Shown: positions 1 through 64,000 of the stretch, one piece after another | Position numbering within the stretch: position 1 is the stretch's first letter | How the letters are laid out: every line of letters begins with the position of its first letter | DNA from: Opitutus sp. | Lineage (GTDB): Bacteria > Verrucomicrobiota > Verrucomicrobiia > Opitutales > Opitutaceae | Direction: 5' to 3' | DNA length: 64,000 nt | Assembly (NCBI GenBank): GCA_024998815.1 | Contig: JACEUQ010000002.1 | Span: 256,501 to 320,500, forward strand | The notes under the pieces: model-generated | What the model was told of the DNA's origin: nothing | What the model saw: the letters and a program-made list of their open reading frames with translations, nothing else | Databases searched by the model: none | Program-made: the position numbers and the translations under genes

Positions 1-1268
1 AGCGCAGCACGCACCGGCTTACGCACGGCGACGTTCGGCGTGACGTTGAGCCCCAGGGCGGCGATCGCCGGGTCGAGGTTGTCCATATTGATCGTCGGCG
101 GCACCAGCCCCTCGTGAATCGCCTTCACCGCGGCAAACGCCCCCATCGCACCCGCACCACCCAGAAGGTGGCCGGTCATGGACTTCACCCCGCTCACGTG
201 GAGCGTGGCTTTGTTCTCGGCAAACACCGCCGCGATCGCGGCCGATTCCTCGCCGTCGCCGCCCGGAGTCGAGGTGGCGTGCGCCGAAACGTAGTCGATC
301 GCCGTCGCCGGCAGCTCCGCCGAAACCAGCGATGCGCGCATCGAGCGCTGCGAGCCTTCCGCGCCCGGTGCGAGCGAAGACAAATGGTAGGCGTCGGCCG
401 AGGCGCCGTAACCGCGCAGTTCAGCGTAGATGCGCGCACCGCGTTTCACCGCGTGCTCATACTCTTCGAGCACAAACACCACCGCGCCTTCGGCCAACAC
501 AAAGCCGTCGCGATCCTTGTCGTAGGGGCGCGAGGCCTTTTCCGGGGCGTCATTGCGCGTCGACAGGGCGCGCATTTGGGCAAAGGCGCCGACCGCCAGA
601 GGCGTCACGGTGGACTCCGCACCACCGGCGATCATCACCTCGGCATCGCCACGGGCGATAGCCGCCGCCGCCTCACCGAGCGCATGGCCGCTGGTGGCGC
701 AGGCCGAGGCGACCGCCATATTCGGCCCACGAAAATCGAGCAGCAGGCTCACCTGGCCAGAGAGCAAATTGGGGGCGATTTGAATAATGAAAAACGGCGA
801 AATTTTCCGAAAACCGCCTGCGTTAAACGTCTCCTGCATCGCCTCGATCTCGGGCAGACCGCCCAGGCCCACGCCGAGGTTTACCCCCATACGCTCGGGG
901 TTCAGCGACGCACGGTGCGCATCCAGACCGGAGTCGGCGTACGCCTCGACGGCGGCGGTGGCGCCGAGATGGGTGAAGCGACCGAATTTCTTGGCGTCTT
1001 TGGGGGTGAACACCGAAACGAGCGCCTCGCCCTCGGCACCACGCGGGTGCAGCGGTTGGGCGAGGGGTTTGGTGGGATCGAAGCCTTTGACCTCGCCGGC
1101 GATCTGCGCGGTGCAGCCGGTGGCATTGAACCGGGTGATCGGACCAATGCCCGAACGGCCGGCCGCAAGACCGCCCCAGGTATCAACGGCGTTCAACCCC
1201 AGCGGGCTGACCGCACCCAGACCGGTGACCACGACACGACGACGCACGGAAGGCTTAAAATTATTCAT
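1..1268 (-). CDS. fabF: Beta-ketoacyl-ACP synthase II, 3' end cut by window
   Basis: Condensing enzyme of fatty-acid elongation: decarboxylates malonyl-ACP and joins it to acyl-ACP in the cytoplasm. The reverse-strand translation starts MNNFKPSVRRRVVVTGLGAV, the typical KAS II N-terminus. The nucleophile Cys lies near residue 190 in ASACATS, followed by the two His motifs SAHATSTPGGD and SMTGHLLGG. The stop codon and roughly 25 C-terminal residues lie outside the window. Compared with usual FabF there is an extra stretch of about 15 residues around positions 77-92. The start is the ATG at 1268; it is divergent from the HIT gene. No acyl carrier protein gene is directly upstream, which is unusual for fabF. 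A sequence search would decide between KAS I and KAS II; the motif context favours II. Confidence 0.93.
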   Translation of the reverse strand, partial: MNNFKPSVRRRVVVTGLGAVSPLGLNAVDTWGGLAAGRSGIGPITRFNATGCTAQIAGEVKGFDPTKPLAQPLHPRGAEGEALVSVFTPKDAKKFGRFTHLGATAAVEAYADSGLDAHRASLNPERMGVNLGVGLGGLPEIEAMQETFNAGGFRKISPFFIIQIAPNLLSGQVSLLLDFRGPNMAVASACATSGHALGEAAAAIARGDAEVMIAGGAESTVTPLAVGAFAQMRALSTRNDAPEKASRPYDKDRDGFVLAEGAVVFVLEEYEHAVKRGARIYAELRGYGASADAYHLSSLAPGAEGSQRSMRASLVSAELPATAIDYVSAHATSTPGGDGEESAAIAAVFAENKATLHVSGVKSMTGHLLGGAGAMGAFAAVKAIHEGLVPPTINMDNLDPAIAALGLNVTPNVAVRKPVRAA

Positions 1269-1439
1269 GAATGAGGATGAAAACCGCCATTCAACGTCAG
1301 CGTCGGGCCCGGCGACAATTTAAAACTCCACGCCGCTCGCCGTCGATTTGGTGGACGCGAGCCGCACCGATAGCGCCTCGTCCGCACGAGCTTTGACTTT
1401 GGCCACGGCGGACTATTTGGTCCTGCCATCTTTCTACCG
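1269..1439. other. Divergent intergenic region between fabF and HIT gene
   Basis: This 171-base gap must hold the promoters of both divergent genes. I see no clear operator, hairpin or small ORF in it. Confidence 0.4.
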
Positions 1440-1937
1440 ATGTCGCAGCTTCACCCTTATTGGCGCATGGAATACATCGAGGCACCGCGCATGCCCGAGT
1501 TAAAACGGCCGTTCACCGAGTTGCCCCTGCTGGGCGACGACCGGGCCGCGCTCATCGTTCACCGCAGCCGGTTGTCGTACCTGATGCTCAACCGCTTCCC
1601 GTACAATCCAGGGCACCTGCTCGCCATTCCTCTGCGCGAGGTCAGTGACATCGAGGAACTCACCGACGAAGAGAGCGCCGATCTTTTTGCGATCATCACT
1701 TTTGCAAAAAAACTCCTGCGCACCGCGATGAAGCCCGACGGTTACAACATCGGGTTTAATCTGGGCACAGCCTCGGGCGGCAGCATCGCCCACCTCCACG
1801 GCCACCTGGTCCCGCGTTGGAATGGCGACAACAACTTCATGCCCGTCCTGGGGCAGACGCGCGTTCTGCCGCAAGCACTGGAGTCGACCTGGGAGCGCCT
1901 CTCCGCCGAAGCCGCCCGCCTCGCCACCTCCGCCTAA
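1440..1937 (+). CDS. HIT family nucleotide hydrolase/transferase
   Basis: Histidine-triad protein of 165 aa, expected to hydrolyse or phosphorolyse dinucleoside polyphosphates or related nucleotides. The signature H-x-H-x-H is seen as AHLHGHLVPRW near residues 117-126, preceded by GFNLGTASGGS. The N-terminus (MSQLHPYWRMEYI) resembles the AP4A-phosphorylase-like branch of the family. It ends 5 bases before the phoH start, so it probably opens the phoH-pgpH-ybeY-recO operon. The exact substrate cannot be told from sequence. Confidence 0.9.
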   Translation: MSQLHPYWRMEYIEAPRMPELKRPFTELPLLGDDRAALIVHRSRLSYLMLNRFPYNPGHLLAIPLREVSDIEELTDEESADLFAIITFAKKLLRTAMKPDGYNIGFNLGTASGGSIAHLHGHLVPRWNGDNNFMPVLGQTRVLPQALESTWERLSAEAARLATSA

Positions 1938-1942
1938 ACCGT

Positions 1943-2929
1943 ATGGCGACCAAAACCCTCCGCTTCCCCTCAGCTCGCCACCTCCACCTGCTCTACGCCG
2001 GCCGGGAGGACAACCTCGGGTGCGTTGAAAAACTCCTCGGTGTGACCCTCGTCAGTCGCGACGATTGGTTGCAAATCGACGGCCCCGAAGCAGCCATCGT
2101 CCAAGTGGAAGCGTTGTTTGGCTACCTCAACGACGCCCGCACCCACGGCCTGCAGATCCGCAGCCCCGACCTGGTGCGTTTTGTCGAAATGATCGCGCGC
2201 GGCGAGGCCGACGACTTGCGCGAACTGTTTGCCAAACCGCTGGTGATTGCGACCAACCGCCGGACCATCGTACCCAAGACCCTCGGCCAAAAACTCTACC
2301 TCCAGTCGATCCAAACCCACTCGCTGGTCTTCGGCATCGGCCCGGCCGGCACGGGTAAAACCTACCTGGCCATGGCCGCCGCCATCTCCGCTCTGCTCAA
2401 AAACGAGGTGGAGCGCATCATCCTCACCCGCCCGGCAGTCGAGGCCGGCGAGGCGCTCGGTTTCCTCCCCGGCGATCTTAACGAAAAGATCCTGCCCTAC
2501 CTGCGCCCGCTTTACGATGCGATGGCCGACATGCTCAACCCCGAGGATGTTGCCCGGCTGACCGAGAAAAACATCATCGAGATCGCCCCACTCGCCTACA
2601 TGCGCGGCCGGACCCTCTCCAACGCCTTCATCATCCTCGACGAGGCGCAAAACACCACGCCCGAGCAGATGATGATGTTCCTCACCCGGCTCGGCGACGA
2701 CTCGCGCATGGTCGTCACCGGCGACATCACCCAGATCGACCTACCGCGCGCCAAACAATCCGGGCTGCTCGAAGTGCAACGGATCCTGCGCGACGTGTCC
2801 GGTATCGCGTTCCACCAGTTCAGCGGCGCCGATGTCGTCCGGCACCCGCTCGTGCTCAAGATCATCGAAGCCTACGACCGCTACAAAAACCCTATCGCCA
2901 ATGGCGACGACTCCGGCGCCACGCGCTGA
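1943..2929 (+). CDS. phoH: PhoH-family ATPase
   Basis: PhoH-like P-loop ATPase of 328 aa, related to superfamily-1 helicase cores and linked to RNA metabolism together with YbeY. Walker A GPAGTGKT is at about residues 133-140 and Walker B FIILDEAQNTTPEQ near residue 230. The frame is open further upstream, but ATG 1943 is chosen because it follows the HIT stop closely and fits the family's usual length. pgpH begins 6 bases after its stop. The order phoH, pgpH, ybeY is widely conserved in bacteria, which supports all three calls. Confidence 0.94.
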   Translation: MATKTLRFPSARHLHLLYAGREDNLGCVEKLLGVTLVSRDDWLQIDGPEAAIVQVEALFGYLNDARTHGLQIRSPDLVRFVEMIARGEADDLRELFAKPLVIATNRRTIVPKTLGQKLYLQSIQTHSLVFGIGPAGTGKTYLAMAAAISALLKNEVERIILTRPAVEAGEALGFLPGDLNEKILPYLRPLYDAMADMLNPEDVARLTEKNIIEIAPLAYMRGRTLSNAFIILDEAQNTTPEQMMMFLTRLGDDSRMVVTGDITQIDLPRAKQSGLLEVQRILRDVSGIAFHQFSGADVVRHPLVLKIIEAYDRYKNPIANGDDSGATR

Positions 2930-2935
2930 CCAGAA

Positions 2936-5323
2936 ATGATCCCCTTTCTCGCCAAGCTCATCGAGGGCAACCAACCCCGTACCCGCAAGACCGCCACGGT
3001 CTCCGGAACGGTGGAATTCCTGGAAACCAACCGCCTCGTCACCCTGCTGATATTTGCGGCCACAGCAGCGGCCATTGCCACCATCAGTTTCGTCGGCATT
3101 TCGAGCGCCACTCTGCCGGTCCTGCCCAATCAGGTGGCCAACATCCGCATCCTCGCCAGCGCCCCGTTTAGTTATCCCAGCGCCGAAAAAACCCGCCTCG
3201 CCGGCGAGCATATCCGCGATCGCCTGCCGCCCATTTACCGCCTCGATTTGGATGCACTGATCCAATTCCAAGGTCATATGCGCGAACTCGTCACCCTGAT
3301 GGATGAGTTTGAGCGCACCCACCCCACCGGAGCGGTGCTGCCAGCCAAACGCAAAGACGACTTCGCCGCCCTCGTGGCGACTTTCAACGCCCTTGGGCCC
3401 TACCAAGTCTCCGTTCCCGACTTAGCCATCCTCTTTGCAGCTGGGCCCAGCGCCACCCGCGCCGCCCTCGTCGAGACCGGCCTGCGGGTCCTTAGCGAGA
3501 TCCACCATGAGGGCATCCAGGACGTGCGCACGTTGGGCGTGGAGGGAGCCGAGATGCTGACCGTTTCCCAAATCGTCAATGCCGACGGCTCGATCGCCCG
3601 CCACGCCTCAGTGTCGGTTGAACAGGCCTTTAACACCCTTCGTATCAACTTGGGGGTTGAAACAGGCGGTCGCGATCTAGGCCTGCCCCTGTACCGGATT
3701 TTCCGCAACGGCATCACCGCCAACCTCATTTTCGACCATGCCGCCACCCGTAGGCTGCAGGAAAAGGCACTGCGCGACATCAAGCCGGTCATCGTTGAAG
3801 TCGCCCGCGGCCAAACGTTGATCGAGCCCGGGGTGCGCGTCACCGCCGAACAATACGAGATGCTCACCGCGCACCGCCAATACCTGCTCGCCCACGGCGA
3901 CATCTCCCTGGAGGAAAACATGCAGCTGTTTGGCCGCGTGCTGCTCGTGCTCGCCATGCTCGTGGCCAGCATCTTTTACATCCGCATCGAGGATCCGGAA
4001 ACCCTTCGCAGCAACGGCCGCCTCGCCCTGCTCGCCCTGGTGGTCATCTTCAACTTGGCTCTCGTCCGTGCCAGTTATGCGCTGGGCAGCCTGCCCTTTT
4101 TCGTGAACGACTCGGTGGCCGGCTCGTTGCTGCCCTACTTCGCCCCCGTGGCGATCGCGCCCTTAATCGTGGCCATCCTGATCAACGCCGGCTCGGCCAT
4201 TTTCATGGCCCTGTTCGTCTCGATTTTCACCAGCCTTATTTATGGCAACCGCCTCGACCTGCTGGTGCTCACCTTCCTTTCCTCGGTCGTTGCCATTTTC
4301 TGGGGCAGTCACACACGCAAGCGCGGCAACGTCGTGCGCGCCTCCAGTTTCGCCGGCCTGACCGTGGCCGTCTTTGCCCTTTTGATCGGCGTTATCGACC
4401 GCCTTGAGGCCCTCACCATTGCCAAACACATGGTCGCCGGCCTTGCCACCGGTCTACTCACCGGCGTGGTCGTCGTCGGCCTGTTACCCGTGCTCGAAGG
4501 GCTTTTTAAGCGCACCACCGACATCACCCTGCTCGAACTCACCGACTACAATCACCCGCTGCTTCGCCTCATGCAGCTGGAAGCGCCCGGCACTTACCAC
4601 CACTCCTTGGTGGTTGCTCAACTGGCCGAAAACGCCGCCGCCGAGATCGGCGCCAACCCGCTGCTGGCCCGTGTTTGCGCGCTGTTTCACGACATCGGTA
4701 AAACCGAGAAACCCGAGTACTTCACCGAAAACCAGCGCGACGGCGTCAACCCGCACGACTCCAGCAACCCGTCGCTGTCCGCCTTGATCATCAAAAGCCA
4801 CGTCAAAGACGGCGTGGATATAGCGATCAAACACAAGCTGCCCCGCGCCGTCATCGATGTGATTTCGCAGCACCACGGCACCAGCCTGATTCGCTATTTT
4901 TATAACCGTGCGGTCAGCCACACGCGGCAGTCGGGCACCACCGCCCACACCGCGTCCAACCCATCCCGCGACCCGTTCACCTCCACCGCGCCTGGGCTCG
5001 ACGCGGTCCCCGTCTGTGAAACCACCTACCGCTACGACGGACCCCGGCCACGGTTCAAGGAAAGCGCGATCATCCACCTCGCTGACGGCGTCGAGGCCGC
5101 TTCACGCTCACTGCGCAAAGTCACCCCTCAGCACCTAGGCGAAATCATCGACCAGATTTTCCACCACCGCATAGAGGACGGCCAACTCGACGAAGCCCCG
5201 ATCACCTTCGACGAACTCTCCCGGATCAAGACCAGCTTCACCTTCACCCTGCTCAACATGCTCCACGGCCGCGTGACCTACCCCGCCGCCGAGGAACCCG
5301 GCGAAGTTCAACGAACCAAGTAA
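2936..5323 (+). CDS. PgpH-like 7TM HD-domain phosphodiesterase
   Basis: Membrane protein of 795 aa. It has an N-terminal transmembrane helix (residues about 33-55), a large extracytoplasmic domain to about residue 330, a block of seven hydrophobic helices (about 335-530) and a cytoplasmic HD domain. HD residues are visible in YHHSLVV near 555, LFHDIGKTEKPEYF near 584 and HHGTSLIRYFY near 645. Characterised PgpH proteins hydrolyse c-di-AMP; that function is transferred from the family. The HD domain carries a low-complexity insert rich in T, S and P around residues 660-690. Lies between phoH and ybeY as in many genomes. Confidence 0.92.
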   Translation: MIPFLAKLIEGNQPRTRKTATVSGTVEFLETNRLVTLLIFAATAAAIATISFVGISSATLPVLPNQVANIRILASAPFSYPSAEKTRLAGEHIRDRLPPIYRLDLDALIQFQGHMRELVTLMDEFERTHPTGAVLPAKRKDDFAALVATFNALGPYQVSVPDLAILFAAGPSATRAALVETGLRVLSEIHHEGIQDVRTLGVEGAEMLTVSQIVNADGSIARHASVSVEQAFNTLRINLGVETGGRDLGLPLYRIFRNGITANLIFDHAATRRLQEKALRDIKPVIVEVARGQTLIEPGVRVTAEQYEMLTAHRQYLLAHGDISLEENMQLFGRVLLVLAMLVASIFYIRIEDPETLRSNGRLALLALVVIFNLALVRASYALGSLPFFVNDSVAGSLLPYFAPVAIAPLIVAILINAGSAIFMALFVSIFTSLIYGNRLDLLVLTFLSSVVAIFWGSHTRKRGNVVRASSFAGLTVAVFALLIGVIDRLEALTIAKHMVAGLATGLLTGVVVVGLLPVLEGLFKRTTDITLLELTDYNHPLLRLMQLEAPGTYHHSLVVAQLAENAAAEIGANPLLARVCALFHDIGKTEKPEYFTENQRDGVNPHDSSNPSLSALIIKSHVKDGVDIAIKHKLPRAVIDVISQHHGTSLIRYFYNRAVSHTRQSGTTAHTASNPSRDPFTSTAPGLDAVPVCETTYRYDGPRPRFKESAIIHLADGVEAASRSLRKVTPQHLGEIIDQIFHHRIEDGQLDEAPITFDELSRIKTSFTFTLLNMLHGRVTYPAAEEPGEVQRTK

Positions 5324-5406
5324 CCGCTCCAGTTACTTCGAATCGACCGCGCCCCCACCCTCCGTCACTCGCCGCGCCTTCCGTAACTCTTCCCGTCCAC
5401 CGCCAC

Positions 5407-5985
5407 ATGTCTCGCCCCCTCGACATCCTCAATTCACACCCGCGCCTGCGGATCGACAAAAAGGCCATCGGCCGCGTCATCGCCACCCTCGATGCCCACG
5501 CCGACAAATTCCGTGGCGGTTGCCCTGCCGGCGAACTCTCCCTCGCCTTCATGAACGACGCGAAACTGGCCCAGCTCCACGCCGACTTCCTCGACGACCC
5601 GACCACCACCGACGTCATCACCTTCGAGGGACAGCCCGAGTTTGGCGTCGCCGGCGAGATCTGCGTTTCCGCCGACACCGCCGCTTCCTATGCGAAGGAA
5701 AACGCCCGCGATTTCAGCGAGGAACTGACCCTTTACGTGGTTCACGGCTGGCTCCACCTCGCCGGCTACGACGACCTCCAGCCAGCCAAAAAACGCCTCA
5801 TGCGCGCCGCCGAAGCCCGTGCGATGAAACTGCTCCACGCCGCCGAAGCGGTGCCAAGTTTCGCCCTCACGCCGCTTCCGAATCGTTCTCGTTCTCTTAC
5901 TCCTACTCGTTCTCCTGCCCGATCCGTATCCGGCCGCCGCGCGCCAAAACAAGGCGCGAACGCAAACGCAGAAGAGAACGAGTAA
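5407..5985 (+). CDS. ybeY: Endoribonuclease YbeY with repeat-derived C-terminal tail
   Basis: Zinc-dependent endoribonuclease involved in 16S rRNA 3'-end maturation and ribosome quality control. The metal motif reads HGWLHLAGYDD near residues 112-123: two His ligands are present, and the third ligand position is Asp instead of His, a substitution I also associate with some Bacteroidetes YbeY proteins. The conserved domain ends near residue 155. The last about 35 residues (rich in R, S, P, T) are translated from an intergenic-type inverted repeat, and the stop codon comes from the repeat's GAGTAA unit. The tail is therefore probably an accident of repeat insertion. Confidence 0.92.
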   Translation: MSRPLDILNSHPRLRIDKKAIGRVIATLDAHADKFRGGCPAGELSLAFMNDAKLAQLHADFLDDPTTTDVITFEGQPEFGVAGEICVSADTAASYAKENARDFSEELTLYVVHGWLHLAGYDDLQPAKKRLMRAAEARAMKLLHAAEAVPSFALTPLPNRSRSLTPTRSPARSVSGRRAPKQGANANAEENE

Positions 5986-6006
5986 GAGTAGGAGAACGCG
6001 AACGAT
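5882..6006. repeat. Inverted repeat of the GAACGAGTAAGAG family (copy 1)
   Basis: A pyrimidine-rich arm of about 33 bases at 5882-5915 is matched by a purine-rich complementary arm at 5972-6006, built from GAGTAA/GAGTAG/GAACGA units with few mismatches. The interior is GC-rich. The same family recurs at 16415-16567 and 21881-21913. It overlaps the 3' end of ybeY and runs up to the recO start. Confidence 0.85.
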
Positions 6007-6020
6007 TTCAAAAAAACTCC

Positions 6021-6638
6021 GTGGCCGGCCCTTCCCTCACCACCGACGCCTACGTGCTGCGCCCCTGGCCGCCGACCGACTCCTTCCGGACTTTTTCCGT
6101 TTTCACTCCCGTCCACGGACTGCTGCGCATCCTCCAGCGTATCCCCAAAAAAAACACGTCCGACCACCTCGCGCTCGACCTCTTTGACGAGGTCACGCTC
6201 CAGCTCGAAGGCAGCCCGTCGGGGGACGCCTGGTTCGTAAAAGAAGCCCGTTTGCTCACCCGCCACGCCGGAATTGGCCGCCGTTATGAGTCCCTCGTGC
6301 ACGCCTCGGCCTTGGCCACGCTGGTCACCCGCAACCCCGGCCCTGACGACAGCCACCCGGCCATCTTTAATTTGCTGCGCACCGTTTTCACCTCGTTCGC
6401 CGCGTCCGACCGCCCCGACATCGTTTACCTCAAAAGCCTCTATTGTTTCGCCCGCGACGAAGGCCACCCCTTGAAACAACACTGGTTTCCAGCGCTCCCC
6501 GACGCCGACCGCCCCCGGGCCATCGAATTGATCAACCAGCCCCTTGTCGGCCAAACCGCCGCCCCAGCCGACGTTGCCCGCCTGATCGCCGCCCTTGAGC
6601 ATTACCTGCGCCTCCACACGGAGATTCACCTTTCGTAA
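6021..6638 (+). CDS. recO: RecO-like DNA repair protein
   Basis: Predicted RecO, which loads RecA on SSB-coated DNA with RecR. The 205-aa product begins AGPSLTTDAYVLRPW and FTPVHGLLRI, resembling the OB-fold N-terminus of RecO (TDAYVLR... FT...G). The rest is helical with a FARDEGHPL segment. The start is taken as GTG 6021, the first codon after the inverted repeat that gives this N-terminus. Its position behind ybeY agrees with recO placement in many genomes. No CxxC zinc motif is visible. The assignment rests mainly on the N-terminal motif and context. Confidence 0.72.
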   Translation: MAGPSLTTDAYVLRPWPPTDSFRTFSVFTPVHGLLRILQRIPKKNTSDHLALDLFDEVTLQLEGSPSGDAWFVKEARLLTRHAGIGRRYESLVHASALATLVTRNPGPDDSHPAIFNLLRTVFTSFAASDRPDIVYLKSLYCFARDEGHPLKQHWFPALPDADRPRAIELINQPLVGQTAAPADVARLIAALEHYLRLHTEIHLS

Positions 6639-6701
6639 GGTAATTTCCTGGGGTCCTATGGAGCCACCAATTCCCATTCTACGCTCCACGCCCGCCACTC
6701 T

Positions 6702-7001
6702 GTGACCTTCGACCTCGATCAACGCACCGCTTCGCTGAGCATCGGCGAATTTGCCGCGTTCACCATCGGTCCGCGCGAACCCTCCGATCACACCGGCCCG
6801 CAAGGCCTGTGGCGCGCCCGCCTCGGCACTCGTTGGCACCAGGAGCTCCGCGCCACCGCCTCGGTGGCCACGCCAGCGACCACCTTCGAAGTCCCCCTAA
6901 CCGGGCAGGTTTTCCATGGCCGGCGAGAAAAAGGGGGGCCGGAATGGCACTTAATTAGGCCCGACCGCCCCAACGGGGCGCTCTACCACAGCCTAGTGTA
7001 G
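6702..7001 (+). pseudogene. Truncated 5' copy of the nuclease-helicase gene
   Basis: Residues 1-73 are the same as the N-terminus of the complete helicase at 9641, then the frame runs into unrelated sequence and ends inside the IS630 left end. DNA identity with the complete gene runs over 218 bases (6703-6920 versus 9642-9859) with two differences, both synonymous (codons for Phe and Ala). The start here is GTG, whereas the complete gene has ATG. It sits at the position directly behind recO, so it is probably the original 5' end left behind after an insertion. A functional product is unlikely. Confidence 0.9.
6703..6920 (+). repeat. 218-bp direct repeat, left copy
   Basis: Matches 9642-9859 base for base except two positions. 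The two copies bracket 2.7 kb that holds the IS630 element, a PIN toxin-antitoxin pair and an HTH-like remnant. Flanking sequences on either side of the repeat do not match each other. Confidence 0.95.
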
Positions 7002-8151
7002 TGGACGATAAATAACACTACTTATTATTGATCGATGAGCGGGCGCGCTGAACCTTGGCGAGGATGTCGGAGGCCTTGGCAGTCCAGATGAAGGGTTTGG
7101 GCGAGCGGTTATGATCGGCCAAGTAGGTTTCGATGGCAGCGAGCAGTTCGTCGAGGCTCCTGAAGATGCTGCGGCGGAGGCGATTGACGGTAAGATCACG
7201 GAAAAAGCGTTCGACCATGTTCAGCCAGGAAGCCGACGTTGGGGTAAAGTGGATCGTGAAACGAGGGTGCTTGGCCAGCCAGCGGCGGACCTTCTCGTGC
7301 TTGTGGGTGGCATAGTTGTCGACGATGAGGTGCAGGGGCTTGTCGGGCGGGGTGCTCGCGTCGATCAGGCGCAGGAACTTCAACCATTCCTGATGGCGGT
7401 GGCGTTTTTGGCAGGTACCGATGACCTTTCCGTCGGCCATATTGAGGGCGGCGAAGAGTGTTGTGGTGCCGTGACGCTTATAGTCGTGGGTTTGGGTTGC
7501 CACCTTGCCTTGTCGCAAAGGCAGGCCGGGTTGGCTGCGGTCCAGAGCTTGGATCTGGCTTTTTTCATCGCAGCACAAAACCAAGGCGTGCTCGGGGGCG
7601 TTGAGATAGAGCCCGACGATCTCCTCGAGCTTCTCCACAAAGCGCTTGTCCTTCGATAATTTGAAGCCCCGCACCAGGTGCGGTTTCACTCCGTGGTTGC
7701 GCCAGATCAAGCCTACGCTGCTGGCGGCCAGTCCGCTGACTGCCGCCATGCGCCGCGTGCTCCACTGTGTCGCCATGGGAGGTGTTTCCTCCAGTGTGCG
7801 CCGTATCAGTTCGGCCTTGTCCTCCGGCTTGATCTTGGCGCGACGACCTCGCCCGGCACGGTCCCGTAGCAGTCCCGGCAACCCCGACTCCAAATAACGC
7901 CCCCGCCAGCGCGCCACCTTCTGCCGACTCATTCCCAACTTATTGCCGATCCATTCGTTGCCGTTGCCTTCAGCGGCAAGCAGCACGATCCGGCACCGCT
8001 GGGCATGCTTCTGCGGTGTGCCGCCTCGTTTCGCCCATGCGCTCAATTCGGCCTTCTGCTCCTCCTTCAAATTAACTGGGGCTGCTTTTCTCATTCAGCT
8101 ACAGACGCTCGGCCGTTAATTTAGTTACGCTATTTCTCGCACACTACACTA
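6994..8151 (-). mobile_element. IS630-family insertion sequence
   Basis: Both ends carry the inverted repeat CTAGTGTAGTG followed by a related CGAnAAATA segment: left end from 6993, right end read inward from 8152. The ends abut TA dinucleotides at 6994-6995 and 8150-8151, as expected for the TA target duplication of IS630/Tc1-mariner elements. One intact transposase gene fills the element. Confidence 0.92.
7018..8094 (-). CDS. IS630-family transposase
   Basis: DDE transposase of 358 aa. N-terminal helix-turn-helix region: KHAQRCRIVLLAAEG and NKLGMSRQKVARWRGRY (residues about 30-70), with a second winged segment to about 140. Catalytic acidic residues are seen in LCCDEKSQIQALDR, LIVDNYATHKHEKV and SWLNMVERFFRDLT. 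The frame is intact from ATG to stop and fills the IS, so the element may be active. Confidence 0.95.
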   Translation of the reverse strand: MRKAAPVNLKEEQKAELSAWAKRGGTPQKHAQRCRIVLLAAEGNGNEWIGNKLGMSRQKVARWRGRYLESGLPGLLRDRAGRGRRAKIKPEDKAELIRRTLEETPPMATQWSTRRMAAVSGLAASSVGLIWRNHGVKPHLVRGFKLSKDKRFVEKLEEIVGLYLNAPEHALVLCCDEKSQIQALDRSQPGLPLRQGKVATQTHDYKRHGTTTLFAALNMADGKVIGTCQKRHRHQEWLKFLRLIDASTPPDKPLHLIVDNYATHKHEKVRRWLAKHPRFTIHFTPTSASWLNMVERFFRDLTVNRLRRSIFRSLDELLAAIETYLADHNRSPKPFIWTAKASDILAKVQRARSSINNK

Positions 8152-8300
8152 GGATAAAACGCCGACGCGGTCGGGTCTTTACCTGACCTGACCCTATCGG
8201 CGACCAACGGACCAAGCCATCCCGCGCGACTTTCCGGCCAAACCCGGCTCACGCCTTGACCTTTCTGCGATTAAGCCGACACTTTTGCACAAGCCTAGCC

Positions 8301-8489
8301 ATGAACACCAAGCCCACCAAACGGACCAAAGAACCCGCTTCTAGTAAGGGAACGCTTTTGGCCGCGTCCGCCCGGGCGGCATGCAACATCCATAGCCGCG
8401 AGCAGCGCGAGGCGGGCGTGAATCGGGCCATGAGCATCATCTACGGTAGCGCCAGCGCACCCCATGCCGTCAGCACTGGTCGCCGTTGA
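8301..8489 (+). CDS. Small protein upstream of PIN toxin, candidate antitoxin
   Basis: 62-aa basic protein starting MNTKPTKRTKEPASSKGTL, with a helical centre containing HSREQREAGVNRAMSIIYG. The ATG at 8301 is preferred over an upstream start. The stop lies 26 bases inside the PIN gene, so the two are translationally coupled. No known antitoxin fold is recognised from sequence; the call rests on size, order and overlap with a PIN gene. Confidence 0.6.
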   Translation: MNTKPTKRTKEPASSKGTLLAASARAACNIHSREQREAGVNRAMSIIYGSASAPHAVSTGRR

Positions 8490-8970
8490 TACCAATTTCC
8501 TGCTGGATTTAGCCCTTCCCCGTGACGTCGCCCACGACGCGCTGGAGGTTATTCGGCAGAGAATTCCCGGGGCTAAAATCGTGATCTTGCCCACCGTGCT
8601 CGATGAACTCGATTACCTCTGTCACGATGCCCCCGATGCAACCACCCGCCGACTCGCTCGTCATGCGCTGGAGAACATGGTTAGGGAGTGGAAGTTTCAC
8701 CCCAAGGTGCTCACCGATGTGGGCCGCGACATCATCGAATCCATCGGCGACAAGCTTCGGGCCCGGGGGATAGTCCCCGAGGCCGAGCGCAATGACTCCT
8801 ACCTCATCGCCGAAGCCGCCCTCGCCGGATGCGATTTCCTGGTTTCGAGCGACAGCCATGTGCGCGACGCGGATCGGACCAAGTTGGCTATCACCCTGAA
8901 GGGCTGCGACGTCGGCGTCGTCGTGGTGTGCACGCCGAGGGAAATTGTGACCCGCTTTGGCGGGAAATAA
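8464..8970 (+). CDS. PIN-domain ribonuclease, candidate toxin
   Basis: 168-aa PIN protein. The first catalytic Asp is at residue 9 in VAVDTNFLLDLA; further acidic positions are seen in VLDELDYL, ERNDSYLIAEAALAGCDFLVSSD and DSHVRDADR. PIN toxins of VapC type cut tRNA or other RNA; the substrate here is unknown. The gene overlaps the small upstream ORF, a typical toxin-antitoxin arrangement, and sits in the inserted segment between the two helicase 5' copies. Confidence 0.85.
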   Translation: MPSALVAVDTNFLLDLALPRDVAHDALEVIRQRIPGAKIVILPTVLDELDYLCHDAPDATTRRLARHALENMVREWKFHPKVLTDVGRDIIESIGDKLRARGIVPEAERNDSYLIAEAALAGCDFLVSSDSHVRDADRTKLAITLKGCDVGVVVVCTPREIVTRFGGK

Positions 8971-9339
8971 AAACGCCCCAAGAAGCGGGGCAGGCCAAAC
9001 CAGCCAAAGAAATGGTTTAACCACCCAAAGGAGGGGTTAAACCCACCTAGCTGACAGGGTGAAAGCCGCAAGAAGCCCCTTTGCAGCGCGACAACTCGTT
9101 TTGTAAAAAACGCCTATTTTTAAGTTTTTAACGTCCCCAAAAATACCACCCGAAGCCGCTCCCTGTGAGTCGCTTCGGTTTTTTTATTCCCGTATGACAA
9201 GGTCTGTTTGAAGCGGGACAGAAGGACAAGTCCCCAAAGGAGGGTGCCACGCAACGCTATGCACCTCCACCAGACCGCATCCCCCCTCGCGCCGAGTCGC
9301 CCTCCAATTGACACGGGCCCCTGCCGTAACCCCGGCCCC
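8971..9339. other. Non-coding interval behind the PIN gene
   Basis: About 370 bases without a convincing gene. It begins with a short GCCCC-n7-GGGGC hairpin (8975-8991) lacking a T-tract, and holds the terminator described at 9150. Longer frames crossing it have no recognisable coding signal. Confidence 0.5.
9150..9185 (+). terminator. Rho-independent terminator behind the PIN gene
   Basis: Stem CCGAAGC (9150-9156) pairs with GCTTCGG (9172-9178), followed by seven T residues. It lies about 180 bases downstream of the PIN stop on the same strand. Confidence 0.75.
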
Positions 9340-9483
9340 ATGTCACCCGATTCCCAAATCGCCGCACTTACCGCTCAGGTCGCCTGGCTGACCGAGCAGT
9401 TGCAGCCGCAGCACCGCGCCGTCGTCCCGACCAAGTTGGTGCTGACGGTGCCCGAATTGGCCACCCGTTGGGGGGGGGCTTAA
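9340..9483 (+). pseudogene. Truncated excisionase/HTH-like small ORF
   Basis: 47-aa frame starting MSPDSQIAALTAQVAWLTEQ, a coiled-coil-like helix, then LVLTVPELATRWGG, which resembles the start of an excisionase/MerR-type helix-turn-helix. It breaks off at a run of nine G residues and a stop; neither shifted frame continues the HTH. Probably the remnant of a mobile-element regulatory gene. Confidence 0.45.
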
Positions 9484-9640
9484 AACGGGGTGGGGGTGTT
9501 ACATGGATACATACCGAGGTTTAGTCACCCCGCAGGAATGAACCGCAAGTCCAGAATTCGTCCACAGACTTTCAACTCCACAGACATCCTTGTTCGTTGC
9601 GACTTGGTGCCATTGAGGTGAAATCCAACTTCTTTCCCGC

Positions 9641-12220
9641 ATGACCTTCGACCTCGATCAACGCACCGCTTCGCTGAGCATCGGCGAATTCGCGGCGTTC
9701 ACCATCGGTCCGCGCGAACCCTCCGATCACACCGGCCCGCAAGGCCTGTGGCGCGCCCGCCTCGGCACTCGTTGGCACCAGGAGCTCCGCGCCACCGCCT
9801 CGGTGGCCACGCCAGCGACCACCTTCGAAGTCCCCCTAACCGGGCAGGTTTTCCATGGCGGCTGGACGCTCACCCTTACCGGCCGTATCGACCAGTTTTT
9901 GCCGGCCGCCGGAAACAATCACGCGGTCCTGCGCGAAATCAAAACCACCCTCGATCCGATCCCTGCCCCCGAGGAAGATCTTCGCGCAGCGCACCCCGAG
10001 TATTTCGCCCAACTCGCCTCCTACCTTGCGCTCCGCCGCATCGCCGACCCTACGGAGAAAATCCGCGGCGAGCTGGTGTTTGTCGAAGCCGGCAGCGGCC
10101 TGAGCCAGACCATCGTTTTCACGGCGAACGACGAAGCGCCCTTCCGAGTGCAACTGGAGCGGGTGGCGGAGTTTTTAAACCTCCGGTTAAAAGCGCGCGA
10201 ACGCCTCCGCCACCTCGATTACCGTGCCGCCTTCGCCGACCTGCGCGAAGGCCAGCAAACCACCCAAGCCGACCTCGCCGCCGCGTTGGCCGCGCAGCGC
10301 CACGTCCTGTTCACGGCGCCGACCGGCTTCGGCAAAACCGGTGCGCTTCTGGAGTGCGCCCTCGAGGCGATGAAGTCCGGCCGCTACTCGCGCCTGCTCT
10401 ACCTCACCAGCAAAGCCACCGGCCAACTCCAGGTCATCCGCACGCTTCAGGCCATGACCCAACCCAGCGCAAAGTGTCCCCCATTAGGTGACACCTTGAC
10501 CGACAATAGAGGGTTAATATCCAAACCACAGTGTCACCTAATAGGTGACACTGTGGTTGAGAAGACGGATGCGAAAACGCCGATCGCCCTTTGGCATGTG
10601 CGCCCCAAACACGAGCACTGCCTTACGCCCAAATGCTTCTGCGATCGGCGCGAGCTTAACCACCCTGCATCCGTGGCCCAGCGTTGGGCGCAGGCGGGTT
10701 TGGCCCATTTTTATCTCTTCGAGGACTCGGCCCGCGACCTGCCCACGCTGCGCACCGCCGGCCGCTCCGCCCAAATCTGCCCCTACGAAATCACCCGCAC
10801 CTCCCTAGCTTTTCAGGACGTCTGGGTCGGCGACTACAACTACGTCTTCGCGCCGGCCAACCGCACGCTCTTCTACAATCAGCCCGGCTTTAACCCCGCC
10901 GAGACGCTCCTGATCATCGACGAGGCGCACAACCTCCCCAGCCGCGCCGCCGACGCGCGCTCCCACACTCTTTTAGCCGACGACACCCGCCGCGTCCTCA
11001 GTGAACTTGACCACGGCCGCGCCCCCGCCCCGCTGATACGCGATTGGGAAACGTGGACGCTTTTACTGACTTCCATCGAGCCCTGCGAGGCCCTCGATCT
11101 CGACCTAGAGGACGACATCGCCGACGCCCTGCGCCGATTGGCCGACACCCTCACGCTGCACCCGCCAGGCATCGACGATTTGGAACGGCCCGTGCGCGAC
11201 CTGCTCTGGCAAATTCCAGTTTTGGCGGAGTGGTTTAACGCCCCCTTTCCAAAACTGGTGTGGAGCCCCCGCGCCGGCGAACTGCGCCTGACTTGCTTGG
11301 ATGCGGCACTCCCGACTGGTGAAATTTTAAACGAATACGCCGGCGTGGTTTTCGCCACCGCCACCCCCGGCCCCGCCACCACCTTCGCCGAAGCCTGCGG
11401 CCTCGCCGATCCCAGCCCCAAGCTCCTCGCTACGAGCTCCAAGCTCCAAGCTCTCAGCTCCAAGCTCCCAGCTCCAAGCTCTCAGCTCCCAGCTAACAGC
11501 TCCAAACTCCTCGCCGTGAGCGCCAAAACCCCGTGGCGCGACGCCGCCTACGAGATCGCCTACGACGTACGTGTGGACACGACCTACCAACAACGCGCCC
11601 GCCACGCCGGCACCACCGCCGACACCATCGCCGCGCTCCACGCCGCCTCCGAAAAAAGCGCGCAGCTCTCAGCTCCCCGCTCGCAGCCCGGCCCCGGTTC
11701 GGCCGTGGCGGTCTTTTTCCCCAGCTACGCCTACGCCGAGGCGATCGAACAAACACTCAACCGATCACACCCCTATTTACGCGTGGCGTTGCAACCGCGA
11801 CTCTCTGACCTGGCGGCGCAAACCGCGTGGGTGGACGAATCCCTCGCGTTCACCGACGCCCTTTTTCTCGTGCTCGGCAGCAGTTTTGCAGAGGGAATCG
11901 ACACCCTTGGCGGCCGGATCAGCCACGCCATGGTGGTCGGCCCAGCCCTGCCCGAGGTCAACGCGGTGCAAAAAGCCCGCCTCGCCGCACTCACGGGCTA
12001 CAGCCGCGAAAGCGCATTCCAACGCGTTTACCAAGTTCCGGGTATCCAAAAAGTAAATCAGGCGCTGGGGCGACTCGTCCGCGCGCCCGGCCAACGCGCC
12101 AAGGTCATTCTGCAATGCCGGCGCTTTCTGGAGCCGGCGTACGCGGCGCTGCTCGACCGCGACTACCAATTCGGTGCCACCTTAAGCACGGATACGGAAC
12201 TCGCACGCTGGCTCGGCTGA
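9641..12220 (+). CDS. PD-(D/E)XK nuclease fused to DinG/XPD-like DNA helicase
   Basis: 859-aa protein. The N-terminus (to about residue 170) has a RecB/Cas4-like nuclease pattern: GRIDQF, VLREIKTT and YFAQLASYLALRR. The helicase part has Walker A TAPTGFGKT near residue 226, DEAH in LLIIDEAHNLPSR near 427, and C-terminal helicase motifs in VLGSSFAEGID and VNQALGRLVR. Four Cys (HEHC, PKCFC, ICPYE; residues about 327-382) fit an XPD-type Fe-S cluster. Likely role in DNA repair or recombination-intermediate processing. Two in-frame low-complexity insertions derived from repeats occur at residues about 278-307 and 593-627. The N-terminus is duplicated at 6702. Confidence 0.88.
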   Translation: MTFDLDQRTASLSIGEFAAFTIGPREPSDHTGPQGLWRARLGTRWHQELRATASVATPATTFEVPLTGQVFHGGWTLTLTGRIDQFLPAAGNNHAVLREIKTTLDPIPAPEEDLRAAHPEYFAQLASYLALRRIADPTEKIRGELVFVEAGSGLSQTIVFTANDEAPFRVQLERVAEFLNLRLKARERLRHLDYRAAFADLREGQQTTQADLAAALAAQRHVLFTAPTGFGKTGALLECALEAMKSGRYSRLLYLTSKATGQLQVIRTLQAMTQPSAKCPPLGDTLTDNRGLISKPQCHLIGDTVVEKTDAKTPIALWHVRPKHEHCLTPKCFCDRRELNHPASVAQRWAQAGLAHFYLFEDSARDLPTLRTAGRSAQICPYEITRTSLAFQDVWVGDYNYVFAPANRTLFYNQPGFNPAETLLIIDEAHNLPSRAADARSHTLLADDTRRVLSELDHGRAPAPLIRDWETWTLLLTSIEPCEALDLDLEDDIADALRRLADTLTLHPPGIDDLERPVRDLLWQIPVLAEWFNAPFPKLVWSPRAGELRLTCLDAALPTGEILNEYAGVVFATATPGPATTFAEACGLADPSPKLLATSSKLQALSSKLPAPSSQLPANSSKLLAVSAKTPWRDAAYEIAYDVRVDTTYQQRARHAGTTADTIAALHAASEKSAQLSAPRSQPGPGSAVAVFFPSYAYAEAIEQTLNRSHPYLRVALQPRLSDLAAQTAWVDESLAFTDALFLVLGSSFAEGIDTLGGRISHAMVVGPALPEVNAVQKARLAALTGYSRESAFQRVYQVPGIQKVNQALGRLVRAPGQRAKVILQCRRFLEPAYAALLDRDYQFGATLSTDTELARWLG
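9642..9859 (+). repeat. 218-bp direct repeat, right copy
   Basis: Counterpart of 6703-6920; forms the 5' end of the complete helicase gene. Confidence 0.95.
10474..10558. repeat. In-frame palindromic repeat inside the helicase gene
   Basis: A perfect palindrome with 17-base arms and a single central base spans 10524-10558 (arms AACCACAGTGTCACCTA and its complement). A shorter related imperfect palindrome, GTGTCnnnnATTAGGTGACAC, lies at 10474-10494. Both are translated in frame, adding about 30 residues just before the Fe-S cysteines. Confidence 0.9.
11419..11520. repeat. AGCTCC tandem repeat inside the helicase gene
   Basis: Degenerate tandem units of AGCTCCAAGCTCTCAGCTCC type encode a Ser/Lys/Leu/Ala/Pro-rich linker of roughly 34 residues (KLQALSSKLPAPSSQL). 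A further short stretch lies at 11663-11685. A related block occurs between genes at 33609-33664. Confidence 0.85.
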
Positions 12221-12414
12221 AGCGCCTTTGCGCGAAAACGCGCTCAGCTCTCGCGTGCTTATTCGCGACAGAGATGGCTCCTACGGAATACCTGAGCTCA
12301 CGCTCAGGACCACATTCCGAGGGAAATACATTCCCCAACGACTCCCTCCTCGTTGCCTCAGTCCCCGTGGCCTTGCGCGTGAGCGCAGGGTTCCGCGCTT
12401 CTAACGCTGCGGCT
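12221..12414. repeat. Intergenic GTGA-loop hairpin repeats
   Basis: Two hairpins of the CCTTGAGC-GTGA-GCTCAAGG family: CCTGAGC/GCTCAGG at 12291-12308 (reverse orientation) and CCTTGCGC-GTGA-GCGCAGGG at 12371-12390. They fill the gap between the helicase and the convergent CobW gene. Confidence 0.85.
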
Positions 12415-13830
12415 TCACACCAAGCAGGACTTAAACCCTTCGGTTAACGCGGCGCGGTCGAGGTTTTTGCCGATGAAAACCAGCGTGTTCGTCCGCGGCG
12501 ACGCACCACAGGGTGCGTCGAACTTAGCGTCGAAGAGCATGTGTACGCCTTGGAAAACCATGCGGTTGGGCGAACCCTTCACCGACAACACGCCCTTGCA
12601 GCGGTAAATGTCGTTGCCCTTGGTTTTTAACAACTCGCCGATCCAGTCGTTGAGGCGCTTGCCGTCCAGGTCGCCCGGGGTGGTGATGCCCACCGAGGTC
12701 ACCGCGTCGTTGTGCGTGTGGGCAGGGGCGAAATCCTGCTGCCAGGAGGGCTTAACGGTGTCGCCGTTCACTTCGATGTGGAAGGCGATCTCGCCGTGCT
12801 GTTCGTAGGCCACGAAGAGCCCAGCCTTGGCGATTTTAAGCGCAAAACGGGCGTAACCTTCCGTGAGCTGCAGGCGGTGCAACGAGGCGCCGGGCACCAC
12901 AGTGTCGCCGGCTTTGAGCACGGTTTCCCAGTCGGCAAACACGTGCACGGCAGCCTCGCGGGCGGCGTCGAGATCTTTGGCTTCGAGCGACTTGACCGGC
13001 ATGATCACGAGATCGAGTTCGTTCTCGGTGCCGTGATCGTGCCCGCAATCGTGGGCGTGGCCATGATCGTGGGAGCATTCTTCACCGGGAGCGTGGCCGA
13101 TCTCGATCTGGTGCTCGCCCGCCGGCAGGGCGTAGGCACCAGCCCACTCAAACGGATACGTGGGTTCGAGGAACTGGGGGTTCAGCTCGGTGGCGCGGGA
13201 GAGGTTAAAACCGCCGACGTTGAGCACGTGTTTGAGGTCGATCGCGGCATTCTGCGTGCGGTGGATTTTGGCCGCCGCATTCATCTTGTGGATGCGCTTT
13301 TCGAGGAGGTCGAGGTCGGCGGATGCGACGAGATCGGTCTTGTTGAGAATGATCACGTCGGCGAAGGCGATTTGCTTCTGGGCTTCGTCGGCATCGTCGA
13401 GGTGGAGCAAGATGTGTTTGGCGTCCACCACCGTCACAATGCTGTCGAGGCGGTAGCGGGCTCGCATCTCGTCATCGGTGAAAAAGGTCTGCGCGACCGG
13501 GCCGGGGTCGGCCAAACCGGTGGTTTCGATGAGGATGCCATCGAGGCGGTCCTTGCGCTTCATCAGGCGGCCGAGGATGCGGATGAGGTCGCCGCGCACG
13601 GTGCAGCAGATGCAGCCGTTGTTCATCTCAAAGAGCTCCTCCTCGGAACTGATGACCAACTGGTTGTCCACGCCGACCTCGCCGAACTCGTTTTCGATCA
13701 CGGCGAGCTTTTTGCCATGCTGCTCGGTGAGGATGCGGTTGAGCAGCGTGGTCTTGCCGGCGCCGAGGAAGCCGGTGAGCACGGTGACGGGAATGGGCGC
13801 AGGAGCAGGAGCGGGCGTGGCGTTGGACAT
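12415..13830 (-). CDS. CobW/YeiR-family GTPase metallochaperone
   Basis: 471-aa G3E GTPase, likely delivering zinc or another metal to target proteins. Walker A GFLGAGKT is at residues 20-27, the metal-binding GCICC at 72-76, NKTD near 195, and a His-rich loop ([14 protein letters not shown]) near 265, with a CobW C-terminal domain after it. The start [15 protein letters not shown] is chosen; the open frame extends 27 codons upstream but without similarity to the family. The next gene upstream is pyk, separated by a terminator, so it is probably transcribed on its own. The metal cannot be fixed from sequence. Confidence 0.9.
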
Positions 13831-13945
13831 GTTGCGAATAAAGTGCGGTGGGAAACAAAGGCCGGGCAGGCGTGGATAATTTAACGAACTCGACGACAAC
13901 CGCCGCGTCAAGGGAGGTGCGGCGGCGAGTTACCCAAAGGCGGGC

Positions 13946-13975
13946 ACAAAAAAGCCGCGCCTGTGAGTGGCGCGG
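13946..13975 (-). terminator. Rho-independent terminator of pyk
   Basis: On the minus strand GCCGCGCC pairs with GGCGCGGC around a 7-base loop, followed by six T residues. It lies about 40 bases beyond the pyk stop codon. Confidence 0.88.
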
Positions 13976-14014
13976 CCTTGAGGGCTGGCGGGGATCGGGG
14001 TCGCGCGGGGCGAC

Positions 14015-15445
14015 TTAGATCACGACGCGCAGCTGGATCGAATCGACCAAGCGCTCGGCGGTGATCATATCGGTGGCGACAATGAGTTTGTCACCGACCT
14101 TGACGTGGCCGGTCTTGGTGAGAAGCGCCAGCGCGCCTTCGACGGTGCGGTTGGGGTGAGCCTGGTGCTCGAGGAGGAACGGCTCGACGCTGCGCAGAAG
14201 ACGGAGCTGGCGGAGGGTTTCCACCGAGTTGGTCATCGCGTAGATCGGGGCCAAGTTCGGACGGAGCGCGGCGAGACCACCGGCCATGTTACCTTGGCGG
14301 GTGAAGGTCAGGAGACCAGTGTCAGGCATCTGGTGGGCAAGCTGAACGGCGGCATGGAGCAGCTTAAGCTTGTCGCCTTTGACAAAGTTAGGCTCGGCAA
14401 AAACGAACGGGCCTTCCTGCTCGATGCGGCGGGCGATGCGGTCGAGTGTTTGCACGCACTCGAGCGGGTATTTACCCACGGTGGTCTCGCCGGAGAGCAT
14501 CACGCAGTCGGCTTTTTCGTAAACGGCATTGGCGACGTCGGTGATCTCGGCGCGGGTAGGCACCGGGCTGGAAATCATCGATTCGAGGGTGTGCGTGGCG
14601 ATGATCACCGGTTTGCCGGCATTGAAACAGGACTTAACGGCGCGGCGCTGAATGACGGGCAAGTCTTCCAACGGGCACTCGATACCGAGGTCGCCGCGGG
14701 CCACCATCAGGGCGTCGGTCTCGTTGATGATCTCGTCGAGGTTGGCGATAGCGGTTTGATCTTCGATCTTGGCGATGATCTTGGCCTTGGAGTTATGATC
14801 AGCGAGGAACTTGCGCAGATGCACAATATCTTGGGCTTCGCGCACAAACGACAAAGCGACGAAGTCGATGCCTTCCTCAATGCCGACGAGGGTGTCGAGG
14901 CGGTCCTTCTCGGTGAAGGCCGGCAGGTTCACTTTGACGCCAGGTAAATTGATGTGGCGGCGCGAGCTGAGCGCACCCGGGGTGAGCACTTTGCAGCGGA
15001 TGTGGTTATCCTTCTTTTCGAGCACCTCGAAGCGCATCAGGCCGCTGTCAACCAGCACAATGTCACCGATTTTGATGTCGTTGACGATGTCCTTGTAGTT
15101 GACGTTAACCGAGCGGATTTCCTCGCCGCCATCGCGGTCGCCGGGCTTCACGGTGAAGTCAAAAGTTTCGCCAACCTTGAGTTCGATGGGCGAATCCACA
15201 TCGCCGGTGCGGATCTCGGGGCCCTTGATGTCCATCATGATGGCGATCTCGCGGCCAACGCGCTTGGAAACGGCGCGGATACGGCGGATGACCATACGAG
15301 TCCATTCGTGATTACCGTGAGCCATGTTCAGGCGGGCGACATCGGCGCCTGCGAGAATGAGCTTTTCGAGCATTTCCTCGGTCTGGGACGCGGGCCCGAG
15401 CGTAAAGATGATCTTGGTGCGGCGAAGTGAAGGAACGGTTGACAT
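14015..15445 (-). CDS. pyk: Pyruvate kinase
   Basis: Last step of glycolysis: phosphoenolpyruvate plus ADP gives pyruvate plus ATP. 476 aa, the usual length. Landmarks: TKIIFTLGPAS (residues 10-20), ADVARLNMAHG (34-44), MDIKGPEIRTG, the catalytic IIAKIEDQTAI, MVARGDLGIE and PTRAEITDVANAV. The usual ATQMLESM segment reads ATHTLESM here, a mild deviation. It has its own terminator downstream, so it is likely monocistronic. Confidence 0.96.
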   Translation of the reverse strand: MSTVPSLRRTKIIFTLGPASQTEEMLEKLILAGADVARLNMAHGNHEWTRMVIRRIRAVSKRVGREIAIMMDIKGPEIRTGDVDSPIELKVGETFDFTVKPGDRDGGEEIRSVNVNYKDIVNDIKIGDIVLVDSGLMRFEVLEKKDNHIRCKVLTPGALSSRRHINLPGVKVNLPAFTEKDRLDTLVGIEEGIDFVALSFVREAQDIVHLRKFLADHNSKAKIIAKIEDQTAIANLDEIINETDALMVARGDLGIECPLEDLPVIQRRAVKSCFNAGKPVIIATHTLESMISSPVPTRAEITDVANAVYEKADCVMLSGETTVGKYPLECVQTLDRIARRIEQEGPFVFAEPNFVKGDKLKLLHAAVQLAHQMPDTGLLTFTRQGNMAGGLAALRPNLAPIYAMTNSVETLRQLRLLRSVEPFLLEHQAHPNRTVEGALALLTKTGHVKVGDKLIVATDMITAERLVDSIQLRVVI

Positions 15446-15542
15446 AAGTGGGCATAAAGGCCGCCCAGCCTACCGTTGGTCAACTCTTCTTGTTAACCGG
15501 TGCACGAGCTCAGGCTGTGCCACTTGAGCCTAGTGAATCCGC

Positions 15543-16340
15543 TTATAGGTTACAGACCGCGGCGCCAGCCCCGGAGGCAACAATATGAAACTGGCAACTC
15601 AGACGGGCGCGCAGGCCGACGAGTGCGGCGTCGATGGCCGCGGCGCTATTACAGTCGCCCGAAAGGTGGATGAAAAAAACCTGCTGCCAACGCGGGCTGG
15701 CGACCGACTCCAGCAGTTCGCGCATCTGTTCGTTGGACAAATGCCCATGGCGGCCGGCGATACGCTGCTTGGTTGGCCAGGGCCGCTTCATGTCGGCATC
15801 GAGCAGGCGCGGGCAGTGGTTGCTCTCCACCACGACCACGTCGACGTCGCGGATGCGTTCATGGAGGTGCTGGGGTGCGTGGCCGAGATCGGTTAACCAG
15901 GCCAGGCGCCGGCGCGGTGTCAGAAGATCTCCCTCGTGCCCGTGCGAAAAGGTAAAGCCCACCGGCTCTTGGGCATCGTGCGGCACGTGAAAACTCTCGA
16001 TCTCCAAATCGCGGAAAGCGAAACGCGCGCCGGTTTCGAACAACCGCCAGTCTACCTTGTGATCCAGCTTAGACTGCACGGCGCGGGCAGTGGCGGCGTT
16101 GGCAAACACAGGAATATGCGGAAATTTTTTCAGCCCCTCGATGCCGGCCGCATGGTCGCCGTGTTCGTGGGTGAGGAAAACCGCGTCGATCTGTTCAAGG
16201 GATTCGCCGGCCTCGCGCAGCAGATCGCGGAGCTTCCGCTGAGCGAAACCGGCGTCGATGAGCACGCGTGCCTGATCGGTCCGCAACACGGCGCAATTAC
16301 CCGAACTACCGCTGCCGAGGATTCTAAAGCACATCGCCAT
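15543..16340 (-). CDS. MBL-fold hydrolase, WalJ/YycJ-like
   Basis: 265-aa metallo-beta-lactamase-fold protein. The N-terminus CFRILGSGSSGNCAVL and the metal motif FLTHEHGDHAAGI match the YycJ/WalJ group, candidate nucleases. Later ligands are in FHVPHDAQEPVGF, WLTDLGH and VVVESNH. Start chosen as ATG 16340 with an AGGCG sequence about 6 bases upstream; a second ATG two codons later is possible. Confidence 0.85.
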   Translation of the reverse strand: MAMCFRILGSGSSGNCAVLRTDQARVLIDAGFAQRKLRDLLREAGESLEQIDAVFLTHEHGDHAAGIEGLKKFPHIPVFANAATARAVQSKLDHKVDWRLFETGARFAFRDLEIESFHVPHDAQEPVGFTFSHGHEGDLLTPRRRLAWLTDLGHAPQHLHERIRDVDVVVVESNHCPRLLDADMKRPWPTKQRIAGRHGHLSNEQMRELLESVASPRWQQVFFIHLSGDCNSAAAIDAALVGLRARLSCQFHIVASGAGAAVCNL

Positions 16341-16414
16341 AAGACGCCTGATCAAGCCCCACCCCCGCCCCCGCGCAAGGGGGGATTTTGACCAAGCGAC
16401 GCACGGCCGCCGAC

Positions 16415-16567
16415 TCTTTCTCTTTCTCGTTCTCTTTCTCGTTCTCTTTCGAAATCATGCCACATCGGAGCATCCGCTCCCCTGCACGCATAAGAACCAC
16501 CCGATTCCTGACGAACGAGTAAGAGTAAGAGTAAGAGTAAGAGTAAGAGTAAGAGTAAGAGAACGAA
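16415..16567. repeat. GAGTAA-type inverted repeat (copy 2)
   Basis: A (CTCTTT/CTCGTT)n pyrimidine arm at 16415-16450 faces a purine arm at 16512-16567 in which GAGTAA is repeated about seven times. Same family as 5882-6006. Most of the 312-base gap between the MBL gene and the PTPS gene is this element; no other feature is evident there. Confidence 0.88.
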
Positions 16568-16652
16568 TCAATCCCCCCGCCCGCCCACCCCGCAGGGCCA
16601 TGGCGCCCGCTGAATTGACCAGCGCCGATTTATCCTCACGGTTCTGCCCCTC

Positions 16653-17129
16653 ATGCCCAAGAAAACCGCTCCCGGCCCCACCGCCTCGCCGACCCTGCGT
16701 CCGCTCCGCGGCACGGTCATCGTCACCCGGCAGGCGCATTTCAACGCGGCCCATCGCCTGCACAACCCCGCCAAGAGCGCGCAGTGGAACTCCGACCAGT
16801 TCGGCCCGTGCAACAACCCGCGTTGGCACGGCCATAACTACGTACTCGAAGTCTCGGTACGCGGGCAGCCCGACCCCGCCACCGGTTACGTCATCGACCT
16901 GTCCGACCTCAACGCCCTCATCCAGACCCACATCCTCGCCCACTGCGACCACCGCAACCTCAACGAGGAGGTCGAATTCCTGCGCGGGGTGATCCCCTCC
17001 ACCGAGAACCTGGCCATCGCCTTCTGGCACCAGCTCGCCCCCCATATCACCCGCGGCCAACTGCACTGCGTGAAACTCTACGAAACGCCGCGTAACTTCG
17101 CCGAGTTTTACGGCCCCGACGCCGCCTAA
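16653..17129 (+). CDS. 6-pyruvoyl-tetrahydropterin synthase family protein
   Basis: 158-aa pterin enzyme acting on 7,8-dihydroneopterin triphosphate. Zinc ligands are His 34 (FNAAHRLH) and His 59/61 (WHGHNY); the catalytic Cys is at 53 in FGPCNNPRWHGHNY. That spacing is of the eukaryote-like PTPS kind, not the CxxxHGH of QueD. The catalytic-region His is in DHRNLNEE. It is followed by FolE2 and an SDR on the same strand, which together could make a biopterin-type cofactor. Queuosine or folate use remains possible. Confidence 0.88.
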   Translation: MPKKTAPGPTASPTLRPLRGTVIVTRQAHFNAAHRLHNPAKSAQWNSDQFGPCNNPRWHGHNYVLEVSVRGQPDPATGYVIDLSDLNALIQTHILAHCDHRNLNEEVEFLRGVIPSTENLAIAFWHQLAPHITRGQLHCVKLYETPRNFAEFYGPDAA

Positions 17130-17274
17130 AACCCGTCGTCGCCCCAGCCCCTTTCCCTCGTCGCAGCTCCCCATCCCTCTCCTCCGCCACATTTCCCTCT
17201 GCGCCGGCCACCCGTAAATTTGCGGGCACACGGTTATCGATCCCCGTCCGGCGCTCCCAAAACCCAAAAACGAC

Positions 17275-18252
17275 ATGTCCTCCAAGAAACCCATGTACCT
17301 GCATCGTAACGCGAGCGGCGCCCAGGCCCGCATGCCACGCAGCTACGATGCCCAATTCAAGGTCACCCCGGCCTACCGCGCCTCGCTGCCCGACATGATG
17401 GAAACCGCCGAGTCCATCGCCGGCGGCAACGTGCCCATCCAGCAAGTCGGCATTTCCAACTTCAAGCTCCCCCTGCTCTACCGCACCAAGGACGGCCGCA
17501 CCCTCACCCTCGAAACCAGCGTCACCGGCACCGTTTCCCTGCAAGCCGAGCTCAAGGGCATCAACATGAGCCGGATCATGCGCTCGTTCTACGATCACAA
17601 AGACGGCGTCACCACCGGCGAGTGGATGGGCAAAGTCCTCAAAGCCTATCTACGCAAGGTCGAGAGCAAGGCTGCCCGACTCAAGATCCGCTTCTCCTAC
17701 CCCATGCTGCAAAAAAGCCTGCGCAGCGGGCTGGAGGGCTACCAATTCTACGACGTCGCCTTCGAGGGCGTGATGACCGCCGAGGGGCGCTACCGCCGCT
17801 TTATCCACTTCGATTTCGTTTACTCGTCGGCCTGCCCCTGTTCGGCCGAACTCGCTGAGCACGCCCGCGACCTGCGCGGCGCCTACACCGTGCCGCATTC
17901 GCAGCGCAGCAAAGCGCGGCTAACCATCGAGGAGGCCGCGGGGAAAAAGATCTGGATCGAGGAGATCCAGGCCTTGTGCCTGCGCGCGCTGAGCACCGAA
18001 ACCCAGGTGATGGTGAAACGCGAAGACGAACAGGCCTTCGCCGAGCTCAACGGCGCCCACCTCAAGTTTGTCGAGGACGCCGCCCGCCTGCTCTACGCCG
18101 AGTTGGCCAAGGACAAACGCATCGCCGATTTCCAAGTCGCCTGCTCCCACCAGGAATCCCTGCATTCCCACGACGCCGTCAGCGTGATTTGCAAAGGCGT
18201 GCCCGGCGGCTTCACCGCCGATTTCTCCGACTTCCGCTCCCTGGCCTGCTGA
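17275..18252 (+). CDS. folE2: GTP cyclohydrolase IB
   Basis: Zinc-independent type IB GTP cyclohydrolase (325 aa) that converts GTP to 7,8-dihydroneopterin triphosphate, the substrate of the preceding PTPS. The metal/catalytic Cys lies in [11 protein letters not shown] (residues 183-192); [11 protein letters not shown] near 60 and [12 protein letters not shown] near the end are further family landmarks. An alternative to FolE, often favoured when zinc is scarce. The stop is 12 bases before the SDR start. Confidence 0.93.
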
Positions 18253-18264
18253 GCTTTTTCCACG

Positions 18265-19014
18265 ATGAAACCGCCCATTCAATCCGCCGCCAGCGCCACC
18301 GCCCAACAACCGCCCGTCGTGCTCATCACCGGCGCCTCGCAAGGCATCGGTGCGGCCATCGCGCAGGTCTTTGCATCCCAATTGCCCGGCGTGCGTCTCG
18401 CCCTGGTCGCCCGCAACGCCGAAAACCTCGCCGCCACCGCCCATACCTGCAGCGCCTCCGGTGCCACCGTGGCGACGTTCCCCTGCGACGTGACCGACGA
18501 AGCCGCCGTCGCCGCGCTGGCCACCGCCGTCGGGCAACGCTTCGGCATCGTCGACGTATTGATTAACAACGCCGGGGTCTTCGTCGCCGCGCCCTTTGTG
18601 GACACGAAAGTAGCGGACTTCGACCGCATCGTCGCGGCCAACCTGCGTAGTGCCTTTTTGGTCACGCAGACCTTCGTTCCGGCCATGATCGCCCAAAAGC
18701 ACGGCGACGTGTTTTTCATGAGTTCGATCGCCGGCTTGGGCGCCTACCCGAACAGCGCGGCGTATTGCGCGGCCAAATTTGGCGTGACCGGGCTGGCTCA
18801 GGTGTTGCGCGCCGAGACCCGCGACCACGGCGTACGCGTGTGCTGCGTGCACCCCGGCGCGACCTGGTCACCCTCGTGGTCGGGCAGCGGCGTGGCCGAG
18901 GAGCGCATCATGCCGGCTGCGGACGTGGCGCAGGCGTTTTTCGACGTCTACAAACTCGGCCGCCGCACCGTGGTCGAGGAGATCATCCTGCGCCCGCAAC
19001 TCGGCGACCTTTAA
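18265..19014 (+). CDS. SDR oxidoreductase, possible sepiapterin/pteridine reductase
   Basis: 249-aa classical short-chain dehydrogenase. Cofactor motif TGASQGIG is at residues 22-29, NNAG near 98, catalytic Ser in MSSIAG near 153, Tyr167 and Lys171 in YCAAK. Basic residue ARN after the second strand suggests NADPH. Its position directly behind folE2 and PTPS suggests a pterin substrate (6-pyruvoyl-tetrahydropterin reduction), but the fold alone would also fit 3-oxoacyl-ACP reduction. Confidence 0.78.
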   Translation: MKPPIQSAASATAQQPPVVLITGASQGIGAAIAQVFASQLPGVRLALVARNAENLAATAHTCSASGATVATFPCDVTDEAAVAALATAVGQRFGIVDVLINNAGVFVAAPFVDTKVADFDRIVAANLRSAFLVTQTFVPAMIAQKHGDVFFMSSIAGLGAYPNSAAYCAAKFGVTGLAQVLRAETRDHGVRVCCVHPGATWSPSWSGSGVAEERIMPAADVAQAFFDVYKLGRRTVVEEIILRPQLGDL

Positions 19015-19079
19015 GTAGCTTAATCTCGTTCGCGCCCCACTTTAACCTATCCCGGATTTAGCTAGGGCTCGCCGAGGCG

Positions 19080-21551
19080 TTACCCGCGCAAGGCGTCACG
19101 CATCGCGTGAAACTTCAGCTCGGTTTCGGCAAACTCCCGCTCGACGTCGGAACCGGCCACGATGCCCGCGCCCGCATAAACACGCGCCGTGTCGCCGTCG
19201 ATCAACGCCGAGCGGATGCCCACCAAAAATTCGCCGCCGCCCCGGGCGTTTACCCAGCCAATCGCTCCCGCATAAAGCCCGCGTGAAAACCCTTCCAACG
19301 CGCCGATGCGCCCCACCGCCGCCTCCCGGGGCGTACCACCTACCGCCGGTGTCGGGTGCAACTGCGCGAGCGCCGCAAGCAGGCTCACGCCCTCCGGCAG
19401 AGCGGCTGTCACCGGGGTGTAAAGGTGCTGCACGTTAGCCAACTTACGCAGCACCGGTTGCGCAGGAAAATCCAGCGCCAACCCGAGCGGTTCCAACCGG
19501 CGGCGAATCGAATCAAGCACGTGCTGGTGTTCACGGCGGTCTTTTTCACTGGCGAGAAGCGCGGCGCCGAGGGCGGCATCTTCACTGGCACCTTGCCCAC
19601 GACGGGCGGAACCCGCCAGCGCCTCAGTTTCGAGCACACCCTTGCTCACCCGGACCAACCGCTCAGGACTGGCGCCGATGAAGCTTTGCCCGCGCCCATT
19701 GGCGACCGAGAAACTGTAACAACCCGGAAAGCGTTCGCGCAGGCCGTTGAGCAGGTGCAACGGATGCAGCGGGGCGTCGGCGCGCATGTCCAAGGCGCGG
19801 GCGAGAACGATTTTATTAACAGCCCCCTCGGCAATCGCCGCCAGACCACCCGTCACGGCGGCGCGGTAATCGCCCACCTCGGTGGTCTGAAAGGTAGCGG
19901 GGCTTGGGGTGGCATGGGCGTCCCGCCCATGAGATTGGGATGGCGGAGCTTGAAGTGGCGTGACTTGGGGTGGCATGGGCGTCCCGCCCATGGTTTTCGG
20001 ATCGCAGTGCCCCGGGCGTCCCGCCCTGGCTGAATCCGGAATCATGGGCGAGACGCCCATGCCACGTTCGCTCGCTCCCATGGGCGAGACGCCCATGCCA
20101 CGTTTGCTCGATCCCATGGGCGGGACGCCCATGCCTCCTTGGGCCTGCCCCACCCAGCGCCATGCCACCAAACCTGCACGCTCCGGATTTCGGAGCAAAT
20201 ATTCAATCGCATGGGCGTAATCGGACTCGTCCCGAATCAAATGATCGTAGGACTCGGCCTGCCACAGCGTGCCGCTGCGCCCCAATAATTCATTCACACG
20301 GTGCGCAGTGAAGGATTTCCAACTCTGCAAAATGCTATCGAGCGCATGCCCTGGCAACGGCTGCACGACCACATGGACATGATTGGGCATCACGCACCAG
20401 GCATGGAGCAGGTAGCGTTGCCCATCAAAATGGCGCAAGGCACTCATGACCTGATCTGCGACGCGGTGAGCACGCATAACACACGCCCCGTGGCCGCTAT
20501 CCAAGGCGGCCTCGATAGAGGCAGATTGCAGCTTCAAGAGTCGATCAACCTGGGCGGGAGGCAATGGGCTATCTGTATTACGCGCCAGTTGTTCGATGCG
20601 GGCACGTTCCTGTCGCCAGGTTTCGATCACGGCAGCCGGAAGGGAGTCCGCCAAACGGAAGGTGACTGCATAAACTGAACCCTCGCGTGTCCAGTGAGGG
20701 AGATTCGCGCCCTGTCGAATCGTGATCGGCGTTCCACCCAGCGAAACAGCTGAGGGGCCAAATGTGGCATGGGCGTCCCGCCCAGGGGATTGGGGTGGCG
20801 TGGTTTGAAGTGGCGATGCTTGGGGTGGCATGGGCGTCCCGCCCATGGTTTTCGGATCGCCGTGCCCCGGGCGTCCCGCCCTGGCTGAATCCGGAATCAT
20901 GGGCGAGACGCCCATGCCACGTTCGCTCGCTCCCATGGGCGAGACGCCCATGCCACTTTCAGGCGGGATCAGCCGATCCCCGCGCGCGTAATCACAGTGC
21001 TTGAACTTTTCATGCGCGCGCCAAACACGCTCGGCGAGCGTCGCCAGATCGGCATCCGGTGCAACCAACAGGTTGGCCACCGCGGTCGTCACCTCACCGG
21101 CGCGCGCCACTTGCCAACGCGGCACAAACACCCGTGCCGACGGGAACGCGTCGCCCGTCGCCACCTCGTCGAGGAACGTGAACGCGTTGAAAAAATGCGG
21201 CCCGCCAAACGGCGCGTCCACCTCGCCCACCGCTATCGTGCGCGCCAACACGTCGTCGATAAACCCCTGCACCGAGGCAAACCGCCCTGGTCCGCTCGCC
21301 TCGTGCACGAGTAGCGCCTCGGCCCCGGCAATCGCCGTCTGAATCGAGGGCCGTTCGGCATAGAAATGCAGCTCGCCCGGCTCGAAAATCGCCTCCAACA
21401 CCGCCAGCGGATCGAGCGCTCCCACTTTTAGGGAAATGCTCACCAGGCGCTCCCGCCCGTCCGTGCGCGCCGCCTGGCGGCATTCGCGTAAAAACGCAAC
21501 CAGCGCCTCAGGCGACGCGTTCGCAGCGGGGTTGATCGGCAAGATGGTCAT
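19080..21551 (-). CDS. menF: Isochorismate synthase with REP-transposase unit inserted in frame
   Basis: Single open frame of 823 codons. Residues 1 to about 197 and about 552 to 823 together form a normal-size isochorismate synthase (about 468 aa), which turns chorismate to isochorismate for menaquinone or siderophore synthesis. C-terminal chorismate-enzyme motifs are KIVLARALD, SPERLVRV, LAGSARRG, QHLYTPV, LHPTPAVGGTPR, GLYAGAIGW and AGAGIVAGSD. Between the two halves sits a REP-transposase-REP unit of about 1,065 bases that adds about 355 residues with no stop codon or frameshift. Whether the enzyme still works is unknown. The gene symbol rests on the family; siderophore-type synthases look alike. 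Confidence 0.9.
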   Translation of the reverse strand: MTILPINPAANASPEALVAFLRECRQAARTDGRERLVSISLKVGALDPLAVLEAIFEPGELHFYAERPSIQTAIAGAEALLVHEASGPGRFASVQGFIDDVLARTIAVGEVDAPFGGPHFFNAFTFLDEVATGDAFPSARVFVPRWQVARAGEVTTAVANLLVAPDADLATLAERVWRAHEKFKHCDYARGDRLIPPESGMGVSPMGASERGMGVSPMIPDSARAGRPGHGDPKTMGGTPMPPQASPLQTTPPQSPGRDAHATFGPSAVSLGGTPITIRQGANLPHWTREGSVYAVTFRLADSLPAAVIETWRQERARIEQLARNTDSPLPPAQVDRLLKLQSASIEAALDSGHGACVMRAHRVADQVMSALRHFDGQRYLLHAWCVMPNHVHVVVQPLPGHALDSILQSWKSFTAHRVNELLGRSGTLWQAESYDHLIRDESDYAHAIEYLLRNPERAGLVAWRWVGQAQGGMGVPPMGSSKRGMGVSPMGASERGMGVSPMIPDSARAGRPGHCDPKTMGGTPMPPQVTPLQAPPSQSHGRDAHATPSPATFQTTEVGDYRAAVTGGLAAIAEGAVNKIVLARALDMRADAPLHPLHLLNGLRERFPGCYSFSVANGRGQSFIGASPERLVRVSKGVLETEALAGSARRGQGASEDAALGAALLASEKDRREHQHVLDSIRRRLEPLGLALDFPAQPVLRKLANVQHLYTPVTAALPEGVSLLAALAQLHPTPAVGGTPREAAVGRIGALEGFSRGLYAGAIGWVNARGGGEFLVGIRSALIDGDTARVYAGAGIVAGSDVEREFAETELKFHAMRDALRG
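19895..20960 (-). mobile_element. REP-RAYT-REP unit inside isochorismate synthase
   Basis: REP-associated tyrosine transposase (Y1/HUH superfamily) at roughly 20165-20760: begins IRQGANLPHWTREGSVYAVT, has the HUH-type motif MPNHVHVVVQP, and the C-terminal YDHLIRDESDYAHAIEYLLR followed by NPERAGLV. It is flanked on both sides by hairpin repeats with the core TGGCATGGGCGTCCCGCCCA. The left and right flanks are nearly the same, giving the peptide GMGVSPMG...TMGGTPMPPQ twice. The transposase is intact by eye. Confidence 0.9.
19905..20140. repeat. REP hairpin cluster downstream of the RAYT
   Basis: Several copies of CATGGGCG-TCC/TCT-CGCCCATG stem-loops in both orientations, interspersed with CCGGGCGTCCCGCCCTGG. 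Translated as GMGVSPMG, RAGRPGHCD and GGTPMPPQ. Confidence 0.92.
20762..20962. repeat. REP hairpin cluster upstream of the RAYT
   Basis: Same units and same order as the cluster at 19905-20140, including the shared 'GVSPMGASERGMGVSPM' coding segment. Near identity of the two blocks suggests insertion as one unit or recombination between them. Confidence 0.92.
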
Positions 21552-21922
21552 CGGATCGAAAGCGTTCTCAGTCTCATACGCTTATACCCATTAGCGTTAA
21601 AGTTGAGGAGGCATCCTTGAGCTTACGCTCAAGGCCACACGCTTCGCGAACAAACTCCTCGTGGCCTTGAGCGTGAGCTCAGGGAATACCGAAAAACACC
21701 CTGCGCTCACGCGCAAGGCCACACCGAGCCGGGTCACGGACGTGGCCGCCCTGAGCGTGAGCTCAGGGTGCTTGCCCACGGGTATCCGTTCCACAAGAAC
21801 CCGATTAATTAAGCTCATCTTGATCGCGAATTGGTATTACTCGCTCTCTCGATCACCAGCCCCAAACCAAGACCGAGACCGGGAACGAGCAGGAGTAGGA
21901 GTAAGAGAACGAGTTTTCCGTT
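21552..21922. repeat. Intergenic block of hairpin repeats
   Basis: Four GTGA/GTAA-loop hairpins (21615-21634 with loop GTAA, 21665-21684, 21699-21718, 21749-21768) in alternating orientations, then a partial GAGTAA-family segment at 21881-21913. No gene is supported in this 371-base gap. Confidence 0.85.
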
Positions 21923-23461
21923 TTAGGCCGACTTCACCGCCTCGGGCTGCGGGCGGGGGAAGAGGATCGCGGTCTCGGCCACCTTGGAGCCGGTGAGGCG
22001 GTTGCCCCACACCAGCTCGTCCTTCCAGACCGCGCCCATCGTGTAACCGAGCACACCGTGGATTTTACTGGTCGTTTCGGGCATCACGCAGGGTAACAAC
22101 GACACGCCCAAACGGAGCGCTTCGGCAATGGTCGCGAGGGAGGTTTTGAGCAGCGCCTGATCCTTCGGCTCGGCCGATTTTCCGAGCTTCCACGGCGCGC
22201 GGTTTTCGATGTAGGCGTTGGTCGCGGTGATGAACGCAAAGGTGCGCTCCAGCGCGATGTGGAATTGGAAGCCTTCGTTTAACGTGAGGACTTCGTCGCG
22301 GGTTTTCACCCACAGCGCCTGCAAGTCCTGCTCGGCTTGCTCGCAGACCTCGGCCGCCGGCACCACACCCGCAGCGAAGCGGTTGGTCATGTTGAGGGCG
22401 CGGTTAACGAGGTTGCCCAGGTTGTTGGCCAACTCGGCGTTGTAGCGGGCGAGGAACTGGGCGAGCGAGAAATCGCTGTCCTGGCCCACGCTCATCTCGC
22501 GAATCAGGAAATAGCGCAGGGCATCGACCCCGTACTTGTCGGCGAACTCGGCGGCATCGACGAAGTTGCCCGTGCTCTTGGACATTTTCGCGCCGTTGAT
22601 CGACCACCAGCCGTGAGCGAGCAGCGACTTGGGCGGCTCGATTCCGGCGGCCTTGAGCATGATCGGCCAATAAACCGCATGTGGCGGCACGAGGATGTCC
22701 TTGCCGATGACGTGAAAATCGGCCGGCCAGAACTCGGGTTTGTCGATGACGGCGGTGTAGTAATTAACCAACGCATCGAACCACACATAGGTTACGAATT
22801 GGTCGTCGAAGGGCAGCGTGATACCCCATTCGAGGCGCTCCTTCGGGCGTGAAATACACAGGTCGTTGAGCGGCTCGGCGAGGAACTCCAAAACCTGCTT
22901 CTGGCGGTAGCGCGGGAAGACAAAGTCCTCGTTGGTTTTAAGGTGGTCGACCAGCCAGTCCTGATACTGGCGGAGTTTGAAAAAGTAGTTCGACTCGGTG
23001 ATCTCGGTGACCTCGCCGAAAATCTCCGGCCAGGAGCCGTCGGGATTGCGGTCTTTGTCCTGGAGAAACTGCTCCTGGCGGGTGGAGTAAAACCCCTTGT
23101 ATTGGGCCTTATAGATGAGGCCCTGATCGAAGAGCTGCTGAAGGAGTTGGCAGACGACCTTTTTATGTCGCTCCTCGGTGGTGCGGATGAAGTCGTTGTT
23201 GGAAATATTGAGCTTCTTGCATAGGGCGCGGAACTCCTCGGACACCTCGTCGCAAAATTGCTGGGGCGGGATGCCGCGTTTTTTGGCGCTCTGCTGGACC
23301 TTCTGGCCGTGCTCGTCGACGCCGGTGAGGAAATAAACGTTGTCGCCCATCAGACGACGGAAGCGAGCAATGACGTCGGTGAGCACCTTTTCGTAGGCGT
23401 GGCCGAGGTGCGGGGAACCGTTCACGTAGTCGATGGCGGTCGTGATGTAGAAGTTCTTCAT
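21923..23461 (-). CDS. metG: Methionyl-tRNA synthetase
   Basis: Class I synthetase (512 aa) that charges tRNA-Met. HIGH variant PHLGH is at residues 17-21 and KMSKS in GAKMSKSTGN near 292. The connective peptide reads FYSTRQEQFLQDKDRN, without the zinc-knuckle cysteines, and there is no C-terminal tRNA-binding domain, so it belongs to the short zinc-free subgroup. Start chosen as the ATG giving MKNFYITTAIDYVNG; five codons upstream another ATG exists but adds no conserved residues. Confidence 0.96.
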   Translation of the reverse strand: MKNFYITTAIDYVNGSPHLGHAYEKVLTDVIARFRRLMGDNVYFLTGVDEHGQKVQQSAKKRGIPPQQFCDEVSEEFRALCKKLNISNNDFIRTTEERHKKVVCQLLQQLFDQGLIYKAQYKGFYSTRQEQFLQDKDRNPDGSWPEIFGEVTEITESNYFFKLRQYQDWLVDHLKTNEDFVFPRYRQKQVLEFLAEPLNDLCISRPKERLEWGITLPFDDQFVTYVWFDALVNYYTAVIDKPEFWPADFHVIGKDILVPPHAVYWPIMLKAAGIEPPKSLLAHGWWSINGAKMSKSTGNFVDAAEFADKYGVDALRYFLIREMSVGQDSDFSLAQFLARYNAELANNLGNLVNRALNMTNRFAAGVVPAAEVCEQAEQDLQALWVKTRDEVLTLNEGFQFHIALERTFAFITATNAYIENRAPWKLGKSAEPKDQALLKTSLATIAEALRLGVSLLPCVMPETTSKIHGVLGYTMGAVWKDELVWGNRLTGSKVAETAILFPRPQPEAVKSA

Positions 23462-23542
23462 GGGCGAAAGGCGCAACAGAATGCACGCCGAGGGAAATGT
23501 CGAAGATTTTGCTGGTTACCGTGGGCAATGGGCAGCGCCGAT

Positions 23543-25365
23543 TCATAGCGGGAAGTTTACCGAGGTAAGTGCGCGGAGCGCGCGACGGTCATGATTTTCG
23601 GACATGTGGGCGATAAAGTCGGAGGTATAAAGGTGGCGTTTTTTAGTTCGTTGACCGCGCCAGTGCATGAACAGGCTGTTGGCCCAGCGGTTGAACATGC
23701 CGTGGATGCGTACAGCGTTCGGGCGGCGTAATCGGCAGCGATCATCCTGGCGCGAGGCGTCGAGGCGGGCATGCAAACCGGTTTCGATTCCCCAGTGCGC
23801 AATATTGACCTCCAGCCATTGGGCGGGAGTCAACTCGGCGGCGGGGCGACTGGTGATCAGCGCCACGGTCTCGGTGGGCTTGCCGTGGCGTTTTCGGCAG
23901 ATTCTCGCGGCTTGCGCCACCAGGGGGAAGCAGGCGCTTTCCGCGCTCAACTCGCGCGCCACCAGGGTGCGCGTCACGGGGTGCTTCTTTTCCTGGGTGG
24001 TACGTTGCTCGGCAGCGGGATCTTTTAACGGGTCAAAAAAGGGGCGCCCGGATCGGGCACTTGCGCTGCTACGATTTTCTGCAAGCCGGGCTGATTGCCT
24101 TTGACGGTGAACAGGTAGTCGCCGCCATGCTCCAGTACGATCGCCCGCGCGGTGTCCGCCTGGGTATGCAGGGCATCAAGGCTCACGAGTTTATCGACCA
24201 AATCGAGTCTCTCACACAGGGCGCGGGCGGCGGGAATCTCGTTACTTTTTTCGGCGACGACCTCGCTGCCGAGATAAAACAAGCTCGGCGAGGTAACCGC
24301 GGTCACGACGTTTTGTCCGCCGCTGTGCTTGGGGACTTTGCCGTCGATGACCACGATCTCGGTGGCGGGAGGCTCGCCTCGCACCTGGCGTTGGTGGGCG
24401 AGTAAAACCTCCTCGATGCGCGCGGCCTGCACACGGGCGAACAGACGGCTGAAGGTGGGCTGGCTGGGAGCGCCGTATTTGCCGCGGCGGCGGATCACCC
24501 CGAGGGCTTGGCGTTGGACCGGGGAGAGCCGGCGGGCGAAAGCGGCCAGGTCACGTTGGCCGCGGGGTGCTCCGGCCAGATAGGCCGCCGCCGTGATCGC
24601 CAGCAGCGCGTGCAAGGGATAGGCCCCGATGTAGGCGCGGTATTCAGGCACTTGCCGGAAGGCCTCCGCCAGGCTGATTAAATCGGGGGCCTTCAGGGTA
24701 CTTCGCACCGGAACTTTCGCCTCCACCGCAGCCAGCGAGGGTTTGATCTGCCCTGCCTGAAGAGCTCTCCGGGCCCGGGGCTCCAGCTCGCGCACAAACA
24801 AGCGCTTGGGCTTGGCGTGGTGCTCGTAGTAATCGCGCGACTTACGCGTGTTGCCCTTGGTCAGGCCCAACTCGGTCCACCCGGATGCCTTGTATACACT
24901 TCCCGTAAAACGCTCGGGGTCGACGAAGGTTTCCACGACGAGCACGGGGTGCTCGTAACGCGACTGCCAGTCGGCACTGAGCCGGCCGAGCACCCGGCTC
25001 AAAACCGCCGAGCCCAAGTTGGGCACCGCCGGCTTGGGCAGCAGCAGGAACCGCACGTTGTTGACCACCAGCGCCAATCGGCGTCGGCGCTGTTCTCCAC
25101 TCCAGCCAATCCACGCCTCCCGGCCGCGCAGGTGCAGCGCCGCCGCCGCAAACACCAGCACCGCCACCCAGGTGCCCTGCGCATCGCTCACCGCGTACAG
25201 CAGCCGCTCGCCCACCGGTTTCACCGCGCCCAGATAGTGATGCTCCTCAAGCAGCCCCTGCGCTCGGGCGTTTAACTCGGGGCTGTCTAGCACCTGCACC
25301 TGCAAGTGGCGCAGCGAAATCACCTCCCCTTGGGGGTTCGACGGGTTCGTTTCGGCCGGCATCAT
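23543..25365 (-). CDS. ISAs1-family transposase with N-terminal DUF4338/DruA-like domain, split by a -1 frameshift
   Basis: Zero-frame product of 446 aa (25365 to 24025) followed by a continuation in the -1 frame to 23543. Residues about 15-215 resemble DUF4338 (DruA-like): LLEEHHYLG, RFLLLPKPAVPNLGSAVL and GNTRKSRDYYEHHAKPKRL. From about 225 comes the ISAs1 catalytic region with VIDGK and SLDALHTQ; the third acidic residue, in HWGIETGLHARLD, lies only in the second frame. The break is at T_TTT_TTG (minus strand, 24041-24035). Reading the run in the -1 frame gives coding sequence (DPLKDPAAEQRTTQEKKHPV) that joins both parts. It is either a programmed -1 shift or a one-base loss. Confidence 0.85.
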
Positions 25366-25504
25366 TCACCCAGCCAAAATGAATTCCTGGGGCTTGTTCC
25401 GCTTATTCCGCTCCTTTGTTAGTATTCAGGTGTTTAGCTGTTCAATGAATCGGCGGTGGGGCAATGGGGCCGCGCCACCACCCGCGGCGTACCGCGATGG
25501 CCGG

Positions 25505-25615
25505 GCGCAGGCTTCCAGCCTGCTTCTTTTGGAGCCAAACTCCAGGCGCAGGCTTCCAGCCTGCTTCAGTCCTAACAACTGCCTTCCGGAGCAGACTGGA
25601 AGTCTTCGCTACTTT
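25505..25615. repeat. GCAGACTTCCAGTCTGC-family repeats
   Basis: Two direct copies of GCGCAGGCTTCCAGCCTGCTTC (25505 and 25555) and one inverted GCAGACTGGAAGTCTTCGCTA unit ending at 25615. They fill the gap between the transposase and the ABC transporter operon. Full inverted copies of this family lie at 54691-54766 and 57881-57986. Confidence 0.82.
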
Positions 25616-25631
25616 AAGCCGTCAATAAATA

Positions 25632-25673
25632 TTAGTTGACCCTAATTATTGGCGCGGATTTAGGTGAGCCTAA
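25632..25673 (+). promoter_or_regulatory. Two DtxR/MntR-like operator boxes
   Basis: TTAGTTGACCCTAA (25632-25645) and TTAGGTGAGCCTAA (25660-25673) are near-palindromes close to the DtxR/IdeR half-site pattern TTAGG...CCTAA. Their centres are 28 bases apart. The second box ends 7 bases before the ATG of the binding-protein gene and contains AGGTGAG, the best ribosome-binding sequence, so a bound repressor would cover both promoter-proximal DNA and the start region. Confidence 0.65.
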
Positions 25674-25680
25674 TTTTACT

Positions 25681-26625
25681 ATGACCTTCAAATTCATTCG
25701 CTCCTTCGTGGCTGCTGTCACGATTTTAGGTGGGATCAACGGCGGCGGGTTTACTCACGCCGCCCACGCTGCGCCGGCCACGTCGGCCACGCCCGAACGC
25801 CCTCGCGTGCTGACGACCTTCACCATTTTGGCAGACATGGCGCGCAACGTCGCCGGCGACTACGCCGAGGTGGAATCCCTCACCAAACCCGGCGCCGAAA
25901 TCCACGGCTACGAGCCCACGCCACGCGACATCGTTAAAACCCAGCGCGCCTCCCTCGTGCTCTGGAACGGCATGAACTTGGAACGCTGGTTCGAGCCGTT
26001 TTTCGCCAATGTTAAAAACGTGCCCCAAGTCGTTCTTACCGAAGGGATCGAGCCGATGGGCATCACCGAGGGCCCCTACACGGGCAAACCCAACCCGCAC
26101 GCCTGGATGTCGCCAATGAACGCCGTGCGTTACGTCGAAAACATCCGTGCGGCCCTCGCGCGCATCGATCCCGCCCACGCAGCCGACTACGCCGCCAACG
26201 CCGAGGCCTACTCGGCCAAAATCCGCGCCCTCGACGCCCCGGTGCGCGCGCAGCTCGCGCGCATCCCCGAAGCCCAGCGTTGGCTGGTGACCAGTGAGGG
26301 CGCATTCTCGTACTTGTGCCGCGACTACGGCCTGCGCCCGCTTTACCTGTGGCCGATCAACGCCGATGCCCAAGGCACCCCGCAACAGATCCGCGCCGTC
26401 ATCGACCAGGTCCGAGCCCACCGCATCCCGGTGGTTTTCAGCGAAAGCACGGTGAGCGAAAAACCCGCCCGCCAAGTCGCCAAGGAAGGCGGCGCACGCT
26501 ACGGTGGAGTGCTCTATGTCGACTCCCTGACCACTGCCGACGGACCCGCGCCGACTTACCTTGCCCTGCTCCAAGCCAACGCCACCACCATCGTTAACGC
26601 CTTCAGCGCCTCCGCCGCTCCTTAA
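25681..26625 (+). CDS. Mn/Fe-type ABC transporter substrate-binding protein
   Basis: TroA/SitA-family (cluster 9) periplasmic metal-binding protein, 314 aa. Signal peptide: MTFKFIRSF, hydrophobic core, cleavage near THAAHAAPA (residues about 20-30). Metal ligands fit the His-His-Glu-Asp set of Mn/Fe binders: H in [12 protein letters not shown] in [11 protein letters not shown] in [10 protein letters not shown] in YVDSLT. There is no His-rich loop, which argues against a zinc ZnuA. ATG 25681 is chosen because the signal peptide begins there. First gene of a four-gene operon behind two DtxR-like boxes. Confidence 0.92.
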
Positions 26626-26626
26626 C

Positions 26627-27601
26627 ATGGAACCCTCGCCGTCCCCCGCCAACTCCGGTTCTCCCGCGTCCGCATCGGCCGGGGCGGCCTCCACCGCTTC
26701 GGCCCCGCCGCTCGCCCTCGTCGCACGCAACGTCACCGTCACCTACCCCAACGGGCACACCGCGCTGCGCGACGCGAGTTTCCAACTCGAAGGCGGCACC
26801 ATTTGCGCACTCGTTGGCGTCAATGGCTCGGGTAAATCCACGCTGTTTAAGGCCCTGATGGGCTTCGTAACGCCGTCGAGTGGTGCGGTGACGATCAACG
26901 CCGGCCCCGTGCGCGACGCCCAACGCCGCAGCTGGGTCGCCTACGTGCCGCAGGCCGAGGAAGTGGATTGGACGTTCCCGGTGAGCGTGCACGACGTCGT
27001 CATGATGGGGCGCTACGGCTACATGAATTTCATGCGCCAGCCCAAAGCGGTCGACCGCGCCGCCGTCGAAGAAAGCCTGCGCCGCGTCGGCTTGTGGGAC
27101 TTCCGTGACCGCCAGATTGGCGAACTCTCAGGAGGGCAAAAAAAACGCGTTTTTGTCGCCCGTGCGCTCGCCCAACGCGGCCGCATAATCCTGCTCGACG
27201 AGCCGTTCACCGGCGTCGATGTGAAGACCGAGGAAGCCATTATCACGCTCCTGCGCGAACTGCGCGCCGAGGGCTGCCTCATCCTCGTCTCAACGCACAA
27301 CCTCGGCTCCGTCCCCGAGTTTTGCGATCAAGTCGTGCTCATCAACCGCACCGTGCTCGCCTACGGGCCGACCGCGGAGGTCTTCACGCCGGAAAACCTC
27401 ACCCACGCCTTTGGCGGGACGCTGCGGCACTTTAATATCGAGCAATCCACGGTTAACGTCCACGACGGCCACCAGATCACCGTGCTCACCGACGACGAAC
27501 GCCCCCTGGTGCTCGGCAAGAGCGGGCACCTCGAATACCTCGACCGCGTCGGCCGCGAAAAACTCATCTCGGAACGCGAGAAGGAAGCCGAATCGCCATG
27601 A
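26627..27601 (+). CDS. Metal ABC transporter ATP-binding protein
   Basis: 324-aa ATPase of the SitB/MntB type. A low-complexity S/A/P leader of about 28 residues is followed by Walker A GVNGSGKS (64-71), signature LSGGQKKR near 167, Walker B IILLDEPF near 190 and the H-loop STHN. It starts immediately after the binding-protein stop (one base between) and overlaps the permease start by 4 bases (ATGA). The C-terminal extension of about 60 residues after the ATPase core is longer than usual. Confidence 0.93.
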
Positions 27602-28452
27602 ACACCTGGCTGACTCCGTTTCAGTACGACTACATGCTCACGGCTCTGTGGACGAGCACGCTCATCGGTGGCGTCTGCGGACTTCTCTCGGGCTTCATCA
27701 CCCTCAAGGGCTGGTCGCTGATGGGCGACGCGCTCTCGCATGCCGTGGTGCCGGGTGTGGCGCTGGCCTACCTGGCCGGCCTGCCCTTCTCGGTGGGCGC
27801 CTTCACCAGCGGGCTGCTCGCCGCCGGAGCCATGGCGTTTATTAAAATGAAAACCCCGGTGCGCGAAGACGCGGTGATCGGCATTGTGTTCACCTCGTTT
27901 TTTGCGCTCGGCCTGTTGCTCATCTCGATTTTTCCGAGCCGGGTGGACCTGAAGAGCATCATCTTTGGCAACATCCTGGGCATCGCCCCCGCCGACGTGC
28001 TGCAAGTGGTGATCGTATCGGCCATTTGCCTGCTGGTCATCGCGCTCAAATGGCGGGACTTGCTGCTGTTCTGCTTCGACCCCAGCCAGGCCCGCGCCCT
28101 GGGACTTCCGGTGGGTTTCCTGCACGTGCTGCTGCTCCTGCTGCTCTCGGCGACCGCGGTCGCGGCGCTGCAGGCGGTGGGCGCTATTCTGGTGATCGCC
28201 GTTTTGGTCACGCCGGGGGCGACCGCTTATCTGCTCACGGACCGCTTTGGTGTGTTGCTGCTGCTCGGCGCGGCGATTGGGGCGAGCACGGCGTTTGTCG
28301 GCGCCTACGCCAGTTACTTTTTAAACGGTGAAACGGGCGGCTGCATCGTCACATTGCAGACCCTGGTTTTCCTCGGTGCGCTGATCTTCGCGCCCAAACA
28401 CGGCCTGCTCGCGGGACGCCGTGCGCGCCGTTTGGCCAACACCACGCCATGA
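27598..28452 (+). CDS. Metal ABC transporter permease 1
   Basis: ABC-3 family inner-membrane permease, 284 aa with about eight to nine hydrophobic helices. Family landmarks: [20 protein letters not shown] (residues about 38-57), [13 protein letters not shown] and [20 protein letters not shown]. Overlaps both neighbours by 4 bases, indicating translational coupling. Pairs with the next permease, as in the SitABCD and MntABCD types. Confidence 0.93.
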
Positions 28453-29300
28453 ATGCCCAACTTCTGGATACGCTGCTAGAACCGTTCGCCTTCGGGTTTA
28501 TGCGCCAAGCGTTTGCCCTCGGCGCACTGGTCGCGACGGTGAGCGCGGTGCTGTCGTGTTTTTTGGTGCTGCGCGGCTGGTCGCTCATGGGCGACGCCAT
28601 CTCGCACGCCGTGCTGCCAGGCATCGTGCTCGCCTACATCGCGGGCGTACCGCTCGCAGTCGGGGCGTTTGGCAGCGGACTTTTTTGCGCGGTGGCCACG
28701 GGCTGGGTTAAGCGCAACAGCCGCATCAAGGAAGACACGGTCATGGGCGTGGTGTTTACCGGCATGTTCGCCTTCGGGCTGGTGCTGTTTTCCAAAACCC
28801 CGAGCGACCTGCACCTCGATCACATCCTGTTTGGCAACATCCTGGGCATCACCCCGGCGCAGATTTGGGAAACCAGTGTGCTGTCGGTCATCGTGCTCGG
28901 CGTGATCCTGATTCTGCGCCGGGACTTGATGCTGGTGTGTTTCGATCCCTCGCATGCGAAGGTGCTCGGGCTGCGCGTGCAGCTGCTGACTTACCTGCTG
29001 CTCGTGTTGCTCTCGCTGGCGATTGTCGCGGCGATGAAAGCGGTGGGGCTGATGCTGGTGATCGCCATGTTGATTACGCCTGGGGCGACGGCGTTGCTGC
29101 TCACCAAGCGCTTTGACCGCATGTTGCAGGTGGCGGTGCTGATTGCGGTCGGTTCATCGACCACGGGCATCTACATCAGTTTTTTCGCCGACGCCTCGCC
29201 GGCCGCCTGCATCGTGCTGGTGCAGGCGCTCGTCTTCGTGGCGACGCTGTGCACCCGCCACTTGCGCCGAGACGCCGGGACGGTGCGCACCCCCGAGTAG
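28449..29300 (+). CDS. Metal ABC transporter permease 2
   Basis: Second ABC-3 permease, 283 aa. It parallels the first throughout ([56 protein letters not shown]), so the pair arose by duplication and likely forms a heterodimeric channel. Last gene of the operon; an inverted repeat follows. Confidence 0.93.
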   Translation: MNAQLLDTLLEPFAFGFMRQAFALGALVATVSAVLSCFLVLRGWSLMGDAISHAVLPGIVLAYIAGVPLAVGAFGSGLFCAVATGWVKRNSRIKEDTVMGVVFTGMFAFGLVLFSKTPSDLHLDHILFGNILGITPAQIWETSVLSVIVLGVILILRRDLMLVCFDPSHAKVLGLRVQLLTYLLLVLLSLAIVAAMKAVGLMLVIAMLITPGATALLLTKRFDRMLQVAVLIAVGSSTTGIYISFFADASPAACIVLVQALVFVATLCTRHLRRDAGTVRTPE

Positions 29301-29344
29301 GCAGTAACATTTAAAGTGTCGGATCAACAATCCACGGCAGTTTG

Positions 29345-29416
29345 GCCGCGAAAGAACGCAAGGAGCGCAAAGAACAGGATCTGTATTTCTATGCGTTCTC
29401 TGCGTTCTTTCGCGGC
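29345..29416. repeat. Inverted repeat with GCCGCGAAAGAACGCA arms
   Basis: Perfect 16-base arms at 29345-29360 and 29401-29416 with a partly paired interior. It follows the last transporter gene and could act as a transcript end, but there is no clear T-tract. Otherwise I see nothing in 29301-29497. Confidence 0.85.
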
Positions 29417-29497
29417 TAAAAGATCGATGTATTTTCTGGTTTTCCAGGGTCGATCCGACTCATTGAAGGTTACTGCCTGCCAGTCCATCGCTAGCCC

Positions 29498-31406
29498 GAG
29501 CCTCCTCGAAAAGGTTTTTGGTTTTTTCTAGTAAAAACAACTTATGTGATTTAAGTTTACTGTAAAAGTGCCGTATTATACTGCATGAAAACAGGAAACA
29601 AAATAAGTAGCGGCGTTAAATTATCAAGTAACGAATCGATCGTTTATCCCTCCGGCGACTTCTTTTCAACCCCGGCGCGCAGTGATTTTGGTGATTTCTT
29701 ACTGCAATTACAGCGCTTTTGGCGGTCCCACCCCGAAATCGAAGTGGCCATGACCGCCGATCTCGACGCCCACGCCATGGCGGAAAAGCGCGAACGGCGG
29801 AAGGACCGGGAGTTCGAACTGGCGCAGACCGAGGCGTTGTTCGCCGTGCCGGCGTCAGGCACGGCGGAAAAAACGCAAGCCGAGTTCCTCGCCGCAGGGC
29901 GTCCGCGCACCCCCGCTGTTGTGGTTTTTATCACGGCCATGGCCACCGGTTACTTGGGGTCGCAATACAGTGCCTGCCCCCGGATGGTGCTGCTTGAATC
30001 GGCATCGTTGCGCACCTTGCTCGATGATTTGGGGTACACGCTGCCTGCACCTAATACCGTTGGCCCCCTGATAAATCGCCTGAGTGAGAGTACTCTCGCC
30101 CTGATCCACCGGGCCCAATTGGCCGATATTTTGGCCGAAGGGCTCGATTCGTTTACCGATATCACCCTGGACAGCACGGCGATCAAGGCATCCAGTTGCT
30201 GGCCAACAGACTCCGGTATCATTTACCGCCTCTTTGAGCGAGCCTACCGCATGGGCGGCAAGCTCGACCAGGTCGGGCTTAACTCGCTGCAGGATGGCTT
30301 CAAAGACCACTGGCTGGAGGAGTTGCGAAAGAGCGCCCGCGCCATCGCCCTGCTGGGTGGTGGTCCCCGCCGAGCCCAAAAACTCCGGCTGCTCTACGAC
30401 CAGTTTTACCAAATCGCCTGCAAGTTGGGCGGCAAGTTGCTCACCCAAGTAGAAGCCGCAGAGGCCGAAGCAAATGTTAAACTGGCCAAGCTGCGGCCCT
30501 CCAAGCGCCGGATCGCGGAAGACCTACTGGACTGCATCCACGGGGACGTGGTCGCGGTGATTACGACGATCCAGCAAAGCATTGCGCGGGTGCATGATGG
30601 GGTGAAGACCAAGTCGAGGGAAAGGGTCCTCAGCCTGGCCGATCGCAGTGCTGCTTTTATTGAAAAAGGCGGGCGGGAACCGGTGATTGGCTACAAGCCG
30701 CAATTGGCCCGCAGCCGCGGCGGTTTTGTCACCGCGCTGATTCTCGACGCGGGCAACGTGGCTGATTGCAAGCAACTGGTGCCCCTGCTGATCCAGAATA
30801 TCGCCAACACGGGCCTGGTGCCGGCGAGCGCGAACGTCGACGACGGCTACTCCAGCGCCGAAGGGCTGGCGCAGGCATACGAGCTGAAGGTGGCCAAGGT
30901 GAGCATCTCCGGCGCCAAGGGGCGCGCCTTGCTCGGCGAGGAACTGTGGAACCACCAGGATTATATCACGCTTCGCGCCGAGCGCAGCGCGATCGAGTCG
31001 CTGATGTTTACGCTCAAGTTCAACCACGGGTTCGGCCGGCCGGGTCGTCGCGGGTTGGCGGCGGTGCGCAGCGAACTGACCCTGAAGATCCTCGCGCACA
31101 ACTTTGACCGGATGATTTTGGTGCGCGCCAGAAGGTCTCAGGAAAAGCCGCTGCCCTTGGCGGCCTGAGTCGCTTCGCTCGTCGCGGCTAACCCAAATCG
31201 GTTCAATTAGTTCGGTGCAAAAGCCCCGGAGCGAACCGCCGTGGACTTCGCCGTTGGAAAAGCGACCTTGGTGATGGGGCCGGGGCTGTTTTTAGGCCGC
31301 CGCCCCTTCGTGAACACGTAAACCGAGTTCGTTCAGGGCTGTTTGCGCCCCCAGTGGCCGGCCGGGGCGGGAATACGCCCGTTGCGAAAGGCTTTTCGAG
31401 GAGGCT
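29498..31406 (+). mobile_element. Insertion sequence with GAGCCTCCTCGAAAAG terminal repeats
   Basis: The 16-base sequence GAGCCTCCTCGAAAAG at 29498-29513 recurs inverted at 31391-31406, then similarity continues weakly (TTT). The ends enclose one transposase gene. The right end lies inside a glycosyltransferase reading frame. No clear target-site duplication was found. The AT-rich left sub-terminal region (29510-29585) differs from the GC-rich host. Confidence 0.78.
29585..31168 (+). CDS. DDE transposase (ISNCY/IS5-like group)
   Basis: 527-aa transposase. Catalytic acidic residues are visible in DITLDSTAIKASSCWPTDSG (residues about 197-216), ASANVDDGYSSAEGLA near 420 and LRAERSAIESLMFTLKFNHG near 470. 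The 'LDST...YPTDS' style of the first motif is like ISNCY-type transposases, but family placement needs a search. Intact frame and intact inverted repeats suggest recent activity. The first 20 codons are AT-rich. Confidence 0.85.
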   Translation: MKTGNKISSGVKLSSNESIVYPSGDFFSTPARSDFGDFLLQLQRFWRSHPEIEVAMTADLDAHAMAEKRERRKDREFELAQTEALFAVPASGTAEKTQAEFLAAGRPRTPAVVVFITAMATGYLGSQYSACPRMVLLESASLRTLLDDLGYTLPAPNTVGPLINRLSESTLALIHRAQLADILAEGLDSFTDITLDSTAIKASSCWPTDSGIIYRLFERAYRMGGKLDQVGLNSLQDGFKDHWLEELRKSARAIALLGGGPRRAQKLRLLYDQFYQIACKLGGKLLTQVEAAEAEANVKLAKLRPSKRRIAEDLLDCIHGDVVAVITTIQQSIARVHDGVKTKSRERVLSLADRSAAFIEKGGREPVIGYKPQLARSRGGFVTALILDAGNVADCKQLVPLLIQNIANTGLVPASANVDDGYSSAEGLAQAYELKVAKVSISGAKGRALLGEELWNHQDYITLRAERSAIESLMFTLKFNHGFGRPGRRGLAAVRSELTLKILAHNFDRMILVRARRSQEKPLPLAA

Positions 31407-31579
31407 CTAGCTGCATATCGCTCAATAATACTCCGACTATCATCCGTGGAACCATCGTCGGTAATCAGCAGTTCAAAGTTTTTATAATTTTGCCGCAGTA
31501 AACCTTCAAAGCACTGCTCGAGGTACTTTCCGTGGTTAAAATTACAGTAAATAGCGCTGACTAATGGGGTGGGTTTCAT
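31292..31579 (-). pseudogene. Family-2 glycosyltransferase fragment truncated by the IS
   Basis: Residues 1-57 are a clear GT2 N-terminus (LVSAIYCNFNHGKYLEQCFE, then LLITDDGSTDDSRSIIERYA, including the nucleotide-binding DDGSTDDS). From residue 58 the frame is the inverted repeat and end sequence of the adjacent insertion sequence. The missing part is not found on the other side of the IS. Its start lies 22 bases from the stop of the upstream O-GlcNAc-transferase-like gene, so it was the last gene of the polysaccharide operon. Confidence 0.88.
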
Positions 31580-31601
31580 CGGTAGGTGTGCACAAAACCC
31601 A

Positions 31602-33590
31602 TCAAATCGTTACGGCCACAGGTTGTACACAGGCAAGAACCGCCTCGCCAAAGCGGCGGGCTTGCCCGGCGTGATCGAGTAACGCACTGGCCTCCATCGC
31701 CTCGCGCAACCCGGCGCGGGCCTGATCGAGCGCGGCCGGATCGCGGGCCAGTTCGCTGGCGATCCGCACGTAATCGGCCCGGTCCTGCGCCACCCAGTCG
31801 GAATGGCCGACGGCGTTAAGTAACGACACCCCCACGCGCGAGGCGTGCGTGGCGCCGGCCAGCGTGACCACCGGCACTCCCATCCAGAGCGCTTCACAGG
31901 TCGTGGTCGTGCCGTGATAGGGAAAAGAATCCAAGGCGATATCGACTTGGTTATAGGCTGCCAAGTGGTCGGCAATGGCGGGGTTCCAGCCAGAGAGCGT
32001 CACGCGGGCCGAATCAATGCCGGCAGCGGTGAGGCGGGGGCGTACAAACCGCGCCACCACCAGATCGTCGAGATGCGGGCTCTTGAGCTGCAGACGGGCA
32101 CCGGGCACGGCGCGCAGGATTTCGGCCCAAAGCGCGAGGGTTTCGTTGGTGACTTTCAGGAAGTTACTAAACGAGGCAAACACCACGCCTTCACCTTCGG
32201 CACGCGCGGTGCGGGCGGGCGCCGGGGCTTCGGCGGGGGGCTGATAACTCCACGCCGTGGGCGCGAAACGCACCAATCGTTCGGTCGCCAGGGCGTCGGC
32301 CGAATCGACCGGATCGGTCTGCGCATCGACGAAGCGGCAGTCCATGGCGTAGAGCCCGGTGGAGTGCGGATAACCCAGGTAATTGATCTGCACCGGGGCC
32401 AAGCGGCGGGCAAACAGCGCGAGGCTGTTTTGATTGGAATGGCCCGCCAGGTCGACGAGCACATCGGGACCCGCCGCGCGCACAGCGTCGACCGCAGCAT
32501 CGTCAGAAATCCCGTGCAGGGCCACCCACTGGTCGGCGTGTGCACGTAACCGGTCCGTCACTGCGTCACGACCTGAATCGGTGGCGAAAAGCTGAATCTC
32601 GAACTGCTCACGGTCGAGGTGACGCAGCAGCGGTTCGAGAAAAAAGGCCACCGAGTGGGCGTGCAAATCAGGGGACACAAACCCGAGGCGGATTTTTTTG
32701 GCGCCGGTCTTGCCCTTGGCTTTGGCGCGAACCGGGACGAGCGTGTCGGGCAAAGTAGAATTAACCACCGCCTGCTTGTGCAAAGCAAAGACGGCCTGTG
32801 GGGTCTGGTTCGGCAAATAATGGGACAACATGCAGCAACCGCTGCTGGCCACGAGGTTGAGAGGATCAACCCCGAGCATACGCTCGTAGGTGGCGTAGGC
32901 GGCGGCGGGCTGATAGGTGCGCATCTGGCCGATTGCTTGGGCGCGCAGCGCCGGGAGGCTACTGGAATCAGCCGTGGTGGCGCGGAACACGGCGGCGAGG
33001 CCATCGGCGAGCCCCTCACGGGAATCGAAGTGGGCGAGCGCGGTACTCGCCCAGGCATCGGCAAAGAAGGGATCGAGGCGGGTGGCGGTTTGAAAATGGG
33101 GCAGCGCGGCGGCGAGTCCATGGGCCAAACCGACGGCCAGGCCGAGTCGGTGGAAAACGACCGCATCATTCGGACACAGCACACTGAGCTTTTGCAGGGC
33201 GGCGGCGGCCTTGTCGGGACGGCCGAGGGCCTGCTGAACTTTCGCCAAGTTGTCCCAGGCCTCAGGTTTTTCGGTGAAACGGGTCAGGGCGGCCTCAAGG
33301 TGCGGCAACGAGTCGGCGTGGCGGCCGATGTCGGCCAGCGCCATACCCAAAAACAGACGGCATTCCAGCGAGCCGGGTTGGAGCTGGCGGGCCCGCCCGA
33401 GCAACGTAACCGCTTCGGCGAGGTGATCGCCACGCTGGAAAGCGAGCGCGCCGGCCAAGTACCACGCGGAGTAGTTTTTGGGATCGGCGGCGCGAACCTG
33501 GGCATAGCCTTTGGCGGCCTCATCGTGCGCGCCTGTTTGGTGATGGCCGAGGGCTTTGGCGAGCGCTTGCTCGATTTCTTTGGGTTTCAT
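31602..33590 (-). CDS. TPR protein with O-GlcNAc-transferase-like (GT41) catalytic domain
   Basis: 662 aa. N-terminal half: about seven tetratricopeptide repeats (residues 1-270). C-terminal half (from about 290): GT41/SPINDLY-like glycosyltransferase with KIRLGFVSPDLHAHSVAFF, VLVDLAGHSNQNSLALFA, VQINYLGYPHSTGL and the UDP-binding region ALDSFPYHGTTTTCEALWMG. Bacterial members glycosylate proteins or glycans; the acceptor is unknown. Belongs to the long minus-strand polysaccharide operon. Confidence 0.9.
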   Translation of the reverse strand: MKPKEIEQALAKALGHHQTGAHDEAAKGYAQVRAADPKNYSAWYLAGALAFQRGDHLAEAVTLLGRARQLQPGSLECRLFLGMALADIGRHADSLPHLEAALTRFTEKPEAWDNLAKVQQALGRPDKAAAALQKLSVLCPNDAVVFHRLGLAVGLAHGLAAALPHFQTATRLDPFFADAWASTALAHFDSREGLADGLAAVFRATTADSSSLPALRAQAIGQMRTYQPAAAYATYERMLGVDPLNLVASSGCCMLSHYLPNQTPQAVFALHKQAVVNSTLPDTLVPVRAKAKGKTGAKKIRLGFVSPDLHAHSVAFFLEPLLRHLDREQFEIQLFATDSGRDAVTDRLRAHADQWVALHGISDDAAVDAVRAAGPDVLVDLAGHSNQNSLALFARRLAPVQINYLGYPHSTGLYAMDCRFVDAQTDPVDSADALATERLVRFAPTAWSYQPPAEAPAPARTARAEGEGVVFASFSNFLKVTNETLALWAEILRAVPGARLQLKSPHLDDLVVARFVRPRLTAAGIDSARVTLSGWNPAIADHLAAYNQVDIALDSFPYHGTTTTCEALWMGVPVVTLAGATHASRVGVSLLNAVGHSDWVAQDRADYVRIASELARDPAALDQARAGLREAMEASALLDHAGQARRFGEAVLACVQPVAVTI

Positions 33591-33608
33591 AATTGGGGGG
33601 GGAGCGAG

Positions 33609-33664
33609 GAAGCTAAGAGCTAGGAGCTAGGAGCTCGTAGCTCCAAGCTCACAGCTCCCAGCTC
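33609..33664. repeat. AGCTCC-type repeat between genes
   Basis: Degenerate AGCTnnnAGCT units (AAGCTAAGAGCTAGGAGCTA and CTCCAAGCTCACAGCTCCCA) related to the block inside the helicase gene at 11419-11520. Occupies the 84-base gap between two operon genes. Confidence 0.75.
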
Positions 33665-33674
33665 ATTCGCTCAT

Positions 33675-34277
33675 TCAGGAGCGGCGGTCGACGAAGAGGT
33701 AGTCGTTGTGGCTGCCGTCCCAGTGGGGATTATCGCGGGTGTTAAAATTCGTGAGGTTGCACAGCAGGCTGTAATCTTGGCTGAGCAGGTAGTTGACCAC
33801 CTCGTAGAACGACGGCGTGTACACCTCGGCCAAAATGTGGCGCGGGCGGTAAATTTCGTAATCGAGGCTGCGCAGGACGTTGAGTTCGTAGTTTTCCACG
33901 TCGATCGACATGAGGTCCACGGGCTTGTCCTTAAGGGCGGCGTCGAAGATTTGCGTGAGCGAGGCGGCGCGCACCGTGACTTGGGCGGAGCGCTGGAGGC
34001 GCTGGCCGTTGACGCTCGACATCGGGTTGCCGTCGAAATCCCCGGTAATCTGGGTAACGCCAGAATCGGTGAGGGCACAGTTAAAAACTCGGCTCTTGGG
34101 GCGATTCACCGTGCACTTGGCGTAGGCTTGGGGCGAGGGCTCGACCAGCACGCCGGTCCAACCACGGTCGCGTTCCAGCGGGTAAGTGTACGACTGGAAA
34201 ATGCCGTCGTTGCCGCCGGCTTCAAAGAAGACGCCGCCTTGCTTGGGGATGATTTGGATGAGTTTTTCGAAGTTCAT
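33675..34277 (-). CDS. FkbM-family methyltransferase 1
   Basis: 200-aa SAM-dependent methyltransferase. The SAM motif reads FFEAGGNDGIFQS (residues about 17-29); PVDLMSIDVENYELNVLRSL is the FkbM core, and NDYLFVDRR ends the domain. Expected to O-methylate a sugar of the polysaccharide or glycoprotein made by this locus. It starts 21 bases after the upstream gene. Confidence 0.88.
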   Translation of the reverse strand: MNFEKLIQIIPKQGGVFFEAGGNDGIFQSYTYPLERDRGWTGVLVEPSPQAYAKCTVNRPKSRVFNCALTDSGVTQITGDFDGNPMSSVNGQRLQRSAQVTVRAASLTQIFDAALKDKPVDLMSIDVENYELNVLRSLDYEIYRPRHILAEVYTPSFYEVVNYLLSQDYSLLCNLTNFNTRDNPHWDGSHNDYLFVDRRS

Positions 34278-34298
34278 GAGAGGATGAAGCGTTAAGAA

Positions 34299-35471
34299 TT
34301 AGGCGATAAATTCAGGGTAACGGTTAAGGAAGGCGGGGGAAAAGCGGCTGGCGGAAATGCGCCACATGCCGACCGGATCTAGGCTGCGAATCGTCGCCTG
34401 CGCAGGGTGCTCGGGCTGGGGAAAGGGCCGCAGCGCTTCGCGCAAACCACGCTCGATGGCCTCAGCGTCGGGCGGAATATCTTCATAAAGTGCCGAGTTA
34501 AACGGCGCCGGTCCGAGGACCGAATCGTAGCCGGAAACCAGTCCGGCGGCCTGTTGGCTAAAGGTCAAAACATCGCCGGTGGCACGAACTTTAAGCCGAC
34601 TCGGCACGACCAGGGTTTTCTCCGAGGGATGCGGAATGAGGGTCCAGCTGCCGATCTGGCAGCACGGGATGCCCAGCGTGTCGCAAAATAAACCGGCACC
34701 CGAGGGGCTCACCAGCCCGACTGCGGCGTGGGCGAAGAGATAAAAATCGTTTTTCGGGCTGGCGAACGGAGAGCGCGGATAATCCCAGACGTCGAACTCG
34801 CGAAACACTTCGGGCATGGGCTCACGACCGCCAAGCACGATCGCGTAACCGTTGTCGCGGAGAAACTCTAGGGCGGGCTTATACACCTCGCCTGGTAACA
34901 AGCGCGCGGTGCCGTTGCCCGTAACCGATTTGATCTGAATGACCGCGTACTTTTGGGCCTTTAACCGGGAGATAAAAGCGGGGTCGCCGGGGATTTGGTC
35001 GAGCGCCTCGCGCAAGGGACATTGCCCGGAGGTTGCCCGCCAAGCTTCATGCATTCGGATCGTCTGCGCCATGAACTCCTCACTGCGCAACGCCCACCCA
35101 AAATTGAGCGGAAAAAGGTCGCCGATCACGCGTGGCGATTTGTCCGGTAGCACCAGTTTCCAATGGGCTTGGCCGATGTCGAAAACGAGCTCCGGATAAA
35201 ACAGCTGGATCTCACGCAAGATCGTGCCGGCGTTGGCATCGATGATGGTTTGCACACCGTGGCGCTTGAGGATTTCCACCAGCATCAGCGCCATGTCGGT
35301 GGGCGGCAGGATGACGACGGCCGTATGCGTCAGAAAAACCGGATGGCTACGCACCTGACGCAGCAGCAAATCGGTTTCCAGCAGCATATGCCCCGGCGAG
35401 ATGTAGAAAAACATGCCGCCGGCGACCAGGCAGTTGGCCTTGCGGAGGTTGGCGACGAAGTTACTCAGCAT
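34299..35471 (-). CDS. Putative glycosyltransferase, TIGR04372-like
   Basis: 390 aa with a GT-B style C-terminal half: YAVIQIKSVTGNGTARLLPG, GYAIVLGGREPMPEVF, DVWDYPRSPFASPKNDFYLF and VGLVSPSGAGLFCDTLGIP. The pattern of a short 'DY..SP..S.ND..L..' segment followed by a 'SPSGAG' loop is like the TIGR04372 glycosyltransferase family; I cannot confirm by search. No membrane segment except a weak hydrophobic N-terminus. Its position between two FkbM genes supports a role in glycan assembly. Confidence 0.62.
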   Translation of the reverse strand: MLSNFVANLRKANCLVAGGMFFYISPGHMLLETDLLLRQVRSHPVFLTHTAVVILPPTDMALMLVEILKRHGVQTIIDANAGTILREIQLFYPELVFDIGQAHWKLVLPDKSPRVIGDLFPLNFGWALRSEEFMAQTIRMHEAWRATSGQCPLREALDQIPGDPAFISRLKAQKYAVIQIKSVTGNGTARLLPGEVYKPALEFLRDNGYAIVLGGREPMPEVFREFDVWDYPRSPFASPKNDFYLFAHAAVGLVSPSGAGLFCDTLGIPCCQIGSWTLIPHPSEKTLVVPSRLKVRATGDVLTFSQQAAGLVSGYDSVLGPAPFNSALYEDIPPDAEAIERGLREALRPFPQPEHPAQATIRSLDPVGMWRISASRFSPAFLNRYPEFIA

Positions 35472-35505
35472 GGCCGTAAAAACATAAGCGTGAAGGGCGC
35501 GGGCA

Positions 35506-36369
35506 TTACCAGCTCATCGCCGAATGGCGGGTGATGAACAGGCTGCCTCCCTTGTAGGAGGTCGGCATATCGGCAAGCGAGGCAACGCGGCCCCAGCCCA
35601 GTTTTTGAGCAAATGCATTCACGCCAAGGGAAGTCAGGTGATTGAAAATCGCCTCAGCGTTTTCGGGCGACCCGATCTCAACCATCATGTCGGTTTTGGC
35701 CCAGTGAGCGGCGGTGGTGGCGAGGAGAATGGTGCGCTCCTGGCCCTCAGCGTCCATCTTGACGAAATCAACCGTAGGCATGATGTCGGCGATGGCGCGC
35801 ACGGGGACGGGGAAGCGCTCCAGTTCGCCGTAAGCGTTAGGCTTGGCGCCGGCGAGGTGGCTGCTGGTGGTGTTGCCGAGCACCCGCACAAATTCAAGAG
35901 TGCCGGTCTGGTTGGAAACCGCGGCGCGTTCTAGGCAGACAGCCTTGTCGGCGCCATTGAGCGCGAGGTTACGGGCCAGCAAATCGGCGTGCACGGGATC
36001 GGGTTCGAAGGCCGTCACCTGCCAGCCGCAACGGCTCATTAACAGGCTGTGTAAACCGAGATTGGCACCGATGTCGGCGGCGCGCTGGTAGCGATTTTTA
36101 TTGGCAGCGTAGAAGGCGAAAATGATCAGCTCGTCGAGGCCGAACAGGTCGAGCGAATCCACCGCGCCCATACGATGAAACGGTAGCTCGATGACGCCGA
36201 ACGGCTCAATGGTTTCGCGGGCGTTTTCAGTGCCGGTAAACGACGTGGCGCGGACGGAGGCCAGGGCGACCGGATCGAGCGCTTGATACAGCGCGGTGGT
36301 GCGCGCGTGTTGACCGGGAACGGTGGCAAGCGCGGCGATGAGCTGGGAGAGCGATGGTAGGGTGGACAT
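35506..36369 (-). CDS. FkbM-family methyltransferase 2
   Basis: 287 aa. An N-terminal region of about 85 residues precedes the SAM motif RAADIGANLGLHSLLMSRCG (residues 95-114). FVKMDAEGQERTIL is the FkbM core and GSLFITRH ends the domain. Only distantly similar to the other two FkbM proteins in the locus, so a separate acceptor position is likely. Confidence 0.88.
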   Translation of the reverse strand: MSTLPSLSQLIAALATVPGQHARTTALYQALDPVALASVRATSFTGTENARETIEPFGVIELPFHRMGAVDSLDLFGLDELIIFAFYAANKNRYQRAADIGANLGLHSLLMSRCGWQVTAFEPDPVHADLLARNLALNGADKAVCLERAAVSNQTGTLEFVRVLGNTTSSHLAGAKPNAYGELERFPVPVRAIADIMPTVDFVKMDAEGQERTILLATTAAHWAKTDMMVEIGSPENAEAIFNHLTSLGVNAFAQKLGWGRVASLADMPTSYKGGSLFITRHSAMSW

Positions 36370-36389
36370 GGTTTTTTAAAATTAAAAAA

Positions 36390-38213
36390 TTACCAACCTT
36401 GGGCGGATTGGCGGCGGGTTAAGGTGTCGGTGGCGGGACTGTAAAGGGGGACGATCATTTCCAGCGCGAGCGTTTCGGGAGCGAGAGGCGGACTTTGGTT
36501 TTCCAAAGGCGCGCCGAACTTGAGGAAGGGGTAAAGTTTTTGGTCGGGATTGATCTCGATGTTGATAAGTAGGGGGCCCGGTAACGCGAAAAGAGCCGGC
36601 AACGTGGCAGCCAAATCGGTATCACCGTCCACGGTTCGGGCCGACACACCGAGAGATTCGGCGACACGCGCGAAGTCATGCGGGAAGGCTAAACCCGAGG
36701 CGGGATCGACGCCGACATAGCGCCCGTTGAGCCAAGTTTCCAGAGTCTGCTTTTGGATGCCATGACTGTGGTTATTAAACAGCAGAATTTTCACGGGCAA
36801 ACCGTGGCGCACCAGCGTAGCCAATTCGGCCAGGCAGAGCATCAAGCCACCGTCGCCGATCACGGCAAAGACATCGCGCCCCGGCTGCGCGAAGGCCGAG
36901 CCGATGGCAGCAGGCAGCGCGTAACCCATGGGCGTGTTATTCCAGGCCGAAAACACGCACTGGCCGGGCTTGGGTCGCAGGCCATTGCAGGTCCAGGTGA
37001 GGTTGCCGCCCGTATCGATAAAAAGGTGTGCGCCCGCCGGAAGCGCCGACGACAACGCGGCGACAACCACATTGGCATCCTGACTGGGCGCGGCGTCGGT
37101 GCGGCGCGGCGAGGCATCGACGGGGAAGGCACCGTTCCAATGCGCGATCTGGCTCAACCAGGGCGTGTGGTCGGCCCCAGGACCGACGGCGGGCAAAGCC
37201 CGGTCGACCGCCGCCAGAAAGTCGGTGGCGCGCGCACAGATACGGCCCGAAATGGCGATGCCACGACCATCGAATTTACTCATCTCGTGGGCATCCACAT
37301 CGACCATAGTGATGTGGGCCTCGCGAGCGAAGGCGCTGAGAATTCCGCCGGTTAAATTCTGCGAGAGCCGCGTGCCGAGGGTGACAATCACATCGGCGTT
37401 TTGCACCGCGAAGTTGCCCGTACGCGGACCATAAACCCCAAACGTGCCGATGCGCAGCGGATGATCGGCGGGCAACAAATCGAGTCCAGCCCAGGTCAGC
37501 AGCGCAGGAACGCCAAGGCGGTCGAGCACGGCGAGCAGCTCCGCGCCGACGAACGGCGTTTTCAAACCGCCGCCCAAAATCAAAACGGGGCGCTTGGCGG
37601 CGCGTAGGCGGGTGATCACCTCGGCCACGGCACGATCGAGCTCGGCGTCGGGATTGGCGGGGGGCGGCGTGAAACCCCGCAGCGTTGCGGGGTCCACTTC
37701 GGCGCGCTGCAAGTCGTCGGGGATATCCAGCAATACCGGGCCTGGCCGCCCCGACTCGGCCTCGTAGCAGGCGCGTTCCAGCTGGTAGCGGATATCGGCC
37801 GGATCACGCAGCTGGGCCGCGTATTTGGTAACCGGGGTGAAAATGGAAATGACGTCGGTTTCTTGGAAACCCACCTGGCGCACGGCGCGGTCGCCGCGCA
37901 GGCGATGGGTGGCGACCTGGCCCGTGAGCATGAGCGTGGGCACGGAGTCGTAGTAGGAGCAGCACACGCCGGTAAGCAGGTTAGTTGCACCCGGACCGCT
38001 GGTGGTGACAGCGACCCCAATCCGCCCCGTGCTGCGCGCGTAACCATCAGCGGCCATGGCGGCGGCTTGTTCGTGGGTGACGGAGATGATGCTCATGCCG
38101 GCCTGGCTGTTAATGGAATCGAACAGGTGCACGGCCGCGCCGCCCGACATGCCGAAGGCGTGGGTTATGCCACGCGCGGCTAGAAATTGGGCGATATAGT
38201 CGGTTAGCTTCAT
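36390..38213 (-). CDS. Thiamine-diphosphate enzyme, acetolactate-synthase-like
   Basis: 607-aa three-domain ThDP enzyme. Catalytic Glu is in VTHEQAAAMAADGYAR (about residue 48); GRPGPVLLDIP ends the Pyr domain; the central domain runs about 195-330; the ThDP motif starts GDGGLMLCLAELATL and reaches FNNHSHG. Housekeeping acetolactate synthase is possible, but there is no regulatory subunit next to it, and it sits in a sugar operon overlapping an SDR gene by 4 bases. YerE-type enzymes of this class attach a two-carbon unit to nucleotide sugars, a plausible role here (inference). Confidence 0.82.
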   Translation of the reverse strand: MKLTDYIAQFLAARGITHAFGMSGGAAVHLFDSINSQAGMSIISVTHEQAAAMAADGYARSTGRIGVAVTTSGPGATNLLTGVCCSYYDSVPTLMLTGQVATHRLRGDRAVRQVGFQETDVISIFTPVTKYAAQLRDPADIRYQLERACYEAESGRPGPVLLDIPDDLQRAEVDPATLRGFTPPPANPDAELDRAVAEVITRLRAAKRPVLILGGGLKTPFVGAELLAVLDRLGVPALLTWAGLDLLPADHPLRIGTFGVYGPRTGNFAVQNADVIVTLGTRLSQNLTGGILSAFAREAHITMVDVDAHEMSKFDGRGIAISGRICARATDFLAAVDRALPAVGPGADHTPWLSQIAHWNGAFPVDASPRRTDAAPSQDANVVVAALSSALPAGAHLFIDTGGNLTWTCNGLRPKPGQCVFSAWNNTPMGYALPAAIGSAFAQPGRDVFAVIGDGGLMLCLAELATLVRHGLPVKILLFNNHSHGIQKQTLETWLNGRYVGVDPASGLAFPHDFARVAESLGVSARTVDGDTDLAATLPALFALPGPLLINIEINPDQKLYPFLKFGAPLENQSPPLAPETLALEMIVPLYSPATDTLTRRQSAQGW

Positions 38214-39058
38214 GCGCGAAGGGAGGCTTTAGTGACCGGCGCGGAATTCCCGTGTCGGCGCAGTTTATAGTGATTCGGCGAGGACTGAAGCGAGGCGGCG
38301 AGCGCGTGGCCGCCTTCGCGCCAGGCGTCGTGGACGACGGAAAAATTGCGCCCGCCAGTGACACTGCGGCCTTGGGCGCAGCCCCAGTCGATCATCGCGG
38401 CGATATCGGCGTAGGACGTACCGAGCTGCCCTTCGGCGAGGAAACGCTGGGTCGTGGTAAAGTTCGCTCCCGCCGCCGATCCGGCACCGAGCGTCTGGGC
38501 GTGGATCTTGGTGCGCACCCAGCCCGTGCCGACGATGAACGCATTAAGATCAGGCGCTTCGTCGTCGAGCAGCTCACACATCTTAATGAGCGCAATTTTG
38601 CCGAGGCAGTAAGCCGAATAGGATGTGAAGGGGTTGTTGGTGCCGCCACCGGCAAAAAACACCACGGCTACCTCACCCCCGGTGCGGCGGAACGGATAGG
38701 CGGCGTGCAACGCACGGAGTTGCGCGGTGCTGTTAATCTGCACGGAGGTTTCCCACGCGTCGAAGGGCACGGCTAAAAATTTACCGACTGGCGAGAGCTG
38801 GCCGACACAGGAAATAAACACCTCCCAAGGCTGAGCGGTGGTCCGCAGGAAATCGGCAAGGACGTGTGTGGTCGCCGAGTCCTCGAGGTCACAGGCGCAG
38901 GCGCGAACACGCGGATGAGCCTGCAAATCGGCGGGCAGTTCACTGCGATACGTACCTAGAACAGCAGCCCCCAGGCTGAGGTAATGCCGCGCCAGCGCCG
39001 CGCCAATGTCGCTCGAAAGCGCCAGGATAAAAACGACAGAGGGCGGTTTGACCGGCAT
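38210..39058 (-). CDS. SDR-family oxidoreductase
   Basis: 282 aa. The cofactor loop is atypical: FILALSSDIGAALARHY replaces the usual TGxxxGIG. Catalytic residues are seen as Tyr and Lys in SAYCLGK near residue 150, and FISCVGQ replaces NNAG. Likely reduces or oxidises a sugar intermediate; coupled to the downstream thiamine enzyme by a 4-base overlap and 4 bases from the upstream dehydrogenase. Confidence 0.82.
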   Translation of the reverse strand: MPVKPPSVVFILALSSDIGAALARHYLSLGAAVLGTYRSELPADLQAHPRVRACACDLEDSATTHVLADFLRTTAQPWEVFISCVGQLSPVGKFLAVPFDAWETSVQINSTAQLRALHAAYPFRRTGGEVAVVFFAGGGTNNPFTSYSAYCLGKIALIKMCELLDDEAPDLNAFIVGTGWVRTKIHAQTLGAGSAAGANFTTTQRFLAEGQLGTSYADIAAMIDWGCAQGRSVTGGRNFSVVHDAWREGGHALAASLQSSPNHYKLRRHGNSAPVTKASLRA

Positions 39059-39062
39059 GAGG

Positions 39063-40091
39063 TTAGAGGGAAACGACGGTGTGGACGCTTTCGCCGGAAC
39101 GCATCGTGGCGATGGCGGCGTTGATGTCGGGGAGGGCGCAGCGGTGGGAAATCATGCCGCGCGGATCGATGCCGCGAGCCGCCAGCAGGCGCAGGTAACG
39201 AGGAATGTCCTCGGCGGGACGGCTCGCCCCTCCCTCGGTGCCGGTGAGGACTTTGCCGTAGTGCAGCGGCAGGGTGTTAAAGCTGAAACGCGCGTCGTGC
39301 GGCATCACGCCGATCAGGACGAGGCGGCCTTTGGGACCGGTGGCGGCCCAGGCTTGCTCCAACACGGCGGGACGGCCGGTGCCGTCGATGACCACGTCGG
39401 CGGGGCCGCCCAGAATGGAGCGCACGGTGTCGGCAAAGGGTTCGCGGCTGGTGTTGATCGTGTGCGTGGCCCCAAACGCGCGGGCGGCGGCGAGCTTGTG
39501 GTCGTGGATGTCGGCGGCGATCACCGGACAGGCCCCGGCAAGATTTGCCGCCAGCACCGCGCCGAGGCCGATGCCCCCTACCCCGACGACCACCACCGAC
39601 TCGCCCAACTCGACGCGGGCTTCGCGGGTGATCGTGCCAAAACCGGTCGTGAGCGTGTCGGCCAAAAGCGCGGCGGTTTCAAAATCGACGTCGGCCGGAA
39701 TCACCGTGAGGCGGTTTTCGGAGACGACGGTGAACTGCTGAAAAGTCGTGAGGTTACCCGCGTTGACCGTGCGATTGCCCCAACGGTACGTGACGGGACG
39801 GGCCTGAATGCCGCGACCCGGACGCCAGTGAACGACGACGTGGTCGCCCGCTTTGACCTGGGTGACCTCGGGGCCAACCTCGCGCACGATGCCGCCGGCC
39901 TCGTGGCCGAGCAGGTGCGGCAGGTAGCTGTCGGCACCTTTGGCGCCGTCAATCTCGCCGAGTTGCGAGCCGCAGATGCGCGTGGATTTGATCTCAACCA
40001 ACACGTGCCCGTAGCCGAGCGCGGGCAGCTCGACCTCGTCGATGACGAGGGGCTGGCGCTGTTCGACCAAGATGGCGGCGAGGGTTTTCAT
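39063..40091 (-). CDS. Zinc-dependent alcohol dehydrogenase family protein
   Basis: 342-aa MDR-superfamily dehydrogenase. The catalytic zinc site is suggested by RICGSQLGE (Cys near 40) and GHEAGG (His near 62). Rossmann motif VVVGVGGIGLGA lies near 167-178. The structural-zinc four-cysteine lobe is absent. Probably acts on a sugar alcohol or keto-sugar in the pathway of this operon. Confidence 0.87.
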   Translation of the reverse strand: MKTLAAILVEQRQPLVIDEVELPALGYGHVLVEIKSTRICGSQLGEIDGAKGADSYLPHLLGHEAGGIVREVGPEVTQVKAGDHVVVHWRPGRGIQARPVTYRWGNRTVNAGNLTTFQQFTVVSENRLTVIPADVDFETAALLADTLTTGFGTITREARVELGESVVVVGVGGIGLGAVLAANLAGACPVIAADIHDHKLAAARAFGATHTINTSREPFADTVRSILGGPADVVIDGTGRPAVLEQAWAATGPKGRLVLIGVMPHDARFSFNTLPLHYGKVLTGTEGGASRPAEDIPRYLRLLAARGIDPRGMISHRCALPDINAAIATMRSGESVHTVVSL

Positions 40092-40145
40092 GGCGGGGTG
40101 AATCGAAAACGAGCGGACGATTGGCGGGGGGCGGTTCGGGGGGAT

Positions 40146-40823
40146 TTAGGGGATGAACCACCAGTAGTCGCCGGTGTAGCCTTCTTCGGAAAACATCCGC
40201 ACCCACTCCTCCACCGGGAAGTAGGATTCGGCGGTGAGAATCCAGTCGAGCAGACGCTCGTGCTCCTCCTCGGTGCGCCAGGCATCCACGGTGATGAAAC
40301 TGGCACCACGGCTGACGCGCTCGATCTCGCGAAGCGCGGTGCGCACGCGGTCGGGAGGCAGGTTGTGAATGGAGTTAATCGAGATAACCAAGTCGAAGGA
40401 CTTGTCGGCGTAAGGCAGCGCATCAACGGACCCGAGGTCGATTTTGTCACCCATGCCGGCGTGGGCGTTGTCGCGGGCGTAGGCGGAAACGTCGATGCCG
40501 CGCACCGTCGCTCCGGGTAGCACCTGCAAAAAGTCATGGAGCAAAAACCCTTTGGCCGCGCCGACATCGAGGATGCGCGCATCGGGGCGGAGTTGGTAAA
40601 ACTCCACCAAGCGGCGGGCGACCGGCAGCCAGCGGCCGTCGTAACGGTAGCCACCGTAACCGTGGCGGCGTTCGCCGTCGAAAAAGTCGCGGCCAAACTG
40701 TTTGGCGAGCGCGCGGTCCTCGGCGGTCTTGGCGGCGGCGCGGGCCTTGGGGTCGCGCTTGGTCTGCGGCAGGCTGTCGAGCAGGTTGATCTCGCGGCCG
40801 GGGGTAAACGTTGAGGCGGACAT
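40146..40823 (-). CDS. Class I SAM-dependent methyltransferase
   Basis: 225 aa. SAM motif ILDVGAAKGFLLHDFL (residues about 92-107), acidic loop VRGIDVSAYARDNA, and SFDLVISINSIHNLP as motif IV. Start taken as the ATG giving MSASTFTPGREI; the frame is open for 44 more codons, but those cross the neighbouring gene boundary. The acceptor is unknown; C-, N- or O-methylation of a sugar nucleotide is possible. Confidence 0.84.
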   Translation of the reverse strand: MSASTFTPGREINLLDSLPQTKRDPKARAAAKTAEDRALAKQFGRDFFDGERRHGYGGYRYDGRWLPVARRLVEFYQLRPDARILDVGAAKGFLLHDFLQVLPGATVRGIDVSAYARDNAHAGMGDKIDLGSVDALPYADKSFDLVISINSIHNLPPDRVRTALREIERVSRGASFITVDAWRTEEEHERLLDWILTAESYFPVEEWVRMFSEEGYTGDYWWFIP

Positions 40824-40857
40824 GGAATAAGAGTTAGAAAACGCCGTCGTTAAAAAA

Positions 40858-41928
40858 TTAAAACGGGCCGGTGAAGGCGGGGTTGGGTTTGTCGAGTTCG
40901 ACGCCAGCGGGAAGCGCGAGGTCGGCGGGATTGGCGGGTTGGCCGAGGGAGGCACGCACGGCGGCGACGATGTGGCCGGAGCGCGGATAATAGGCGGCCG
41001 AGAGCGGCGGGCTAGTCGGCGTGGGGCATTCGGGAAAACACACGCGGCGCGGGGCGGTTTTGAGGGAATCGAAGGCGCTTTCGCTGGCTAGCGCGATGAT
41101 CTCGGCGGCCATGCCGGCGGTGCTGTGGCCGGTGTCGGCGACGACCAGACGGCCGGTTTTGCGCAGCGAATCCATCAGCAGCGAGGTTTCCAGCGGGCGC
41201 AGGCAACGGACGTCGATCACCTCGGCATCAATGCCCTCGCGGGCGAGTTTTTCGGCGGCTTCGAGCGCCTCCAAAACCATGTAAGAAAACGCCACGATCG
41301 TCACATCGCTACCGGCGCGTGCGAGACGGGCTGGGCCGATCGGCGTGGTGTAGTGACCGGTCGGGACCGGGCCTTTGATGTGGTGCAGCCAGCGGTGCTC
41401 GATGAACACCACGGGGTTGTCGTCCTCGATGGCGGCGATGAGCAGGCCCTTGGCGTCGTGGGGCGTGGTGGGCATCACGACTTTTAACCCGGGAATGTGG
41501 GCGAACCACGAGTGCAGGCATTGCGAGTGTTGCGGGCCCTGGCCCCAGCCGCGGCCGAGGATCATACGGAAAACCACCGGCATCTTCATCGCGCCGCCAA
41601 ACATGTAGCTCCACTTGGCAGCCTGAGTGCACATCGGGTCCATCGCCAGCAGGGCGAAGTCGAGCCGCTGGTGGTTGATCACGGGGCGCAGGCCGTTGAG
41701 CGCCGCGCCGAGCATCACACCCGACATACCGGCTTCGGCGCAGGGCATGTCCATGACGCGGTCGGGGCCAAACTGCTTTTGCAGGTCGAGAGTGGTGCCG
41801 AAAAAGCCCTTGGGGTCGGGCACGCCCAGACCCATCAGAAGGACGCGTGGATCGCGTTCGAGGGCGACGGCAAACCCCTCGCGGATCGCTTCGGCATAGG
41901 AGAGCTCGCGGGTCGTTGCGGCGTTCAT
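40858..41928 (-). CDS. Stand-alone E1 component, beta subunit (transketolase-like)
   Basis: 356-aa beta subunit of a two-subunit ThDP enzyme of the pyruvate/acetoin dehydrogenase E1 type. Landmarks: MPCAEAGMSGVMLGAALNGL with the cofactor-activating Glu, MFGGAMKMPVVFRMILGRGW, and the C-terminal domain DVTIVAFSYMVLEALEA. No E2 or E3 gene is nearby, so it probably does not feed a lipoyl complex. Start overlaps the alpha-subunit stop by 4 bases. Confidence 0.88.
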   Translation of the reverse strand: MNAATTRELSYAEAIREGFAVALERDPRVLLMGLGVPDPKGFFGTTLDLQKQFGPDRVMDMPCAEAGMSGVMLGAALNGLRPVINHQRLDFALLAMDPMCTQAAKWSYMFGGAMKMPVVFRMILGRGWGQGPQHSQCLHSWFAHIPGLKVVMPTTPHDAKGLLIAAIEDDNPVVFIEHRWLHHIKGPVPTGHYTTPIGPARLARAGSDVTIVAFSYMVLEALEAAEKLAREGIDAEVIDVRCLRPLETSLLMDSLRKTGRLVVADTGHSTAGMAAEIIALASESAFDSLKTAPRRVCFPECPTPTSPPLSAAYYPRSGHIVAAVRASLGQPANPADLALPAGVELDKPNPAFTGPF

Positions 41929-42908
41929 GAGGCGGCGTAAACGTGGTTCATGAGCGTGGTGGCGGCGGGGAACGGGGCGTGGTCGGCCTCGGCAAACGCT
42001 TGGGCGATTTCCGCGTCCAGACGGGCGTTGAACTGGGCAAAACGTGCCGCATCAAAGGTGCCGGCGGCTTGCAGGCGGCGCTCGAAGGTGGCGATCGGGT
42101 CGCGCTCGCGCCACGACTGGTATTCGGCCTCGGTGCGGTAACCGATGTGGTTGTCAAAACCCGCGCCGCAGTGTTCGCGCCAGCGGTAGGTTTTGAGTTC
42201 GAGAAACACGGGGCCTTGGCCAGAGCGCGCCTGGGCAACGGAAGCGCGGGCGAGCTCGTAAACGGCGAGCGGGTCGTTGCCGTCGCCCTGGTGAGCGGTG
42301 ACGCCGTGACCGGCGGCGAGTTGCCAGACTTCACGGTGGGCGGGTTGGCGCACGCTCATCGGCGAATACACCGAGTACAGGTTGTTCTCGCAGACAAACA
42401 CGATGGGCAGCTTGTGCAGCGAGGCGAAGTTCACGCTCTCGTGAAACACGCCCTCTTCAGTCGCGGCCTCGCCCAAGAACGCCACGGTGACGCGGTCGCG
42501 TTTGAGCTGGCGATCAGCAAAGGCCAGGCCGGTGGCGATCGGGATGGTGCTGCCGACGATGGGCACCGCACCGACAAAACCGGCGGCAAGATCAACCAGG
42601 TGCATCGAGCCACCGCGACCGTGGCAGCAGCCGGTTTCTTTGCCGTAGATTTCGGCGATCATCGCGTTCAAGTTGCCGCCTTTTCCGAGGTAATGCGCGT
42701 GGGAACGGTGGCCGCTCATCGCCAGATCGTCGGGGCGGAGCGCGGCGCAAACGCCGGCCGAGGCGGCTTCCTGGCCGATGGAAAGATGCACCGGGCAGCG
42801 CATCTTCTGCTCGGGATAGTGGGCGGCGATGGCTTCCTCAACCTTGCGGATGCGCACCATGCTTTCGAGCAGGGCGGCTCCAAGGTCGGCGGGGGCGTGT
42901 GGAATCAT
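41925..42908 (-). CDS. Stand-alone E1 component, alpha subunit
   Basis: 327-aa alpha subunit that binds thiamine diphosphate. MSGHRSHAHYLGKGG and GCCHGRGGSMHL are typical. The ThDP motif reads FLGEAATEEGVFHESVNFAS and ends VCENN: the first Asp of the canonical GDG is Glu here. With the beta subunit it likely transfers an acyl or ketol unit directly to an acceptor, comparable to the E1-like pairs of orthosomycin (avilamycin AviB1/B2) pathways (inference from context). Confidence 0.88.
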   Translation of the reverse strand: MIPHAPADLGAALLESMVRIRKVEEAIAAHYPEQKMRCPVHLSIGQEAASAGVCAALRPDDLAMSGHRSHAHYLGKGGNLNAMIAEIYGKETGCCHGRGGSMHLVDLAAGFVGAVPIVGSTIPIATGLAFADRQLKRDRVTVAFLGEAATEEGVFHESVNFASLHKLPIVFVCENNLYSVYSPMSVRQPAHREVWQLAAGHGVTAHQGDGNDPLAVYELARASVAQARSGQGPVFLELKTYRWREHCGAGFDNHIGYRTEAEYQSWRERDPIATFERRLQAAGTFDAARFAQFNARLDAEIAQAFAEADHAPFPAATTLMNHVYAAS

Positions 42909-42978
42909 GCAGCGGTCGAGGGGAGTGCGGGCGGCGTGGCGCGGATGCGGGTGCGAAGCGGTACCGACAGTTAGTAAC

Positions 42979-43923
42979 TCAGGCCTTAATCGCCTGCTTC
43001 ATCATGGTCTTGATGTTGTAGCAGCGTTCCTCGTCGCGCAGACGGCCGTCACGGTAGGCGGCGATCACCTCGGTGATGCCGTCCTCGACGGTGAACTTCG
43101 GGGCGAACCCGGTGGCAAGGAGCTTTTTGGAGGACAACCGGTAGGAGCGCGGGTCGTTCGACGGGGTGACGGTGATCTCGGCGGGCACGTGTTTCTGAAC
43201 GCGCTCGGCGATGTCCAAAATGGAGATGTTTTCGAAGCCGGCGTTAAAGATTCCGGGATGGGCTTTGCCCACGGCGAGGAAGTGGTGATAGACGCGAATC
43301 ATGTCGCGCAGGTGGATGTTGGGGCGGGTCTGGTCGCCGCCGAATACGGTGATCTTGCCCTTGGTGAGCGCGGCCATCGTCAGCAGGTTCACCGAGAGAT
43401 CGAGGCGCATGCGCGGCGAGTAACCGCAGACGGTGGCGGGGCGTACGATGTTGACGCAGATGCGGTCGGCGTAGCTGAGCAGCACGCGCTCGCTGATCAT
43501 CTTGGTCTTGTTGTAGTCGGAGATCGGAACGAGCGAGAGTTCCTCGGTGACCTCAGGCTCGTCTTTGACGCCGTAAACGCTGCCGGAGCTGGCGTGGATA
43601 AACTGGGGGACTTTGTGGGCGATGGCGCGCTCGACGAGCAGCATGGTGGCGAGGGCGTTGACCTCCCAGTTAAGCTTCGAATCGAGGTCGGCGCAGGGGT
43701 CGTTGGCGACGTTGGCCAGGTGCAGGATCGCATCCATGCCAGCCATTGGAACGCGGTCAGCGTTGCGTATGTCTTCTTTGAGTACGGTCAGACGCGGGTG
43801 GGCCGGCAGGTCGTTGCCGAACCATTGTAAGTCGACCACGGTGACAGTGTGGCCGGCTTCGAGAAGACTGAGCGTGAGAGGGGTGCCAACATAGCCGCAG
43901 CCGCCAGTAAGAAGGATGTTCAT
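42979..43923 (-). CDS. NAD-dependent epimerase/dehydratase 1
   Basis: 314-aa extended SDR. Start MNILLTGGCGYVGTPLTLSL with the GxxGxxG cofactor loop; LHLANVANDP; Ser/Tyr/Lys in SSGSVYG and SDYNKTK (Tyr near 139, Lys 143). Acts on a nucleotide sugar; the specific reaction (4-epimerase or dehydratase) cannot be fixed by eye. Confidence 0.88.
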   Translation of the reverse strand: MNILLTGGCGYVGTPLTLSLLEAGHTVTVVDLQWFGNDLPAHPRLTVLKEDIRNADRVPMAGMDAILHLANVANDPCADLDSKLNWEVNALATMLLVERAIAHKVPQFIHASSGSVYGVKDEPEVTEELSLVPISDYNKTKMISERVLLSYADRICVNIVRPATVCGYSPRMRLDLSVNLLTMAALTKGKITVFGGDQTRPNIHLRDMIRVYHHFLAVGKAHPGIFNAGFENISILDIAERVQKHVPAEITVTPSNDPRSYRLSSKKLLATGFAPKFTVEDGITEVIAAYRDGRLRDEERCYNIKTMMKQAIKA

Positions 43924-43977
43924 GCGTTCGGGGTTAACGAGGGGTAAGGAACAGGTAAAAAGTTGGTAACGGGCTGA

Positions 43978-45516
43978 TTAGAAAGCAAGCATCGACATGC
44001 CGCCTTTTAACAAACGAGCCTTCCGGATGGGCTCTGAGTTGCCCACGATGCGCACCGACTGGGCGCCGGCGAGCTGGCCCATAAAGGTCGCCACGTTGAG
44101 CGGAACCTTGCTCGCGGCGGCCAGGCTGGCGACCGCGCAGAAGGCATCGCCCGCACCGACCGTATCCACCACTTGGCGCTCAAAGGGCGGGCACGACGAG
44201 ATGTCTTTCACGCAGTTGCGGCCAAGCGTTTCGTGCGAGCCGCGGGTAAGCCACGCGTAACTGCTGCCGAGTTGGCGGGCGAGCTTGGTGAGCTCTTGGC
44301 CGTAATCGAGATCACGGGCGCCGACGGCGAGCTGGAGCTCGGCCTGGTCGAGGGTGAAGATGTTGGCGCGGCGGTAGCGGCGGTTGATAATGTTGTAACC
44401 GTGATTGTTGCTGTTCGTTTGGCAGTTCACCGCGAGGAATCGGGCCTTGTCCTGCACGTGCTCGCGGACCACGTCTTCCATCAGGCCGTGGCCGAAATCC
44501 ATCACCAGCACCAGGTCGTAGTTTTCGATGTACTCGTCGATGCGGCGGATGACCGCCTGCTGCAGCTCGGCGCTGGGTTTTTCTTTGTCGATGTAGTTAA
44601 CCGAAAAAAGCTTGGTCAGCTCCTTGCCCTCGACGCGCGGTTCAACGAAGCGCTGCTTGACGATGGTCGTGAAATCGGGGCTGCGGATGATCGCGTCACC
44701 ATCGGGCTCGATGAACTCGGCGAGCGTGCTGTCGAGCCACGGCTCGGTGCCGGCCAGGCTGATGAGCTTCACGTGAGAAGTGAACTCGCGCATGTGCCGG
44801 TACACCGCGAGGGCGCCACCGGCCTGCATGTCGTCAGCCACGTGGCGGCCGGAAAGGATGCGGTTTTTAGAGGTCAGGCCCTGCACCTCGACGGTGGTGT
44901 AGCGGTCGAAAATGAGGTCGCCGATGATCAACACGCGCATCGTCGAAAAACTGTCCACGATCTGGCGAAAGCGGTCGGCGCTGCACTCGGAGGCGACGGC
45001 GCGGCAGAACGCTTTCACGTTGGGCGGATAGGGCTCGAAGTGGGAGTTGAGCAGGCGCGTGGAGCTGAAAACGATGGAGCCGACGTAGCGCACCTCGCCG
45101 CCCACTCGCGCCACCGCCGCGAGATCGTCGGCGATGTTGCCGGTGACGTCGTTAGCGGCGTTGGCGTATTCGCGGCCCTTGCAATAAAAGTGGGGAGCCA
45201 CGCACTCGATCGCCTCGACGGCGGCGGGATGCGGGACGACCACCACGTAGTCCACCGGCGAAAGCGCGGCGATCCAGCGGGAGCGCAGCTGGTCGTTAAA
45301 ATAGGGGCGGCCGGGGCCCTTGTTGACGTGCTCCTCACCGGTGATCGTCACCACCAGGACGTCGCCGAGGGCGCGCGCCTCCTCGAAGTGCACGATGTGC
45401 CCGGGGTGAATCATGTCGAAGGTGCCATGGCAGTGGACGACGGTTTTGCCCTCGGCGCGCAGATCGGCGCAGAGGGTCGCGGCTTGCGCGAAGGGGATGA
45501 TTTTTTCGTTGGCCAT
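43978..45516 (-). CDS. Bifunctional nucleotidyltransferase-PfkB kinase, reversed HldE order
   Basis: 512 aa. Residues 1-170: cytidylyltransferase-like domain with HGTFDMIHPGHIVHFEEA (HPGH at 37-40), like the adenylyltransferase half of HldE. Residues about 190-512: PfkB sugar kinase, starting VLIIGDLIFDRYTTVEVQGL and ending with the signature VDTVGAGDAFCAVASLAAA. In E. coli HldE the kinase comes first. Likely phosphorylates and nucleotide-activates a heptose- or related sugar phosphate supplied by the SIS-domain isomerase of the same operon. Confidence 0.86.
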   Translation of the reverse strand: MANEKIIPFAQAATLCADLRAEGKTVVHCHGTFDMIHPGHIVHFEEARALGDVLVVTITGEEHVNKGPGRPYFNDQLRSRWIAALSPVDYVVVVPHPAAVEAIECVAPHFYCKGREYANAANDVTGNIADDLAAVARVGGEVRYVGSIVFSSTRLLNSHFEPYPPNVKAFCRAVASECSADRFRQIVDSFSTMRVLIIGDLIFDRYTTVEVQGLTSKNRILSGRHVADDMQAGGALAVYRHMREFTSHVKLISLAGTEPWLDSTLAEFIEPDGDAIIRSPDFTTIVKQRFVEPRVEGKELTKLFSVNYIDKEKPSAELQQAVIRRIDEYIENYDLVLVMDFGHGLMEDVVREHVQDKARFLAVNCQTNSNNHGYNIINRRYRRANIFTLDQAELQLAVGARDLDYGQELTKLARQLGSSYAWLTRGSHETLGRNCVKDISSCPPFERQVVDTVGAGDAFCAVASLAAASKVPLNVATFMGQLAGAQSVRIVGNSEPIRKARLLKGGMSMLAF

Positions 45517-45574
45517 GGCGGGGAGCGGCTGGAAGCGCGTCGGGGGTTACAGGAGGCGAGCGGGCGAAAAAGCC

Positions 45575-46573
45575 TCAGGGCTTATGGATGTAGTCGAGCG
45601 GCTGCGTGCGCAGCGTTTCAAAGTGGGCGGTCACCCAGGCAACCGTCTCACGCAGGCCGTCTTCGAGCCCCACGGTCGGAGTCCAGCCGAGGGTTTGGCG
45701 GGCCTTGGTGCTGTCGAGGGTGTAGGCGGCGTCTTTACCGGGACGGTCGTCGACGATGTCCACCACGCGGTCGAAGTCGGCGCCGAGCAGGTCGCAGAGG
45801 GTTTTAACCAAAGCGCGGATACTGATGAAGCGGTCGGTGGAAAGGTGGTAGCACTCGCCGGCGGGCGCGCTGCGGGCGATGGCGAGGGTGGCGCGGGCCA
45901 CGTCGTCGATGTGGATAAAGGAGCGCACCGAGTGGCCGCCGCCATGGAGCGGCAGGCGCTGGCCGAGCTGGATCGAGAGCAGCGTGCGCGGGATGATGCG
46001 GTAGAGCTGTTGACCGGCGCCGTAGACGTTGGCGGCGCGCGTCCAAACCACCGGGAAACCGTAATTGGCAAAAAAGGTGCGCAGGTGCAGGTCGCAGGCG
46101 GCGCGCGAGGCGGCGTAAGGCGTGCTCGGGTTAAACGCCGCGCTCTCGGTGATGACGCCAGAGGTCGTGCCGTACACCTCGGGCGTGCCCACGTGCACGT
46201 ATTTTTTCAGCCAGGTGCGGCGGCGCAGCGCCTCGTGCAGGCGGAGATTGGCCATGACGTTGGTCTGGTACCAGTGCTCAGGATTGAGCCAGCTCTGGGC
46301 GACCATGCCTTGGGCGGCAAAATTAACCACCATCGACGGGGCGAAGGCATCGAGGGCGGCCATCAGTCGCTCGGGATCCTGATTGAGGTCGGCCTGCACG
46401 AAGCGCCAGCGCGACTGGGCCTCGGTGGGCAGCCAGCGGTAAGGCAGGAAACTGGCCGACGGCTCGTGCGAGCGGCTCAGGCCCAGCACCTCCAGGCCCT
46501 CCGCTAGGCAGTGGCGGGCAAAGCTGGCCCCCGAAAAGGAATTACTACCGATGATCGCGATGCGTTCGGACAT
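45575..46573 (-). CDS. NAD-dependent epimerase/dehydratase 2 (GDP-mannose/dTDP-glucose dehydratase-like)
   Basis: 332-aa extended SDR. Start SERIAIIGSNSFSGASFARH; VNFAAQGMVAQSW; VGTPEVYGTT; then TPYAASRAACDLHLRTFF, where the usual catalytic Lys of YxxxK is Arg. RAANVYGAGQQLYRIIPR and RSFIHIDDVARA follow the dehydratase pattern. Probably converts a nucleotide sugar to its 4-keto-6-deoxy form or epimerises it. Confidence 0.87.
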   Translation of the reverse strand: MSERIAIIGSNSFSGASFARHCLAEGLEVLGLSRSHEPSASFLPYRWLPTEAQSRWRFVQADLNQDPERLMAALDAFAPSMVVNFAAQGMVAQSWLNPEHWYQTNVMANLRLHEALRRRTWLKKYVHVGTPEVYGTTSGVITESAAFNPSTPYAASRAACDLHLRTFFANYGFPVVWTRAANVYGAGQQLYRIIPRTLLSIQLGQRLPLHGGGHSVRSFIHIDDVARATLAIARSAPAGECYHLSTDRFISIRALVKTLCDLLGADFDRVVDIVDDRPGKDAAYTLDSTKARQTLGWTPTVGLEDGLRETVAWVTAHFETLRTQPLDYIHKP

Positions 46574-46591
46574 GGGAACGGCGGGGGGCGG

Positions 46592-47260
46592 TTAATGGGT
46601 GCTGCGAGCGGCGCTGGAACGGGCGCGAGGGGCGTCGGGGGTCCAGCCGCGCGGATGTTTCGAAAGCTCCTGCATGAGCATGTGGCCGATCATGACCTGG
46701 AGGTCTTCGGCTACCTGCATGTCGTCGACCGGGAAATGGATCGGGTGGTCGGCCAGTGTGAGGCACTTGCCGCCAGAGTAGCCGAGGATCGCGTAACTGG
46801 TCATGTTCAACTCGCGGGCGCGTTCGAGGGCCTTGACGATGTTCGGCGAGTTGCCGCTGCCGGAAAACGCCAGCAGAAGGTCGCCGGGCTCGGCCAGAAC
46901 AGAAAGTTGTTGGGAAAAAATGTCCGCATAGCCGATGTCATTTCCCAGGCAGGTCATTACCGCGGAATTGGAGGTCAAGGCGGTGACGCGCAGGCCGCGC
47001 CCGTCGGCCTTGGCGACGCCGTAGAGGAAGTCGTTGGCCAAGTGGATGGCGTTGGCGGCACTGCCACCATTGCCGCAAAGGAAAACCTGGCGGCGATCCT
47101 GCCAGCAGCGGCGCAGGGCGTCGGCCAGTTCGGCGACGTCGGACCAATCGTGGTTTTTCCACGCGGTCTCCAACGTGTCGTGGTAATGGCGGACAAACTC
47201 AGGAACGGCCTTGGACTTAGGGGTGGAGCGAAGGCGGGCGTGTTTGGCGAGGGTAACCAT
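46592..47260 (-). CDS. SIS-domain phosphosugar isomerase, GmhA-like
   Basis: 222 aa. LCGNGGSAANAIHLANDFLYG, LAFSGSGNSPNIVKALERA and a C-terminal EDLQVMIGHMLMQEL match the sedoheptulose-7-phosphate isomerase (GmhA)/DiaA group. It would supply heptose phosphate to the kinase-nucleotidyltransferase two genes downstream. The ATG giving MVTLAKHARL is preferred over an upstream TTG. First gene of the 16-kb operon. Confidence 0.86.
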   Translation of the reverse strand: MVTLAKHARLRSTPKSKAVPEFVRHYHDTLETAWKNHDWSDVAELADALRRCWQDRRQVFLCGNGGSAANAIHLANDFLYGVAKADGRGLRVTALTSNSAVMTCLGNDIGYADIFSQQLSVLAEPGDLLLAFSGSGNSPNIVKALERARELNMTSYAILGYSGGKCLTLADHPIHFPVDDMQVAEDLQVMIGHMLMQELSKHPRGWTPDAPRARSSAARSTH

Positions 47261-47643
47261 AGGTAAACCCCATAAAGCAGAGCTTAAGCCAAAATCTTTT
47301 TTAAACCGTAACCAATTGAACAACAAAAGGATTAAAATCTAAAAAAACGTTAACTAGGGTAAAAGCCCTAACCAAGGAACAAGGGTGGCAGAATTTGCCG
47401 GGGATAAAATCAGCGCAGTCGTCCAATCCTCCCCGCGCAACCATGCGGGCAGGAAGCCTGCGCGACGCCGGCCGACCCGCGCCCTCCCCTGCCCGCCCGC
47501 CCCGACTCAAATCGCCCAATGAACCCGCCCGCTTTCTCTGAACCAAGTGACTTTTTTATCGTCCAGAGTCTGCAACAAGCCGCGCCCCGACTTAGCCGCC
47601 ATTCGGGGAAGTTCCTGCAAGAATCTTAAATGCTATCTACCCA
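47261..47643 (-). promoter_or_regulatory. AT-rich leader region of the polysaccharide operon
   Basis: About 380 bases without a gene between gmhA-like and the upstream FkbM gene. The part next to gmhA (47270-47380) is markedly AT-rich against a GC-rich background and holds an imperfect inverted repeat (GGTTAGGG...CCCTAGTTAAC, read on the minus strand). It probably carries the operon promoter; I cannot place -35/-10 boxes with confidence. Confidence 0.45.
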
Positions 47644-48765
47644 TCAAGAGTTGGCAGGGAGCGGCCTCCATCCTTCGGCTGGGGAGATCAAGTAATTGCC
47701 GTCGCCGCCGCGTACAATCTGCTGCCGAACCACATAATTAAATTCGTGGATAAAGCGGCGGAATTGCTCGGCGAATTCATTGCTCACCTCGATCATGATC
47801 TTGGGCCGGTATTGGCCGATCGTCAGGCGCAGGCCCTCGAGGGCAGCCATCTCCATCCCATCCACGTCGATTTTAATGAAATCGACCGGCTCTTGGATTT
47901 CCTCATCCAGCACGACCGCTTTCACTTTATAACCCAACAGCTCGATCATCCCGGTTTCGGTGCTGATCGCGCGGTGGCGCAAATCCAATACCACATCGGC
48001 GACGTCGGGATTGAGCGAAAAATTGTGCCGCGTTTGCTCAAGGCTCTGAGTGCTCGCATCGAGCACAATGATTTTTTCGGGGCGCAGGGCCTTGGCGAAA
48101 TACAGGGTGTGATTACCCACCAAACAGCCGCATTCGACGATACGCCGACAACCGGCGGCCTCGGCGCGAATCAGGCGCAACTCCTCTGCCTCGCATAGAA
48201 GTGACTGCAAGTGGGCCGCCGAGGTCTCCACCGCCATCGCATTAAAACAGGTGGGTTTAAACGTGAAATTGAAGCCATCGAAGGCGAAGGTGAAGGAGGC
48301 CAAATCGCGCAGCATCGCCGCGGCGAGCATTAAAAACACCCGGAGCGTCTCTTTATCGGCGGGCGCGCAAAACAACATGCCTGCCGCCAAAGTGGTAAAG
48401 GCCGGTAAGTACTCTTGGCGGTTTAAATAGTATAACCCCAAAATATGATAAGGGTGAATGACATCGTGCCTGAGCGCTATCGCTCGCGTGCAACTGGCAA
48501 CACATTCGTTATTCAACCCGCTCACCCAAGCGGTAAAGGCATGGGCAATATGCGCTTCGTAGTCCGTGGGGTGGCTTGGCAAGTAGGCGGCAAGACCGCT
48601 GACGGCGGTTTTAAATTTATGAAAAACCGCGTGTTCGTGAATAAACACGCCCACGTCGCGTCCCAATTGCAAATCGTCGGGATGAGTGGCCACCGCGTGG
48701 TCCAACAACGCATAGGCGGCCTCAAACTGCCCCTTATTATAGAGCGCGCGAATGTCTTTTATCAT
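47644..48765 (-). CDS. TPR-FkbM methyltransferase 3
   Basis: 373 aa. N-terminal half consists of TPR-like helices (residues 1-140). The FkbM domain follows: RRIVECGCLVGNHTLYFAKA (SAM site, about 208-227), VIVLDAST-like acidic loop as KIIVLDASTQSLEQ, and VDFIKIDVDGMEMAALEGL. Third FkbM protein of the locus. Begins 6 bases after the large glycosyltransferase stop, so the two form a transcription unit. Confidence 0.87.
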   Translation of the reverse strand: MIKDIRALYNKGQFEAAYALLDHAVATHPDDLQLGRDVGVFIHEHAVFHKFKTAVSGLAAYLPSHPTDYEAHIAHAFTAWVSGLNNECVASCTRAIALRHDVIHPYHILGLYYLNRQEYLPAFTTLAAGMLFCAPADKETLRVFLMLAAAMLRDLASFTFAFDGFNFTFKPTCFNAMAVETSAAHLQSLLCEAEELRLIRAEAAGCRRIVECGCLVGNHTLYFAKALRPEKIIVLDASTQSLEQTRHNFSLNPDVADVVLDLRHRAISTETGMIELLGYKVKAVVLDEEIQEPVDFIKIDVDGMEMAALEGLRLTIGQYRPKIMIEVSNEFAEQFRRFIHEFNYVVRQQIVRGGDGNYLISPAEGWRPLPANS

Positions 48766-48771
48766 ATTACT

Positions 48772-51747
48772 TTAGAAACTTGATATAAGGGAGATGAGAG
48801 CCGGCTTTTGCTCCGTGAGCATCTCGCTGATCAGGCTTTCGATCTTCTCGCCCGAGCGCGGAATCGAGAAATTAAAGGCGCGGTTTTGACCCGCGATCTG
48901 CAGCCCGGCGAACAACTCGGGCTGCTCATGCAACCGCAGCAGCTGATTGGCGAGCGCGGCAGGATCGCCGGCCGTGAACAGCAGTCCATCGACACCGTCG
49001 GTGATGATTTCCCGTGCCCCACCCGTGCCTGACGACACCACAACCAAGCCGGAAGCCATCGCCTCGACCTGGGAAATGCCAAAGCCTTCCTCCACTATAC
49101 TCGGGAATACCAACACGTTATTGCGCGCCAACAGGGTGCCCAACTTCGTGCGGTCAAGGAAGCCGGTAAAGGCCAGGCGGTCGGCAAAACCGTGGTTGGC
49201 GGCCACACCTTTGAGCGTGTCCAGCAGCGCCGGCGTAGTGCATTCGCCCGCGATTTCACAGGTGAAGTCGATCTCGCGCACGGCCAAGTGCGCCAGCGCC
49301 TCCACCAGCGTGTGCACGCCTTTGAACGGCATGACCAGGCCCACGAAACAGATCCGCAAGCGGGCCCGATCCGGCAGGTTAATCTTAAAAAAGCGGTCCA
49401 CGCGGGCCCCCGGATAAATCACGTCCACCCGCCCCGCCCGGTAGCCAAGCGACTGGACTTTGCGCGCATTCCACTGGCTGCAGGAGCCGATCCAATACGT
49501 GCCGCCCATGGGCAACTCGTCGCTCCGGTAGCCCGGGCAGGGATTGCCCAAGGATTGCAGCACCGGCAGGTTGTGCGCAAAAGCCGCCTCGATGACCGTA
49601 ATGCCGAGGAAATCCAGGTTACCGGCAAACACCACGTCGGGCTGCAACTCGTTAATCACCTGCTCGATGCAGGCGCGGTTGTGGCGGTTGCAGTCCATGA
49701 GTTCAACCGGATCGGTGATCGACTCAGGAAGCCCCTTGGTCCACGTGCCTTTGAGCCGGAGCGTGCGCTCCACGACGGGCTCCAGCGCCAGCTCCTCGTC
49801 GGTGGGCGGTTTGGCCAACGATGGAATGCTGCTGGCCAACACGCGCACGGTGTGACCGCGCGATTTAAGATAATGAGCAAACTCCCACATTTTGCGGCCG
49901 TAGCCGCCCAGCTCCTCGGGCGGAAACAGGTTGGTAATGAGCAGGATTTTGCGCGGCGTTTCCGCCTGCGGCGTAGGTAACAAACCGGCGAATTCGTAGT
50001 AGTTATGTAACTCGGGGTGCGCGGCGAGTTCACCGTGCAAGCGGTCGTAAAGCTCCACGGCCTCGGCTGGCAGCGGCCCCACTCGGCGCAGCTCTTCCAA
50101 ATAGAGCAAGGTGGAGGCGGAATCGCCGCAGCCGAGTGTAGCGGCCGCCAGCGAAATCAGCGCGCCGGCGTGATTGCGATCCAGCCCGACGGCCCGCTCA
50201 ATGGCGCGGTAGTTCAGGTCGACCAGCTCCTGGGCGTCGGCCAACTCGGCGCAGGTGAGGCATTCGTCGGCCGAACGCGCCGCTTCGATCGCCCGCCCCA
50301 GATTTTCGGCAACGAACTCGGTGAGCGATTGGGCGGCGGCTTGGCTGAGGAGCGCGACGGGGTTTTCCAACCGGTAATGGGCGGGGCAAGCGGCGTCGGC
50401 TTTGTAGCCGAACTGGGCGAGCGTTTCCTTGAGGGCCGCCGTGGGCTCCTTCGGCAGCAGCAGGCGCTTCACGTAACGGCCACTCAAACAGGCGGCCGCC
50501 TCGGCCTCGGTGCCGTCCAACCAGAGTAAATCCACCGTTCCGTCGGTGTTGACCGCCGGCATCTCGGCCAGAGGCGCAAAACGCAGGCGCGGCAGGTCCG
50601 CCAAACTGTCCAGCGCCGCCGGATTTTCGCACCACACCGTGACGCCCAAACTGGTGCGGTGCGCTTCCTGAATGACTTGGTAAGCGGCAAACCGCTCGCG
50701 AACGCAGGTGTCGATTTCCTCGCGCCGAAAGCGCACGCTCAAACCCGCGCGCTCGCCTTCTAAGTCGTAGCGCGGGTTAACTTTACCACTGTGCACAAGG
50801 TCGAACACCTCGCGCATTTTCACCGCCGGTGCGTGGTTTGCAAAGAGCTCGGCCTGACCGGCGCGGCGGATCACGGCGGCCTCCTCGGGATGGGCGAGGT
50901 AGTAGCGGATTTTTTCAATCAGCTCATCGACCGAGCCCCAGGTGACGAGGTGTTTGCCGTCCTCAAAAATCCGCGACAGGCCGGAAGCGGGCGCCAGCCG
51001 GTCGGTTAGCAGGAAACCGCCCGCGCCGAGCGACTCGAAGACGCGCAGGTTAAGATCGCCGTTGAGGCTGACGTTGAGGGTGATCTGCGAGTCCGCGTAG
51101 ATGTCGGCGGCCTTGGCGTTGGAGCCGCGCAGGATTTCGAGGGGAAGACCGGCGTTGCGAACGGCGTCGAGTGCGTGGCGGCGGAACGGGTGGTGCCGCC
51201 CCACCTGACCGACAAAGGTGAGCGGGGTGCTCGGCTGGGGGCGCAACTCGCGCGGCAGGAAGGAAAAATCGACGGCGGGAATCCAGTGCACGTTCTTCAG
51301 CCCGGCCTCCATCAGGAAGTGTGCGTGATGGCGCGTATGATCCATGATGATGTGCGTAAACGGCTCGGATAGGGCGTAGCGGATGACCCGCTCCAGGGGC
51401 AGTCCCATGTGGTGGGTGTCACCGACGATCAACACCTTGGGGCATTTTAATTTAAAGAGATTCTTCGGGCAGCAGCGCAGGCTGGCGTCGATTTTGACGA
51501 TGAGCAGCTCGGGTTTGGACAGACCAGGCGTGGCGCGGATAAAATCCGAAATATCGAACTCGCCGAGCGGACATTGGACGACGGTGGGCCGGCCGCCGGT
51601 GGACTCGCTGAAGGCATCCGGACTGCAGAACACCTCGTTGGCCGAAAAGAGTGGCGCGCGGTAGTTGTCGCGCTGCGCCAAAAAGAACAGGAGCGTTTGT
51701 GGGGCAACGGGTAAAGAGGTATCCGGGGTAACGAGTGGGAAGCTCAT
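48772..51747 (-). CDS. Two-module glycosyltransferase (CgeB-like plus GT4)
   Basis: 991 aa. N-terminal module (about 1-330) is CgeB-like: LLIVKIDASLR, VLIVGDTHHMGLPLERVIRY, STPLTFVGQVGRHHPFRRHA and DLNLRVFESLGAGGFLLTDR. A middle region of about 270 residues follows. The C-terminal module (about 605-991) is GT4: LLITNLFPPEELGGYGRKMW, RICFVGLVMPFKGVHTLVEA and VLVFPSIVEEGFGISQVEAM with the E-x7-E donor site. A single chain could add two different sugars in sequence. Confidence 0.88.
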   Translation of the reverse strand: MSFPLVTPDTSLPVAPQTLLFFLAQRDNYRAPLFSANEVFCSPDAFSESTGGRPTVVQCPLGEFDISDFIRATPGLSKPELLIVKIDASLRCCPKNLFKLKCPKVLIVGDTHHMGLPLERVIRYALSEPFTHIIMDHTRHHAHFLMEAGLKNVHWIPAVDFSFLPRELRPQPSTPLTFVGQVGRHHPFRRHALDAVRNAGLPLEILRGSNAKAADIYADSQITLNVSLNGDLNLRVFESLGAGGFLLTDRLAPASGLSRIFEDGKHLVTWGSVDELIEKIRYYLAHPEEAAVIRRAGQAELFANHAPAVKMREVFDLVHSGKVNPRYDLEGERAGLSVRFRREEIDTCVRERFAAYQVIQEAHRTSLGVTVWCENPAALDSLADLPRLRFAPLAEMPAVNTDGTVDLLWLDGTEAEAAACLSGRYVKRLLLPKEPTAALKETLAQFGYKADAACPAHYRLENPVALLSQAAAQSLTEFVAENLGRAIEAARSADECLTCAELADAQELVDLNYRAIERAVGLDRNHAGALISLAAATLGCGDSASTLLYLEELRRVGPLPAEAVELYDRLHGELAAHPELHNYYEFAGLLPTPQAETPRKILLITNLFPPEELGGYGRKMWEFAHYLKSRGHTVRVLASSIPSLAKPPTDEELALEPVVERTLRLKGTWTKGLPESITDPVELMDCNRHNRACIEQVINELQPDVVFAGNLDFLGITVIEAAFAHNLPVLQSLGNPCPGYRSDELPMGGTYWIGSCSQWNARKVQSLGYRAGRVDVIYPGARVDRFFKINLPDRARLRICFVGLVMPFKGVHTLVEALAHLAVREIDFTCEIAGECTTPALLDTLKGVAANHGFADRLAFTGFLDRTKLGTLLARNNVLVFPSIVEEGFGISQVEAMASGLVVVSSGTGGAREIITDGVDGLLFTAGDPAALANQLLRLHEQPELFAGLQIAGQNRAFNFSIPRSGEKIESLISEMLTEQKPALISLISSF

Positions 51748-52021
51748 ATGATTTCAAAAATTCAGGACAGGCATGGGCTTAGGGAACTTGTGTTGGCTAA
51801 AGCCTAAGCAAACCCCATTCCACGACCCGAATAGATGTCACATATATCTATTTAACAGTTATTTAAAAATATATCAGCGGCCTAACACGACCCAAGAGTG
51901 AGCTGGCGGACGAGGGGAAGGACTGCGGTGGGGCAATTTTTACCGGGTGGAGGGCGACGACCCGCGCGACCTGGGTTTCTACCACGAAGACCTCGTCCCA
52001 TTCATGCACACAACACCAGGC
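51748..52021. other. AT-rich intergenic region upstream of the large glycosyltransferase
   Basis: 51800-51890 is AT-rich (runs such as TATATCTATTTAACAGTTAT) and probably holds the promoter of the minus-strand glycosyltransferase gene. Short frames crossing it end in the tandem repeat and lack coding signal. Confidence 0.45.
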
Positions 52022-52304
52022 GCCCCATTCATGCGCGCAACTCCCGTGGCCCTGAGCGTGAGCTCAGGGACGCCGAACACCCTGCGCTCACGCGCAAGGC
52101 CACGAAGCCCTCGCACCATTCATGCGCACAACTCCCGTGGCCCTGAGCGTGAGCTCAGGGACGCCGAACACCCTGCGCTCACGCGCAAGGCCACGAAGAC
52201 CTCGCACCATTCATGCGCACAACTCCCGTGGCCCTGAGCGTGAGCTCAGGGACGCCGAACACCCTGCGCTCACGCGCAAGGCCACGAAGACCTCGCACCA
52301 TTCG
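52022..52304 (+). repeat. Tandem array of three 91-bp units with GTGA-loop hairpins
   Basis: Three nearly the same units at a 91-base period (markers at 52031, 52122, 52213). Each holds a hairpin CCCTGAGCGTGAGCTCAGGG and, inverted, a CCTTGCGC-GTGA-GCGCAGGG hairpin. A degenerate partial unit precedes. Since 91 is not a multiple of 3, the frames reading through it are chance. Confidence 0.92.
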
Positions 52305-52392
52305 GCACGTTACATTCGGGCAACTTTACCAACTCGGGTCATTAAAAACTGGTTTTGGCGGCGCCGCACTTTACCGTTTCGCTCTTTTAAAC

Positions 52393-54669
52393 ATGGCCAC
52401 GAAGCGCACCACCACCCGTCCGCAGCAATCCACCCGTGCCCGTAAAGCCCCCGCGCCCAAACCAGCCGCAGCAGCAAAGGCCCCCTCCGCTGCCCCAGCA
52501 CCCGCCGCCGCCGCCCCTAGCGCCGCACCCGCCGACGACCGCGTGCTCATTCCCAAGAGCCGCCCGCGCCGCATCAAACCGTCGGCCAAACCGGTCAAGG
52601 CCGCCTATTTTAACCGCGAACTGAGCTGGCTGGCCTTCAACCGCCGCGTGCTCGAACAGGCACAAAACGCCAAACATCCCCTGCTCGAGCGCGTTAAGTT
52701 CCTCGCCATCGTTTCCTCCAACTTGGACGAGTTTTTCGAGATTCGCGTCGCCGGCATCATCCAGCAGGTCGAAAGCGGCATCACCGAACCCAGCGTGGAC
52801 GGACTCGGGCCGAAGGAGTCGTTACGCCGCATCCACTCGGTGGTGGGCTCGCTGGTCGAGGAACAGTACGACTGCTGGCACCAGCAGCTACTGCCGTCGC
52901 TGGCTACCGAGGGCATCCTCTTCAAAACCGCCGCCGAGCTGACCCCGGCCGAGCTGAACTGGGTGCGCGCCTATTTCCACGAGCAGGTTTACCCGGTGCT
53001 CACGCCGCTGGCCCTCGACCAGTCGCACCCGTTTCCCCAGCTCGGCAACAAGACGCTCAACGTCATCGTCTCGCTCGACAACCCCGAGACGCCCGAGGTC
53101 GAGCAAGTGGCCGCCATTCTGCCCGTGCCGCGCATCCTGCCGCGTTTGGTGCCGATCGACCCTGAAAACCCCGGCCAGCAGCAACGCTTCGTTTTCCTTT
53201 CCGAAATCATCAAACTGTGCGCCGGCGAATTTTTCCCCGGCTACCGCATCAACGGCGCTCACGCCTTCCGCGTCACCCGCAACAGCGACCTGTACATCGA
53301 CCAAGAGGAGGCGGAAAACCTGCTTAAAAAAATCGAGGAGGAGCTGCGCAACCAACGCCGCGGCGAGGCCGTGCGCCTGGAAATCGAGGAGGGCGTGGAT
53401 GAATCCGTTTTCAAGACCCTGTGTGAACACCTTGACCTGTCCCACGAGTACGTTTTCCGCCTCAACGGCCCCCTTAACCTTTTGCGGTTGATGAGCCTGG
53501 ACGACCTCGAACGGCCCGACCTCAAGTTCCGCCCGTTCACTCCGGTCAACGTATCGCCACTGCGCGAGCCGGCGCACATCTTTGAAACCCTGCGCTCGCA
53601 GGACGTGCTGTTGCACCACCCCTACGACTCGTTTCAACCGGTGGTGGATTTCATCGAGCAGGCGGCGCGCGACCCGCAGGTGTTTGCCATCAAACAAACC
53701 CTCTACCGCACCAGCGGCGACTCGCCCTTCGTGAAGGCGCTCATCGAGGCTTCGCGCAACGGCAAACAGGTGACCGCCATGGTGGAGCTGCGCGCGCGTT
53801 TCGACGAGGCCAACAACATCCAGTGGGCCAAGCAGTTGGAGGAAGCCGGTGTGCACGTGGTGTACGGCCTGGTCGGGCACAAAACGCACTGCAAATGCCT
53901 GCTCGTGGTGCGCCGCGAGGGCAAACTGCTGCGCCGCTACGCGCACCTGGGCACGGGTAATTACAACCCGAAGACCGCGCGTTTTTACACTGACCTGAGC
54001 TATTTCACCGCCCGCGAGGAGCTCACCACCGACGCGGCAAATCTGTTCAACACGCTCACCGGCCTAAGTTTGAAGCCGGTTTTCGAGCACCTGCTGGTGG
54101 CACCCTACTCGCTGCACTCACGCATGCAGGAACTCATTGCGCGCGAAGCCGAAAACGCCGCCGCCGGTCGTCCGGGTCGCATCATCGCCAAGATGAACTC
54201 GCTGGTCGACAAGGCCACGATCGATTCGCTTTACGCCGCCTCCCAGGCCGGGGTGAAGATCGACATCATCGTGCGCGGGGTGTGCTGCCTGGTGCCCGGG
54301 GTGAAGGGGCTAAGCGAACACATCCGGGTGCGCAGTATCGTCGGGCGTTACCTGGAACACGCGCGGGCGTTTTACTTCGAGAACAACGGCGGAGAGCCGC
54401 TGGTGTTGGCTGGCAGCGCCGACTGGATGCCGCGCAACTTTTTCCGCCGCGTGGAGGTGATTTATCCGGTGCTCGATCCGGTATTGCGGCGCTGGATCAT
54501 CGACGAGCTGTTTGAGGTGGAGCTGCAGGACAACGAAAACGCGCGCGAATTGCACGCCAACGGAGCCTACCAACCAGTCCGGCGGACGGCCAGCACTCCG
54601 GCGTTTTCGACCCACGGTTACTTCATAGCCCGCGCCATCGCCCGAGCGCGGGCGCTGGCGGAGGGGTAA
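52393..54669 (+). CDS. ppk1: Polyphosphate kinase 1
   Basis: Makes inorganic polyphosphate from ATP at the membrane. 758 aa with a basic, Ala/Pro-rich leader (residues 1-70), then the PPK1 N domain [20 protein letters not shown] and [19 protein letters not shown]. The catalytic region has [17 protein letters not shown] (phospho-accepting His), [11 protein letters not shown], and [20 protein letters not shown] near the end. ATG 52393 is chosen; the longer frame upstream runs through the 91-bp repeats. Confidence 0.95.
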
Positions 54670-54690
54670 TAGGGGGGGGACGACCTCCGC

Positions 54691-54766
54691 AAAGTAGCGC
54701 AGACTTCCAGTCTGCTCAGAACCAATTCAGCCAATCCCAATGCAGACTGGAAGTCTGCGCTACTTT
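54691..54766. repeat. Inverted repeat with AAAGTAGCGCAGACTTCCAG arms
   Basis: Perfect 25-base arms at 54691-54715 and 54742-54766; each arm itself folds as GCAGACT-TCC-AGTCTGC. Same family as 57881-57986. Lies between convergent ppk1 and the rhodanese gene and could terminate either transcript. Confidence 0.93.
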
Positions 54767-54815
54767 TCCCGAACCAGCCCGCGATCCCCCGCCTGCAATC
54801 ACCCGCCCCGCAGGC

Positions 54816-55151
54816 TCAATACCGCGGCACGCTCGCGTCGATCGCCAGTGACCAGGCGTCGATGCCACCGGCCACGTTGCTCACCGCCGAAAAACCGTTG
54901 GCGCGCAAAAACTGGGTCACCCGCATGCTGCGTCCGCCGTGGTGGCAGTGGATCAGCAGGTGCTTGTCCTTGGGCAACGTGCCGACGTGCTCGGGGATCT
55001 GCTTCATCGGGATGGTCGTGGAGCCGGCGATGCGGCAGCGCTCCACTTCGTCGGGCTCGCGCACGTCGACGAGCACAACCTGGGCGGGGGTTTCGAGCAG
55101 CAGGCGCTGCGTTTCTTCAACCGAGATTTCCAGCGGATAGGTTTCGGACAT
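54816..55151 (-). CDS. Rhodanese-like domain protein
   Basis: 111-aa single-domain sulfurtransferase. Domain landmarks VVLVDVREPDEVERCRIAGS, IPMKQIPEH and the active loop LIHCHHGGRSMRV with catalytic Cys; AGGIDAWS ends the domain. The ATG giving MSETYPLEISVEE is chosen over an upstream one. Divergent from the guanylyltransferase gene. Confidence 0.9.
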   Translation of the reverse strand: MSETYPLEISVEETQRLLLETPAQVVLVDVREPDEVERCRIAGSTTIPMKQIPEHVGTLPKDKHLLIHCHHGGRSMRVTQFLRANGFSAVSNVAGGIDAWSLAIDASVPRY

Positions 55152-55246
55152 GGTATTGAGAAAAACCAAAACACGGCTTTGTAGGACATGCGCAAATGGA
55201 AATTGCGCCAGTACGTCCAGCTCCTGCACTGTCCCCTCCTCTTAAT

Positions 55247-56335
55247 ATGCCACAGCACTTCATCGTCATTATCGCCGGGGGTAAAGGTGAGCGTTTCTGG
55301 CCGCAGAGCCGCGCGCCGCGTCCCAAGCACCTGTTGCCCATCGTCGGCTCCAAGCCGTTGCTCACCCAAACCATCGACCGGGTAAAACCGCTCGCGCCGG
55401 CCAAAAACATTTTTGTCATCACCAGCGCCATTCAGGAAAAGGCCGTGCGCGCGGTCTGCAAAGGCATCCCGGCCGCCAACATCATCGCCGAACCCGTGGG
55501 GCGCGACACCGCCGCCGCCGTGGGCCTGGCCGCCGCCATCGTCGCGGCACGCGATCCGCAGGGGATTTTTGCGGTGCTGCCCGCCGATCACGTCATCCAT
55601 GACAGCAAGGCTTACGCGGCGGATCTCGCCGCAGCGTTCGCCGCCGCCGGGGCCGCCGAGGTGATGGTGACCATCGGCATCACGCCCACCGAACCGGCCA
55701 CCGGGTTTGGCTACATCCAGCGCGCCGCGAAGTGGAAGTCCTTTAACCGCCGCCCGGTGTTCAACGTCCAACGTTTCGTCGAAAAACCAAAGCTGGCGGT
55801 CGCCGAGAGCTACCTCGCCTCGGGCGATTATTTATGGAATGCGGGCATGTTTGTGTGGAGCGTTCCCGTGGTTGAAAAGGCTCTGGCTCAACACGCTATG
55901 GATCTGAACGCCGCGCTCCAACCGATCCGCGCCGCGCTGGCCAAAAAGCGCCCGCTGGCCGGGGTATTGAAGAAGGTTTACCCGACCTTGCCCAAGATTT
56001 CGGTCGATTACGCGCTGCTGGAAAAATCCAGCAACGTGGTGGTGCTGCCGTCGTCGTTTGATTGGGACGACGTGGGCGCTTGGCCGGCGGTGGCCAAACA
56101 TTTTAAGCCGGATGCGGCGGGCAACGTGTCGCGCGGGCTCGCGGTGGTGGAACAGGGAAGCCGCAACATCGTGTTCAGCGAAGGCGGCCACTTGGTCACG
56201 CTGCTCGGCGTGGACGACCTGATTGTGGTGCACACCGCCGACGCGACCCTGGTTTGCCCCAAGTCGAAGGCGCAGGACATCAAGGCGTTGCTCAAACAGG
56301 TGGAGGCCCTCAAAGGCGGCGCCAAGTGGCTGTAA
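55247..56335 (+). CDS. manC: Mannose-1-phosphate guanylyltransferase
   Basis: 362-aa enzyme that makes GDP-mannose from GTP and mannose 1-phosphate. N-terminal nucleotidyltransferase motif IAGGKGERFWPQSR then PKHLLPIVG, ILPADH-type VLPADHVIHD, GFGYIQRA, FVEKP, LWNAGMFVW and the SFDWDDVGAW segment. There is no phosphomannose-isomerase domain. Likely feeds the polysaccharide locus upstream. ATG 55247 gives the family start (MPQHFIVIIAGG). Confidence 0.92.
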   Translation: MPQHFIVIIAGGKGERFWPQSRAPRPKHLLPIVGSKPLLTQTIDRVKPLAPAKNIFVITSAIQEKAVRAVCKGIPAANIIAEPVGRDTAAAVGLAAAIVAARDPQGIFAVLPADHVIHDSKAYAADLAAAFAAAGAAEVMVTIGITPTEPATGFGYIQRAAKWKSFNRRPVFNVQRFVEKPKLAVAESYLASGDYLWNAGMFVWSVPVVEKALAQHAMDLNAALQPIRAALAKKRPLAGVLKKVYPTLPKISVDYALLEKSSNVVVLPSSFDWDDVGAWPAVAKHFKPDAAGNVSRGLAVVEQGSRNIVFSEGGHLVTLLGVDDLIVVHTADATLVCPKSKAQDIKALLKQVEALKGGAKWL

Positions 56336-56607
56336 GTCCCAAGTCGCGTTCAAGATGCGCTTAACAAAACTGTTCTTAGCGGAGATGAAAACCTTTGGCA
56401 AAACACCTTGAGCTCACGCTCAAGGCCACGAGGAGTACGTTCACCAAACGTGCGTTCACGAGGAGTGATTTCACCAAGCATGTGGCCTTGAGCGTGAGCT
56501 CAAGGATGCCGTAAACCTCAAATTGAACGCTAATGAGTATCAGTCTAGTTTGGCTGCAACCGTCGAGCATTCTCATCCGCCACGATCCCTGTTACTAACG
56601 TCTTTTT
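56336..56607. repeat. Intergenic pair of GTGA-loop hairpins
   Basis: CCTTGAGCTCACGCTCAAGG at 56406-56425 and, inverted, CCTTGAGCGTGAGCTCAAGG at 56486-56505, each followed or preceded by GGCCAC. No gene is seen in the gap. Confidence 0.9.
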
Positions 56608-57042
56608 ATGCGTTTTCTAGGAATTGATTACGGCTCACGCCGCATCGGTTTGGCTTACGGCGACGAGCTGGGCATCGCCACGCCGTTGCCCGCCCTCACC
56701 GATGCCGAGCCCAAACAGCGCCGCGACAAGTTGGCCGCCTTGGTCAAGCAGCGCCGCATCACCGAGCTGGTGGTAGGCTTTCCCTACAATATGAACGGCA
56801 CGGTCGGTTTTAAGGCCAAGGAGGTCGAGGGCTTCGCCGAGAGCTTGAAGCGCGAATTCGGCCTGCCGCTGCACTTCATCGACGAGCGCCTCACCTCCCA
56901 CATGGCCGAGTCCGGCATGAACCAAAAACAGCTCCGCGAAATCCGCGCCCAGGGAATCATCGATTCGCGCGCGGCCGCCATTATCTTGCAGGACTTTTTG
57001 GACCAACGCTTTCCATCCATCCTGCCCGGAGGCGGAGCGTAA
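56608..57042 (+). CDS. ruvX: Putative Holliday junction resolvase / pre-16S rRNA nuclease
   Basis: YqgF/RuvX, 144 aa, RNase H fold. First Asp in FLGIDYGSRRIGLAYGDELG (residues 3-22), VVGFPYNMNGTVGFKA, FIDERLTSHMAE and a final Asp-containing DSRAAAIILQDFLD. Its stop is followed at once by the truA start. Confidence 0.95.
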   Translation: MRFLGIDYGSRRIGLAYGDELGIATPLPALTDAEPKQRRDKLAALVKQRRITELVVGFPYNMNGTVGFKAKEVEGFAESLKREFGLPLHFIDERLTSHMAESGMNQKQLREIRAQGIIDSRAAAIILQDFLDQRFPSILPGGGA

Positions 57043-57867
57043 ATGGACGCGAGCGTCACCCCCGCCCCGATCGCTCCTGCCGCCGCCGCCAACGCCGGGA
57101 TCGCGGACGCCGCCGCCACCCCGACCCGCTGGAAATGCACCGTCGCCTACGACGGCACGGCGTTCGCCGGCTGGCAAATCCAGCCCAACGCCGAGACCGT
57201 CCAGGCGGTCATCGAGCGCCGTCTGGCCGAGGTGCTCAAAGCGCCGGTAGACATCACTGGCAGCGGGCGCACCGACGCCGGCGTCCACGCCCGCGGGCAG
57301 GTGTTTCACTTTGACGCCCATTGGCCGCACGAGCCGGCCAAATTGTTAACCGCCCTGCGCATCGGGTTGCCGCCGACCATCCAGATTCAATCGGCCGAGC
57401 GGGTTCCAGCCAGTTTCCATGCGCGCTTCGGGGCCACGGGGAAAATCTACCATTTCTCGCTCTGCCACGGGGCTTATGCGGATCCGTTTACGCAGGCTTA
57501 CACCTGGTCGATGCCGCGCAAACTCGACGTTGGGGCGATGCGGGCGGCGGCGGCGATTCTGGTGGGAACGCACGATTTCCGCGCGTTTACCGCCATTCCC
57601 GGCAGCGGCATCGCCAAGGAAGACACCGTGCGCACGGTCAGGCGCCTCGATTTGGTCGAGGACGGGCACCGCCTGCGCCTGGAGGCCGAGGGCAACGGGT
57701 TTTTGTATAAAATGGTGCGCAGCCTCACCGGTGCGCTGGTCGATGTCGGGCTGGGCCGGTTTAGTCCGGCCGACATGGAGCCGATCCTCGCCAGCCAAAT
57801 TCGCACCCAGCGGGTATTTACCGCGCCACCGCAGGGGCTTTGTCTGGTCGAAGTGTTCTATGGGTGA
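57043..57867 (+). CDS. truA: tRNA pseudouridine(38-40) synthase
   Basis: 274 aa. A 25-residue Ala/Pro-rich leader precedes the TruA domain: VAYDGTAFAGWQIQPN, catalytic Asp in GSGRTDAGVHARGQVFHFD (near residue 78), HDFRAFTA, and FLYKMVRSLTGALVDVG. Modifies the anticodon arm of several tRNAs. Adjacent to ruvX with no gap, so co-translated. Confidence 0.95.
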   Translation: MDASVTPAPIAPAAAANAGIADAAATPTRWKCTVAYDGTAFAGWQIQPNAETVQAVIERRLAEVLKAPVDITGSGRTDAGVHARGQVFHFDAHWPHEPAKLLTALRIGLPPTIQIQSAERVPASFHARFGATGKIYHFSLCHGAYADPFTQAYTWSMPRKLDVGAMRAAAAILVGTHDFRAFTAIPGSGIAKEDTVRTVRRLDLVEDGHRLRLEAEGNGFLYKMVRSLTGALVDVGLGRFSPADMEPILASQIRTQRVFTAPPQGLCLVEVFYG

Positions 57868-57880
57868 AATCTTGGATCGT

Positions 57881-57986
57881 AAAGTAGCGCAGACTTCCAG
57901 TCTGCCCGGATTGGAGGGAATGTTTATCGGAGCAGAGGGGAGGCCGGCGCTACGGCACGGAGCAGACTGGAAGTCTGCGCTACTTT
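57881..57986. repeat. Inverted repeat with AAAGTAGCGCAGACTTCCAG arms (second copy)
   Basis: 25-base arms at 57881-57905 and 57962-57986, the same as those at 54691 and 54742, around a 56-base GC-rich interior. Fills the gap between truA and comF. Confidence 0.93.
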
Positions 57987-58025
57987 TCGGATCTGATTGG
58001 ACTGCGATGCTAAACCGAGGTGGCC

Positions 58026-58820
58026 ATGGATGAGGCGAGACCGAGTCCGCCTTCGGCCTTGGCTGAATTGTTAACTCCCGAACCGCAGGTCGGTTGGGCC
58101 CGCGAAGTGTGGCGCGGGTTAACTGATGTGGTGTTTCCGCCGACATGCGTGCACTGCGGTGGGCTGGTCGAGGGCGGGCGGCTGCGGCAGGTTTGCGTGG
58201 CCTGCACGCCGCTCATCCATGTGGTTGCGGCACCGCATTGTACGACGTGCGGAAGCCCGTTTTTCGGCGCCGTCGAAGGCGAGCGTATCTGCCCGCATTG
58301 CGTCGCGTTGCACCCACAATTTGGCGAGGGGCGCACGGTCACACTATTTACCGGCCCGGCGCGCGCCCTAATCCACGGGCTGAAATATCGCAAAGGCCAC
58401 CACCTGCTCGACGACTTAGAACATATCGTGCACGCCTGCGATCCCGTGAAGGAGTTTTTGAAAAACTCAATTCTGGTGCCCGTGCCGCTGCACCCGCGCA
58501 AGCTGCGCGAGCGGGGCTACAACCAGACTGCGCTGCTTTCCGCCGTGCTGGCGCGGGCAGCGGGCGGGACCACGCGGGTTGAGCCGGTTCTGCGCCGAGT
58601 AGTGGACACCCCCTCACAAACCACCTTCGACCGCAAAGCCCGACAGGCTAACCTAAAAAATGCCTTTGCACTGGCCCGAGGCGCCTCCATAAATCCGCGC
58701 TCACCTTACATTCTCGTCGATGATGTTTTTACCACAGGCTCAACCCTCAACTCCTGCGCCGGCGTTCTCCGCCGCGCTGGGGCGGTGAATCTCAACGTCA
58801 TCACCTTTAGTCACGGTTAA
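58026..58820 (+). CDS. comF: ComF family phosphoribosyltransferase-like protein
   Basis: 264 aa. N-terminal zinc ribbon with four CxxC pairs (CVHC, CVAC, CTTC, CPHC; residues about 38-100), then a PRTase-like domain: LIHGLKYRKGH, VPVPLHPRKLRERGYNQ and the PRPP loop ILVDDVFTTGSTLNSCA. Family members act in DNA uptake during competence; a role in natural transformation here is inference. Confidence 0.93.
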   Translation: MDEARPSPPSALAELLTPEPQVGWAREVWRGLTDVVFPPTCVHCGGLVEGGRLRQVCVACTPLIHVVAAPHCTTCGSPFFGAVEGERICPHCVALHPQFGEGRTVTLFTGPARALIHGLKYRKGHHLLDDLEHIVHACDPVKEFLKNSILVPVPLHPRKLRERGYNQTALLSAVLARAAGGTTRVEPVLRRVVDTPSQTTFDRKARQANLKNAFALARGASINPRSPYILVDDVFTTGSTLNSCAGVLRRAGAVNLNVITFSHG

Positions 58821-58829
58821 CTCACTGCC

Positions 58830-59693
58830 ATGTCGATTTTCAGCAAACCGAAGTATTCCACTGTTGTGGTTAAGAAGAAGGATATCCCCAAGGGGATGTG
58901 GACCAAATGTCCGATCTCCGGCGAGATCGTCTTCAATAAGGAGCTGGAGGACAACCAGATGGTCGTGCCCAAGTCGGGTTACCACTACCCCATCGGCGCG
59001 CACGAGCGCATCGCCGCGCTCTTCGACGAAGGCACCTTCACCGAGGCTGACGCCACGATCCGTTCGGCCGACCCGCTCAAGTTCGTCGATTCCCAAAAAT
59101 ACCCCGACCGCATCAAAAAGTACGAACGTGACAGCGGCCTGACCGAGGCGGTTGTCTGCGGCACGGGTGAGATCCATGGGATTCAGGTCTCTGTGGCGGT
59201 CATGGACTTCCGTTTTTGCGGTGGCGCCATGGGATCGGCGGCGGGAGAGAAAATCACCCGCGCGATCGAAGTCGCGTTGAAGAAGAAGATTCCCTGCGTG
59301 ATTTTCAGCGCTTCTGGCGGTGCGCGTATGCAGGAAGGCATTTTCTCGCTCATGCAGATGGCGAAAACCAGTGCGGCCTTGGGACGATTGGCCGAGGCCA
59401 AGTTGCCCTACATTTCGGTGCTCACGCACCCGACCATGGGCGGGGTGACCGCCAGTTTCGCGGTTTTGGGCGACCTGAACATCGCCGAGCCGGGCGCACT
59501 GATCGGTTTTGCCGGTGCGCGTGTCATTAAAGACACGGTCAAACAAACCCTTCCTGCGGGTTTCCAGACCGCCGAATTCCTACAAAAGCACGGCCTTATC
59601 GATATGATTGTCAGCCGCTTGGAAATGCGCGACAGCCTGCGCGATGTACTGCAAGCGCTGTACCTTAAAAAACGCCCCGTCGCGAAAAAGTGA
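58830..59693 (+). CDS. accD: Acetyl-CoA carboxylase carboxyltransferase subunit beta, zinc finger degenerate
   Basis: 287-aa beta subunit of the carboxyltransferase that transfers CO2 from biotin to acetyl-CoA. The catalytic core is standard: [68 protein letters not shown]. The N-terminal zinc ribbon has only the first of four cysteines ([20 protein letters not shown], then VPKSGYHYP), so zinc binding by this domain is probably lost. folC lies downstream as in many bacteria. Confidence 0.95.
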
Positions 59694-59709
59694 GGTTTCG
59701 GATCTGCTT

Positions 59710-59756
59710 AACGGGCCGCATGGAATCATAATTTCAGCGGCCCGTTTTATTTTTTC
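59710..59756 (+). terminator. Rho-independent terminator of accD
   Basis: AACGGGCCGC (59710-59719) pairs with GCGGCCCGTT (59737-59746), followed by a T-rich tail. It begins 17 bases after the accD stop. Confidence 0.9.
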
Positions 59757-59766
59757 GACTGATTTA

Positions 59767-59856
59767 TTAACCGCTAATGAACGCCAAGATACGCTAATTC
59801 AGAAGGAAATAATCCGCGGTTCTTATTAGCGTAAATTAGTGTTCATTAGTGGTTAA
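59767..59856. repeat. Inverted repeat with TTAACCGCTAATGAACGC arms
   Basis: Arms of 32 bases (59767-59798 and 59825-59856) pair with few mismatches around a 26-base loop. AT-rich compared with neighbours. Occupies the accD-folC gap. Confidence 0.88.
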
Positions 59857-59892
59857 AACGGTTCGAATGTATTTCTTTGAGAGCGAAATGGT

Positions 59893-61203
59893 ATGAGTCC
59901 TATTGATGCGCAGCTGGCCGATTACGCGTCGACCCAGGATTACCTGTTCTCGCTGAAGGCCAAGGGCGTGAAATATGGGGTCGATCGCATGCGCCTGCTC
60001 GTGGCCGGTCTCGGCCATCCCGAGCGGGCCACACCGGCTATCCATATCGCCGGCACCAACGGCAAAGGCTCGGTGGCCGCGTTGCTCGAAGCGTGTTTCG
60101 CCGCCGCCGGCTGGTGCACCGGCCTCTACACCTCACCGCATCTGGTCAAACTGGGCGAACGTGTCCAGGTTGCCCGCCTGCCCCTGTCCGAGGCCGAGAT
60201 CGTCGCCTTCGCCCGCGAGCTCTGCCCGATCGCCGAGGCGGTCAGTAGCGGTAGCCCCGACGACCACCCGAGCTTTTTTGAGTTCATGACGGCGATGGCA
60301 TTTTTGCAGTTTAAACGAAAAAACTGCGACATTGCCCTCATCGAGACCGGCTTAGGCGGGCGACTCGACGCCACCAACGTGGTTAACCCCGAGGTCGCCG
60401 TGATCACCTCCATCGGCCTCGACCACTGCGAGATGCTGGGCGACACGATCCCCCAAATCGCCGAGGAAAAAGCGGGCATCATCAAAGCGGGCAAACCGGT
60501 GGTGATCGGGCGCCTGCCGCCGGAGGCCGAGGCGGTCATTCGCCGGGTCGCCGCCGAACAAGGCGCGCCGGTCCACTCCGTGCGGGAAATCTTTGGCGAG
60601 GACGTGGCCGATTACCCCAAACCGGCGCTGGAGGGCGATTATCAACGCGCGAACGCAGCGGTCGCTGTGCTGGTGACGCGCTGCCTCGATGCGCGCTGGG
60701 GCCTGAGCGCCGAGGTGGTCGGACGCGGGATCGCCGCGGTGCGATGGCCGGGACGCTGGCAGCGCACGACGATCGGCGGGCGCTCGCTGATTCTCGATGC
60801 TTCGCACAATCCCGAAGGGGCCGGTGTGCTGGAGGCGCACTTGAGGCAACTGGTTGCCGCAGAGGGGCGTAAGCCAGTGGTGGTCACCGGTGTACTGGGC
60901 GTGGCGCGGGCGCGGCCGTTATTGGAAACCATTAGCCGCTATGCGGCCGAAATTCATCTGGTCATGCCGCAACAGTCGCGGGCAAGTTCCTTCGAGGAGC
61001 TCGAAGCGCTGATACCGAACAGTTTTTCGGGGAAAGTAAGTCGGGCGACGGTGGCCGGGGTGTTCCCTGCGGCGGGTGTTTGCACGGTCGGCGGGCTGAC
61101 GGACACGGTGGTGGTCACCGGATCGATTTACCTGCTGGGTGAGGTTCTGGCGCGAATCGAGCCGGAGCGCGGCGCGATCGAGAACCGGTTGCAGGATTTT
61201 TAG
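59893..61203 (+). CDS. folC: Folylpolyglutamate synthase / dihydrofolate synthase
   Basis: 436-aa Mur-ligase-family enzyme that adds Glu to dihydropteroate or folates. P-loop HIAGTNGKGSVAALLE (residues 51-66), TSPHLVKLGERVQV, IALIETGLGGRLDATNV, TSIGLDHCEMLGDT, and the C-terminal ILDASHNPEGAGV. Usual length. The separate repeat and terminator upstream suggest its own promoter. Confidence 0.95.
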   Translation: MSPIDAQLADYASTQDYLFSLKAKGVKYGVDRMRLLVAGLGHPERATPAIHIAGTNGKGSVAALLEACFAAAGWCTGLYTSPHLVKLGERVQVARLPLSEAEIVAFARELCPIAEAVSSGSPDDHPSFFEFMTAMAFLQFKRKNCDIALIETGLGGRLDATNVVNPEVAVITSIGLDHCEMLGDTIPQIAEEKAGIIKAGKPVVIGRLPPEAEAVIRRVAAEQGAPVHSVREIFGEDVADYPKPALEGDYQRANAAVAVLVTRCLDARWGLSAEVVGRGIAAVRWPGRWQRTTIGGRSLILDASHNPEGAGVLEAHLRQLVAAEGRKPVVVTGVLGVARARPLLETISRYAAEIHLVMPQQSRASSFEELEALIPNSFSGKVSRATVAGVFPAAGVCTVGGLTDTVVVTGSIYLLGEVLARIEPERGAIENRLQDF

Positions 61204-61206
61204 GGT

Positions 61207-61362
61207 TTAGCGGCCGAGGGAGACGTCGGCCTGGTTGGAGGAGTCGGCGGTGCTGATCACGGTGGGATCAATGAAAGGGGCGGTGCGGCTGGCGGCCTGG
61301 GCGAAACCGGTGGAGAGGGCGGCGATGACGAGGGCGAAGGAGAGGCGTTTGATGGAGTTCAT
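61207..61362 (-). CDS. Small predicted secreted peptide
   Basis: 51-aa reading frame on the minus strand with a textbook signal peptide: MNSIKRL, a hydrophobic core and AQA as cleavage site near residue 23, leaving about 28 residues (ASRTAPFIDPTVISTADSSN and eight more). It is convergent with folC (3 bases between stops). No good ribosome-binding site is visible, and the family is unknown; the signal-peptide architecture is the main evidence. Confidence 0.5.
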   Translation of the reverse strand: MNSIKRLSFALVIAALSTGFAQAASRTAPFIDPTVISTADSSNQADVSLGR

Positions 61363-61556
61363 GGCGGGGAGGAGTAGTGGAGGAGTTGAAGAGGCGTTGA
61401 TGGGCTACACATCGAGAAAGCTACCGGTTTTTTCGTCCGTCAAAGCGCAAGCACCCAACCAGGTAATCGACCCTAGGTGGGGCCTGGGGGCTGGTACCCG
61501 GTTTCCGGGGTTGGGCCGAAAATAAGGCGATAAAACCGCTTGGGACGGCGTCTGAC

Positions 61557-61584
61557 ACCCCGCCAAAACCGGTTTTGGCGGGGT
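61557..61584. repeat. Perfect 28-base palindrome
   Basis: ACCCCGCCAAAACC followed directly by its reverse complement, then TTTGG and a further partial copy of GCGGGGTTTTGGCGG-type sequence. It could be a terminator on either strand or a binding site for a dimeric protein. The rest of the 607-base gap (61363-61969) holds only the hairpin repeats listed next. Confidence 0.8.
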
Positions 61585-61722
61585 TTTGGCGGCGAAAAAC
61601 GGGCGAGTGACGCCCGCCTGCGTGTTTTATTCTGCAACGCAGGCACATCAGCCCAAGATGAATTACGTATTTAACTTAAAATGATGAAGTTAACTCAACA
61701 GGGGTTATACCCTAGCCGGATT

Positions 61723-61890
61723 CCTGAGATCACGCTCAGGGCCACGCCATGCGCGATTCTCGGAGTAATCCTCAGCGCAAAACTCGGCGCAATACACTGG
61801 GACCTCCGCGCTCCGTGTGGCCTTGAGCGTGAGCTCAAGGTGGGCGTTCGCCCAACCCTGCCAATCCCATGAGCTCACGCTCAAGGCCAC
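61723..61890. repeat. GTGA-loop hairpin repeats near hflX
   Basis: Three units: 61723-61740 (one mismatch in stem), 61821-61840 (CCTTGAGCGTGAGCTCAAGG) and 61870-61890 inverted. They lie just downstream of the hflX stop. Confidence 0.88.
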
Positions 61891-61969
61891 GCCCGGCACC
61901 ACAATGCACAGCCACCCCCTCGAGGCCGCCGTGCTCCACTTACACCACTTACCCCGCCAGCGGCAGCCC

Positions 61970-63265
<1,296 letters not shown>

Positions 63266-63438
63266 TCGGATGTAGGCGGTAAGCTGCGCGAGAGTGTCGC
63301 GGCGTCAAACGTACACCGGTGGTGCAGTGGTAGAGTTGCGCGAACTTCCCCAGCGGGAAGATGGGGCGGGCGTATTTATTTCGCAGATTTAAAAGCTGAG
63401 AGGTTGCCATTGGACTTCCCCCTGCTTGGGTTCGCACT

Positions 63439-63582
63439 GTGAACTGGCTTTGGATTCTATCAATTCCCGTGGTGTTTATCGGCTGTGTTTTTTGGTTCGG
63501 CCGGAGGCATATCGCCATTCGTCGTCGGGATTGTTGTGGCAAGGGTTGCGGCTGCATTTTCCCCGCTAAACCCAAAGAGTGA
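63439..63582 (+). CDS. Small Cys-rich membrane protein
   Basis: 47-aa frame from GTG. A single hydrophobic helix (NWLWILSIPVVFIGCVFWFG) is followed by an Arg-rich stretch (RRHIAIRRR) and a Cys cluster DCCGKGCGC. This layout recalls small FeoB-associated Cys-rich proteins, but no feoB is in the window. No clear ribosome-binding site. Composition and layout are the only support. Confidence 0.42.
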   Translation: MNWLWILSIPVVFIGCVFWFGRRHIAIRRRDCCGKGCGCIFPAKPKE

Positions 63583-63698
63583 AGCGGCGGGACTGAGGGG
63601 GCGTTTCTGAAACTCTCGCGTCACCCGTTTTTCGAACAAGCACCCGCGGGCTCGATGGCATTCCGCCCTGTCTTCCTCCGCCGCACCAGCCCCTCAAC

Positions 63699-64000
63699 TC
63701 AGAGAATTTCCTTCATCTTAAAGGTGAGCTCGTAGTCGCTGGTCTTAAGGTTGGAGGGCGGACGAGGCAGAGTGATCCGGCGAAACGCCTCCAGCACCGA
63801 GCGGTCGTAATCGTCGTTACGCGACGAGCCAATGATGGTCACACCCACCACGGTACCACTGGAGGTAAGGCGGAACTTAACCGTCGCCTGTAACAAGTCA
63901 CTTAACCCCGTAGGAACGCATTTTTTGTGGGCCTCCATGAGGCGCATTTTCAGCAGGGAAATATAGGCCTCGGAGAGCTCGATGTCTTCACGCGTGAGCG
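63699..64000 (-). CDS. TonB-like energy transducer C-terminal domain, 5' part cut by window
   Basis: The reading frame stays open to the window edge; about 99 residues are visible. ATVKFRLTSSGTVVGVTIIG, SSRNDDYDRSVLEAFRRITL and YELTFKMKEIL form the beta-alpha-beta pattern of a TonB/TolA C-terminal domain. The true start and any N-terminal membrane helix lie beyond 64000. Confidence 0.72.
   Translation of the reverse strand, partial: LTREDIELSEAYISLLKMRLMEAHKKCVPTGLSDLLQATVKFRLTSSGTVVGVTIIGSSRNDDYDRSVLEAFRRITLPRPPSNLKTSDYELTFKMKEIL

Follow-up and report, generated by a model that had tools for sequence, protein, structure and literature searches.

REP-associated transposases carried in frame within isochorismate synthase genes of Opitutus and related genera

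The REPtrons, i.e. the REP-associated transposases (RAYT or TnpA-REP, e.g. 4ER8) with their REP repeats, are the closest described system to the locus presented here. According to PMC8266576, tnpA-REP genes mostly occur in single copy and evidence for their mobility is lacking. The module under study shares with them the HUH/Y1 domain, the flanking dispersed REPs with a GTRG tag and the absence of a further close RAYT copy in the genome. It differs in that it lies in frame within the gene of a conserved enzyme instead of forming a gene of its own. Its REPs also mostly carry GTGG rather than GTAG: beside the 47 exact REP cores of the genome the tag is GTGG in 40 cases, GTAG in 6 and GAGG in 1 (one of the first two on one side of 46 of the 47 cores), so that strict GTAG is in the minority.

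REPs that are translated within conserved proteins have been described as well. In the accessible portions of PMC3733652 they are already reported from Opitutus terrae, intragenic ones are most numerous for the GTAG repeats of that species, and the inserts mostly span 20-30 aa, with 43-82 aa in Thauera and R. conorii. The cases described in those portions consist of REPs only, whereas the insert here includes the transposase too and totals ~350 codons. The same portions present the Rickettsia palindromic elements (RPEs) as translated palindromic repeats within protein genes, a further likeness (PMC3733652). Inteins with a homing endonuclease resemble the module as an in-frame nuclease passenger of conserved enzymes with a patchy spread and a site-tied lineage. 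However, no splicing domain was found here, and it seems that the inserted part remains in the protein, within a flexible linker. RPEs, to our knowledge, come without a transposase, unlike the module. The IStron (group I intron plus insertion sequence) is likewise a mobile element in a gene that is not killed by it (PMC4227781), but no intron was detected in menF-RAYT. As far as titles and abstract openings go, no description of a host enzyme that contains an entire RAYT was found in the open-access PMC literature. Judged from the sequences compared below, the architecture is real and recurrent; its parts are already known, and the in-frame way of life appears to be a new variation on them.

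Layout and integrity of the fused gene

The window is a 64,000-nt stretch of Opitutus sp. (contig JACEUQ010000002.1, positions 256,501 to 320,500). Its genome (G000) comprises 4.24 Mb in three contigs and is 99.93% complete. An earlier note on this DNA had described a single open frame of 823 codons, in which a REP-RAYT-REP unit separates the N-terminal domain of isochorismate synthase (MenF) from the chorismate-binding core. This layout was confirmed by the ORF, Pfam and NCBIfam analyses (Table 1).

Table 1. Features of the menF-RAYT locus (window coordinates)
Feature	Position	Strand	Details
menF-RAYT fused ORF	19080..21551	-	823 aa, 87.4 kDa; ATG start, stop 19080-19082
N-terminal domain of MenF	20997..21551	-	residues 1-185
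Tether 1	20739..20996	-	residues 186-271; contains REP array 20764-20959
RAYT (TnpA-REP) domain	20142..20729	-	residues 275-470
REP array 2	19909..20140	-	within tether 2 (residues 468-549)
MenF chorismate-binding core	19083..19904	-	residues 550-823; KIVLAR = 580-585

Pfam places Chorismate_bind at residues 561-813 of the fused protein (257 bits) and Y1_Tnp at residues 380-431 (25.4 bits, cut-off 23). The NCBIfam model REP_Tyr_transpos (NF047646) scores 73.1 bits, below its cut-off of 80, and the window RAYT matches the solved TnpA-REP 4ER8 with an E-value of 2.2e-7. The HVH motif occupies residues 391-393, and tyrosine 451 lies within YLLRNP. Judged by its position, the tyrosine of Y-x3-NP is probably the catalytic one. 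Both HVH and this tyrosine are preserved in 6/6 menF RAYTs when read by eye; the earlier note had described the HUH motif and the C-terminal region of the transposase as kept. For the E. coli protein, Y115 is named as the catalytic mutant site in PMC8266576.

The nearest relative found, G012, shares 97% identity over the core and has an insert-free menF linker. In the alignment with G012 a stretch of the window at ~19,905-20,978 remains unmatched. The unit had been placed nearby, at 19895-20960; its exact ends, however, are not callable to the base because the ends of the linker are blurred in this comparison. The site itself had been suggested to be a surface loop. A tolerated insertion is compatible with the sequence, but the module sits in the linker that joins the two parts of MenF and not in a loop inside a domain.

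The module holds nine REP cores (eight exact and one with one mismatch; shuffles average 0.10), five at 19913-20133 and four at 20768-20952. The arrays share a direct repeat of 196 nt, 94% identical, at a spacing of 855 nt, which is a multiple of three. The hairpin repeats had been described as translated, and indeed the REP DNA is free of stops in the frame used; as a refinement, each flank is an array of several REPs. The idea that REPs are open in all six frames was rejected: the arrays are open in two and three of the six, the menF frame included, with one or two stops elsewhere, and none of 1277 windows of 196 nt was open in all six. ORF length was likewise dropped as a marker of fusion, as insert-free long frames exist (L025, L031). 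The 47 exact cores of the genome, 8 of them within the module, are dispersed. Among the 13 genomes of the genus that were searched, the core of the window occurs 47 times in G000, nine times in G008, once in G005 and not in the ten others. G012 contains neither a REP core nor a RAYT match at E 1e-10.

The fused protein scores 311.7 bits with the NCBIfam model isochor_syn (TIGR00543; cut-off 224.75) and is thus assigned to that family. Three genes of the genome match PF00425, menF-RAYT included. The other two were considered as a second isochorismate synthase and rejected, as they represent FolK-PabB (pabB 364 vs 328.4) and TrpE (543.5 vs 517.7). MenD of this genome scores above its cut-off. 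Between G000 and G012, the dN/dS of MenF amounts to 0.055 in the N-terminal and 0.037 in the C-terminal part. With six outgroups, 4-5 unique amino-acid changes were counted in the window protein vs 2-5 in G012 (relative-rate chi-square at most 1.3). Altogether 122 MenF columns are near-invariant (at least 98% conserved among 137 non-carriers). None of them is altered in the window, compared with a non-carrier mean of 0.46, and among the other five carriers L188 alone deviates, at two. Both enzyme parts had been noted before to keep their motifs. These comparisons reveal no sign of decay in the window menF, and the purifying selection may largely predate the insertion.

An AlphaFold2 model of the fused protein was built on a 46-row alignment (pTM 0.63). 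Its block pLDDT is 85-98 for residues 21-170, 82-98 for the chorismate core and 67-94 for the RAYT (residues 271-460), while both tethers (186-271 and 468-549) stay below 50. In Foldseek the model matches E. coli MenF 2EUA over 813 columns (TMt 0.84, rmsd 6.9) and two further E. coli MenF structures with a TMt of 0.80-0.82 and an rmsd near 14. From the AlphaFold2 blocks and the match to 2EUA, the two MenF halves are predicted to adopt roughly the fold of a single MenF, with the RAYT as a separate domain that is looped out on disordered, REP-encoded tethers.

Distribution in menF and other host genes

Matches to menF at E 1e-60 were obtained in 226 of 252 genomes of the family, and 142 loci were read (one per genome, mainly the better-scoring ones). 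In five of these a complete RAYT lies in frame, on the same strand and in the same menF linker (G000, G017, G161, G036 and G163, from five genera). A sixth carrier, G146, was found via the RAYT search, outside the 142 loci; its contig stops inside the right repeat and the MenF core is located on a separate contig. No described protein of this architecture had been known to the earlier note. The six carriers show that the module recurs in six genera, always in this menF linker. Across the menF loci listed, the length of the linker is divisible by three. No RAYT is present at the menF linker in congeners of the other carriers, where these were read, and the linker of L151 is ordinary.

REP-like hairpins (GGGC-N3-7-GCCC) were found in 18 of the 142 menF linkers, namely in the five carriers and in 13 linkers without a RAYT. 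Their density is 3.57 per kb in the linkers (62 in 17,386 nt) vs 0.34 in the flanking menF domains (64 in 189,892 nt). The five carriers account for 34 of the 62 linker hairpins, and the remainder still amounts to ~2.2 per kb vs 0.34. Loci with a hairpin in the linker belong to REP-rich genomes (at least 5 cores) in 10 of 18 cases vs 2 of the 124 others (Fisher 3.9e-9), a mildly circular comparison that includes the linkers' own REPs. Carriers G036 and G017 possess 0 and 1 of the window's REP cores, respectively, and their flanking repeats differ. G186 (52 cores), G265 (54) and G057 (35) are rich in REPs and have no close relative of the window RAYT.

RAYTs were also found in frame in other genes; these were picked from listings for long frames, so no frequency can be given. 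The alanyl-tRNA synthetase gene alaS carries one in G161, G039, G200 and G150 (L272, L273, L274 and L275; four genera), near model position 375 of 847. A second alaS was not found in these four intact carriers, where the remaining matches score <35 bits. Of 18 other alaS linkers at this site, 16 were readable and variable in sequence, and a REP-like hairpin was seen in 0/18 stretches. The alaS of G014 also carries a RAYT, but there the contig breaks; the RAYT flank at the contig ends (L297, L298) reads as proline-rich and low-complexity, probably assembly noise.

Creatininase contains an in-frame RAYT in G014 and in G160, the latter a one-contig genome. In this single pair, for which no confidence interval is given, the RAYT has a dN/dS of 0.127, compared with 0.269 and 0.166 in the two portions of the host, and the embedded creatininase RAYT looks constrained by this measure. 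Further hosts are an adenosine deaminase (G048), Eco57I-type restriction enzymes (G278, G512 and G380, whereas that of G019 has a frame that stops past the RAYT) and HsdR-type proteins (G303, G066 and, at a contig end, G162). G303 also has a RAYT in an MmeI-type enzyme, and G512 has one in an SNF2-type helicase protein. In the Eco57I-type proteins L270, L322 and L324, from three families, the RAYT occupies the same site just ahead of the DPACGSG methylase motif; L269 ends after the RAYT.

In a RAYT tree of 37 selected rows, the six menF RAYTs form a single clade (99/96) that adjoins seven free-standing RAYTs, and the four alaS RAYTs form another (100/100). For alaS, host identity (0.67-0.81) and RAYT identity (0.66-0.82) change together in the four genomes, which makes the alaS RAYT look like one old capture that was inherited vertically. 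In the MenF tree (143 rows) the six carriers are dispersed among non-carriers, with six changes forced, and a single ancient gain would cost 33 losses on this midpoint-rooted quick tree. Host and RAYT distances are uncorrelated in menF (Mantel r -0.08, 398/720 permutations as high) and thus lend no support to a strictly vertical inheritance of the menF RAYT. Given the dispersed carriers, the 33 losses and the uncorrelated distances, two histories both stand: the menF RAYTs may stem from repeated insertion by a menF-preferring lineage or from one ancient capture with many losses.

The menF RAYTs are 56-71% identical to each other, with a pN/pS of 0.23-0.43. Within their clade, the branch leading to the G000 copy is the longest (0.52), and its pairs reach a pN/pS of 0.31-0.43 vs 0.23-0.32 among the other menF RAYTs, at saturated pS. 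With the longest branch and the highest pN/pS, this copy is perhaps under relaxed constraint.

All seven free-standing RAYTs of the adjoining clade possess ATG (4) or GTG (3) 11-12 codons ahead of the RAYT core. For the window RAYT the closest in-frame ATG, GTG or TTG is located 37 codons upstream of the core, inside a REP. In three of the six fusions a start codon lies at most 8 codons from the core (ATG in G163, GTG in G017 and TTG in G161), so that a separate translation of the RAYT may be possible in these three. A sigma-70 scan of 19000-21800 returned zero promoters, with 0.4 expected by chance, and is hence uninformative.

Explanations for the embedded transposase

The RAYT is probably an in-frame passenger in a flexible linker of MenF, expressed from the host gene and possibly still processing REPs. 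In one polypeptide, the RAYT, an HUH/Y1 transposase of single-strand DNA, and its flanking REP palindromes would fill the flexible linker of isochorismate synthase. The enzyme would work because the RAYT is looped out of the MenF fold on its disordered tethers. Selection on MenF would hold the frame open and thereby lend the RAYT transcription and translation, and the RAYT would act in trans on the dispersed REPs of the genome. Insertions would survive only with a tolerant linker and a fitting orientation, frame and length. Recombination between the direct repeats 855 nt apart would remove the RAYT without a frameshift, and the REP scar left behind would match the linkers of relatives that hold REPs only. 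The earlier note had suggested two readings, an enzyme that carries a transposase domain within it and a RAYT that is expressed through its host gene, and both are supported at the level of sequence. In favour of the passenger reading are also the 47 REP cores of G000 against none in the RAYT-free G012, the link between linker hairpins and REP-rich genomes, and the distance of the nearest start codon from the window's RAYT core. Against it speak the possibly relaxed constraint on the G000 copy, the start codons close to the core in three of the six fusions, the low core counts of G036 and G017, and the REP-rich genomes that have no close relative of this RAYT.

A more far-reaching proposal, which we regard as tentative and rather improbable, is that RAYTs of the Opitutaceae and their relatives constitute lineages locked to host genes (menF, alaS and others). 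They would be intein-like passengers, without splicing, of enzymes that are indispensable or serve in defence, and would need their host both to be expressed and to be shielded from loss. The menF lineage would move from species to species by homing, with a preference for the same linker, and keep its single-strand nuclease for mobilising REPs. If the passenger reading is true, a transposase can persist without expression signals of its own when housed in a needed gene. This would be relevant to the stability of RAYTs and their mostly single copy number, and to the origin of the REP-decorated proteins in REP-rich Opitutaceae. The fusions in MenF, AlaS and the restriction enzymes would also provide natural cases of a ~200-residue domain in an enzyme linker, which is useful for protein engineering. 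They matter for annotation too, as such long proteins are readily dismissed as errors.

The insert could instead be tolerated junk, i.e. a recent chance insertion in frame, with a working MenF and a RAYT that is dead weight heading for loss. The insert-free close relative G012, the congeners of other carriers without a RAYT at the linker (where read) and the long branch of the G000 RAYT would all suit this explanation. It is nevertheless doubtful, as the menF RAYTs of all six carriers group in a single clade separate from the free-standing ones, the HUH and tyrosine motifs are kept at the identities and pN/pS given above, the embedded creatininase RAYT has a dN/dS of 0.13 (one pair), and the divergence among the four alaS RAYTs parallels that of AlaS. 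Much less probable still is that the insertion broke menF and that the open frame has merely not been lost yet. A ~350-codon insert in a metabolic gene does raise this suspicion, and a survey set aside a few overlong family proteins as fusions or annotation errors, according to PMC6006769. Against a pseudogene, what was found is a sole isochorismate synthase, with MenD present, no acceleration of rate and all 122 near-invariant positions unaltered; the second intact menF with decay of this copy that the earlier note had considered was not found. Moreover, five other genomes are in the same state, as are, for alaS, the four genomes in which no other copy of that gene was detected.

The in-frame lodging in conserved enzymes also recalls the distribution of inteins and IStrons, and the insert might be removed between gene and protein by an IStron-like ribozyme, an intein or translational bypass. 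Such a removal is highly improbable. Rfam detected no intron, group I included, in 19000-21700 at E at most 1, where the lone miRNA match falls far under its gathering score, and an IStron was rejected on this basis. An intein was rejected as well, since Pfam finds only Chorismate_bind and Y1_Tnp in the protein at E at most 0.001, and no Hint splicing domain. Furthermore, the linkers that were read stay in frame, which removal at the RNA level would not need. An assembly or binning artefact, finally, is scarcely credible. As repeats, REP arrays do break assemblies, and the loci of G146 and G014 are broken at the insert. The window, in contrast, lies within a 1.68-Mb contig, the G017 fusion within a 7.3-Mb contig and the G160 creatininase fusion in a one-contig genome, while separate genomes concur on linker, strand and frame. 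The assembly error raised in the earlier note is therefore unlikely, given the window's contig and the five other genomes with the same architecture.

Other translated repeats

The window REP is also found inside other long frames of G000, so translated REPs are not rare in this genome, in keeping with the report of Di Nocera et al. on Opitutus terrae (PMC3733652). It is in frame in L300, L302, L310, L314 and L308, which encode a CheA-like protein, HrpB, an HrpA-like protein, a DUF255 protein and a histidine-phosphatase, respectively. Pfam domains flank the in-frame REP in the CheA-like kinase, the HrpB helicase and the HrpA-like helicase, and two of the seven REP-bearing frames scanned have no Pfam match. 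An avoidance of GTAG REPs in genes was not significant (0/19 vs 6/28, p 0.07, with long frames counted as genes).

In the menF locus of G001 (L017), the N-terminal domain is divided between two frames by an assembly gap. Past this gap the linker is in frame and contains an in-frame REP-like peptide. A second repeated peptide (GGVPSPR..GEGTPP or similar) was observed in the menF linkers of L033, L140, L149 and L177 and, more weakly, in L145 and L176. It perhaps represents a second family of in-frame elements.
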